Shown: positions 1-48,047 of the stretch, one piece after another
How positions within the stretch are numbered: the stretch's first letter is position 1
How the letters are laid out: the number at the start of each line of letters is the position of its first letter
Source: Flavobacteriales bacterium
GTDB lineage: Bacteria; Bacteroidota; Bacteroidia; Flavobacteriales; Flavobacteriaceae
Length of the DNA stretch: 48,047 bases
Reading direction: 5' to 3'
NCBI GenBank assembly: GCA_011524915.1
Contig: WTJH01000008.1
Coordinates: 20,172-68,218, forward strand
Notes under the pieces: model-generated
Told to the model about the DNA's origin: nothing
Databases searched by the model: none
Seen by the model: the letters and a program-made list of their open reading frames with translations, nothing else
Position numbers and translations under genes: made by a program

Positions 1-257
1 TCTATAGCCATGGGCAGCGCATAGACTTCGTCATTGATTCGGAAGTTAGGTGCAATCCCCAAAGGCATATAAAAGTTGCTCACAGTATTTTCGATAAATT
101 CATCGTGTTTGGTTTGTAGCTCCGGATTGGGATTCCAATACTGTTTGAGAATTTCCATGGCTTGCGGACGTTCAGCAAAATAAGCCTCTTGAAGCCACTG
201 CATTTTTTCCTTTTTTGATTTTTTTGAAAACCCTTGAACCATTTTGGAAAAATTCAT
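1..257 (-). CDS. Hydroxymethylglutaryl-CoA reductase, N-terminal part (runs off the left edge)
   Basis: Reverse-strand translation from ATG at 257: MNFSKMVQGFSKKSKKEKMQWLQEAYF...LQTKHDEFIENTVSNFYMPLGIAPNFRINDEVYALPMAI, resembling the N-terminus of degradative-type HMG-CoA reductases. Confidence 0.75.
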   Translation of the reverse strand, partial: MNFSKMVQGFSKKSKKEKMQWLQEAYFAERPQAMEILKQYWNPNPELQTKHDEFIENTVSNFYMPLGIAPNFRINDEVYALPMAI

Positions 258-369
258 ACCGTTTGTCTTTGTTTGTTCATACGAAGATAGCTTTTGTTCA
301 ACAATGTGTTCTTCTTTTTTATGCCCCGATTAATTCCGTATTTTAGTAGCTAAACTAAACTAACGATTC

Positions 370-2514
370 ATGAAGTTATCTCACGCTTTTGTATTGGTAT
401 GTAGTGCTTTTCTTTCCCTTTTTGCTCAAGATCGAATACAACAAAAAGATATTTGGCAATGGCGTTACAGCCCAGAACGTCTGGAATCCATCCGGTCCAT
501 GAAAGACGGGGAATACTATACCGTCCTTAAGAATGCTAAAATCATTCGATATTCCTATGCAGATGCCTCTTCTAAAGAAGTCCTCTTAGACGCTCAAAAA
601 AAACCAGAACTTCCCTCTTTTAACGGATATGTATTTTCGAAAGATGAAAATAAAATTTTGTTAGAAACGAATACTCAGCCCATTTATCGACGGTCTAAAC
701 AAGCGATTTACTGGATATATGACCGCCAAACCCAAGCGGTACAGATGCTTTTCGACGCTCCTGTTCAGGAGCCTCAATTCTCGCCCGACGGGCAAAAGGT
801 CGCTTTCATCTATCAACGGAACTTATATGTAAAAAACCTATCGGATAATAGTATTGAGCAGCTTACAACAGACGGCAGCAAACATATTATTAACGGAACC
901 ACAGATTGGGTATATGAAGAGGAGTTTGGTTTTGTTCGAGCTTTTGTTTGGGACGCCTCCAGTAGTCAATTGATGTTTATGCGTTTCGACGAAACCGCAG
1001 TACCTGAATTTTCCATGGATGTGTATGGCTCGGATTTGTATCCCTTTCCCTACACCTTTAAATACCCAAAGGCTGGTGAAACCAACGCTTTAGTTAGCCT
1101 GCACACCTATGATCTAAACCAAGCGAAACTACAGCAGGTAGATTTGGGAGAAAACTCATGGGAATATATCCCAAGAATCCAATCCACTCCAACGGATCAT
1201 GTGGTAACCTTCCAGACGATGAACCGTCATCAAAACCACTTACAACTCTGGTCGATAAATCTCAATGACAATAAGGTTGAGCTTCTTCTAGAGGAAAAAG
1301 ACGAAGCCTATGTAGATATTGCAGACGATCTAACTTTTTTGGATAATGGAAATTTTATTTGGTCCAGTGACCGCAGTGGATATAAACACTTATACCTCTA
1401 CAATGCTCAGGGGAAACTTCTCAATCCAATCACCCAGGGCAATTGGGAGGTTACAGAATTTTATGGTGTAAATGCTCAACAGAAGGAATTGTATTATCAG
1501 TCGACCGAAAAAACAACCATCGGCCGTGGGGTATATGCAACTCGACTAAACGGTCGAGGCAAAAGAGCTTTAACTCAAGAGTCGGGTTCTAATGGTGCCT
1601 TTTTTAGTCGTGGAGGGCAATATTTTATCCATACCTATTCCGACGAACAGACCCCGCCCATGTATACGCTTCGCCAGACGTCTAATGGGAAAGTCATCCG
1701 AGAATTATTAAATAATAATGCGCTAGCAGAAACTTTAGCGGCTTTTGATTTACCCCAAAAAGAATTTTCAACCATTCAAGTCAACGGGAATTCATTAAAC
1801 ATGTATATGATAAAACCCCGCGATTTTGATCCCAAAAAACAATATCCTGTATTGATGTTCCAATATTCTGGACCCGGCTCTCAGCAAGTGGCCAATCGGT
1901 GGGGATCCAATCGGGACCTGTGGCATAAGTCCCTTACCGAACAAGGCTATATTATTGCCTGTGTCGACGGTCGAGGAACAGGCTTTAAAGGGGCCGATTT
2001 TAAAAAGGTCACCTATTTAAACTTGGTAAAATTCGAGGCAGAAGATCAGATAGCTGCTGCCCAACAATTGGGGAATCTCAGTTATATAGATGCCAAACGC
2101 ATTGGGATCTGGGGTTGGAGTTTTGGAGGACATATGTCTTTGCAGTGTTTGTTGACAGGAGCCGATACTTTTGCGGCTGCCATTTCTGTGGCGCCGGTTA
2201 CCAATTGGCGTTTTTATGACACTATTTACACGGAAAGATTTTTACGTACACCGGCCGAAAATGCTTCCGGATATGACGACAATTCTCCCATAAATTATGC
2301 CGATCAGTTGACTGGAAAACTTCTATTGATCCACGGATCTGGAGATGATAATGTTCATGTCCAAAATTCTATGCGTATGGCAGAAGCCTTAATTCAGGCC
2401 GACAAAGATTTTGAATTTATGATTTACCCAGATAAGAATCATGGTATATATGGCGGTAATACACGAATTCACCTGTATCGAAAAATGACCAATTTTATCA
2501 TCAATAATTTATAG
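370..2514 (+). CDS. S9 family peptidase, dipeptidyl peptidase IV-like
   Basis: 714 aa ORF with signal peptide, DPPIV beta-propeller region, GWSFGGH serine nucleophile motif, C-terminal HG.GDDNVH and DKNHGIYGG. Confidence 0.93.
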   Translation: MKLSHAFVLVCSAFLSLFAQDRIQQKDIWQWRYSPERLESIRSMKDGEYYTVLKNAKIIRYSYADASSKEVLLDAQKKPELPSFNGYVFSKDENKILLETNTQPIYRRSKQAIYWIYDRQTQAVQMLFDAPVQEPQFSPDGQKVAFIYQRNLYVKNLSDNSIEQLTTDGSKHIINGTTDWVYEEEFGFVRAFVWDASSSQLMFMRFDETAVPEFSMDVYGSDLYPFPYTFKYPKAGETNALVSLHTYDLNQAKLQQVDLGENSWEYIPRIQSTPTDHVVTFQTMNRHQNHLQLWSINLNDNKVELLLEEKDEAYVDIADDLTFLDNGNFIWSSDRSGYKHLYLYNAQGKLLNPITQGNWEVTEFYGVNAQQKELYYQSTEKTTIGRGVYATRLNGRGKRALTQESGSNGAFFSRGGQYFIHTYSDEQTPPMYTLRQTSNGKVIRELLNNNALAETLAAFDLPQKEFSTIQVNGNSLNMYMIKPRDFDPKKQYPVLMFQYSGPGSQQVANRWGSNRDLWHKSLTEQGYIIACVDGRGTGFKGADFKKVTYLNLVKFEAEDQIAAAQQLGNLSYIDAKRIGIWGWSFGGHMSLQCLLTGADTFAAAISVAPVTNWRFYDTIYTERFLRTPAENASGYDDNSPINYADQLTGKLLLIHGSGDDNVHVQNSMRMAEALIQADKDFEFMIYPDKNHGIYGGNTRIHLYRKMTNFIINNL

Positions 2515-2518
2515 AACT

Positions 2519-4033
2519 ATGGAAGAATCTTTAGATAGGAGTTTTTTAGGACACCCTAAGGGACTCGCTTATTTGTTCTTTGCTGAACTGTGGGAACGCT
2601 TTAGTTTTTATGGGATGCGTGCCTTGTTAACCCTCTATATGGTTAACAAAATTTTTGAAGCCCTAGTTATACGAGATATAGCAGCCGCAGCCGTATATGC
2701 TTCTTACGGTTCTTTGGTATATGCCTCGACCGTGGTGGGAGGAAAGATTTCGGATGTGTATTTAGGATTCCGTAAATCCATCCTTCTTGGAGGAGTTCTG
2801 ATGGCTTTGGGGCATTTTGTCTTGGCCATAGAAAACAACATAGCATTCTTTCTTGCTTTGGGACTCATTGTGGTAGGGAATGGTTTTTTTAAACCCAACA
2901 TTTCCACTTTCGTCGGCTCTCTCTATCCAGAGGGCGACCGAAGAAAAGACGCAGGCTTTGTGATCTTTTATATGGGGATAAATATTGGTGGTTTTGCGGC
3001 ACCTTTATTGTGTGGATGGTTGGCCGCATCTTATGGCTGGCATTACGGTTTTGGACTGGCAGGATTTGGAATGTTAACGGGCTTAGCATTTTTCTGGAGT
3101 GGTATTCAAAAAGGTGTTTTTGGAGAACAAGGCCTAGCCCCCCAACCTGAACTTTTGGATCAAAAAGTAATGGGAATTTCCAGAGGAACATTGATCCAAA
3201 TTTTAGCCTTTCTATCGGCTCCGCTGATCGCATTTATGTTGTCCTCTTATCAGGGAATTGGAGGTTCACTTTTTGGAGATCAGAATCTGGTATCCGTACT
3301 CTTTAATGTCATTGGAGTAGTGATTCTAGCCTATTTGGTTTATATCATGACTCAAGTCTCGGCAGAGGAACGAAACAAACTCATTGTCGCTCTTGTAATC
3401 ACGGTATTTATGTCTCTTTTTTGGGGTTTTCACGAACTTTCGGGAAGTGTCATTACCTTGTTTGCAGCCCGGAACGTGAACCTCGAATTTATTGATGCAG
3501 CCCAGACGAATTCTTTAAACTCTATGTTTATTATTCTGCTCTCAATTCCTATTTCAATGATGTTTACCTATCTGCGGAAAATTGGAAAAGACCCTAGAAC
3601 CCCCTATAAATTTGGGTTGGGACTCATCATGGCTGGAATAAGTTTTTATGTTTTGTCTATTAGTGGGAATGTTGCTGATGCCAACGGAATGGTGCCTATG
3701 TCCTATTTACTGATTATGTATTTTTTAATTTCAGTAGGCGAGTTATTTATGTCTCCTGTAGGGCTTTCTAAGATCACAGATTTGTCTCCGAAACGAATTG
3801 TTGGATTTATGATGGGGATCTGGTTTTTGTCTTCTGCTTATGCCTTCCAGTTGGTTGGTTTTATAGGAAAGCAACTGGCGGTCGAGAGTGATAGTAGTGA
3901 AATAAGCGGTTTTGAATCTTTAAGTACCTATATCAATGGTTTTGAACTCATTGCTCAATATGCCTTGGGGGTTGGAGTTTTTGCCCTCTTACTGGGCGTT
4001 TATCTCAAGCGATTGATGGGTAATGTACACTAA
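2519..4033 (+). CDS. POT/PTR family peptide MFS transporter
   Basis: 504 aa; ELWERFSFYGMRALLTLYM and NGFFKPNIS motifs typical of proton-dependent oligopeptide transporters. Confidence 0.93.
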   Translation: MEESLDRSFLGHPKGLAYLFFAELWERFSFYGMRALLTLYMVNKIFEALVIRDIAAAAVYASYGSLVYASTVVGGKISDVYLGFRKSILLGGVLMALGHFVLAIENNIAFFLALGLIVVGNGFFKPNISTFVGSLYPEGDRRKDAGFVIFYMGINIGGFAAPLLCGWLAASYGWHYGFGLAGFGMLTGLAFFWSGIQKGVFGEQGLAPQPELLDQKVMGISRGTLIQILAFLSAPLIAFMLSSYQGIGGSLFGDQNLVSVLFNVIGVVILAYLVYIMTQVSAEERNKLIVALVITVFMSLFWGFHELSGSVITLFAARNVNLEFIDAAQTNSLNSMFIILLSIPISMMFTYLRKIGKDPRTPYKFGLGLIMAGISFYVLSISGNVADANGMVPMSYLLIMYFLISVGELFMSPVGLSKITDLSPKRIVGFMMGIWFLSSAYAFQLVGFIGKQLAVESDSSEISGFESLSTYINGFELIAQYALGVGVFALLLGVYLKRLMGNVH

Positions 4034-4051
4034 TTTAAAATTGAATATCAA

Positions 4052-4597
4052 ATGAAAAAATACAGTTGGATACTGTTGTTTTGGTTACCTGTTTTTATGC
4101 ATGGTCAAGCGCAAATAGAATGGTTGACCTTGTCTGAGGCCCTTGTCAAACAAAAAGAGGAGCCTAGAAAAATTATTCTGGATGTCTACACCAAATGGTG
4201 TGGTCCCTGCAAATTGATGGACAAAAAAACCTTTGGAAATCCAGACGTTGCAGCTTACGTAAACAAGCACTACTATGCTGTAAAATTTAATGCGGAGGGC
4301 AACGAAACCGTTAATTTTTATGGGAATACTTTTGAGAATCCAAACTATGATGCTTCTCGAAAAGGGCGAAACTCGACGCACCAGTTTACCCAATTTCTCG
4401 GGGTTCGGGGCTATCCTACGACCATATTTATCAGCGAAACAGGAGATCTGATCACACCGGTTGTGGGCTATTTAAAACCGCAACAATTAGAGCTGTATCT
4501 CAAAATGATCAAGACCGGAGATTATCAGGTCTTTTCCAGTCCAGATGATTTTCAGCGCTATCAGGAAAACTTTGTCCCCAAGTTTAGAGGGGAATAA
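4052..4597 (+). CDS. Thioredoxin-fold protein, exported
   Basis: Signal peptide plus TKWCGPCKLMDKKTF (WCGPC active site) and GYPTTIF cis-Pro motif. Confidence 0.88.
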   Translation: MKKYSWILLFWLPVFMHGQAQIEWLTLSEALVKQKEEPRKIILDVYTKWCGPCKLMDKKTFGNPDVAAYVNKHYYAVKFNAEGNETVNFYGNTFENPNYDASRKGRNSTHQFTQFLGVRGYPTTIFISETGDLITPVVGYLKPQQLELYLKMIKTGDYQVFSSPDDFQRYQENFVPKFRGE

Positions 4598-6530
4598 TTC
4601 GATAGCCAGTTTTTCGCATATCAATTACAGCAATGGATCGTTCGTCACAGGTCTTTTTCCAATGACGTGTAAGCCATAAAGGATTGGTTTTATCGATCCA
4701 AACGGTATTCGGACAAATGCTATCGAGTAGTTGTTCAAAATCTATCCTAGGGCCATTACTCATCCATAGGATGTCTATTCCGGAATCGGTCTGTTTGGGA
4801 ATTGAAAGATCGATTTGGTGATGTACCTTATTCGGGAACTGTTTGGGCAATTGATCCGATGTTTGGAAATGGCGAATCCCAAATCGTAACCCCAAATTCT
4901 GTTTTTCATAAGGGCTTAAATCCCCTTTTTGAGCGGTGTAGACCCATAAACTGTCTTGGTGCTGAAACCCTAGATAACTTTTTTGGGGAGTACCCATCCA
5001 TACTATTTTAGGGGGTGGTTTATATAGTAGATTCCCCAGGTAGAGACCGAAGATTCCAGTCAATAGAATCCCTATACTGTTCCACTTTTTTTGGTTTTTC
5101 AGTGCCCAGCCACTACACAAAAGAATCATATATACCCATATAACAGCAGTAGGAGTAAGTCTTAAATGTTCGAAGATCCACCCCTTTTGGGCAGCTAGTA
5201 CACTCACCCATCGAATGAAAAGTTCTGTCAATTGATTAAAGCCAAGCACTATTGCTGCAGGGATGTTTCCAAAGACGGCCCATATCCCTATGGCAAATAC
5301 ACTTGCCAGGTATATACCAAACAAAGGAAATACACTAAGATTTGCGAGCAGGAATATTCCAGCAAACTGATGGAAATAGTAAATACTGATAGGAGCAACA
5401 GCGATTTGAGCAGCTAAACAAACCCAGATCCAGCCCCATATTTTTTGTACAAATAGAGATCTTTTCTTTCCAATTTTTGTGGCTATAGGAGCCATCCATA
5501 GAATCCCTCCAACGGCTAAAAAACTCATTTGAAATCCTGTACTGACGATATAAGCCGGGTGGATACCTACCAAAATAAAGGCGCTACAAGCAAGAATTGC
5601 TAAGGATGAAGTTTTTCGATGCAGGAATTTATTGAGTTGCCACACACTCAACATCAAAACAGCACGTAGGGTAGCGGCTGCTCCACCCGAAAGCCAACAA
5701 AAACCCCATAAACAAAATAGGATGATACCGATTTGAATACTATTTCCAAAAGCAACTCTCTTGATGGGAGAAGTGATCCATTGCAAGATCAAAAACAATA
5801 GTCCCATATGAAGCCCCGAAAGCGCCAACAAATGAATCAGGCCTGTATTGGCGAATTGTTCTCTGAGATCGGCATCTAAATAGTTGCGACCTCCGAGTGA
5901 AAGGGCTAAAATCAGTGCTTTGGCATTCGAGGAAAACTTAAAAAAATCTAATTTTTGGTAGAGGAATTCCTTCGTCTTTCCCGCTGAAAATTCGTCCATT
6001 TCGACTCCCAATCGGAGGTGATATTCCCCTGGGGAGAGGTATAGCTGATGATGGATATGCTTCCGATTCAAATAAGTGGTATAATCAAAAGTTGAAGGCA
6101 TGGAGGCCGGTTCCAGCTTCCAAGGTTTTTTAGCGGTACAGATCAGACCTTTTACGGGAGGTTTAAGTTTTCCTTTTTTGATATGGATCAATAACCGAAC
6201 AGTAGGTCCGTTAGCTGGAGTTATTGTGCCGTAAAATCTCCACCAATTTTCTAATGATTTTAAAGGTTCCTCCAGAATTATGGAGTAGCCAGCTTGCTCA
6301 GCTAAGGAATGTTGAAATCTTGCGGTATACCCATTCCAAAAGCCTAACTGAAAAAAAATAAGACTCCATAAAAGATGTATTCGAAACGCCTTAAGAATTA
6401 AAAGTAGTAGTAGACACACTACAGACAGCGTCCCTAAAATTTGAAAAGCGGAAGCGTTAGCCGTAAAAGCTAAAAATGATCCGCCCAGTAAAGCGGTACA
6501 AATCCAATATAGAAGTGCACTTCGGGGCAT
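4584..6530 (-). CDS. ComEC/Rec2-family competence membrane protein
   Basis: 648 aa multi-TM; LILALSLGGRNYLDADLREQFANTGLIHLLALSGLHMGLL competence-domain motif. Confidence 0.88.
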   Translation of the reverse strand: MPRSALLYWICTALLGGSFLAFTANASAFQILGTLSVVCLLLLLILKAFRIHLLWSLIFFQLGFWNGYTARFQHSLAEQAGYSIILEEPLKSLENWWRFYGTITPANGPTVRLLIHIKKGKLKPPVKGLICTAKKPWKLEPASMPSTFDYTTYLNRKHIHHQLYLSPGEYHLRLGVEMDEFSAGKTKEFLYQKLDFFKFSSNAKALILALSLGGRNYLDADLREQFANTGLIHLLALSGLHMGLLFLILQWITSPIKRVAFGNSIQIGIILFCLWGFCWLSGGAAATLRAVLMLSVWQLNKFLHRKTSSLAILACSAFILVGIHPAYIVSTGFQMSFLAVGGILWMAPIATKIGKKRSLFVQKIWGWIWVCLAAQIAVAPISIYYFHQFAGIFLLANLSVFPLFGIYLASVFAIGIWAVFGNIPAAIVLGFNQLTELFIRWVSVLAAQKGWIFEHLRLTPTAVIWVYMILLCSGWALKNQKKWNSIGILLTGIFGLYLGNLLYKPPPKIVWMGTPQKSYLGFQHQDSLWVYTAQKGDLSPYEKQNLGLRFGIRHFQTSDQLPKQFPNKVHHQIDLSIPKQTDSGIDILWMSNGPRIDFEQLLDSICPNTVWIDKTNPLWLTRHWKKTCDERSIAVIDMRKTGYRIIPL

Positions 6531-6551
6531 AGCCGAAATGTAAGGGAATTT

Positions 6552-7643
6552 CTAGGCCCCTTCAACAATGAATTGAGCAGTTTTTTGACTGGCAGTTCCT
6601 GATCCTAAAAGGCTACGGATTTCGGCATAAGCCAAAAGGATGTCTTTTCGGTTTTCTTCATCTAGCAATTCCCGAATTGCTGCCAAGATACCCTCCAAGC
6701 TACAGTCTCCTTGAATCAATTCTTGTACCACTTCCCGATCGGCAATCAGATTCACTAGGGAAATATAAGGGAGGTCCACCAGTTTTTTGGCAATCGAATA
6801 AGACAGATGGCTGCTGCGATAGCACACCAACTGAGGAACATTCAGTAGGGCTGTTTCTAAGGTTGCAGTTCCGCTGGTAACTACGGCAATATGGGCTTGC
6901 TGCAGCAGCGCATAGGTTTGGTCGTGTACCCACTGAATGGATGTATGAGATAAAAACTTCTTATAATATTCAGGGCTTAAACTAGGAGCGGCAGCCACCA
7001 CAAATTGAAGTTCAGGAAAGTGCTTGGCAACCTCCAAAAATAGGGGAAGCATCCGTTCAATCTCTTGCTGTCGACTTCCAGGTAAAAGGGCCACAATGGG
7101 CTTTTCAACAGCTATATCTAAGTGTTGTTGGGGAGGGGGACTCAGGTGGTCCAGTAGCGGATGCCCTACATAGTGAACTTTGTATTGATGTTTGTCTCTG
7201 TAGTAACTTTCTTCAAAAGGGAGAATAACATATAAGGCATCTAAATCCCGCTTGATTTTTTTGATCCGATTCTCTTTCCAAGCCCAAATCTGTGGACTGA
7301 TATAATAATGATTTTCAAATCCTTTGATTTTTGCCCAGGCGGCAATTCTCATATTGAATCCAGGGTAGTCGATGTATATGATCCGATCGGGTTGAAAGCT
7401 TTCAATATCAGATTTACAAAAAGCAATATTCCGAAAAATGGTCCGGATATTGATGAATACTTCCCAAAACCCCATAAAGGCAAGCTCCCTGTAGTGTTTC
7501 ACGATTGTTCCGCCTGCGGCTGCCATGAGATCTCCTCCCCAGCAACGAAATTCGGCCTGAGGGTCAAGCTTTTGTATGGCTTTGATTAAATGTGAACCGT
7601 GGATATCTCCCGAGGCCTCCCCTGCAATAAGATAATACTTCAT
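6552..7643 (-). CDS. lpxB: Lipid-A-disaccharide synthase
   Basis: MKYYLIAGEASGDIHGSHLIKAI... and LLPGSRQQEI motif; start placed at internal Met (7643) rather than ORF start 7679. Confidence 0.93.
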   Translation of the reverse strand: MKYYLIAGEASGDIHGSHLIKAIQKLDPQAEFRCWGGDLMAAAGGTIVKHYRELAFMGFWEVFINIRTIFRNIAFCKSDIESFQPDRIIYIDYPGFNMRIAAWAKIKGFENHYYISPQIWAWKENRIKKIKRDLDALYVILPFEESYYRDKHQYKVHYVGHPLLDHLSPPPQQHLDIAVEKPIVALLPGSRQQEIERMLPLFLEVAKHFPELQFVVAAAPSLSPEYYKKFLSHTSIQWVHDQTYALLQQAHIAVVTSGTATLETALLNVPQLVCYRSSHLSYSIAKKLVDLPYISLVNLIADREVVQELIQGDCSLEGILAAIRELLDEENRKDILLAYAEIRSLLGSGTASQKTAQFIVEGA

Positions 7644-7653
7644 CCCTGTATGA

Positions 7654-7944
7654 TTAAATCCCTTTGAGAAGTGCCACAATCAAAACCAAAACCAAAGAAA
7701 AAACAACAACTCCGGTTGCAAAGGGGTATTTTTCTTTTCGAATAGCCACAAAGAATAATACAAGATTTACCAGGGCTCCTAAACTGATTACTCCTCCCAA
7801 TTGATTTTTAAGATATAAAAACTGCAAGCTCTCCATTAATTCTCCTTTGGAAAACAGCAGGGTAATACTAACTATTCCAAAAGCAGTTCCAAACAATGAA
7901 CTGAGCAGGCCGTAGACAAAGAGTTTATTTTTCAAAGCTTCCAA
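7654..7944 (-). CDS. Small membrane protein of unknown function (three predicted TM segments)
   Basis: 96 aa, hydrophobic; lies between surE and lpxB with short overlap or spacing, so plausibly co-transcribed. Confidence 0.65.
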   Translation of the reverse strand: MEALKNKLFVYGLLSSLFGTAFGIVSITLLFSKGELMESLQFLYLKNQLGGVISLGALVNLVLFFVAIRKEKYPFATGVVVFSLVLVLIVALLKGI

Positions 7945-8705
7945 GTATTAAGTTGAGCCATAGCATGATGTGCGGTGAGGTCAAATTGGACTGGAACAAT
8001 AGACGCATAATTTTGGGAAAGTGCCCATTCGTCCGTGTCTTCACCCCCGTCTTCATTGATGAATTTTCCAGTCAGCCAATAGTAGTCTTTTCCTAAGGGA
8101 CTGGTGCGTTTGTCAAATTCTTCTACCCAATAAGCTTTAGCTTGTCTGCAAATTTTAATTCCTCGAATATCTGAGGAATTTTCACACTTGGGAAAATTTA
8201 CATTGAGTACAACATCTTTGGGCATTCCCTGTTCCAAAGCCTGAAGGGTAATATTTTTGATATAGGTCTCTAAGGGTTTAAAATCCGCTTCCCAACGGAA
8301 ATCCAACAGGGAAAAACCGATGGCGGGTATTCCTTCAATTCCGGCTTCTATAGCAGCGCTCATGGTGCCCGAATAAATTACATTTATGGAGGAATTGGAA
8401 CCGTGATTGATGCCGGAAACACAAATATCAGGCTTGCGATCCATGAGTTCATTAATGGCCATTTTTACACAATCGGCAGGTGTTCCAGAACAACTGTATT
8501 CGATCTGAGGACCTTCGTCAATCGTAACTCGGTCGCAGTGTAAAGTGTCGTTTATTGTAATCGCATGTCCCATTCCAGATTGAGGGGAATCGGGGGCTAC
8601 TACAACAACGTCTCCAATTTCGTTCATCACACGAATCAAAGTTCGCACGCCCGGGGCGGTAATACCATCGTCGTTGGTTACTAAAATTAAAGGTCTTTGA
8701 GCCAT
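7932..8705 (-). CDS. surE: 5'/3'-nucleotidase SurE
   Basis: LILVTNDDGITAPGV, SGINHGSN.NVIYSGTMSAA motifs; start likely MAQRPLILV at 8705 (alternative 8714). Confidence 0.93.
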   Translation of the reverse strand: MAQRPLILVTNDDGITAPGVRTLIRVMNEIGDVVVVAPDSPQSGMGHAITINDTLHCDRVTIDEGPQIEYSCSGTPADCVKMAINELMDRKPDICVSGINHGSNSSINVIYSGTMSAAIEAGIEGIPAIGFSLLDFRWEADFKPLETYIKNITLQALEQGMPKDVVLNVNFPKCENSSDIRGIKICRQAKAYWVEEFDKRTSPLGKDYYWLTGKFINEDGGEDTDEWALSQNYASIVPVQFDLTAHHAMAQLNTWKL

Positions 8706-8842
8706 AGGTGTCATATTCAACCCAAAAGTAAGCAATTCCCCTTGGAGTGATTTAAATTTCGTTTTAACAAAAAGTTTTGAACTTGTATACAAGCAAATCC
8801 CCCTGTTTTTGGCTATTTTAGTAGTTCTTAACCATCCTACGT

Positions 8843-10966
8843 ATGCGTAAACTATTACTCATCCTCTTTGCGGGAGCTTTAGTTTTTTTCGGATTTGGAT
8901 TTGTTTCCAAAGTTGATAATCCTGAAAAAGATAAATTATTGTTGGAAGTCATTTCCTATGTTTTGGAACGAGGACACTACAGCCCTAAAGCTATCAATGA
9001 TCGCTTTTCCGAACAGGTATATATGAACTACCTGGATGGATTGGATGGACAAAGACGCTTTTTCCTGAAAACAGACATCAATAATTTTAAGCGATATAAG
9101 ACCCAAATTGACGATCAAATTAAAGGCGCTTCACTTGACTTTTTTGACCTCACCTATAAGCAGATGGTTACGCGAATTGAGCAAGTCAAAAACTTTTATC
9201 CCGAATTACTAGAAAAACCATTTGACTTTAACCAGACAGATTCCATTAGCTTAGATTATGAGAATGCTGCTTATGCAATTAATCTAAATGAATTAAAATC
9301 CATCTGGCGCAAGCGGTTTAAGTTATCGACCCTCGATCGCTTTGTAGAACTTAAAGAAATTGAGCAAAATAAAGTCGAGGAAGATTCAAATTATACGCCT
9401 AAGGCCGATACAGCTTTAGAAGTTGAAGCACGTCAATCAACTCTAGAAAACACGCAAAATTTCTTTGAGTTATTTGAGGAATTGGAACGGAAAGATTGGT
9501 TTTCAATTTATCTGAATGCCATTGCGCTTCAGTTCGACCCCCATACCTCTTATTTTGCTCCGGAAGACAAAGATCGTTTTGATGCGAGTATTTCTGGAAA
9601 ATTCGAGGGGATAGGGGCGCGTTTACAAAAACGCAATCAAGAGATTAAGATTGTCGAGATCATTTCTGGAGGGCCGCTATGGAGAGATAAGCTGATCGAA
9701 GTAGGTGATGTCATCTTGCGTGTAGCTCAAAAAGGGGAAAGCTCTGTGGATGTCTCGGGTATGCGTTTAGATGATGCCATAAAGCTCATTAAAGGCCCTA
9801 AAGGAACCCAAGTAGTGCTCACCATCAAAAGAGTAGATGGCAATATCGAAGATATTGAAGTAACCCGAGATGTCGTGGAATTAGAAGAGGTTTTCGCAAA
9901 ATCGTCTATCATTACTTCTGGGAAAGATACTTTTGGGATCATACAATTGCCTAAATTTTACTTTAATGTGGATGACTATGGCGAACGCAATGCGGCATCA
10001 GATGTTAAATTAGAACTCCAACAATTACGTTCCAAGGGAGCTAAAGGAGTGATCTTAGATTTGAGAAATAACGGAGGAGGATCACTCAAGACCGTTGTTG
10101 ACATTGTGGGGTACTTTATCGAAGAAGGACCCGTAGTCCAGGTGAAAAGTATCGGAGGGAGAAAAGAAGTCTTAAAAGACGAAGACCCCTCCGTTGTTTG
10201 GGAAGCCCCTGTAGTGGTATTGGTAAACGAATTTTCGGCATCTGCTTCAGAGATATTAGCGGCTGCTCTTCAGGATTACCGACGGGCCATAGTATTGGGA
10301 AGTCAACAAACTTTTGGGAAGGGGACTGTCCAAAACGTTATTGATCTCAACCGAGTAATTTCGGGGAATACCTATGGCAATTTAGGGGCACTTAAAGTAA
10401 CCACAGACAAGTTCTATCGGATCAATGGCGGATCCACTCAGTTAGAAGGGGTAAAAAGTGATGTGGTGATCCCCAACCGCTATGCCGAGGTTAATGTAGG
10501 GGAGAAAGATCAAGAAAACCCTCTCAGCTGGGATCGAATATCTCCAGCAACTTATTCGCCCTACGCACCCCAATGGTCATATAGCTATATCTTGGAACGC
10601 AGTAAACAGCGGATGCAAGACAATCCTCTCATTGCTCTTGTCCAAAAACAAGCCCGTTGGATCAAGTCGCAGCAAAACAACAATGTTTATTCTTTAAAGT
10701 ATGACGACTACATTAAAGATCTAGAATCCGATCGGGCTAGATCAGATGAATTTAAGGCTTTACGAGAATTTGAGTCTCCCTTGAGTTTTCAATGGCTACC
10801 CGAAGCCGGAAGTCGTCAACCTTTAAATGACGATATCCGAGAAAAGCGCAAACGAATCGATGAAGGACTCCAAAAGGATATGTATGTCTCCGAAGCGGTG
10901 GCAATTCTTCAAGATCTCAATCGGAACGTTTTAGGGAAAAGCCCCGTGGCTCAATCCCAAAAATGA
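8843..10966 (+). CDS. Carboxy-terminal processing protease (Prc/Tsp-type, S41)
   Basis: 707 aa; PDZ domain, GVILDLRNNGGGSL, NEFSASASEILAAALQDY and GTVQ motifs. Confidence 0.93.
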   Translation: MRKLLLILFAGALVFFGFGFVSKVDNPEKDKLLLEVISYVLERGHYSPKAINDRFSEQVYMNYLDGLDGQRRFFLKTDINNFKRYKTQIDDQIKGASLDFFDLTYKQMVTRIEQVKNFYPELLEKPFDFNQTDSISLDYENAAYAINLNELKSIWRKRFKLSTLDRFVELKEIEQNKVEEDSNYTPKADTALEVEARQSTLENTQNFFELFEELERKDWFSIYLNAIALQFDPHTSYFAPEDKDRFDASISGKFEGIGARLQKRNQEIKIVEIISGGPLWRDKLIEVGDVILRVAQKGESSVDVSGMRLDDAIKLIKGPKGTQVVLTIKRVDGNIEDIEVTRDVVELEEVFAKSSIITSGKDTFGIIQLPKFYFNVDDYGERNAASDVKLELQQLRSKGAKGVILDLRNNGGGSLKTVVDIVGYFIEEGPVVQVKSIGGRKEVLKDEDPSVVWEAPVVVLVNEFSASASEILAAALQDYRRAIVLGSQQTFGKGTVQNVIDLNRVISGNTYGNLGALKVTTDKFYRINGGSTQLEGVKSDVVIPNRYAEVNVGEKDQENPLSWDRISPATYSPYAPQWSYSYILERSKQRMQDNPLIALVQKQARWIKSQQNNNVYSLKYDDYIKDLESDRARSDEFKALREFESPLSFQWLPEAGSRQPLNDDIREKRKRIDEGLQKDMYVSEAVAILQDLNRNVLGKSPVAQSQK

Positions 10967-10977
10967 TGTAGAAGCCT

Positions 10978-12051
10978 ATGATTCGGGTCTTCAAGCGTCT
11001 GAATAGTTTTGGTCTTTTAAGTTTGGGATACATCCTGTTGTTATTGTTCTTATCCCTTACGGCCACCTTTTGGGCTCCGGATAATTCGGTTCATGCCAAT
11101 CGGATGCAACTTTCTATTCATTCCAAGCCACCCGGTTTTTCGGTTTGGGTATACCGGCCCAACACCCCACTTAAGCAGGAGCAAAGTCATTGGTTTTTTG
11201 GATTGCAAAACCCTGCTGAAGAAATTCCCTTGGAAGCCTATCGGTGGCAAGATTCCAACCTCCAAATTTTACCCTTTGGGACAGAAACTTGGCAGACCGT
11301 ATTTACAGATGCCTCTTCAGACCCTGAAAATCAAAAAAAGGTAGCGCAACAGTTGCTCCAAAAAAGAAAGTATCCTTTAGGAACTGATAAATACGGACGT
11401 GATTTGTGGAGCCGCTTGTTATTTGGGTCTCGAGTATCTATAGCGATTGGATTTATAGCAGTAATCATCTCTTTAGGTTTGGGGATTCTGATTGGTGGAA
11501 TAGCAGGTTTTTTTGGAGGAATTTTGGACCGCATACTCGTCAATATGATGAATATTGTATGGTCTATCCCCACCTTACTTCTGGTATTGGCTATTAGTTT
11601 GGCCTTAGGGAAAGGTATTTTTCAAGTCTTTATAGCCGTGGGCCTTACCATGTGGGTAGACGTAGCCCGACTGGTTCGTGGCCAAGTATTGAGTGTCAAG
11701 GAACTCACTTTTATTGAAGCTGCTCAAACTTTAGGCTTTTCTAAAGCAAGGATATTTTTCTTTCATATACTGCCTTTACTTACCGGGCCTTTGCTGGTTG
11801 TATCGGCATCTAACTTTGCCAGCGCCATCCTCATCGAAAGCGGTCTTAGTTTTTTAGGAATTGGGGCCCAACCACCCATCCCCACATGGGGGGGAATGGT
11901 CAAGGATCATTTTCGATATTTGGTTTTGGGACAACCTCATTTAGCCCTTCTACCTGGCCTTGCAATTATGAGTCTTGTACTAGCATTTATGTTATTGGGG
12001 AACAGTTTGCGCGACTCATTTGATAGCCGGTCTGCACTACCAAATACTTAA
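10978..12051 (+). CDS. ABC transporter permease, OppC/DppC type
   Basis: PLGTDKYGRDLWSRLLFGSRVSIAIGF and EAAQTLGFSKARIFFFHILP (EAA loop) motifs. Confidence 0.9.
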   Translation: MIRVFKRLNSFGLLSLGYILLLLFLSLTATFWAPDNSVHANRMQLSIHSKPPGFSVWVYRPNTPLKQEQSHWFFGLQNPAEEIPLEAYRWQDSNLQILPFGTETWQTVFTDASSDPENQKKVAQQLLQKRKYPLGTDKYGRDLWSRLLFGSRVSIAIGFIAVIISLGLGILIGGIAGFFGGILDRILVNMMNIVWSIPTLLLVLAISLALGKGIFQVFIAVGLTMWVDVARLVRGQVLSVKELTFIEAAQTLGFSKARIFFFHILPLLTGPLLVVSASNFASAILIESGLSFLGIGAQPPIPTWGGMVKDHFRYLVLGQPHLALLPGLAIMSLVLAFMLLGNSLRDSFDSRSALPNT

Positions 12052-13296
12052 ACGATTGGCATCAAAATTGAGATGAACAAAAAGTAAAAGTGTAAAAAAT
12101 AAAAGGTTGGAACCCCCATAGCTAATAAAGGGGAGCGGAATTCCTACCGTAGGGACTAAGCCCAGAGACATTCCAATATTGACAAAGAAATGGACGAATA
12201 AGATTCCTGCAACGCCATAGGAATAGGCCCTTCGAAAACTATTCGTTTGTCTTTCGGCACGAATCAGAATCCGAATGATAATCCCAGAAAATGCAAGGAC
12301 GATAAAACTACAGCCCAAAAACCCCCATTCTTCGCCTACCGTACTAAAAATATAGTCCGTATGTTGTTCGGGAACAAAATTCCCCTTGGTCTGGCTTCCT
12401 TGCAAAAAGCCTTTCCCTTGCAGTCCACCCGAGCCAATGGCAATTTTAGATTGGTTAATGTTGTATCCTATTCCTTGATTATCGACGGTTTTTCCCAAAA
12501 CAATATTGAATCGGTCTCTGTGTCGTTGCTCAAAGACCTCATTAAAGATATAATCCACAGAATAGGAAAATCCAATGCTGAGGATCAGAACCGCTAAAAA
12601 AGGATAAATCTTGATTTTTGGACGGATTCGTTTGATTAAAAAGTAGACCAAGAAAACCAGAAAACTTAGAAAAAGACTTGTAGCCTCGAACTGATATAAA
12701 AGACTTAGAATAAAAATGATTCCAGCTGCAAGAAGCAAGTAGAGGTAGATTAGATTTAAGTCTTCGCGAAAAAGCATAAAAATCAGTCCTCCAAACACTA
12801 ATGCAGAACCCGGGTCGGGTTGTGCAACGATTAAGAGGGCAGGAAGTGCAATGATTCCAAAAGCAAGCAATTGGGATTTCCATTGCTTTAAATTCGTCTG
12901 AAAACGGTTCAGGTAAGCCCCTAGCATGAGTGCTGTACTCATCTTGGCAAATTCTGCCGGTTGAAAGCTTAATCCGCCAAAAACATACCAAGAAGTTGCC
13001 CCTGAAATAGTTTTTCCAAAGAGGAATAGGCCCACAAGTAATGCAACAGAAATTCCGTAGATGATTTGTGCGAACTGCTGAATAAATTTAGCTCTAACGG
13101 CCATTAAAAAGGCAATCATTACTAAGCTTAGGAGCCAAAACCACAGTTGTTTGCCAATGGGGAGACTCAGGTCAAAAATTGAATTTACATCGGCTTGATA
13201 GGTGGTTGAATAAATATTAAAAAAACCGAATACCACCAGTGTGGTATACAGCAAGATCAATACCCAATCCAGTCGAAAAAGAATCCCTTTATTCAT
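12037..13296 (-). CDS. rodA: Rod shape-determining protein RodA (SEDS family)
   Basis: SEDS motifs (QPAEFAKMS, QPDPGSALVF, FSTVGEEWGF, GIPLPFISYGGSNLL) directly next to mrdA. Confidence 0.93.
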   Translation of the reverse strand: MNKGILFRLDWVLILLYTTLVVFGFFNIYSTTYQADVNSIFDLSLPIGKQLWFWLLSLVMIAFLMAVRAKFIQQFAQIIYGISVALLVGLFLFGKTISGATSWYVFGGLSFQPAEFAKMSTALMLGAYLNRFQTNLKQWKSQLLAFGIIALPALLIVAQPDPGSALVFGGLIFMLFREDLNLIYLYLLLAAGIIFILSLLYQFEATSLFLSFLVFLVYFLIKRIRPKIKIYPFLAVLILSIGFSYSVDYIFNEVFEQRHRDRFNIVLGKTVDNQGIGYNINQSKIAIGSGGLQGKGFLQGSQTKGNFVPEQHTDYIFSTVGEEWGFLGCSFIVLAFSGIIIRILIRAERQTNSFRRAYSYGVAGILFVHFFVNIGMSLGLVPTVGIPLPFISYGGSNLLFFTLLLFVHLNFDANRLSIW

Positions 13297-15151
13297 TGAT
13301 CGTAAATGGTTTTCCGCTGAGGGGTTTTAGGTACTCTTCTTCCAAACTTCCGTTGAGCATTCGGTTTTCCCACCAGCTGCGTTTGACTGTTCCAGTTAAG
13401 TATTTTTCGATCATTAGACTTGCAATGGGTGCTGCCCATCGAGCTCCCCAGTAGCCATTTTCGATAAATACGGCAATAGCAATTTTGGGGTCTTCCTTTG
13501 GTGCAAAGGCAATAAACATGGAGTGGTCGGTTAGTTGTGTTTTGACACCATCGATCAGGGTAAAATTTTCTACAGTACCTGTTTTTCCACAGACGCTTAT
13601 ATCTTTTATGCGGGCAGTTCTAGCAGTACCTTTTTCCACTACCAACTCCATCCCTTCGATTACTGGATCGAAATGTTCCTTGGATATGGTGGTCTGATTT
13701 TTGGGCAATTGGTCCAATACGACACTATCTCCAATTTTTTTTACAAAATGAGGTCTGATATAATACCCCCGATTGGCTATGGCTGCCGTAAAGTTAGCCA
13801 TCTGAATAGGGGTGGTTAAGATTTCGCCCTGTCCAATAGCGTTGGAAATAATCGTTGGAGCTTTCCAACCTTTGGGACCATACCAGCGGTGATAATAGCT
13901 GCTGTCTGGAATAAAGCCGGGTTTCCCTATGGGCAAGTCATACCCCAGATAGTTTCCTAAGCCAAAGCTATTGAGGTGTTTTTTCCAGCGGGTGAGTCCG
14001 TCTGCTGGCGTTTCTCCAGCTTCGATTATACTCCGATAGGTTTGAGCAAAATAGGTGTTACAAGATTTGTATATCCCCGGAATCAGGCGGTTTTGGGTTC
14101 CTCGACGGCAATGACATTTCATGAATTGACCTCGTGCGTAGTAGTGCCCTTGATTACATTTAAATTTGGTCTTTGTAGTTATGGTTCCCTCCTGCAGAGC
14201 AATCAGTGCATTGAGGGTCTTGAAGGGAGATCCCGGAGCGTATTGCGCTTGCAGTCCTCTATCAAAAAGAGGTTTGGCAAGGGTGTCCTGAGCAAGCTTT
14301 CGGTAATTTGAAGAGCGATTCCGCCCCACCAGTAGATTGGGGTTGTAGTTGGGAGCACTGACTAGGGCTAATATTTCTCCCGTTTGGGGTTCAATCGCAA
14401 CAATACCACCTCTTTTATTTTGGAGGAGCTGCTCTCCATAACTTTGAAGCTCTATGTCTAAAGTTAGCGTGATATCATCGGGGGGTTTGGCAGCTATATC
14501 AAAGCTTTTATTTTCGTAGGGACCTAAGATTTTATTGAAACGATCTTTCTGAAAAAACTCCTTTCCCTTTTCACCTCTTAAAGAGGTTTCGTATTGTTTT
14601 TCAATTCCTTGTCGACCAATCAATTCTCCTAGGGCATAGTAATCATTTTTTAATAGGTCGTTACGGTTCACTTCACTGATATAGCCCAATACATTGCTGG
14701 CAGCCTCCACCTTATAATCTCTAAGGGATCTCTTTTGGAGATAAAAGCCTGGAAATTGCCAAATTTTCTCTTGAAAGGCTGCGTGTGTTTCTTTGGATAA
14801 TTGCCGAACAATTACGGATGGAAGTTTATAGGAATAGCGTTTGGATTTTTTGATTTGACTGTGGATCCTTTCGGGCAGTACCCCACACAATTGGGCCAGT
14901 GCGGTGGTGTCAAATGCCTTGCTGTTTTCGGGGATATACATCAAATCATAGGCGGGCTGATTGGCCACCAGTAGGGTTCCTTTTCGGTCATAAATCAATC
15001 CTCTTTCCGGATAAACGGATCGCTCTAAAATGGCATTATTGTCCGATAATGACTTGTAGGCAGGATCAATAATTTGAAGATAAAAAAGTCGGGACAAGAA
15101 AAGGATCGCACTACAAAGTGTGAAAAAAACCAAAAGATACTTACGAATCAT
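13289..15151 (-). CDS. mrdA: Penicillin-binding protein 2
   Basis: 620 aa transpeptidase; YAPGSPFKTLNALIAL (SxxK), SCN, CGKTGTVEN (KTG) motifs; in rod cluster. Confidence 0.94.
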   Translation of the reverse strand: MIRKYLLVFFTLCSAILFLSRLFYLQIIDPAYKSLSDNNAILERSVYPERGLIYDRKGTLLVANQPAYDLMYIPENSKAFDTTALAQLCGVLPERIHSQIKKSKRYSYKLPSVIVRQLSKETHAAFQEKIWQFPGFYLQKRSLRDYKVEAASNVLGYISEVNRNDLLKNDYYALGELIGRQGIEKQYETSLRGEKGKEFFQKDRFNKILGPYENKSFDIAAKPPDDITLTLDIELQSYGEQLLQNKRGGIVAIEPQTGEILALVSAPNYNPNLLVGRNRSSNYRKLAQDTLAKPLFDRGLQAQYAPGSPFKTLNALIALQEGTITTKTKFKCNQGHYYARGQFMKCHCRRGTQNRLIPGIYKSCNTYFAQTYRSIIEAGETPADGLTRWKKHLNSFGLGNYLGYDLPIGKPGFIPDSSYYHRWYGPKGWKAPTIISNAIGQGEILTTPIQMANFTAAIANRGYYIRPHFVKKIGDSVVLDQLPKNQTTISKEHFDPVIEGMELVVEKGTARTARIKDISVCGKTGTVENFTLIDGVKTQLTDHSMFIAFAPKEDPKIAIAVFIENGYWGARWAAPIASLMIEKYLTGTVKRSWWENRMLNGSLEEEYLKPLSGKPFTINE

Positions 15152-15647
15152 CTCTTGAATATAAGCTTAATACCAAAAAGATAAAGAGCCCGGACAATAT
15201 AAATTGAACCAAGCTTCGCGTAAGAATTTGCAACCAAGCTTCCCCACTAAAATATAGGACCGTAAAATAGATCAGTTGATGCGTCCAAGTCAGTATCCCA
15301 ATAAAATAGAAGAGGTTTAGGTTTTTGATCCGACGCGAGAAAATAGAGGAAAAGTCAGTGATCAATCCCAGACTTATAGCAATCACAGCAGGGCGGAAAG
15401 CGGCAATGCTTAAAGTGGCAATGGTGTGGGCTCCTGGACTTTGAGTAAGCAAATCCAGACTCAGCCCGAGCAAAAACCCAACTAGAGTCACTTCTTGAGG
15501 GTTGGCTTCAAAAGGATAACTCAGAATAAAAAAGATATAGACGCAAGGGAATATCGACCCGAAAAGGACCCATTGATTAAACACCAACACTTGCAGGATT
15601 AGCAAACATAAAAAACGAGCGAAAAGTCGGGAGGAAGCTCTATTCAT
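15141..15647 (-). CDS. mreD: Rod shape-determining protein MreD
   Basis: 168 aa multi-TM protein between mreC and mrdA. Confidence 0.88.
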   Translation of the reverse strand: MNRASSRLFARFLCLLILQVLVFNQWVLFGSIFPCVYIFFILSYPFEANPQEVTLVGFLLGLSLDLLTQSPGAHTIATLSIAAFRPAVIAISLGLITDFSSIFSRRIKNLNLFYFIGILTWTHQLIYFTVLYFSGEAWLQILTRSLVQFILSGLFIFLVLSLYSRDDS

Positions 15648-16447
15648 GGGCGAATATTCTTTAGAGAATCCAATTCCGAACGGCCAAAATTTTCCAAGAT
15701 GTACACTTGGTTTAATACGGTCGGATTTCCGAATAATCGGACTTGTATTTGATGATAGCCCTGAACTCGGTCCGATTCATAGGCAGTCACTTGCCCCAAA
15801 GGAATTCCTTTCGGGAAATAAGTAGACATCCCACCCGTAACGATGGTATCTCCAATACGTACCGGATTAATAATGGAAATGTCTTTAAGTTCAAAAGCTT
15901 GAGGGTCTTTTCCAGTCCAGTACAGAGAACCGAATGCTCCGTTTTTTTGGAACGCTGCATTAATGCTCAAGTCAATGTCTAATAAAGACATAATACTGGC
16001 AAAGTTGGGAGTGACTTGATTTACAATTCCCACTACACCCTTGGCGCCAATAACACCCATCTCTTTTTGTACCCCTGCACGAGATCCTTGGTCTGCAATA
16101 AATACGTTTTTAGGCGAGTGGTAGGATTTTTGAATTAAATCGGCAGGGATTGCTCGATACCCCAAATAACTGGTTTGAGCAGCAAAGGAATCTTTTCCTT
16201 TTAAAAGCTGATTTACAAGGGCTAAGTTTTCACGCTGGAGAATTTCATTCTCCCGCTCCAATTCGAAATATTGGGTTAAAGACTTGCTTCCCTGATGCAG
16301 CCAGCCACTGATGCCCATCCCTAAGCGGTACATTTGCGTTTGGTGATAAAAACTGCGATTGCTAAGGAAAATCAGAGCAAAGCCCAACAAGACCAGGTAT
16401 AAGACCAGGCTTAAATTACGCAGAAGGGCATTGATGATCTGTTGCAT
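15644..16447 (-). CDS. mreC: Rod shape-determining protein MreC
   Basis: 267 aa with N-terminal TM and coiled coil; GVVGIVNQVTPNFASIMSLLD; in mre cluster. Confidence 0.92.
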   Translation of the reverse strand: MQQIINALLRNLSLVLYLVLLGFALIFLSNRSFYHQTQMYRLGMGISGWLHQGSKSLTQYFELERENEILQRENLALVNQLLKGKDSFAAQTSYLGYRAIPADLIQKSYHSPKNVFIADQGSRAGVQKEMGVIGAKGVVGIVNQVTPNFASIMSLLDIDLSINAAFQKNGAFGSLYWTGKDPQAFELKDISIINPVRIGDTIVTGGMSTYFPKGIPLGQVTAYESDRVQGYHQIQVRLFGNPTVLNQVYILENFGRSELDSLKNIRP

Positions 16448-16450
16448 GAT

Positions 16451-17470
16451 CTATTTGATCAAGATAGGCTTGTAACGTTCCAAGTTTTTTAGCGTGATAC
16501 CCGTACCACGAACAACGGCTTGAAGCGGGTCTTCGGCTATGTAAACAGGTAAGTCTGTTTTTCTTGAGATTCGTCTATCGAGTCCTCTTAACAAAGCGCC
16601 TCCACCAGCTAAATAAATCCCGGTATTATAAATATCCGCAGCTAGTTCGGGAGGTGTTTGCGCCAAGGCTTCCATAATGGCCTCTTCGATTCGGATAATG
16701 GACTTATCTAAGGCTTTGGCAATTTCGGAATGTGAAATCATCGCTTGCTTGGGCTTTCCAGAAAGTAAATCCCGCCCTTGAACCGACATTTCGTCTGGGG
16801 GTGTTTCTAGGTCTTCCACAACTGCTCCGATGGTAATTTTTATTTTTTCTGCCGTACGCTCACCTACAAATAAATTGTGCTTGGAACGCATGTAGTTGAT
16901 GATGTCGTTGGTAAATACATCCCCTGCAATCTTTACAGACTTATCGCATACAATTCCGGAGAGGGCGATAATGGCAATCTCGGTGGTTCCCCCACCGATA
17001 TCAACAATCATATTTCCTTTGGGTTGCATGATGTCTAACCCAATCCCGATAGCTGCTGCCATGGGTTCATGGATCAGATAGACCTCTTTCCCGTTAACGC
17101 GTTCGGCCGATTCCCGAACGGCCCGCATTTCAACTTCCGTAATTCCGGAAGGAATACAAATGACCATCCGTAAAGAGGGTGTAAAGAACTTCTTTTTTAA
17201 GGATGGAATACTCTTAATGAGCATATTGATCATCTGCTCAGAAGCGTTGAAGTCGGCAATAACTCCGTCTTTAAGCGGGCGAATAGTTTTGATGTTTTCG
17301 TGGGTCTTCCCTTGCATCATACTCGCCTCGTTGCCGATGGCGATCACTTTGTTGGAAAGCCGATCTATGGCAACGATCGAAGGGCTGTCCACCACTACTT
17401 TATCGTTGTGTATTATAAGGGTATTGGCAGTACCCAGGTCAATTGCTATTTCTTCAGTAAATATCCCCAT
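16451..17470 (-). CDS. mreB: Rod shape-determining protein MreB (actin-like)
   Basis: IDLGTANTLI, VDIGGGTTEIA, YLAGGGALLRGLDRRI motifs. Confidence 0.96.
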   Translation of the reverse strand: MGIFTEEIAIDLGTANTLIIHNDKVVVDSPSIVAIDRLSNKVIAIGNEASMMQGKTHENIKTIRPLKDGVIADFNASEQMINMLIKSIPSLKKKFFTPSLRMVICIPSGITEVEMRAVRESAERVNGKEVYLIHEPMAAAIGIGLDIMQPKGNMIVDIGGGTTEIAIIALSGIVCDKSVKIAGDVFTNDIINYMRSKHNLFVGERTAEKIKITIGAVVEDLETPPDEMSVQGRDLLSGKPKQAMISHSEIAKALDKSIIRIEEAIMEALAQTPPELAADIYNTGIYLAGGGALLRGLDRRISRKTDLPVYIAEDPLQAVVRGTGITLKNLERYKPILIK

Positions 17471-17503
17471 GGAGTTTCATATTTGGCCCAATAAATGTAG
17501 GAA

Positions 17504-19024
17504 TTAATGTTTAAAATGACGTGTTCCCGTAAAGACCATTGCCATATTGTTTTCGTTGCAGTAGTCGATCGAAAGCTGATCCTTGATCGAACCTCCGGGT
17601 TGAATCACCGCTTGAACCCCTGCCTTATTTGCAATTTCTACACAATCAGGGAAAGGGAAAAATGCATCGCTAGCCATCACTGCTCCTTCCAAAGGGAAAT
17701 TGAAATGTTGTGCTTTGGCAATCGATTGCTGTAAGGCATCTACTCGGGATGTTTGTCCCGTTCCGGAAGCTAAAAGTTGCTTGTTTTTAACTAAAACTAT
17801 GGTGTTGGATTTGGTATGCTTACAAATTTTTGAGGCAAACAACAGATCAGATACTTCTTCTGAGGTTGCCGCACGTTGAGTGACACCTTCAAGGTCAGAA
17901 GCCTGATCGGTCCCCAAATCTCTTTGTTGTACCAGAACCCCATTGAGACAACTGCGGACTTGAGTCGATGGACGGTCGTAGGTATTAATTTTTAGAAGAA
18001 TACGATTCTTTTTTTGTTGTAATAGAGTTAATGCCTCAGGCGTGTAGTCTGGTGCTATAACAACTTCACAAAACAGATCGTGTACTTGTGTGGCTGTTTC
18101 AGTGTCTATTGCACGGTTGGCAATTAAGACACCACCAAAGGCCGAAACGGGATCTCCTGCCAAGGCGTCGCTATAGGCTTGTGCCAAAGTACTGCGCGTA
18201 GCCAACCCACAAGCATTATTGTGTTTAAGGATGGCAAAGGTGGGATCGTCTGCTACAAATTCTTCCATAAGACTTACGGCAGCATCGATATCCAAAAGGT
18301 TGTTATAGGATAATTCTTTCCCGTGTAACTGTTCCAACATGTTTTCTAAAGCACCGAAAAAACTTCCCTCTTGGTGAGGGTTTTCTCCATAGCGCAAACT
18401 TTTAGACCGATGATCGCTCAGCTTTAATAGGTTTTCAGTACTATTGAAGTGGTTAAAGATAGCGGTATCGTAGTGGGATGAAGTAGCAAATCCTTGAACG
18501 GCAAACTGTTGACGTGTTTCGATGTCTGTTGTTCCGCCCTGCTGGGTAAGTAGCTCTAAAAGGGCTGCATATTGACCGCGGTTGGATACGCAGAGTACAT
18601 CTTTAAAGTTTTTAGCTGCTGCACGAATCAAAGCAATCCCTCCAATATCAATTTTCTCCACAATTTCGGCTTCAGTACCGCCTTGAGCAACCGTATCCTC
18701 GAAGGGGTAGAGATCAACAATGACTAAATCCAGTTGTGGGATATCAAATTCTTGTAAGGTCTCCTGATCGCTTGCCACCTCTTGTCTATTCAGAATCCCT
18801 CCAAAAATCTTGGGATGTAAAGTCTTTACACGCCCACCTAAAATTTCAGGATATTGGGTGATGTCCTCAACGGGGATTACCGGGATATTTCTCTTTTCGA
18901 TAAAGTCTTGTGTTCCTCCGGTCGAATAAATAGATACTCCAGAGGCATGTAATTGGTCCACTATTGGGCCCAAACCTTCTTTGTGAAATACAGAAATCAG
19001 GGCATTTTGGATTTGCTTTTTCAT
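17504..19024 (-). CDS. purH: Bifunctional AICAR transformylase/IMP cyclohydrolase
   Basis: 506 aa; STGGTQDFIE, GGRVKTLHPKIFGGIL, LRYGENPHQ, LKHNNACG, DAFFPFPD, QPGGSIKD motifs. Confidence 0.97.
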   Translation of the reverse strand: MKKQIQNALISVFHKEGLGPIVDQLHASGVSIYSTGGTQDFIEKRNIPVIPVEDITQYPEILGGRVKTLHPKIFGGILNRQEVASDQETLQEFDIPQLDLVIVDLYPFEDTVAQGGTEAEIVEKIDIGGIALIRAAAKNFKDVLCVSNRGQYAALLELLTQQGGTTDIETRQQFAVQGFATSSHYDTAIFNHFNSTENLLKLSDHRSKSLRYGENPHQEGSFFGALENMLEQLHGKELSYNNLLDIDAAVSLMEEFVADDPTFAILKHNNACGLATRSTLAQAYSDALAGDPVSAFGGVLIANRAIDTETATQVHDLFCEVVIAPDYTPEALTLLQQKKNRILLKINTYDRPSTQVRSCLNGVLVQQRDLGTDQASDLEGVTQRAATSEEVSDLLFASKICKHTKSNTIVLVKNKQLLASGTGQTSRVDALQQSIAKAQHFNFPLEGAVMASDAFFPFPDCVEIANKAGVQAVIQPGGSIKDQLSIDYCNENNMAMVFTGTRHFKH

Positions 19025-19599
19025 AGATCTAGTGGGTTTGTATGGGTGGTTTTAAGTTGTTTTGCGACCAATGCGCAGATTTTTTCAAGAAAGTGTTCGT
19101 CTTCAGCAGTAAATGGGTCTAGGGTATTGGAGTCTATATCGATTTGACCCACATTTTTTCCATCCAAGAAAATGGGGATCACAATTTCGGATTTGACATG
19201 AATGCTACAGGCGATATAATTATCCTGTGCCTGAACGTTGGGAACGACAAAATTTTGATTGGACTCTGCCACTTGGCCGCAAATACCTTTTCCAAAAGGA
19301 ATTACATCATGATCCGTTGGGGCACCTTCATAGGTTTTCAGATGAAGGCTTTGTGTTTGATGATTAGCAAAATAAAATCCAACCCAATCGTAGTGCTTCA
19401 CTTGCTTTTGCAGGAGCCGACATAGGTCTTCTAGTTGCTCTTTGACAGATTTTTCCGAATGGAAAAGAGTTTCAGCCTGAACCAGTAAAGCATCTAAAGT
19501 CAATGGAAAATTATTTAAGGCCAAAAATAAGCATTTCGGTTTGGATTCTAAGGGGTCTTGGACATACGAATTCTCAGCTTTTTTCGTTAGTAATAACAT
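19021..19599 (-). CDS. GAF-domain protein, free methionine-(R)-sulfoxide reductase-like
   Basis: HYDWVGFYF, FGKGICGQVAE, DNYIACS..KSEIVIPIF, GQIDIDS; overlaps purH start by 4 bp. Confidence 0.75.
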   Translation of the reverse strand: MLLLTKKAENSYVQDPLESKPKCLFLALNNFPLTLDALLVQAETLFHSEKSVKEQLEDLCRLLQKQVKHYDWVGFYFANHQTQSLHLKTYEGAPTDHDVIPFGKGICGQVAESNQNFVVPNVQAQDNYIACSIHVKSEIVIPIFLDGKNVGQIDIDSNTLDPFTAEDEHFLEKICALVAKQLKTTHTNPLDL

Positions 19600-19680
19600 C
19601 AGTTGGATTCTAAAACTTTAACATTTAATTTTGGATCCACATATGCTATAATTCATTGGTTTTAATTATCTTAGAATAGA

Positions 19681-20109
19681 ATGAAAAAATTGCGAAATAC
19701 GGTTTCCCTAATTATGGCGCTACTTATAATGGCGTCTGGGGCAGGATTTGGCCTCAATTTTCATTTTTGTCAAGACAATTTAGCTCAGATTTCTTGGAAT
19801 GGGAATCCCAAAAACTGCAAAGGCAAGCGGATTCAATTGTCTGGATGTGCAGATAGCAGTGGCATCCTAAATATACACCCCAAGCCTTGCTGTTCTGATC
19901 AACTCCTAACAGTGGATACAGACGTTCCAAGTGTTTTTGCAACGGATTATTCAATCGCAGTATTTGATGCGATTCTCGATACACCTCAACTTGATTTGAT
20001 CCCCAAGGCTCTCCCAGCCCAAATCAGTACTACCAAGGAATTTGATCCCCCAGATCGGAATCATCCACCGCTCTATCTAAAATTTTCGCGACTCATTCTT
20101 TACGGATAA
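19681..20109 (+). CDS. HYC_CC_PP-like small exported cysteine-rich protein
   Basis: Signal-like N-terminus, FHFC, PCCSD and PPLY motifs; immediately upstream of metal-efflux operon. Confidence 0.6.
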   Translation: MKKLRNTVSLIMALLIMASGAGFGLNFHFCQDNLAQISWNGNPKNCKGKRIQLSGCADSSGILNIHPKPCCSDQLLTVDTDVPSVFATDYSIAVFDAILDTPQLDLIPKALPAQISTTKEFDPPDRNHPPLYLKFSRLILYG

Positions 20110-20263
20110 TTTCTGGAGGAATAATTTCTAATGTTAGCCGTTGATCCGCTTCATCCCTAGGGATGGATAGGCGTCAACTGATCCTTTGGCATAGGAATCT
20201 ATTTGGGAGAGATCCAAAACAGCTGGACAACTCCACTTTCTAAATTATCTTAAATCGAAATGA

Positions 20264-23200
20264 ATGGTCAATAGACTTTTAAAATATTTTTTACACAATC
20301 CACTCATTACCAGTCTACTTTTGGTAGTGTTGATCGGCTGGGGTGTGGTTACAGCACCCTTCGATTGGAAAATTGATTTTTTACCTCAAGATCCGGTTCC
20401 GGTAGATGCCATTCCTGATATAGGAGAAAATCAACAGATCATTTTTACCCCATGGGCGGGTCGTTCTCCACAGGATATAGACGATCAAATTTCTTATCCT
20501 TTGACGACCTATCTGTTAGGGATTCCCGGGGTGAAGTCGATTCGTAGTTCGTCTATATTCGGCTTTTCAAGTATCTATATCATTTTTGAGGAATCGGTAG
20601 AGTTCTATTGGTCCCGTTCCAGGATTCTTGAAAAGCTCAATGCCCTTCCCAAAGGCTTGCTTCCTGACGGAGTCCAACCCAGTTTAGGTCCGGATGCTAC
20701 GGGTCTGGGGCAAGTGTTTTGGTATACACTGGAGGGGCGCGATCCGGAGGGTAATCCTACCGGAGGTTGGGATCTTCACGAGATTCGAACTTTGCAGGAT
20801 TTTTATATCAAATACGCCTTAAATTCTGCCTCAGGAGTTTCCGAAGTAGCCTCCATCGGAGGTTTTGTGCAGGAATATCAGATCGATATAGATCCACGTG
20901 CCATGAAAGCACACCAAATTACTTTTAGTCAAGTACTTCAAGCCGTTCAAAGTTCCAATAAAGAGGTTGGAGCCAAAACCATAGAAATCAATCAAGTGGA
21001 ATATTTGGTTCGAGGCTTGGGATACGTAAAATCGATAGCGGACCTCGAGAATACGGTGGTGCGTATGTCCAATCATACGCCAATTCGTATTCGGGATTTG
21101 GGTCGTGTAAAGATCGGTCCAAGTACTCGCCGCGGGATCTTGGACAAAGATGGCGCCGAGGTCGTAGGAGGTGTTGTCGTTGCTCGTTATGGAGCCAATC
21201 CCTTAGAGGTTATCAATAATGTTAAGAAAGAAATTGAAAATATCAGTTCGGGATTGCCAAAAAAGGTTTTGGAGAATGGGGTAGAATCTCAATTGACCAT
21301 CGTGCCATTTTATGACCGCTCTCAACTGATCCATGAAACTTTAGGGACCTTAGAGGAGGCCTTAACCCTAGAAGTATTTATTACGGTTTTGGTGGTCTTG
21401 ATGATGCTTTTCAACCTTCGAGCATCCGTATTGATAAGTGTTTTATTACCGATCTCAGTACTGATCGTATTTGTATTCATGCGCTATTTTGGTGTAGATG
21501 CCAATATTGTAGCTCTTTCTGGGATTGCCATTGCCATTGGAACGATGGTTGATTTGGCAGTTATTTTGGTTGAAAATATTGTTAAACATCAACGGGAACA
21601 TCCCGATCGACCAACAATTCAGACCATATATGAAGGAGCAAGCGAGGTTAGTGGAGCCATAATTACAGCGGTTTCTACAACCATCGTAAGTTTTATTCCG
21701 GTCTTTACCATGCAAGCTGCAGAGGGGAAACTCTTTGTCCCGCTGGCATTCACAAAAACCTTTGCGTTGGTGGCTGCCCTTGGGGTTACACTCTTTATAT
21801 TACCTACACTAGCACGCTGGATTTTTGGGATCAAAAGCACTCAAAAATATGTGCAAAAGCTCCTGCTTTGGACGATTGGAATTTTGGGGATTCTGGCTTG
21901 TTTTTGGGGGTATGTTTTCTTGGGAATCTTGAGTATAATTTATTTTGGAATTAAGATGTTCCATCCACTCATTTATTCCAGTCCAAAACTGCTTAAATAT
22001 CTCTGGATTCGAATCATAATTAAGCAATTGGATTTGGCTCTTGTGGTCTTGGGAGTCATTTGGCTCTTGGCCGATTATTGGATTCCCTTAGGTCCCGGAA
22101 ATTCCAGTTTAAAGAACTTCCTGTTCGTTTTTCTTTTGGTTGGGATCATCATCACTCTTTTCAAACTTTTAGAACACTATTATACCCACATCTTACACTG
22201 GTGCCTGACGAACAAGAAAACGTTTTTAATATTTCCAAGCCTGCTGATATTGTTAGCCATCAATATTTGGTTTGGGTTTTCGAATGTCTTTGGCTTGGCT
22301 GCATCCGGGATGGATCAAGTGGGGGTAAATATCCGCAAGACCAGCCTTTGGTCTTCTTTAGCACACAGTTTTCCGGGTATTGGAAAAGAGTTTATGCCAG
22401 CCCTTGATGAAGGTAGTTTTTTATTGATGCCCACATCGATGCCCCATTCGGGGATAGCCTATAATCGCAAGGTTTTAGGACAATTGGATATGTTGGTGAG
22501 CACCATCCCAGAGGTTGAACTTACCGTTGGCAAACTGGGACGTGTAGAATCTGCTTTGGATCCAGCCCCGATTTCTATGTATGAAAATGTGATCTTGTAT
22601 AAACCCGAATATGCGCTGAACAAAAAAGGTAAGAGGCAACGCTTTAAGGTGAATGACAAAGGAGCATATATAACTCAAAAGGGGGATACCCTTTCACAGG
22701 AACAGCTATTGGAGCAAAAGATCAATTCTTCTGATCTGATTCCCGATGCCCAAGGGCGTTATTTTAGAAATTGGCGGGACCAAGTGCAAAGCATCAATGA
22801 TATTTGGGATGAGATTGTCCAGGTAACTCAAATTCCGGGTGTAACATCGGCACCAAAATTACAACCCATAGAAACTCGATTAGTAATGTTGCAAACGGGT
22901 ATGCGAGCTCCGATGGGAATCAAAGTTTTTGGTCCGGATCTGCAAACAATCGAATCTTTTGGGATTCAGTTGGGAGAAGAGCTTAAAAAAGTTCCGGGCG
23001 TAAAGCCAGAATCCGTTTTTGCTGAGCGTATTGTAGGGAAACCCTATTTGCATTTAGTCATCGATCGGGATAAAATTGCCCGCTATGGGATGAGTGTTGC
23101 TCAGGTTCAACAGTTTATAGAAATCGCTTTGGGAGGAATGAAAATTAGCACTACTGTCGAAGGTCGGGAACGCTTTCCGATTCGGTTGCGCTACCCCCGA

Positions 23201-24085
23201 GAACTACGCGACAGTCCTGAAGCTTTGATGAATGCATATATAACCACTCCAAAAGGACAACAGATCCCGCTGAAAGAGTTGGTGACTTTAGAATATCAAA
23301 AAGGACCTCAGGCCATTAAAAGTGAAGATACTTTTTTGGTGGGTTATGTCTTGTTCGATAAGCAAGCTAATTTTTCTGAAGTTCAAGTAGTAGAAGCGGC
23401 CCAGAACTACCTCGAAAATCGTATTGCCAGTCAAGATTTGATGGTTCCCGAACGTGTGAATTTTAAATTTTCTGGGAATTACGAAAATCAAGTACGTGCC
23501 GAAAAGAGACTCTCTATAGTCGTTCCTTTGGTGTTAATAATCGTTTTTATCATTCTTTATTTTCAGTTCAAATCCGTTTCGACTTCTCTGATGGTTTTTA
23601 GTGGAATTATTATGGCCTTTAGTGGAGGATTTATCCTGTTATGGATGTATGGACAAAGCTGGTTTTTAAATTTTAGTTTTTGGGAAATATCTATGCGAGA
23701 TCTGTTTCAGATCCACCCCATCAATTTAAGTGTGGCCGTATGGGTAGGATTTATTGCCCTTTTTGGGATTGCTACCGATGATGGTGTATTGATGGCGACC
23801 TATTTGGATCAGAGTTTCCAAAAACAAGAAATTCAGAATGCAGATCAATTGGAAGCGGCTGTGGTCCGAGCGGGTCAAAGACGTATCCGTCCGGCAATTA
23901 TGACTTCGGCTACAACCATGATTGCACTGCTGCCCATTTTAACATCCTCCGGACGAGGGGCAGATATAATGATTCCTATGGCAATACCTGCTTTTGGAGG
24001 GATGTTAGTTGCCGTTATATCCTATTTTATAGTTCCGGTGCTTTATGCCCTTCGGGAAGAACGTAAATTAAACAAACAGTCATGA
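20264..24085 (+). CDS. CusA/CzcA-type heavy-metal efflux RND permease
   Basis: 1273 aa; DIGENQQIIFTPWAGRSPQDIDDQISYPLTT, GAIAIGTMVDLAVILVEN-type motif, FGIATDDGVLMATYL, RPAIMTSATTMIALLPIL. Confidence 0.93.
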   Translation: MVNRLLKYFLHNPLITSLLLVVLIGWGVVTAPFDWKIDFLPQDPVPVDAIPDIGENQQIIFTPWAGRSPQDIDDQISYPLTTYLLGIPGVKSIRSSSIFGFSSIYIIFEESVEFYWSRSRILEKLNALPKGLLPDGVQPSLGPDATGLGQVFWYTLEGRDPEGNPTGGWDLHEIRTLQDFYIKYALNSASGVSEVASIGGFVQEYQIDIDPRAMKAHQITFSQVLQAVQSSNKEVGAKTIEINQVEYLVRGLGYVKSIADLENTVVRMSNHTPIRIRDLGRVKIGPSTRRGILDKDGAEVVGGVVVARYGANPLEVINNVKKEIENISSGLPKKVLENGVESQLTIVPFYDRSQLIHETLGTLEEALTLEVFITVLVVLMMLFNLRASVLISVLLPISVLIVFVFMRYFGVDANIVALSGIAIAIGTMVDLAVILVENIVKHQREHPDRPTIQTIYEGASEVSGAIITAVSTTIVSFIPVFTMQAAEGKLFVPLAFTKTFALVAALGVTLFILPTLARWIFGIKSTQKYVQKLLLWTIGILGILACFWGYVFLGILSIIYFGIKMFHPLIYSSPKLLKYLWIRIIIKQLDLALVVLGVIWLLADYWIPLGPGNSSLKNFLFVFLLVGIIITLFKLLEHYYTHILHWCLTNKKTFLIFPSLLILLAINIWFGFSNVFGLAASGMDQVGVNIRKTSLWSSLAHSFPGIGKEFMPALDEGSFLLMPTSMPHSGIAYNRKVLGQLDMLVSTIPEVELTVGKLGRVESALDPAPISMYENVILYKPEYALNKKGKRQRFKVNDKGAYITQKGDTLSQEQLLEQKINSSDLIPDAQGRYFRNWRDQVQSINDIWDEIVQVTQIPGVTSAPKLQPIETRLVMLQTGMRAPMGIKVFGPDLQTIESFGIQLGEELKKVPGVKPESVFAERIVGKPYLHLVIDRDKIARYGMSVAQVQQFIEIALGGMKISTTVEGRERFPIRLRYPRELRDSPEALMNAYITTPKGQQIPLKELVTLEYQKGPQAIKSEDTFLVGYVLFDKQANFSEVQVVEAAQNYLENRIASQDLMVPERVNFKFSGNYENQVRAEKRLSIVVPLVLIIVFIILYFQFKSVSTSLMVFSGIIMAFSGGFILLWMYGQSWFLNFSFWEISMRDLFQIHPINLSVAVWVGFIALFGIATDDGVLMATYLDQSFQKQEIQNADQLEAAVVRAGQRRIRPAIMTSATTMIALLPILTSSGRGADIMIPMAIPAFGGMLVAVISYFIVPVLYALREERKLNKQS

Positions 24086-25323
24086 AAAAAATCATCTTAA
24101 TAGTACTGATCGCTAGCTGTTGTTTTTATCCAGTAAAAGCTCAAGAATTGGGTCATTTGTGGGAAGTAGCTTCTTTGAATAATCCCGAACTAAAAGCAGC
24201 CTTTAGCCAATTTAAAGTAGCTGTTGAGCAAACCGCCCAAGTGCAATTGCAAGACCCAAACCTGTCTTTAGGATATTTTGTACAACCCATAGAAACGCGT
24301 GTGGGAGCTCAAGTAGGGCGTTTGTCTCTGTCTCAGAGTTTTCCGTGGTTTGGGACCCTGAAACAACAGCGGAAGGGAGCCGCATTTTTGGCAGAAGCAG
24401 CTCACTTTAGATTTTTGAATACTCGCAATCACCTATACTTCCAAATAGCAGAATATTATTACCGGATTGGACGACTAGAGGAATGGTTGGTACTCGAAAA
24501 TGAAAACAAGCTCTTGCTTCAAGCGCTTAAGGAGAATGCAACAGCACGCTATGAAAATGACCAAGGTGCTTTGGTGGATATTTTACGAGTCCAAATGGCA
24601 TTGGACCAAGCCGTTGCTCTTTTAGAGGTCTATCAAGATCAAAAAAAGACCTTAGTAGAAGAGTTGAGGTTTTTGATCAATAGTCCACAAACCTTGGAGC
24701 TCTCTCCACAAATCCCTGCTGAGTCCTTGATCCTGTCAGATCAAAGCTTAGGGGTAGAAGCGAACCCCTTAGTTTTGGCTTTAGACGCTCAAATTGAAGC
24801 CGCTCAGCTAGGGGAGTCGGTAGCAGTCAAGCAAAATTTACCTCAATTCCGTTTGGGGGTGGATTATGCAATCATCCAAGAAAATTTGAATTTGCCTTCC
24901 AGCGGTGCAGATGCATGGATGCCTACCTTGGGACTATCCCTCCCTATTTTTAAGAAAAAAAATAGAGCAGCTATAGAAGCCTCGAGCCTAACCACTCAGG
25001 CCTTGCGAGAGTCCCGCTTAGCAGAAATCAATCGTTTATCTGCCGATGTAAAAGCAGCACAATTCCGTTTGAAGGAATCTCAAATAGAAATAGAAGTATT
25101 GAATAAACTCATACTAACGGCAGAACAGTCGGTTGCTTTACTTCGAACGGCATACGGAAACGATGCACAAGATTTTGAAGAAGTTCTTCGAATGCACCAA
25201 CAAATTATTACCCACAAAAAATCTCTGGCCATGCAAGTAGAACAAATGCATGTAGCTCAGGAGAAAATACAATACCTATTAGGACAATTTAAAGTTAGTA
25301 CTCATGCTTACAAAACTAAATAA
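24082..25323 (+). CDS. TolC-family outer-membrane efflux protein
   Basis: 413 aa, signal peptide, OEP repeats; overlaps cusA-like and adaptor genes. Confidence 0.88.
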   Translation: MKKIILIVLIASCCFYPVKAQELGHLWEVASLNNPELKAAFSQFKVAVEQTAQVQLQDPNLSLGYFVQPIETRVGAQVGRLSLSQSFPWFGTLKQQRKGAAFLAEAAHFRFLNTRNHLYFQIAEYYYRIGRLEEWLVLENENKLLLQALKENATARYENDQGALVDILRVQMALDQAVALLEVYQDQKKTLVEELRFLINSPQTLELSPQIPAESLILSDQSLGVEANPLVLALDAQIEAAQLGESVAVKQNLPQFRLGVDYAIIQENLNLPSSGADAWMPTLGLSLPIFKKKNRAAIEASSLTTQALRESRLAEINRLSADVKAAQFRLKESQIEIEVLNKLILTAEQSVALLRTAYGNDAQDFEEVLRMHQQIITHKKSLAMQVEQMHVAQEKIQYLLGQFKVSTHAYKTK

Positions 25324-27046
25324 ACCATACATTTTACTCTTGATTGGTCTCCTATTAGGAGTCCTTTTGGGAACTTCATTTTTTTCGGGCGGTTCCGGCT
25401 CATCCGAGTCAACCCCCGAAGCGGCTGCAGCAGCCGATGTAGAATATACCTGTTCTATGCACCCTCAAATTAGACAACAGGGTCCTGGACTTTGCCCCAT
25501 CTGTGGAATGGAATTAATCCCCATGGAAACGGAGGGAGCAGGAATGGATCCCAACCGAATTCGAATGTCTGCTACTGCGATACAATTGGCTGATATTCGG
25601 ACCACAAGGGTAGAATCCTCACAGGGAGCTACCAGCTGGGCGGTTGATGGTAAAATTTATCCGGACGAACGACGCGTCTATGCTCAAACGGCTCATGTAG
25701 CTGGTCGGATTGAAGCTTTGGGAGTTGACTTTACGGGAGCCTTTGTCCGTAAAGGAGAGGTAATTGCCCATATCTATGCTCCAGAGCTTGTTACTGCTCA
25801 GCGAGAAATCATTGAAGCAAAAAAAGTGATGAATCAACAGCCAGAGCTTTATCAGGCAGCGATAAACCGTTTAAAAAACTGGAAGTTTACTTCCGCTCAG
25901 ATCGATCAGGTACTTCAGTCGAATCAGGCGATTGAGTCGTTCCCGATATTATCAGATATTACGGGCTTTGTTAGTCATAAGCACATTCGGGTAGGGGATC
26001 ATGTACAAGAAGGACAGCAGCTTTATGAAATTCAAGATTTAAAGAGGGTTTGGGCCCTTTTCGATCTCTATGAAGATCAGTTGTCACAGGCAGCTGTGGG
26101 TGACACTATAGCTTTTGAAGTAGCGGCCCTAAAAGGGCAAGAGTTTAAGGGAGTGATTCGTTACCTAGACCCGGTATTAGGAATGGAATCCAGAGCTATT
26201 AAGGCTCGGGTGGAAATTGACAATCCTAACAATCAACTCAAACCCGAAATGTTTGTGCGGGGGACTCTTCAGGCGGCTTCAGAGACTCAGGAGTCGTCTC
26301 TGAGTATTCCAAAATCCGCAGTTTTGTGGACCGGCAAGCGCTCTGTAGTTTATGTCAAAGAACAAGATGAGGAAGGGATTTATTTCCATTTGCGAGAAGT
26401 AGAGATTGGAGCTGATTTTGGATCGACCTATGAGATCCTATCGGGTATAGAAACCGATGAAGAAGTGGCCTATCACGGAGCCTTTAGCATTGATGCAGCA
26501 GCCCAACTGGCCGGGAAAAACAGTATGATGCAAAATACCTCTTCTATGGAACCTCATGAGCATACCGTAGAAAAAGTTGAAATTGCTGTAGTCAAAACTC
26601 CCTTAAAAGGTTCCGTAAGAGACCAGTTCGATCAACTTTTGCTAAGCTACTTATCCCTTAAAGATGCGCTTACTCAGGACGATTTTGAAGCGTCCATACA
26701 ATACGCCAAAGATTTTCATGCGCTCGGAGAACAATTTTTAGCGGAAGAATCTGATGAGCCATTGCAGGAGCATAAAGACTACCTAAAAGAGGTGATTATG
26801 CATTTGCACCACAGTGCCGATATGGAGGCTTTACGAGAACAGTTCCTAGGTGTTTCTGATCTTATGATTGCTATGCTCAGGTCTTATGGAGTCGGTACAA
26901 ATCAAGCTTATATTCAATTTTGTCCTATGGCCAATAATAATTCAGGTGCTTTTTGGATCAGTGTTGACGAGGAGATTAAAAACCCTTATTTTGGAGCTTC
27001 TATGTTGATGTGTGGATCTGTTGAAGAAACGATAGCAGCTGAATGA
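25304..27046 (+). CDS. Efflux RND periplasmic adaptor (CusB-like) with N-terminal heavy-metal-binding domain and C-terminal DUF3347
   Basis: YTCSMHPQIRQQGPGLCPICGMELIPM motif; HlyD/CusB core; C-terminal FCPMANNNSGAFWIS...NPYFGASMLMCG. Confidence 0.92.
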   Translation: MLTKLNKPYILLLIGLLLGVLLGTSFFSGGSGSSESTPEAAAAADVEYTCSMHPQIRQQGPGLCPICGMELIPMETEGAGMDPNRIRMSATAIQLADIRTTRVESSQGATSWAVDGKIYPDERRVYAQTAHVAGRIEALGVDFTGAFVRKGEVIAHIYAPELVTAQREIIEAKKVMNQQPELYQAAINRLKNWKFTSAQIDQVLQSNQAIESFPILSDITGFVSHKHIRVGDHVQEGQQLYEIQDLKRVWALFDLYEDQLSQAAVGDTIAFEVAALKGQEFKGVIRYLDPVLGMESRAIKARVEIDNPNNQLKPEMFVRGTLQAASETQESSLSIPKSAVLWTGKRSVVYVKEQDEEGIYFHLREVEIGADFGSTYEILSGIETDEEVAYHGAFSIDAAAQLAGKNSMMQNTSSMEPHEHTVEKVEIAVVKTPLKGSVRDQFDQLLLSYLSLKDALTQDDFEASIQYAKDFHALGEQFLAEESDEPLQEHKDYLKEVIMHLHHSADMEALREQFLGVSDLMIAMLRSYGVGTNQAYIQFCPMANNNSGAFWISVDEEIKNPYFGASMLMCGSVEETIAAE

Positions 27047-27081
27047 ATCAATTAATGAACTAACCCTTAAATCTAATTTTT

Positions 27082-27564
27082 ATGAAATTAAAACATTTAG
27101 TAATCATGTGCTTTGTAGGAACTGCGACTTTGATGGCAGCTCCTGTTTCAAACGATCAAACCGTAATGATTGATCGGTCCGATTCCAATCCAGAAGTATT
27201 GGATGCCTATATGGAGTTAAAAGATGCTTTGGTCGCCACAGACCATGAGGCTGCACAAACCGCGGCTAAAACCTTAAAGAAAATTGCCCTAAAAGCCAAA
27301 CAAACAGCCATTGCTGAACAAGCAGGAAAAGTTGCTGCTGCTTCAACGATTAAAGAACAGCGCGAACTGTTCGAGACCATTTCAGAAGCCATTTTGGAGC
27401 TGTGTCAGACAGAAGGGACCGAAACAACGGTGTACCATCAATATTGTCCGATGGCATTTGGGAATAAAGGAGCTTCTTGGCTGAGCTATTCCAAAGAAAT
27501 CCGAAACCCATATTTTGGTAATATGATGTTGAAATGTGGGATGGTTAAAGCCGAAATCAAATAA
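27082..27564 (+). CDS. Standalone DUF3347 periplasmic protein
   Basis: Signal peptide; YCPMAFGNKGASWLSYSKEIRNPYFGNMMLKCG, matching the C-terminus of the preceding adaptor. Confidence 0.85.
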   Translation: MKLKHLVIMCFVGTATLMAAPVSNDQTVMIDRSDSNPEVLDAYMELKDALVATDHEAAQTAAKTLKKIALKAKQTAIAEQAGKVAAASTIKEQRELFETISEAILELCQTEGTETTVYHQYCPMAFGNKGASWLSYSKEIRNPYFGNMMLKCGMVKAEIK

Positions 27565-27581
27565 TTCCGATTTCTTTCAAT

Positions 27582-27612
27582 AAAAAAGCCGCTCTAGAGC
27601 GGCTTTTTTTTA
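27582..27612. terminator. Bidirectional rho-independent terminator between the efflux operon and groL
   Basis: aaaaaaGCCGCTCTAGAGCGGCtttttttt: perfect palindrome flanked by A and T runs. Confidence 0.9.
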
Positions 27613-27631
27613 GGTATGTATAAAGTTTAGC

Positions 27632-29272
<1,641 letters not shown>

Positions 29273-29286
29273 CTATATTTTTGGGT

Positions 29287-29565
29287 TTAAATTTTTGCTA
29301 AAACGTCGCTTTCTTTCATGATTAAGTAGTCTTCTCCTTCATGGTTGAGTTCTGTTCCTGAATACTTTCCGTACAAAACAACGTCACCTACCTGAAGCGT
29401 TACGGGCTGATCGGTTGTTCCAGGACCTACAGCAACTACCGTCCCTTTTTGGGGTTTCTCTTTCGCAGTGTCTGGAATAATGATTCCTGATGAAGTTTTG
29501 GTTTCTGCTGCTGCAGGGGCTACCAAAATTCGATCGGCTAGAGGTTGAATTGAAATATTACTCAT
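29287..29565 (-). CDS. groS: Co-chaperonin GroES
   Basis: 92 aa; PLADRILVAPAAAETKTSSGIIIPDTAKEKPQKGTVVAVG. Confidence 0.97.
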   Translation of the reverse strand: MSNISIQPLADRILVAPAAAETKTSSGIIIPDTAKEKPQKGTVVAVGPGTTDQPVTLQVGDVVLYGKYSGTELNHEGEDYLIMKESDVLAKI

Positions 29566-29592
29566 TAGTAGAAATTTTAATTTCCACTATAG

Positions 29593-29610
29593 TTACAGAA
29601 ATTATGCCAA
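29593..29610 (-). promoter_or_regulatory. Possible -24/-12 (sigma-54-like) element upstream of groSL
   Basis: Minus strand reads TTGGCATAATTTCTGTAA, a partial match to TTGGCAC-N5-TTGCW, about 28 nt upstream of the groS ATG; match is imperfect at the -12 GC. Confidence 0.3.
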
Positions 29611-29632
29611 GTCCGTTGGGCTGACAATGTGT

Positions 29633-29663
29633 AAAAAAAAAATGCCAGCTTGTCAGGCTGGCA
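29633..29663 (-). terminator. Rho-independent terminator downstream of secG
   Basis: Minus strand TGCCAGC-N7-GCTGGCA followed by a run of about 10 T. Confidence 0.88.
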
Positions 29664-29686
29664 CTATACTATATGTAAGTATTGTA

Positions 29687-30025
29687 TTATTCAGGAAGTT
29701 GTCCTGCAGGTACTTCTGGAATTTCAACAGGAGCACTTTCTGGAATTGTTTGTTCTTGTGGATCCAGGAGTCTAGAATCTTGGCTCGTCGCTTGAGGACG
29801 TTCCAGAGCTACATTGGACAAAAGGATCAAACCTAACAGGATACCTCCTAAAACCCAAGTGCTTCGGTCCAAAAAGTCTGTTGTTTTTTGGACGCCACCC
29901 ATTTGTTGACCGCCACCAAAAGAGGAAGATAGTCCACCTCCTTTAGGGTTTTGAACCATGATGATAAGAATGAGTAGAAAACAGACTACTACAATTAAGG
30001 CGATAAACACGGAATACGTTCCCAT
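29687..30025 (-). CDS. secG: Preprotein translocase subunit SecG
   Basis: 112 aa; LIIMVQNPKGGGLSSSFGGG and two TM segments. Confidence 0.92.
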   Translation of the reverse strand: MGTYSVFIALIVVVCFLLILIIMVQNPKGGGLSSSFGGGQQMGGVQKTTDFLDRSTWVLGGILLGLILLSNVALERPQATSQDSRLLDPQEQTIPESAPVEIPEVPAGQLPE

Positions 30026-30031
30026 AAGTCT

Positions 30032-30769
30032 TTATTTTTCGCTTTGTAAGCGTTTTATATTTTTAATTTGGTCTGCAAAGAAAGTGCTTTTTTCTGGATA
30101 TTTCAAGCCCAACACTCTATAGGCACTTAGGGCTTGTTCGTACTTTTGCTGTTTTACAAAAACCTTGGCTAGGGTCTCCGTCATCAATTCTTGAGAATCG
30201 AAATTATTTTGAAGACTTAAATCTTCTTGATCCGATGTGCTTTTTTGAGCTCTGGGGATGGATGGATTTTTAGCCAAAAAGTCATCAATTGTCTTGAGCT
30301 GTTCATCGAGGGTGTTATTTTCAGAGGCAGGTTTTGTTGGAGTATGCCTTAGCCAAGCACTAAATTTACGTTTGGCTTTCGTAGATGAGCTCTTCTCTGG
30401 AGTTTGTTGTTCTTGAGGCTGAGGAGTCTTTTGTTCGGGTTCCTTCTTTTCAGGTGGTAGGGTTGGTTTTTCCTCTGGCTGAGTTGTTTCAATTGCAGCA
30501 ACCTCAGGACTTTTATTTTCCGTAAACGATTGGAATTCTTTTTCTACAAAAAGTTCTAAAGTTCTTCGGTCTGGGGTAATTGCAGCTAATTTACCTAAGT
30601 GCCGATCGAAGGTGATATCTTTTTGCTCCTTTAAAGCTTTGACATAATAGGCATAAGCCGGTTGAAAATAGGGGTATTGCAAAACAATTTTTCGCAAAGC
30701 AGCGCTCTGTTTTTTGTTTTGGGCATCGAACTCTAGTATCAATTCTCGAAAGCTGTTTGCAACTACCAT
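30032..30769 (-). CDS. Hypothetical protein with C-terminal TPR-like repeat
   Basis: 245 aa, P/Q/E-rich centre, LAKVFVKQQKYEQALSAYRVLGLKYPEKSTFFADQI. Confidence 0.7.
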   Translation of the reverse strand: MVVANSFRELILEFDAQNKKQSAALRKIVLQYPYFQPAYAYYVKALKEQKDITFDRHLGKLAAITPDRRTLELFVEKEFQSFTENKSPEVAAIETTQPEEKPTLPPEKKEPEQKTPQPQEQQTPEKSSSTKAKRKFSAWLRHTPTKPASENNTLDEQLKTIDDFLAKNPSIPRAQKSTSDQEDLSLQNNFDSQELMTETLAKVFVKQQKYEQALSAYRVLGLKYPEKSTFFADQIKNIKRLQSEK

Positions 30770-31302
30770 TTCGCTAGAGTATCGTTAAAGATATTTTGGG
30801 TGAGACGCTCGAAAATTTCTTCATGAGCGGCGTCTTTGATGTCATAAACCTGAAGTTCGGCTCCAAAATCGTAGAAAAATGAATAGGACCTTTCGAAATC
30901 ATCTTCTTCATTTTTGGTGTTGTAATAACGCAAATTCACTTTCATCGTGAGCCGGTTTTGAGCGGCTGTATTTTGCGAAGTGGCAGACATTGGAGTAACA
31001 CTGTATTCAGTAATTTCTCCTTCATAGATCAGGTCTCCATTGGTGTTTACTAGATTGAGACTGGTTTGATTTTGAATTAAATCTTGTAGTGCCAATGTAA
31101 AATCTCGGTCCAAGCCTGGCTCTACAATAGATCCGGGTCGGTTTCCGGCCAAATTATCAAAATAATTGACTTGAAAAGTCTCGGTTCCTGCCGGGATCGA
31201 TGCCCCTGTAAAGGAATATATACCGCAAGAGTTGCTGGTGAACGCTAAGGCGATGAGTATTCCCAGTCGAAAAGACTTCAAAACAAGATGTTTACAGCTC
31301 AT
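30763..31302 (-). CDS. lptE: LptE-like LPS-assembly lipoprotein
   Basis: Lipobox-like LAFTSNSCG, IYSFTGASIP, conserved secG-TPR-lptE-sigma54 activator order. Confidence 0.8.
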   Translation of the reverse strand: MSCKHLVLKSFRLGILIALAFTSNSCGIYSFTGASIPAGTETFQVNYFDNLAGNRPGSIVEPGLDRDFTLALQDLIQNQTSLNLVNTNGDLIYEGEITEYSVTPMSATSQNTAAQNRLTMKVNLRYYNTKNEEDDFERSYSFFYDFGAELQVYDIKDAAHEEIFERLTQNIFNDTLAKW

Positions 31303-32560
31303 ATTGTTTTATTTTTCTGTACAAGGTACGTTCCGAAATTCCTAATTCTTCTGCGGCCAACTTACGTTTTCCATCGCTTCTGGACAAGGCCTCGCGAATC
31401 ATTTCAATTTCTTTTTCTTGAAGGGATAATGGTTCTTCTTCTACTATTGCTTCCGCATAAGAGTACTTATCGACTTCGGGAGGCGTCTGAAGTTCGGGTG
31501 TAGCACTGTTTTGAGAGGGGAGAGCTAGGGTTTCTACTGGAGCTGAATCCTGAGAAGGGACTTCATCGTATAGTTTTTGAAGAATATTTTGATGTTCCTC
31601 CGTGGGATGGAGATCTTCACCTTTTTCAAACAGGTCTAAGGTTAACTTTTTAAGATCATTCAAATCTTTCTTCATATCGAAAAGAATCTTGTAAAGGATC
31701 TCCCTTTCGTTAGCAAAATCACTTGAATCAGATTTTTGATCTGCCCCAATTAATGCTGGTAATTGAGTGTTTGCTTGGGGCAAATAATGACTGAGTTGAG
31801 CTGCTGTCAACATCCGGTCTTGTTCCAGTACCGAAAGTTGTTCTGCCACATTTCTCAATTGCCGAATATTTCCTTTCCAAGGGTAGTTTTGCAGTAAAGT
31901 CTGTGCCGAATCGTCTAAACGGAGGGTAGGCATATGATATTTCTGACCAAAATCCGCTGCAAATTTTCGAAACAGCAGAGGAATATCTTCCTGTCTTTCG
32001 CGAAGGGGTGGGAGAGCAATCTCCACCGTACTTAGACGATAATACAAATCTTCTCGAAATTTCCCTTTTTGAATGGCCTCCTGCATTTTTACATTGGTAG
32101 CCGCAACTATACGAACATTGGTTTTTTGGACCTTGGAAGAGCCCACCTTAAGAAATTCTCCATTTTCTAAAACCCTTAAGAGTCTTACTTGTGTGGGAAG
32201 CGGTAATTCGCCTACCTCATCCAAAAAAATGGTCCCTCCATCTGCCACTTCAAAATATCCCGATCGTGTTTGAGTGGCTCCAGTAAAAGCTCCTTTTTCG
32301 TGGCCAAAAAGTTCGCTGTCGATGGTTCCCTCTGGGATGGCACCACAATTCACGGCAATATATTTAGCGTGTTTGCGATGCGAAAATTGATGAATGATTT
32401 TAGGGATACTTTCCTTTCCTACACCGCTTTCTCCAGTAACTAAGACAGAAATATCGGTCCCAGCAACCCGATGTGCCTTGGCTATAGCTCTGTTGAGCCC
32501 TGGATGATTTCCAATGATTCCAAATCTTTGTTTGATGCTTTGTAGGGTGCTTTGTTCCAT
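31292..32560 (-). CDS. Sigma-54-dependent transcriptional activator (AAA+ with Fis-type HTH, no receiver domain)
   Basis: GESGVGKE Walker A, ELFGHEKGAFTGA, GTIFLDEV Walker B, C-terminal RKLAAEELGISERTLYRKIKQY. Confidence 0.93.
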   Translation of the reverse strand: MEQSTLQSIKQRFGIIGNHPGLNRAIAKAHRVAGTDISVLVTGESGVGKESIPKIIHQFSHRKHAKYIAVNCGAIPEGTIDSELFGHEKGAFTGATQTRSGYFEVADGGTIFLDEVGELPLPTQVRLLRVLENGEFLKVGSSKVQKTNVRIVAATNVKMQEAIQKGKFREDLYYRLSTVEIALPPLRERQEDIPLLFRKFAADFGQKYHMPTLRLDDSAQTLLQNYPWKGNIRQLRNVAEQLSVLEQDRMLTAAQLSHYLPQANTQLPALIGADQKSDSSDFANEREILYKILFDMKKDLNDLKKLTLDLFEKGEDLHPTEEHQNILQKLYDEVPSQDSAPVETLALPSQNSATPELQTPPEVDKYSYAEAIVEEEPLSLQEKEIEMIREALSRSDGKRKLAAEELGISERTLYRKIKQYEL

Positions 32561-32564
32561 AATT

Positions 32565-34049
32565 TTAAATTCGGTCCGACAGGCCTACTGCTTTTCCAAT
32601 CAGTGTTGCTGATGTTGCACTTGCAATCTGTACTTCTACCAAGTCTCCAATAGTGTAGTCTTCTTTGGGGAAGACAACAACTGTGTTTTGTGTGGTTCTC
32701 CCACTCCAGTCGTCTTTGGATTTTTTGGATTCTTTTTCGATCAGAACACAAACCGTTTTTCCGATATAAGATTCGGTTCTGTATTTGCCGTGGATTTGTT
32801 GAAGTTCGATAATTTCTCGAAGGCGTCTTTTTTTGACCGCTTCAGGGATATCGTCTTCCATTTTTCGAGCGGCTAGGGTACCTGGACGTTCCGAATAAGC
32901 AAACATAAATCCAAAATCGTATTTGACATACTCCATCAGGCTCAGCGTTTGCTGGTGGTCTTCCTCCGTTTCTGTAGGAAATCCGGCAATCATATCATGG
33001 GATAAACCACAATCCGGAATGATCTTGCGGATATTGTCGATGAGTTCGAAATACTCTTGTCGGGTGTGTAATCGATTCATCTGTTCCAGAATGCGGTCAC
33101 TACCCGATTGTACGGGTAAATGAATGTATTTACAGATATTGTCGTAGGCTGCCATCGTATGAAGGACATCCAATGACATATCTTGGGGATTTGAAGTCGA
33201 AAAACGAATCCGAATTTTGGGGTGGGCTTCTGCCACCAATCGGAGTAATTGTGCAAAATCTACTGCCGTCTTTTGCTGCAAGGGTGATGCTTTTTCAAAA
33301 TCTTTTTTAAGACCGCCTCCATACCAAAGATAGCTATCGACATTCTGACCAAGAAGAGTTATCTCTTTATACCCACGCTGAGCTAAGTCATCAATTTCTG
33401 ATAGGATACTCTTGGGGTCTCGGCTGCGTTCGCGGCCCCGAGTAAAGGGGACAACACAAAAGGTGCACATATTGTCACAGCCTCTGGTGATCGAAACAAA
33501 AGCAGTGATGCCATTGGAGTCTAAACGTACCGGACTTATATCTCCATAGGTTTCTTCTTTAGAAAGGATCACATTTACGGCTTCTCTATCGGCAGCTACT
33601 TCTTGCAGAAGATTGGGGAGATCTTTATAGGCATCTGGCCCAACGACTAAATCAACAATTTTTTCTTCCTCTAGGAATTTGTGTTTTAAGCGTTCTGCCA
33701 TACATCCCAATACCCCAACTTTAACGGACTTATTGGTTCTTTTTAAAGCATTGAAATGATCCAAGCGATTGCGAACTGTTTGTTCGGCTTTTTCACGGAT
33801 AGAACAAGTGTTGAGCAAGACCAAATCTGCCTCTTGGAGTTCCGAAGTCGTCTGATACCCCTCCTGAGCCAGAATGGAAGCAACCACTTCGCTATCGGCA
33901 AAGTTCATTTGACAGCCATAACTTTCAATAAATACATTTTTATTGGAAGTCTGTTGTGCTTGATGTTGGGATTCAATTACAACCCCATCAACTGCTGGGT
34001 CGGGTTTCATTTGATTCCGGTCTATTGGTGTATGTGTTTGCTCGCTCAT
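32565..34049 (-). CDS. miaB: tRNA-2-methylthio-N6-dimethylallyladenosine synthase MiaB
   Basis: ESYGCQMNFADSE, RGCDNMCTFCVVPFTRGRERSR, TRAM-like C-terminus. Confidence 0.97.
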   Translation of the reverse strand: MSEQTHTPIDRNQMKPDPAVDGVVIESQHQAQQTSNKNVFIESYGCQMNFADSEVVASILAQEGYQTTSELQEADLVLLNTCSIREKAEQTVRNRLDHFNALKRTNKSVKVGVLGCMAERLKHKFLEEEKIVDLVVGPDAYKDLPNLLQEVAADREAVNVILSKEETYGDISPVRLDSNGITAFVSITRGCDNMCTFCVVPFTRGRERSRDPKSILSEIDDLAQRGYKEITLLGQNVDSYLWYGGGLKKDFEKASPLQQKTAVDFAQLLRLVAEAHPKIRIRFSTSNPQDMSLDVLHTMAAYDNICKYIHLPVQSGSDRILEQMNRLHTRQEYFELIDNIRKIIPDCGLSHDMIAGFPTETEEDHQQTLSLMEYVKYDFGFMFAYSERPGTLAARKMEDDIPEAVKKRRLREIIELQQIHGKYRTESYIGKTVCVLIEKESKKSKDDWSGRTTQNTVVVFPKEDYTIGDLVEVQIASATSATLIGKAVGLSDRI

Positions 34050-34109
34050 TGTTCTTTAGCCTGACACAAAAATAAGACCTTTCCTACAAACCCGACAAAC
34101 TGTCAGCTA

Positions 34110-34523
34110 TTAATGCGGTAAATATTTTTTGAGGACACCATAAACAAAGGTTCCCAAAACGGCCCCAAAAATGACTACTAGGATAGGAGAAAAACCTGCA
34201 CCAACTAAGGTGTACATGGGACCTGGGCATGCTCCTGAAAGCGCCCAACCCAATCCAAAAAACGTTCCTCCAATCAAATAGCGGGCAATTGTTTTCTCTT
34301 TAGGTGCAATAGTGATTGGTGTTCCGAAAGCATCCTTAAGTTGTTTGCTTTTGATGTATTGTATGATGATTACTCCTAAAAATAAAGCAGAACCGATAAT
34401 GCCATACATATGGAAGGATTTGAATTGAAACATTTCATAAATCCGGAACCAAGAGGCAGCCTCTACTTTAAACATTGTGATTCCGAATAAAATTCCAATG
34501 AACAGATAACTAAGTGATCGCAT
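34110..34523 (-). CDS. Half-size YeeE/YedE-type membrane transporter
   Basis: 137 aa; GLGWALSGACPGPMYTLVGAG. Confidence 0.85.
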   Translation of the reverse strand: MRSLSYLFIGILFGITMFKVEAASWFRIYEMFQFKSFHMYGIIGSALFLGVIIIQYIKSKQLKDAFGTPITIAPKEKTIARYLIGGTFFGLGWALSGACPGPMYTLVGAGFSPILVVIFGAVLGTFVYGVLKKYLPH

Positions 34524-34526
34524 ATT

Positions 34527-35084
34527 TTATAAGATATAAGGTAAGAGAAAATGGTTCATTACAAGTCCGCCAATAAAAAATCCAATGACAGCAATAAGCG
34601 ACCCCAATTGAAGGTTGCTTAATCCAGAGATGGCATGACCCGAAGTACATCCGCCAGCATAGCGAGCCCCAAATCCAACTAAAAATCCACCGCCGAGGAG
34701 GATCAACAAGCTTTTGGGATCCGACCAAGCGTTTGCGGTGAAGAATTTTTCAGGCATAAATGCTTTTCCAGCATCAGAAATCCCGAGTTGTTGTAATTGA
34801 TCGATCACATCTGGGTGCAGGGCAACAGCTGCATCTGTAGACAAAAGGTTCATAGCAATCCAACCGCCTATTACGGCTCCCAGAGCAACAATAAGATTCC
34901 AACGTTCATCTTTCCAATTGTAGTCAAAAAAGCTACTTGCTTTTGCTCCACCAGCTGCTGCACAAACTGTTCTCAGGTTAGAGGACATCCCAAATCGACG
35001 TCCGACCCAGAGCAATAAAAACATAATGCCTGCGATAAGAGGTCCTCCCACATACCAAGGCCAAGGGTTCAAAATTAAATCCAT
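34527..35084 (-). CDS. YeeE/YedE-type membrane transporter (second half)
   Basis: 185 aa; GGFLVGFGARYAGGCTSGHAISGLSNLQLGSLIAV. Confidence 0.88.
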   Translation of the reverse strand: MDLILNPWPWYVGGPLIAGIMFLLLWVGRRFGMSSNLRTVCAAAGGAKASSFFDYNWKDERWNLIVALGAVIGGWIAMNLLSTDAAVALHPDVIDQLQQLGISDAGKAFMPEKFFTANAWSDPKSLLILLGGGFLVGFGARYAGGCTSGHAISGLSNLQLGSLIAVIGFFIGGLVMNHFLLPYIL

Positions 35085-35245
35085 GAAAATTTAAGTGTAA
35101 TTTAAGCTATTGATAATCAATTTTTTAATAAAAAAAATCAAGCGAAATATAACTGATTTTTTCGTTATTGGTGGGTAAAGATAGCCATCACTTTGGCAGG
35201 GACTTTAAAAACTTCTCTACTTTTACAGTAGAATTCTATGATGAG

Positions 35246-37726
35246 ATGGCAAAAAATTTAGTGATAGTGGAGTCGCCTGCCAAGGCAAAAACTATAGAAA
35301 AATTTTTAGGAACCGGCTATAAGGTAGCTTCGAGTTTTGGGCATATTGCTGATTTACCGGCACGTGAGTTGGGAGTGGATATCGATCAAGATTTCTTACC
35401 CAAATATGAGGTCAGTTCCGACAAGAAAAAGGTGGTTTCCGAATTAAAAAAACTCGCACAAAAAGCAGAAACGGTTTGGTTAGCAAGTGATGAGGATCGG
35501 GAGGGAGAGGCCATTGCGTGGCATTTAGCGCAAAACTTGAAACTTAAACCTGAAAAAACTAAACGGATCGTTTTTCATGAGATAACCAAAAACGCCATCC
35601 TGCGTGCTATTGATAATCCCAGAGAAATTGATTACAATCTTGTCAACGCCCAGCAAGCCCGTCGAGTTTTGGACCGATTGGTAGGCTATGAGTTATCCCC
35701 TGTCTTATGGCGTAAGGTAAAACCCGGATTATCCGCGGGGCGAGTTCAGTCTGTTGCTGTACGTTTGATTGTTGAACGGGAAAGAGAAATCAAAGAATTT
35801 AGTCCGGCACAGGCGTTTAAAACTCAGGCCGTTTTTTTAAATCAAGAAAATAAGTCCATTAGTGGAGCTTTAAATCATGATTTTGAAAATGTAGAGGCAG
35901 CTGAAGCCTTTTTGGAATTGAGTCAATCGAGTCGTCATCATTTAGCAGCCTTAGAAAAAAAGCCAGCCAAAAAGAGTCCTACTCCGCCATTTACAACCTC
36001 CACTCTTCAACAAGAAGCAGCTAGGAAGCTCTATTTTTCGGTTAGTAAAACGATGACTCTTGCACAGCGTTTATACGAGTCCGGATTAATTACTTATATG
36101 CGTACCGATAGTGTTAATCTATCCAAAGAAGCGCAGGGAGCAATTTTAAACCAGATCGAAAATCGATTTGGAGCAAACTATGTTCAGCCCCGAAATTTTA
36201 AAACAAAAAATAAAGGAGCTCAAGAGGCTCACGAAGCCATTCGTCCTACCGATCCGAGTCGTGTTCAAGTCAACCTAGATTACGATCAGTCGCGTTTGTA
36301 CGAACTTATTTGGAAAAGAGCTGTAGCTTCTCAAATGAGTGATGCTCGCCTAGAACGAACCAAATTACAAATAGCAGCGGATAATCATTCTTATCAATAT
36401 ATAGCTAGAGGTGAAGTGGTAACGTTTGATGGCTTTTTAAAGTTATATCTGGAAGGAAAAGATGAGGAAGATGAAACTCAAATTGGAATCATACCTCGGG
36501 TAACTGAAGGGGAACCTTTGACTCTAGACCAATTGGTTTCTACGCAACGCTTTACACGTCCACCCGCCCGATTCACGGAGGCAGCATTGGTTAAGAAACT
36601 CGAAGAATTAGGGATTGGACGTCCCTCTACCTATGCTCCAACAATCAGTACAGTTCTGAATCGTGGATATATTCAAAAAGGAGAAGCCGAAGGGACTCCT
36701 AGAGCCTACATTCAACTGACTTTAAATGATTCCATACAAAAGGAGTTGAAAGAAGAAAAGGTAGGTTCGGATAAAGGAAAATTGATTCCAACAGATATTG
36801 GAATGATTGTCAACGATTTTTTAGTCGGGAATTTTAAAAGTGTTTTAGACTTCAATTTTACTGCGGGCGTTGAAGAAAACTTTGATGAAATTGCTCGAGG
36901 GAATAAACAATGGACGGATATTATCCGTGGTTTCTATCAAGATTTTCACGGTACGGTAAGTCATGTTCAGGAGCACGCTCAAAGAGAATCTGGCGAACGC
37001 ATTTTAGGTACCGATCCCAAAACTGGAAAAGTAGTCAAAGTACGTTTGGGGAAGTTTGGTCCTTTGGCGCAACTGGGAGAATCAGAAGAGGACGAGAAGC
37101 CGGTATTTGCCAGTTTAAGTCCAGGCCAAAAATTAGATACCATAAGTTTTGAGGAGGCTTTAGAGTTATTCCAGCTTCCCAAGAGTTTAGGGTCTTACGA
37201 AGATCAGGATGTGCAGGTTGCTGTGGGTCGTTTTGGTCCTTATATCAAATTTGAAGGGAAGTTTATTTCTTTAAATAAAGACCAAAACCCCATGGAAATA
37301 ACAATGGATGATGCGGTACTTTTGATAGAGGCCAAGCGTAAAGCTGATGCTCCTATTCATACCTATCAAAACTTACCCGTAACCAAAGGGGTTGGTCGTT
37401 TTGGTCCGTTTTTAAAGTGGAGTAACCTCTTTATTAACGTCAACAAAAAATACGACTTTGATAATTTGTCGGTTTCCGATATTGAAACGTTGATTGCTGA
37501 GAAAGTCCAAAAGGAAAAAGAAAAAGTCGTTCACGACTGGGCAGAAGAAGGTATTCGTGTTGAAAAAGCCCGGTGGGGACGATCCAATATCATTCAAGGA
37601 AAACTTAAGGTAGAATTATCTAAAGATATTGATCCGACCAAAATTACCTTAGCTAAAGCTCAAGAATATTTAGCGGCCAAAAAACCTAAAACCAAAAAGA
37701 AATCGACAAAATCTGCTCGTAAATGA
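35246..37726 (+). CDS. topA: DNA topoisomerase I
   Basis: MAKNLVIVESPAKAKTIEKFLG start; LASDEDREGEAIAWHL, SAGRVQSVAVRLIVERE, GLITYMRTDSVNL. Confidence 0.97.
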   Translation: MAKNLVIVESPAKAKTIEKFLGTGYKVASSFGHIADLPARELGVDIDQDFLPKYEVSSDKKKVVSELKKLAQKAETVWLASDEDREGEAIAWHLAQNLKLKPEKTKRIVFHEITKNAILRAIDNPREIDYNLVNAQQARRVLDRLVGYELSPVLWRKVKPGLSAGRVQSVAVRLIVEREREIKEFSPAQAFKTQAVFLNQENKSISGALNHDFENVEAAEAFLELSQSSRHHLAALEKKPAKKSPTPPFTTSTLQQEAARKLYFSVSKTMTLAQRLYESGLITYMRTDSVNLSKEAQGAILNQIENRFGANYVQPRNFKTKNKGAQEAHEAIRPTDPSRVQVNLDYDQSRLYELIWKRAVASQMSDARLERTKLQIAADNHSYQYIARGEVVTFDGFLKLYLEGKDEEDETQIGIIPRVTEGEPLTLDQLVSTQRFTRPPARFTEAALVKKLEELGIGRPSTYAPTISTVLNRGYIQKGEAEGTPRAYIQLTLNDSIQKELKEEKVGSDKGKLIPTDIGMIVNDFLVGNFKSVLDFNFTAGVEENFDEIARGNKQWTDIIRGFYQDFHGTVSHVQEHAQRESGERILGTDPKTGKVVKVRLGKFGPLAQLGESEEDEKPVFASLSPGQKLDTISFEEALELFQLPKSLGSYEDQDVQVAVGRFGPYIKFEGKFISLNKDQNPMEITMDDAVLLIEAKRKADAPIHTYQNLPVTKGVGRFGPFLKWSNLFINVNKKYDFDNLSVSDIETLIAEKVQKEKEKVVHDWAEEGIRVEKARWGRSNIIQGKLKVELSKDIDPTKITLAKAQEYLAAKKPKTKKKSTKSARK

Positions 37727-38874
37727 GTTTAGAACTACTAGAGCCAATTTCTGAAGAAGCATTAAATCACACACATTTAATGCCTCGTCATGTCTTGGGG
37801 AATGCAATTTTACGGCATACAAGAGCCGAAGGAATGCCCGAACTTGGGACGGTCCAGATTGCTTTGATTGGAGTTCATGAAAACCGAAATGCTTATTTCC
37901 CAACCTTGAGTTATGACATTACTGCCTTTCGGAAAGCGTTTTATTCTTTGTACCCGGGCAATTGGAATGTTCAAATAGCCGATCTAGGCGACCTCCCCAA
38001 TGGTCAAACAGCAGAAGACACCTATTTTGCTTTGCACGAAATTTCATTTCAGCTGCGACAACTCAATATATTGCCTGTAATTATCGGTGGCAGTAACGAT
38101 TTGGTGTATCCTCTATATCGATCCTACCAGAAAAACAATCAGTTTATCAATATGGTATCCATCGATAATCAGTTTGATTTTTCACAGGACGAAGAACTTA
38201 TATCCGGACGTTCCTATATGAGCCAGATCATCATGGAACAGCCCAACCTGCTGAAGCACTTTACGAACATTGGTTATCAAGCTTTCTATATCGCTCAAGA
38301 AGAATTGGACTTGATGGATAAGTTGAGTTTTGATGCGGTTCGACTGGGGGTTGTCCTTGATGATGTTAAAGAGGCAGAACCCTATATTCGAGATGCCGAT
38401 TTGGTAGGGATAGATATGAAAGTACTTTCGGCAGTAGCCGCAGGGAATTATACCAATGGTCAACCCAATGGAATTGACAGCAGAACCATCTGCGCTCTGG
38501 CTCGATATGCCGGAATTTGCGACCGAGTGACTACATTTGGATTGTTTGAATTGCATAATTCACCTATTTTTCATCAACTTTTAGCACAAATTATATGGTA
38601 TTTTTGCGAGGGATATAGCTGTAGATTTGGTGAATATCCGGTGGCTACATCCACAGGTTTTATCAAGTATACCGTGCAATTATCGCATCAAGAGCTGATT
38701 TTTTGGAAAAGCGAAAAAAGCGGTCGTTGGTGGATAGAATTAAGAGATGAAAATTATTTTGATAATAAAACAAAAAGTTCAACGTTATTACCTTGCACGC
38801 AAAAAGATTATCTTGATGCTTGCCAAGATTCACTCCCTGAAAGATGGCTCCAAGCCTTCCGAAAGGGAATTTAA
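37723..38874 (+). CDS. Arginase/formimidoylglutamase-fold protein with degenerate metal site
   Basis: 383 aa ureohydrolase-like; positions of canonical motifs read VIIGGSNDLVYP, SIDNQFDFS, VGIDMKVLSAVA. Confidence 0.75.
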   Translation: MSLELLEPISEEALNHTHLMPRHVLGNAILRHTRAEGMPELGTVQIALIGVHENRNAYFPTLSYDITAFRKAFYSLYPGNWNVQIADLGDLPNGQTAEDTYFALHEISFQLRQLNILPVIIGGSNDLVYPLYRSYQKNNQFINMVSIDNQFDFSQDEELISGRSYMSQIIMEQPNLLKHFTNIGYQAFYIAQEELDLMDKLSFDAVRLGVVLDDVKEAEPYIRDADLVGIDMKVLSAVAAGNYTNGQPNGIDSRTICALARYAGICDRVTTFGLFELHNSPIFHQLLAQIIWYFCEGYSCRFGEYPVATSTGFIKYTVQLSHQELIFWKSEKSGRWWIELRDENYFDNKTKSSTLLPCTQKDYLDACQDSLPERWLQAFRKGI

Positions 38875-38935
38875 GCTTGCCACCCAAATCCTGCTATAAC
38901 ACCTTCTTGTCGATGGATGTTTAATTTAAGAATTA

Positions 38936-40354
38936 ATGCCCTTGTTGCGAACAAGCAATTATCGAATACTGAAATCCTTAAAGCAATTATGTCTTTTGAC
39001 GATTGCTTTTTTAAGCGTTGTCAGCTGTGGTGTCAAAAACCGCGGAGAGCTGATTGGTGTTCGCCAGAAAAAATGGTTCCCCGAGAAACCATATGGCATG
39101 ACTCTTATTGAGGGGGGAGCATATATCATGGGTAAATCTGATGAGGATGTTGCTCAATTGCAAAATGCTCCTGCCCGAACAGTTACCGTCCGACCTTTCT
39201 ACATGGATGAAACTGAAATCACCAATTCGGAGTATAAGCAATTTGTGTACTGGGTAAAAGATTCGATTGCCTTAGCACTCTTAGCACGAAAGGCAGACGA
39301 ATTGGAGCTTACACCTGAAAACAAAGACGGTATTGGAGAGTTTGCTTTTCAGGATGCCGATACTTCTAAGCTGAATGAATTCCAAAAATACATGCGTGCC
39401 AACTATTACGACCTGTCGGAAGACGGCTACGCAGGTAGAGCCATCAATTGGGATGCAGACTTAAGCTTTGATACACGTGATTATGTCGACCAGGCCTATG
39501 CCGAGGTTATGGATTCACTCTATTTACCTCCAGAATTATGGTACAATGGCGAAATGAAAATCGACGTTACCAAATTGAGATACAAATACACTTGGTTCGA
39601 CGCTGAAGGTGCAGCTGCTGAGTCTAAAAGACAAAGACGTCAGTTTATCGATAGAGCACCATTTATAAAAAAGGAACAAATTCAAATTTATCCCGATACA
39701 ACGGTATGGATCAAAGACTTTGTTTACTCCTATAATGAGCCTATGCACAATGATTATTTTGCGCATCCAGCTTATCAGGATTATCCTGTTGTGGGAGTTT
39801 CTTGGAAACAAGCCGTGGCATTCTGTCATTGGAGAACGCATTATAAAAACAGTTATCAAAAAGATAAGGGCAAGCCATTAGTAAACAACTTTCGTTTACC
39901 TACCGAAGCTGAGTGGGAATTCGCTGCCCGAGGAGGTATCCCTTCAGGGACTTACCCATGGGGATCTCCCTATTTGCTAAACGATAGGGGGTGCTTTTTA
40001 GCGAACTTTAAGCCCTTGCGTGGAGATTATGCATCGGACCAGGCCGTATATACTGTTGAGGCTAAATCGTATTTACCCAACGACTTTAACCTTTACAATA
40101 TGGCGGGTAATGTCGCAGAATGGACCAATTCTGCTTACGATTCTGGCGCGTATGAATACGTAGCTTCTTTAAATCCAAACCTTTCCAGCAATGTTGAAAA
40201 ACGTAAAGTGGTTCGTGGAGGTTCCTGGAAAGACGTGGCTTACTATCTGAGAGTGAGTTCTAGAGACTACGAATATGCCGATACGGCTCGGAGTTATATA
40301 GGCTTCCGAACCGTCCAAGATTATCTTGGGACACAGAAAGTCAAAATCAGATAA
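38936..40354 (+). CDS. gldK: Gliding motility/T9SS lipoprotein GldK (SUMF1/FGE fold)
   Basis: Lipobox LSVVSCG, FRLPTEAEWEFAARGG, NMAGNVAEWT, KVVRGGSWKD; followed by gldLMN. Confidence 0.93.
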   Translation: MPLLRTSNYRILKSLKQLCLLTIAFLSVVSCGVKNRGELIGVRQKKWFPEKPYGMTLIEGGAYIMGKSDEDVAQLQNAPARTVTVRPFYMDETEITNSEYKQFVYWVKDSIALALLARKADELELTPENKDGIGEFAFQDADTSKLNEFQKYMRANYYDLSEDGYAGRAINWDADLSFDTRDYVDQAYAEVMDSLYLPPELWYNGEMKIDVTKLRYKYTWFDAEGAAAESKRQRRQFIDRAPFIKKEQIQIYPDTTVWIKDFVYSYNEPMHNDYFAHPAYQDYPVVGVSWKQAVAFCHWRTHYKNSYQKDKGKPLVNNFRLPTEAEWEFAARGGIPSGTYPWGSPYLLNDRGCFLANFKPLRGDYASDQAVYTVEAKSYLPNDFNLYNMAGNVAEWTNSAYDSGAYEYVASLNPNLSSNVEKRKVVRGGSWKDVAYYLRVSSRDYEYADTARSYIGFRTVQDYLGTQKVKIR

Positions 40355-40412
40355 ATTTTTTAGATAGAAATACTATCTTTAAAAAAATTTTCACTTACAA
40401 ATCACTATTAAA

Positions 40413-41060
40413 ATGGACGACAAATCATTAAACAAAAGATTACGTAGCAAGGTAGCAATGCACATGCTTTTTGGTCTAGGAGGGGCCGTTGTAATTATTG
40501 GAGCACTTTTTAAAATTCTTCACCTGGAGATTGGACCCATCACAGGAGGTCTCGTTTTAGGACTAGGATTAGGGACGGAAGCATTAATCTTTACTGTAGC
40601 AGCTTTGAATACAGGAGAAATCAAAGAAGAGCATGCAGACTATGTCAAGAAAGTTAAAGGACAAGCAGGAGCTGCTCCTAAGGGAGGTTCTGGAGAAGGA
40701 CTTTCGGGTAAGATTGACGAGTTGATGAAAGAAGCTAAATTGGATGTTGGTTTAATGAATAGTTTAACTAGCAGTATCAAAAACCTTGAGACTTCTGCAA
40801 AATCACTAACGGGTGTTTCAAGTGCTGCTTCAACGTCTGAACAATACAGCGATCAGTTGGCTAAGGCAGCTGCGCAAATGGAACAGCTTAATGCCGTATA
40901 TGAATCTCAAGTTCGTGAGGCTCAAAACAATTCTGGTTTTAATGATAAAGTAAATGAAAACGCTGAGCAATTGCGTTCTCAAATGGAGGCTTTATCTGCC
41001 AACCTCGCTTCCCTCAACCAAGTGTATGGAGGAATGCTTTCTGCAATGAATAAAAACTAG
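40413..41060 (+). CDS. gldL: Gliding motility/T9SS inner-membrane protein GldL
   Basis: 215 aa; two N-terminal TM segments, HMLFGLGGAVVIIGALFKILHLEIGP. Confidence 0.95.
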   Translation: MDDKSLNKRLRSKVAMHMLFGLGGAVVIIGALFKILHLEIGPITGGLVLGLGLGTEALIFTVAALNTGEIKEEHADYVKKVKGQAGAAPKGGSGEGLSGKIDELMKEAKLDVGLMNSLTSSIKNLETSAKSLTGVSSAASTSEQYSDQLAKAAAQMEQLNAVYESQVREAQNNSGFNDKVNENAEQLRSQMEALSANLASLNQVYGGMLSAMNKN

Positions 41061-41065
41061 ATCTC

Positions 41066-42649
41066 ATGGCAGGAGCAAAAGAAACCCCCAGGCAGAAACT
41101 GATCAGCCTGATGTACTTGGTGTTTATCACCATGTTAGCACTTAACGTTAGTAAAGAGGTTCTTGATGGATTTGGGCAAATGTTTGTTAAGCTTAAAAGC
41201 GCAAACGCTCGGGTCGCAGAAAGTAATGAAATTTACTATCAGAAGATATCTGTAAATGCGGAGGAAAAAGAAGGAAAATGGATTGGTCACGAGCGAACCG
41301 CTGGTGAGATCAAGAAAACTTCTGATGAATTCTACAATCGAATTCAAGAAATCAAAAATCAGATCACTGAAAAGCAGCGCGAAAAAGATCCTGAGTTGAA
41401 AGAATATTCACAAATGGATAAAGGTGAGGCTTTGGATTTGATTTTCTTTGATGCCAATGGTGTTTCTCCCGCAGGAGTAGAGTTTATCGATATGATAAAC
41501 AATTACAAAATGCGTGTGATTCAGGTATTTGGAAGTCAATTTCCAAAATACATCTCTTTGGTTGAAGAACGATTTTTTACGGGAGACCAAAACAACAATG
41601 TGAAAAATAAAGACGGTCAAGATCAACCTTGGTTATCTTCTAATTTTGAAGGTTTTCCACTGGTGTCTTCTTTAGCCAAGCTAACGATGATGCAAAATGA
41701 TATCCGTCTGACCGAAAGTGATGTATTGACTACTTTAATGGGTAAGGAATTGGAGTTAGAAACAGGAGTAACGGAATCGAACTACATTACCCTACTGAAG
41801 ACCGAAAAAGGAGCTTATTATCAAGGTGAGACCTTTGACGGGAGTGTAATCCTTGGTCGTAAAGGTGGTGCTCAAAATCCTAACAAAGTGGATCTGACTT
41901 TAGACGGTTCTCCTTTGAAAGCTGGAGATTATGATCTTATTCCTGGAGGAGTTAAGTTAAAAGTTGGTGCTGGACGTCCTGGAGATCACACTATCAAAGG
42001 AGACTTAGTATTCTTAAACGATGGAGTAGAATCTAAAATTCCTGTGGACCAAAGTTTTGCAGTGATTGCAAAACCAAACTCCGCAGTAATTTCCGCCGAT
42101 AAAATGAATGTTGTTTATCGTGGTGTTGACAACCCAATGACCATCTCCATTCCTGGAATACCAGATAGTAAAGTAAAAGCTTCTGCGCCTGGACTTCGTC
42201 GAGTCAAAGGAAGTAAATACAACATGGTTCCTGGGAAAGGTCGTCAACTATCAATTGTTGCAAGTGGTTCTCTTCCCGACGGACAAAATATTTCTACAAA
42301 GACAACCTTCCGTATCAAGGATATTCCTAGACCTAGCGGAGTTGTTCGTGGACAATCGGGTAATGTAACCATTCCAAAAAACAACTTAGCCATTTCAACT
42401 ATTGGAGCGGTCTTGGATGATTTTGATTTCGATATTAAGTTAGAAACTGTAAGCTTTAAGTTTAAAGCACCTGGACAACCGACTATTAATGTTACCGGAA
42501 GCAAGCTTAACGATCGTGCTAAAAGTGCTCTTAGACGGGTAAAAGCAGGTCAAGCAGTACAAATTTTTGACATTAAAGTACGAAATCCGAAAAATCCGAG
42601 TTATAAGTTCAAGAAAGTATCTCCTGTAATCTGTGAGATAGTGAATTAA
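41066..42649 (+). CDS. gldM: Gliding motility/T9SS protein GldM
   Basis: 527 aa; PRQKLISLMYLVFITMLALNVSKEVLDGF N-terminus. Confidence 0.96.
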   Translation: MAGAKETPRQKLISLMYLVFITMLALNVSKEVLDGFGQMFVKLKSANARVAESNEIYYQKISVNAEEKEGKWIGHERTAGEIKKTSDEFYNRIQEIKNQITEKQREKDPELKEYSQMDKGEALDLIFFDANGVSPAGVEFIDMINNYKMRVIQVFGSQFPKYISLVEERFFTGDQNNNVKNKDGQDQPWLSSNFEGFPLVSSLAKLTMMQNDIRLTESDVLTTLMGKELELETGVTESNYITLLKTEKGAYYQGETFDGSVILGRKGGAQNPNKVDLTLDGSPLKAGDYDLIPGGVKLKVGAGRPGDHTIKGDLVFLNDGVESKIPVDQSFAVIAKPNSAVISADKMNVVYRGVDNPMTISIPGIPDSKVKASAPGLRRVKGSKYNMVPGKGRQLSIVASGSLPDGQNISTKTTFRIKDIPRPSGVVRGQSGNVTIPKNNLAISTIGAVLDDFDFDIKLETVSFKFKAPGQPTINVTGSKLNDRAKSALRRVKAGQAVQIFDIKVRNPKNPSYKFKKVSPVICEIVN

Positions 42650-42659
42650 TATACTAACG

Positions 42660-43559
42660 ATGATACCTAAACATAGTTTTCTGTTCGGATGCCTCATGGT
42701 TTTAATGACTTCTAATCTTTGGAGTCAGGCCAACCTATTAAATGCTCGTGTACCTCAAGAGGTAGGGCAGCTCAACGAACAGCAGCTCGAAGCCAATGAC
42801 GAATCTCCACTAGCCTATGGTTATGTAGATGATCGGGATGTGCTTTGGTCTAAGACTATTTGGGAAATCATCGACTTGGATGAACGAATTAATTTTCCGT
42901 ACTATTATCCTACCGATACGCTTAATCTAGGTCCTGATCGTAGATCGCTCTTCGATGTATTGAAGCGAGATTTACGTCGAGGTAAAATCAAGGAAGTGTA
43001 TAAGTCAGCCTATTTTCAGGAAAAACTGACCTATCAGGAAATCTTGGAAAGCTTGGTTTCTATCGATACTTTGGATGCAGGTTACGAACAGTTGAATGCT
43101 GGAGAGGCTGTAGATCCTCAATACATTTCACGACGTAATATTACCGCTGCTGAAATTCGTCAATATCGAGTGAAAGGAACTTGGTACTTCAATAAACGCT
43201 TGGGAGAGCTTAAATACAGACTCTTGGGAATTTGTCCTGTTGCTCCCGACGTTAACTTCTTAGATGCTCCAGAAGAAGAACAAGACCTGGTGGAATTGTT
43301 TTGGATCTGGTTCCCAGATGCGCGTACCACTTTAAATCAAAACAAAGTATTTAATGCTCGCAATTCTTCACAGCCCATTACATTCGATGTAATGCTGAAC
43401 TCTAGACGCTTTAATTCTATTATTTATAAAGAAGAGAATGTCTATGAAGATCGAGAAATTAAAGATTACATATTTGAGGATGCCCTTCGACAACTGTTGG
43501 AGTCGGAACGTATCAAATCTGTGATTCGAGATTTTGAGCAGGATATGTGGAATAATTAA
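42660..43559 (+). CDS. gldN: Gliding motility/T9SS protein GldN
   Basis: 299 aa; DRDVLWSKTIWEIIDLDERINFPYYYP; last of gldKLMN. Confidence 0.94.
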   Translation: MIPKHSFLFGCLMVLMTSNLWSQANLLNARVPQEVGQLNEQQLEANDESPLAYGYVDDRDVLWSKTIWEIIDLDERINFPYYYPTDTLNLGPDRRSLFDVLKRDLRRGKIKEVYKSAYFQEKLTYQEILESLVSIDTLDAGYEQLNAGEAVDPQYISRRNITAAEIRQYRVKGTWYFNKRLGELKYRLLGICPVAPDVNFLDAPEEEQDLVELFWIWFPDARTTLNQNKVFNARNSSQPITFDVMLNSRRFNSIIYKEENVYEDREIKDYIFEDALRQLLESERIKSVIRDFEQDMWNN

Positions 43560-43579
43560 TCGAAGATCTTATCATATTA

Positions 43580-43607
43580 AACGCTGCCTTAGGGCGGCGT
43601 TTTTTAT
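43580..43607 (+). terminator. Rho-independent terminator after gldN
   Basis: AACGCTGCC-TTA-GGGCGGCGTT followed by TTTTT. Confidence 0.85.
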
Positions 43608-43615
43608 TTTTGCAC

Positions 43616-44662
43616 ATGCTGCATTCATTGATTGTTGGGTTTGGATTGGCGGGAATGGCTTATGCCGAACATCTTCAACGCAATGGAGATAGTTACCGAG
43701 TGATTTATCAAGCGGGTGGAGGATCTTCACTCCAAGCCGCTGGAATATTTAATCCTACCATTTTAAAACGGTATACTATGGCCTGGAAAGGACTCTCCTT
43801 TTATGAGGAAGCCGTCCACTTCTATGATGAACAAGCAAAACGCCTTGGGAATACCTATTTACAGCCTTACCCCATACTTAAAGTATTTGCCCAAACAGCT
43901 GACCATAATCTGTGGCTATCTGCGGCCGGGACGAGCGGTTTGGAAAAGTTTTTAGATCCAAAAATATATCAGGATCCTATACTCCCAGTTCATACTCCAG
44001 CGGGATATGGGAAAGTGCTTCATATGGGTAGACTTGATATCTCTGGACTCCAAAAACATCTGATTCAAGAACATGCGGAGGCTTTTTATACCGAAAACTT
44101 CGATTTTGACGCCCTTCAGATTCTCGATTCTGGAGTTGAGTACAAAGGAATAAGAGCACGAAATTTAGTTTTTTGCCAAGGGTTTCAGATGCATCAGAAC
44201 CCACTATTTGATTTAGAACCTCTTAGAGGCTGCAAAGGGGAATTCCTAATCGTGGAGGCCCCAAAATGGCCTGAAAATTATATTCTGAAAAGTAACATTT
44301 TTGTAGTTCCCCTTGGAAATCATCGCTTCTGGGTGGGAGCAACTTTTGACTGGAAGGATAAAACCTTGAAACCTACACCAGAGGGAAGAAAATGGTTGGA
44401 AGATCGATTGCAAAGACTTTTAAAGGCCTCTTATACCGTTGTTGATCATCAGGCTCAAATTCGGCCGACAGTCAAAGATCGTAGACCTCTTTTGGTGCAG
44501 CATCCACAATATTCTCATATATATGCTCTCAATGGTCTGGGCACTAGAGGGGTGCTGATGGCGCCTTATTTATCTCGTATTTTATTGGAATCCATCAATC
44601 AAAATACACCTTTGGATCCCGCATTTACACTCCAAAGATTTAACGAAAACGAGTTATGTTAA
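43616..44662 (+). CDS. FAD-dependent oxidoreductase (DAO family)
   Basis: LIVGFGLAGMAYAEHL dinucleotide-binding motif, C-terminal YALNGLGTRGVLMAP; start taken at ATG 43616 rather than TTG 43610. Confidence 0.85.
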   Translation: MLHSLIVGFGLAGMAYAEHLQRNGDSYRVIYQAGGGSSLQAAGIFNPTILKRYTMAWKGLSFYEEAVHFYDEQAKRLGNTYLQPYPILKVFAQTADHNLWLSAAGTSGLEKFLDPKIYQDPILPVHTPAGYGKVLHMGRLDISGLQKHLIQEHAEAFYTENFDFDALQILDSGVEYKGIRARNLVFCQGFQMHQNPLFDLEPLRGCKGEFLIVEAPKWPENYILKSNIFVVPLGNHRFWVGATFDWKDKTLKPTPEGRKWLEDRLQRLLKASYTVVDHQAQIRPTVKDRRPLLVQHPQYSHIYALNGLGTRGVLMAPYLSRILLESINQNTPLDPAFTLQRFNENELC

Positions 44663-46569
44663 GTATTCAAAATTTAAGTGTTTTTTTTGGGGGGGATACA
44701 CTCTTTGAAGATATCTCTTTCCGTTTGGGATCGGGCGATCGAATTGGTTTGATTGGTAAGAATGGTGCCGGCAAATCCACCCTGTTAAAGATCTTATCTC
44801 AAGATCAAAAACCATCAGAAGGCACTTTATCGCTGGAAAAGAGTAAAACATTAGGCTATCTCTCTCAAGATTTAGATTTCGAAAAAGGAGCCACGGTTTT
44901 AGAGGAGGCCTACAAAGCCTTTCCTGAAATCAAACAGATGGAGGCAAGACAATCCGAATTGGAACACCTTCTTTCCACAGAAACCGATTATGAAAGCCAA
45001 AGATATCTGGATTGGATAGAGGAGCTTTCGGATCTAAGTACCCAACTGGAATTAGCGGGGGGATATACCTATCAGGCAGAAACCGAACGAATCTTAAAAG
45101 GCTTAGGGTTTAGCAGATCCATGTTCGATCAGTTAACCGATAGTCTTTCTGGTGGTTGGCGCATGCGTATAGAGTTGGCTAAACTGTTGTTGAAGCAGCA
45201 CGATATATTGTTATTGGACGAGCCTACAAACCACTTAGATATCGAATCCATCCTTTGGTTTGAGGGCTACTTAAAAAAGTTTAGTGGGGCTGTTTTGGTG
45301 GTCTCGCACGACCGAATGTTTTTGGATCAGGTTACCAACCGGACCATAGAAATTATCCAAAAACGAATTTTTGATTTTAAAAAACCCTATAGTGCATATA
45401 TGGATCTGAGGGCAGAGCTTAGAGCTCAGCAAGCAGCGGCACAAAAAAATCAAGAAAAAGAAATTCAACAAACCGAGCGCTTAATTGAGCGGTTCCGGTC
45501 CAAAGCGTCCAAAGCCAGTATGGCTCAATCTCTGATTAAAAAACTAGACCGGATGGATCGTATAGAGGTGGATCCCGACGAAGAAGCCCCTATGAAAATT
45601 CGATTCCCGGATCCAAAAACACCAGGGAAGGTGGTTTTGACCTTAAAGAATATTGCTAAAAACTTTGGGGATCATCAGGTATTTAGTGGGGTCGATTTAG
45701 AATTGGAGCGAGCATCCAAACTAGCTTTTGTAGGGCAGAATGGTCAAGGAAAATCCACCTTAGCTAAAATTATTGCCGGGTTATTAGAACATCAGGGCGA
45801 AGTACAGTTGGGTCACAATGTGGAGCTCGGATATTTTGCTCAAAATCAATCGGAGCACTTACCACCGGAGTACACAGTTTTAGAAGCGGTAGAAGAAGCA
45901 GCAACAGAAGAGAATAGAAGTAGGGTAAGAGATATGCTTGGGGCCTTCTTATTTCGAGGAGACGCAGTAGAGAAAAAAATTAAAGTCCTTTCCGGAGGCG
46001 AACGCAATCGTGTAGCTCTCTGTAAACTCATGCTACAGTCTTTTAACCTGTTGCTGATGGATGAGCCTACAAATCATTTAGACATGCATTCTAAAAAGGT
46101 TTTAAAAGAAGCCTTGCTCAACTATCCCGGAACGGTAATCTTAGTGTCACACGATCGGGATTTTCTTTCAGATTTGTGTCAGCAAACTTTTGTCTTTAAA
46201 GAAGGAAAGGTCAATTTATTTTTAGGGGGTATAAACGAGTATTTAGCTTCTCAAGCATTGGGTGATATGCGCGCTCTTGAAAAGAAAGAAGCAGTTGAAA
46301 CCACCCCTCAAAAAGATGCCTCTGGGGCTGTGAGTTATGCCGATCAAAAAAAGATCAAAAAATATAAAAATCAAGTCCAAAAACTCGAACGAGAAATAGC
46401 CGCTTTAGAACGTGAACTGAAGGCTATCGATTTTGAGTTGGAAATCAATTACGATCAAACCATAGCGACCCCCAATTTTTTTGATCAATACAACGCAAAG
46501 AAAGACGCTCTTCAATCCAAAATGGAAGCTTGGGAAAAGGCGGTTGAGGATCTGGAAAACTTAATTTAA
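44656..46569 (+). CDS. ABC-F family ATPase
   Basis: Two ABC cassettes (GKNGAGKSTLLKIL, GQNGQGKSTLAKII; LSGGWRMRIELAKLLL, LSGGERNRVALCKLML; LLLDEPTNHLD twice), no TM, C-terminal coiled coil. Confidence 0.94.
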   Translation: MLSIQNLSVFFGGDTLFEDISFRLGSGDRIGLIGKNGAGKSTLLKILSQDQKPSEGTLSLEKSKTLGYLSQDLDFEKGATVLEEAYKAFPEIKQMEARQSELEHLLSTETDYESQRYLDWIEELSDLSTQLELAGGYTYQAETERILKGLGFSRSMFDQLTDSLSGGWRMRIELAKLLLKQHDILLLDEPTNHLDIESILWFEGYLKKFSGAVLVVSHDRMFLDQVTNRTIEIIQKRIFDFKKPYSAYMDLRAELRAQQAAAQKNQEKEIQQTERLIERFRSKASKASMAQSLIKKLDRMDRIEVDPDEEAPMKIRFPDPKTPGKVVLTLKNIAKNFGDHQVFSGVDLELERASKLAFVGQNGQGKSTLAKIIAGLLEHQGEVQLGHNVELGYFAQNQSEHLPPEYTVLEAVEEAATEENRSRVRDMLGAFLFRGDAVEKKIKVLSGGERNRVALCKLMLQSFNLLLMDEPTNHLDMHSKKVLKEALLNYPGTVILVSHDRDFLSDLCQQTFVFKEGKVNLFLGGINEYLASQALGDMRALEKKEAVETTPQKDASGAVSYADQKKIKKYKNQVQKLEREIAALERELKAIDFELEINYDQTIATPNFFDQYNAKKDALQSKMEAWEKAVEDLENLI

Positions 46570-47496
46570 GGCTTGAAGATATCTTTCAGCATCCAAGGCA
46601 GCCATACATCCTGTCCCGGCAGCTGTGACCGCCTGTCTGTATTCTTTGTCTTGAACATCTCCTGCAGCAAATACCCCAGGAAGATTGGTCTGGGTTGTTT
46701 TCCCGTGGGTGATTAAATATCCGCTATCGTCCATGTCTAACTGTCCTGCAAATAACTCTGTATTGGGCTTGTGGCCAATGGCAATGAACAGCCCTGTAAT
46801 CGAAATCTCTTCTTTTTCTCCAGTTTGATTATTGACCATTCGGAGGCCTTCTACAACTTGGTCTCCAATGACTTCATCGACTTCGGTATGGTATTTTAAG
46901 TCGATGTTAGGCGTATTGGTTACCCGGTGTTGCATAGCTTTTGAAGCACGCATCTCACCCTTGCGAACCAGCATGGTTACTTTAGAACAAATATTGGCTA
47001 AATAGGTTGCTTCTTCAGCAGCAGTATCTCCACCACCTACAATGGCAACCTCTTGTCCTTTGTAAAAGAAACCATCGCAAACAGCACAAGCAGAAACTCC
47101 ACCTCCACGAAGTTTTTGTTCACTTGGGAGCCCCAAATATTTGGCTGTAGCCCCAGTACTTATGATAATCGTTTGAGCCATAAGCTCCGTGCCATCTTCA
47201 GCAATTGCTTTATGGAGTCCTCCTTCTTCTTGAGCCAGCTCCACTTCTTTAATAAAACCAATACGAACATCTGTACCAAAACGTTCGGCTTGTTGCTGGA
47301 GTTCCACCATCATTGTTGGGCCATCCACACCTTTAGGATACCCTGGAAAGTTATCGACTTCTGTAGTAGTGGTCAATTGACCCCCGGGTTCAAGACCGGT
47401 GTATAATACCGGATTAAGATCAGCTCGAGCTGCATAGATTGCCGCAGTATATCCGGCTGGTCCACTTCCAATGATAAGCGTTTTTAAAGGCTCCAT
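46561..47496 (-). CDS. trxB: Thioredoxin-disulfide reductase
   Basis: GSGPAGYTAAIYAARA, CAVCDGFFYKGQEVAIVGGGDTAAEEA. Confidence 0.97.
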   Translation of the reverse strand: MEPLKTLIIGSGPAGYTAAIYAARADLNPVLYTGLEPGGQLTTTTEVDNFPGYPKGVDGPTMMVELQQQAERFGTDVRIGFIKEVELAQEEGGLHKAIAEDGTELMAQTIIISTGATAKYLGLPSEQKLRGGGVSACAVCDGFFYKGQEVAIVGGGDTAAEEATYLANICSKVTMLVRKGEMRASKAMQHRVTNTPNIDLKYHTEVDEVIGDQVVEGLRMVNNQTGEKEEISITGLFIAIGHKPNTELFAGQLDMDDSGYLITHGKTTQTNLPGVFAAGDVQDKEYRQAVTAAGTGCMAALDAERYLQALN

Positions 47497-47540
47497 AAAA
47501 ATTCAATTTCTGAACCAAATGTAAGGGAAGTAGACAGATT

Positions 47541-47560
47541 AACGATATATATTTATCGTT
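47541..47560. promoter_or_regulatory. Inverted repeat upstream of trxB (possible operator)
   Basis: AACGATA-tatatt-TATCGTT; a TAnnTTTG-like -7 motif (minus strand TACATTTG, 47516-47523) lies between it and the trxB start. Confidence 0.4.
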
Positions 47561-47615
47561 CTTTATTATCTATTCATCAACAAAAAGTATAGTCCTCGGA
47601 ATTAATTATAAAGAC

Positions 47616-47774
47616 CTAATCATCGATCACTATCCAAGGACGAAATTTAGCAGTGAATCCTTTTTTACTGAGCGTGTTATGGGAATAATAGCGTTGGATC
47701 AGATTAGACGTATATCCTGTATAGGTTTTCTGATGCTTAGGACTCCATAATATGTAAACAACAAAAGCAGACAT
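47616..47774 (-). pseudogene. Truncated GIY-YIG nuclease-like ORF (52 aa)
   Basis: MSAFVVYILWSPKHQKTYTGYTSNLIQRYYSHNTLSKKGFTAKFRPWIVIDD*; GIY-YIG N-terminal half intact, C-terminal half missing relative to the adjacent copy. Confidence 0.75.
47625..47710. repeat. 86-bp direct repeat, copy 1 (within truncated GIY-YIG ORF)
   Basis: Differs from 47962-48047 at a single position (gtGaatcc vs gtAaatcc). Confidence 0.95.
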
Positions 47775-47780
47775 TGGGGC

Positions 47781-47809
47781 AAAAAAAAACCTCGGGGATA
47801 CCGAGGTTT
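47781..47809 (-). terminator. Rho-independent terminator after the tRNA-like element
   Basis: Minus strand AACCTCGG-TATC-CCCGAGGTT followed by TTTTTTT. Confidence 0.88.
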
Positions 47810-47814
47810 GTTGT

Positions 47815-47866
47815 AGCGAGGGCTGGACTCGAACCAGCGTCCGCCTATGGCGGATATGAACCCTCC
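47815..47866 (-). other. tRNA-like element: T-arm plus a second hairpin, overlapping the 3' end of the GIY-YIG gene
   Basis: Minus strand GAGGG-TTCATA-[TCCGCC-ATA-GGCGGA]-C-[GCTGG-TTCGAGT-CCAGC]-CCTCGCTA; canonical T-loop TTCGAGT, GAGG/CCTC can close the structure; no D-arm, anticodon arm or CCA seen. Confidence 0.6.
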
Positions 47867-48047
47867 AAAAGATTTTCTTTGATCCATTGCCTTCCTTTGC
47901 CTGATTTCAAAAACTTCTCCCTTTGGCGTGCCTCCGTTTTGGTGTGGTAGACCTCTATATGGATCACTATCCAAGGACGAAATTTAGCAGTAAATCCTTT
48001 TTTACTGAGCGTGTTATGGGAATAATAGCGTTGGATCAGATTAGACG
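47845..48047 (-). CDS. GIY-YIG nuclease superfamily protein, C-terminal part (runs off the right edge)
   Basis: ...SNLIQRYYSHNTLSKKGFTAKFRPWIVIHIEVYHTKTEARQREKFLKSGKGRQWIKENLLEGSYPP*. Confidence 0.85.
   Translation of the reverse strand, partial: SNLIQRYYSHNTLSKKGFTAKFRPWIVIHIEVYHTKTEARQREKFLKSGKGRQWIKENLLEGSYPP
47962..48047. repeat. 86-bp direct repeat, copy 2 (within GIY-YIG gene; may continue past the window)
   Basis: One mismatch to 47625-47710; offset between copies is 337 bp. Confidence 0.95.

Follow-up and report, generated by a model that had tools for sequence, protein, structure and literature searches.

What does it mean for a bacterial nuclease gene to end inside a piece of a tRNA? 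At one edge of the stretch of DNA analysed here (the window, 48,047 nt, G000:C120:20172-68218 of the 2.07-Mb draft genome of a Flavobacteriales bacterium), the minus strand carries the end of a small GIY-YIG gene, a palindrome, a T-arm, a terminator and a second GIY-YIG ORF. The first-pass annotation, made from the sequence alone, had described this series, and we found every part of it at the coordinates as mapped. The question is where the tRNA-like part comes from and why it should keep company with a nuclease.

Anatomy of the window locus

Two GIY-YIG frames, both matching Pfam PF01541 and both incomplete, are spaced 337 nt apart. Copy 1 (47845..48045, minus strand; 66 aa seen, PF01541 at 33.6 bits) is open at its 5' end, its start being lost in a gap of 100 Ns at the window edge, and its frame ends in GKGRQWIKENLLEGSYPP before the stop. 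The stop codon had been placed in the loop of a hairpin, and the TAG (47847-47845) does lie in the loop of the palindrome TCCGCC-ATA-GGCGGA (47840..47854, minus strand), except that one of its bases is the first base of the second arm. Behind it come the T-arm (47822-47838, minus strand) and CCTCGCTA (47814-47821, minus strand), within a segment made up of the T-arm and acceptor 3' strand of a tRNA (47814..47839, minus strand), and then an intrinsic terminator, ACCTCGGTATCCCCGAGG plus T9 (47781-47807, minus strand). Copy 2 (47616..47774, minus strand; 52 aa, ending ..VIDD*) begins with an ATG at 47774, 6 nt past the T-run as had been noted. It breaks off after VID, and no piece of a tRNA follows, so the array in the window ends here.

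Extending the contig to the right, a check that the first-pass annotation had proposed, led across the 100 Ns to an intact initiator tRNA-Met gene (CAT) about 0.1 kb out, upstream in the direction of the genes. Its sequence has the traits of an initiator, a C1 x T72 mismatch and three G-C pairs beside the anticodon loop, and it is the one full-length fMet match in the assembly. The number of units in the gap is constrained only to a series: the flanks fit if the Ns stand for 74 nt + k x 337 nt, where k is a whole number of units. The T-arm and acceptor strand behind copy 1 are identical to those of this tRNA, and the same terminator follows both. The 55 nt of CGCTGGTTCGAGTCCAGCCCTCGCTACAACAAACCTCGGTATCCCCGAGGTTTTT occur exactly twice, once in the tRNA-fMet gene with its terminator and once behind the nuclease stop codon (47839 to 47785), a duplication far beyond chance. 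The T-arm and terminator behind the nuclease come from the host's tRNA-fMet gene, of which they form the displaced 3' half. The terminators at this locus are identical, so foreign and native ends look the same here.

The correspondence reaches back into the coding frame. Aligned to the tRNA, the tail of copy 1 reads GGGTTCATA (47855..47863, minus strand), then the palindrome, then C, T-arm and acceptor, where the intact tRNA reads GGGCTCATA, then ACCCGAAGGT, then C, T-arm and acceptor. The displaced half thus starts in the anticodon arm, of which the palindrome, replacing ACCCGAAGGT, takes the place of the 3' side. In translation, tRNA relic and palindrome give EGSYPP, the residues with which the ORF ends. 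An identical palindrome occupies the identical position in the fMet-targeting elements compared with this locus.

What had been called a tRNA-like structure is therefore real as to its T-arm and acceptor and is a partial copy. ARAGORN (0 genes) and Rfam (0 matches) gave no functional tRNA or tmRNA with complete cloverleaf and anticodon in the window, and we rejected the T-arm fold as a tRNA on these grounds. Rfam likewise had no match to a group I intron RNA core in the window. A defence system was also rejected, as the PADLOC anti-phage defence models gave no match.

Recurrence and association with tRNA genes

Homologues of the nuclease were found in 19 of the 60 relatives searched, often in tandem and adjoining tRNA genes, and the repeating unit proposed from the window, a small nuclease with a tRNA-derived structure and a terminator, recurs with them. 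A profile built from 20 members, most of them tRNA-linked and hence biased to that subfamily, matched 207 of 396 genomes of the phylum at E <= 1e-14, a threshold that also admits relatives not linked to tRNA genes. Taking the best match per genome in 65 genomes, we found 57 in which the GIY-YIG array has a same-strand intact tRNA no more than 74 nt away, these tRNAs representing 11 isotypes (Ser 12, Met 12, Arg 9, Ala 4, Asn 4, Cys 4, Pro 4, Leu 4, Val 2, Phe 1, Asp 1). The other eight are mostly arrays cut by a contig end, members of a longer array, or palindrome-broken tRNA pieces. By comparison, a tRNA was nearby at 7 of 30 lower-scoring control loci, and at a single one of the 18 with 63 bits or less; this drop among low-scoring relatives makes the tRNA association a trait of one subfamily. 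We detected partial tRNA copies at 71 of 76 loci. The outcome named beforehand as counting against a repeating unit, a decayed tRNA standing alone and without relation to other GIY-YIG loci, is thus clearly false. Truncated and stop-bearing nuclease copies also occur among the loci.

Outside Bacteroidota, relatives were seen on contigs of Omnitrophota, WOR-3, TM6, Paceibacterota and Opitutaceae, mostly beside tRNA genes or pieces of them. Carriage by phages or plasmids was rejected, there being no relative in 50,697 phage records and five distant matches only among plasmids. On the WOR-3 contig (L045:1295-1826) the nuclease lies directly 5' of a tRNA with a group I intron (RF00028) in its anticodon region and is preceded by a palindrome-broken 5' tRNA piece; this is the sole intron seen, and it lies beside the element. 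A distant GIY-YIG relative stands three times in tandem at L162 and L187 (G090:C14:42025-43649) with no tRNA within 1.5 kb, and belongs to a separate repeat-forming branch of the superfamily.

Two mirror-image forms and tandem arrays

The 57 tRNA-linked loci fall into two forms. In form A (36 loci), an intact tRNA, often with its terminator, is followed by the nuclease, a palindrome-marked 3' part of a tRNA and a terminator, as in the window. Form B (21 loci) is the mirror image, with a palindrome-marked 5' part of a tRNA, the nuclease and then the intact tRNA, and here the nuclease ORF often stops within the first bases of the tRNA. The other GIY-YIG element in the window's genome is of form B, at tRNA-Ala(GGC) (L004, G000:C172:5117-8332), and its displaced 5' half has the palindrome CCCGCCCGTACCGAACGGCACGTTCGGGCGGG in the D-loop. 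The unit measures about 0.3-0.45 kb, and the nuclease gene of about 80 aa sits inside the tRNA transcription unit. In many form-A loci the start codon lies 0-30 nt past the tRNA terminator (6 nt in the window). A promoter would hardly fit into so short a space, and expression is probably driven from the tRNA promoter.

Head-to-tail arrays of five to eight units occur in four loci (L118, L119, L120, L121), the maximum being at least 8. The array of eight (L118, G111:C34:5000-12000) has upstream of it a tRNA-fMet without its 5' half, and most of its units bear second palindromes in the T-stem region; it reads as an array that has outlived its tRNA.

Empty, occupied and scar alleles

In one genus (g57), for which 20 loci were fetched, the tRNA-fMet locus presents the element in several states. 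It is occupied in L123, L132 and L133 and empty in most genomes, L124-126, L128-131 and L135 among them, and in L127 a scar of palindrome-marked 3' half and terminator is all that is left. The more decayed L134 is perhaps a scar too. Two types of terminator meet at the occupied locus L123: AACACCACTTCAACAAGTGGTG, which the elements in L132 and L121 also have, stands next to the intact tRNA, and AAGCTTCAGAGAAATCTGGAGC, which is that of the empty relatives, follows the displaced half. This is the pattern expected if an element were to import a tRNA 3' half with its terminator and displace the native ones downstream. In L092 and L111 the last unit alone precedes a different terminator, which would be compatible with a foreign inserted end and a native displaced end; foreign and native terminators are distinguishable in only about three loci. 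Some loci hold extra complete copies of tRNA-fMet, with element scars between them.

The palindrome belongs to the element

A perfect hairpin with an arm of at least 6 was present in 87% of partial tRNA copies, whereas the share was 31% in length-matched random segments and 32% in intact tRNAs. Its site depends on the lineage (D-loop, anticodon loop, variable region or T-loop), and in many Arg, Ala and Lys cases it is inserted in the D-loop between A21 and G22. The type of palindrome requires 16 changes on the nuclease tree described below, compared with 39.1 +- 1.8 when shuffled, and different nuclease lineages within one host family have different palindromes. By both observations the palindrome is a property of the element rather than of its host. 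It may block the relic from acting as a tRNA, shield it from cleavage or serve as the nuclease site.

In the fMet group, TCCGCC-n-GGCGGA stands at one fixed place in 16 of the 17 loci compared, and the remaining one, L062, has a two-sided change (TCCGTC/GACGGA). The first-pass annotation had looked to covariation in the stems as a sign of a structured RNA. The palindrome arms are nearly invariant (16/17) and the changes in the T-arm track each host's tRNA, so a separate functional RNA finds no support in covariation.

Several side observations concern these broken tRNAs. ARAGORN called palindrome-broken relics tRNA-SeC or tRNA-Lys in L013:1420-1499, L032:1730-1807 and L098:2661-2741, and elements of this kind may be a cause of false selenocysteine tRNA annotations. 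In an Opitutaceae contig (L052:2734-2995), a pseudo-tRNA-Pro 5' of the nuclease has three different palindromes in its loops.

One palindrome also occurs away from tRNA genes. CCTGCC..GGCAGG, that of several tRNA units, is scattered singly in intergenic regions of many genomes, with 101 copies vs 1 for the control in G350, 85 vs 0 in G409 and 65 vs 0 in G066; dispersal is also strong in G389 and G156, and the five genomes together span 53-101 copies (control 0-1). One copy lies inside a TPP riboswitch (L148:416-520) that still scores above the Rfam threshold. The window's own palindrome shows no genome-wide dispersal, its fMet-type pattern occurring once in the window's genome and, among the 41 genomes of genus g57, in four, at one or two places each.

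Family, phylogeny and selection of the nuclease

The catalytic residues Y7, Y18, G20, R28, H32 and E65 are invariant across 20 members. By sequence profile, the closest solved relatives are the UPF0213 proteins 1zg2 (E 2e-13) and 1ywl (E 7e-12), followed by SLX1 (E 4e-7 and weaker), a structure-specific repair nuclease whose partner is SLX4. Pfam and the member alignment place no extra DNA-binding region beside the GIY-YIG domain in this single-domain protein.

On a maximum-likelihood tree of 88 nuclease proteins, built from 81 columns and with many forks unresolved, the tRNA isotype requires 20 changes, compared with 54.8 +- 2.3 (minimum 48) when shuffled, and the host family requires 35, compared with 51.2 +- 1.8. 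With fewer changes of isotype than of host family, lineages change host family while keeping one tRNA target. All 19 elements first labelled fMet fall in one clade of 21, a 20th member of which, L118, also sits at an fMet relic, and the Asn, Leu and Ser-GGA element groups hold together as well. Seven computable pairs gave a dN/dS of 0.08-0.13 (dS was saturated in three), and at about 0.1 this indicates that the nuclease is under purifying selection.

Discussion

Our findings are best accounted for, with a probability of about 0.78, by a homing-like GIY-YIG element that would target tRNA genes and restore the tRNA half it displaces, the window holding a tandem copy of it. We envisage that the Slx1/UPF0213-like nuclease would cleave tRNA genes of the kind it sits in, or a structure formed by tRNA genes or palindromes, and that the unit would enter when the break is repaired with an element-bearing copy as template. 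The incoming tRNA half would rebuild a working tRNA and leave the host unharmed, while the native half would be displaced and left as a pseudo-tRNA. The nuclease would probably be weakly expressed through transcription from the tRNA promoter, and arrays could expand and contract by recombination between the repeated identical tRNA halves. We call the element homing-like, and do not place it in the I-TevI/SegB family, because it has no extra DNA-binding region. That same feature speaks against the homing-like reading, since recognition of a single tRNA gene is hard to explain for a bare GIY-YIG domain without the DNA-binding part of I-TevI or SegB. It also speaks against this reading that the restored intact tRNA should expose the host copy to self-cleavage.

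A different possibility is that the gene is not selfish and serves the host as a resident repair or recombination enzyme that maintains or amplifies tRNA genes, for example raising their copy number under stress or phage attack. Strong purifying selection would fit such a function too, as would the extra complete tRNA-fMet copies with scars between them at some loci, and phage SegB offers a precedent in which tRNA genes are amplified to the benefit of the phage (PMC13096335). We nevertheless consider this unlikely, given the patchy distribution of the gene (207 of 396 genomes even at a permissive threshold, and 3 of 20 loci occupied in one genus), its truncated and stop-bearing copies, the solo scar, and the fact that a unit usually adds a broken tRNA and not a working one. 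Far less probable is the reading of the first-pass annotation, in which the nuclease mRNA would end in a functional tRNA-like RNA, or in a processing signal, into which the coding end is built. The conserved position of palindrome and T-arm in the fMet elements is in keeping with it, and processing of tRNA-like ends by RNase P/Z-type activities is well known. Yet the tRNA piece lies 5' of the nuclease in the 21 form-B loci, neither a tRNA nor an Rfam match was obtained in the window, the T-arm follows the tRNA of each host, and the palindromes vary in sequence and loop with the isotype. We thus rejected an independent structured RNA as the main explanation, and read the coding end instead as a displaced tRNA-fMet 3' half with an inserted palindrome. 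Three roles had been suggested for the tRNA-like part (target, mobility site or processing signal), among which a target or mobility site fits best. The slimmest prospect is that the loci are remnants of integrase-borne islands, with the 3' fragment as an attR-like repeat and the nuclease as a passenger. Such islands are indeed recognised by a directly repeated tRNA 3' end (PMC9897764). However, the unit is only about 0.3-0.45 kb long, recurs in exact tandem and has room for the GIY-YIG gene only; 5'-half repeats are equally regular, and the palindrome lies within the displaced half. Inspection of the translated frames in the 6 kb around the window locus revealed no integrase, the flanking frames reading as housekeeping genes, and the island origin was rejected for that reason.

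A further idea is compatible with the homing-like element and would add a step to it, namely that the palindrome is itself the mobile part. The GIY-YIG family would cut palindromes in hairpin or cruciform form and spread them, tRNA units being the sources and dispersed palindromes the offspring. We suggest tentatively, regarding it as possible and rather doubtful, that a widespread GIY-YIG class mobilises short palindromes by recognising its own lineage-specific palindrome or a tRNA-gene cruciform as a DNA structure, with tRNA genes as its home; it might then be the enzyme, so far missing, that accounts for the dispersed palindromic repeats of these bacteria. The dispersal of CCTGCC..GGCAGG far above control in some genomes that bear such units points this way, as do the palindrome type following the nuclease clade, the nearest solved relatives beyond UPF0213 being the structure-specific SLX1 nucleases, and a within-family rank correlation between palindrome excess and nuclease count across 396 genomes. 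This correlation is positive but weak (Spearman 0.18) and partly trivial, each unit containing a palindrome that enters the count, and we place no reliance on it. Moreover, G156 has 53 palindromes and no family member at E <= 1e-14, and the single occurrence of the fMet-type pattern in the window's own genome also argues against the added step.

A close parallel is found in fungal mitochondria. Mobile ORFs (mORFs), known from atp6 of Allomyces macrogynus and from atp6, atp9, cox2 and nad3 of Glomus, are free-standing endonuclease genes that insert with a replacement gene end and leave the native end as a relic; the enzyme of the Glomus atp9 mORF is a GIY-YIG protein, and mORF mobility is reported to be biochemically supported (PMC3630166). 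In mORFs too the inserted end is foreign and the displaced end native, and the strategy of replacing an end equals that of the tRNA elements. Unlike the mORFs, which are mitochondrial and affect protein genes at their 3' ends only, the tRNA elements occupy bacterial tRNA genes of many isotypes, use either half, stand in tandem and have a palindrome in the displaced half, and they are presumed to be mobile. Phage SegB resembles the tRNA elements in that a GIY-YIG nuclease gene lies among tRNA genes and has tRNA genes as its target; it differs in being a larger phage protein with a C-terminal region, and is not described as carrying palindrome-broken tRNA halves. In phages T4 and T6 it is a free-standing homing endonuclease of the tRNA gene region that cuts inside tRNA genes and drives tandem amplification (PMC2988022, PMC13096335). 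The SegB motif RAWTSGAAC, GTTCSAWTY on the other strand, resembles, as we read it, the sequence of the tRNA T-loop.

Other known systems share single features with the tRNA elements. The UPF0213 proteins (BH0048, EF2693) and SLX1 are the closest solved relatives by sequence and have a single GIY-YIG domain. Tyrosine-recombinase islands also insert at tRNA genes, restore the tRNA and leave a partial copy (PMC9897764), whereas the tRNA elements have no integrase, measure 0.3-0.45 kb, carry a palindrome, stand in tandem and duplicate 5' as well as 3' halves. REP elements with their RAYT transposases likewise link short dispersed palindromes to a small nuclease gene. There the enzyme is a Y1 HUH transposase, while here it is a GIY-YIG nuclease tied to tRNA genes; a Y1 HUH (RAYT) partner is absent, the GIY-YIG nuclease being the sole gene in the unit. 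The parts considered here of a survey of the GIY-YIG superfamily do not mention linkage to tRNA genes (PMC1564403). In the openly accessible literature that we searched, a scope that leaves subscription papers outside, we found no description of tRNA-linked GIY-YIG units in bacteria. The GIY-YIG tRNA-gene elements thus apparently form an undescribed class of selfish DNA, spread over many bacteria and many types of tRNA.

If this reading is true, the common annotation "GIY-YIG nuclease family protein" would stand for a selfish element specific to tRNA genes, divided into lineages that specialise on one tRNA isotype apiece and leave an essential target intact. The strategy of replacing the end that is displaced would then extend from the mobile ORFs of fungal mitochondria to bacterial chromosomes, and many natural pairs of nuclease and target would be available for study. 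Such elements would also account for false tRNA calls, for example of selenocysteine tRNAs, and for assembly breaks at tRNA genes, and would provide a candidate enzyme for dispersed palindromic repeats whose mobility is unexplained.
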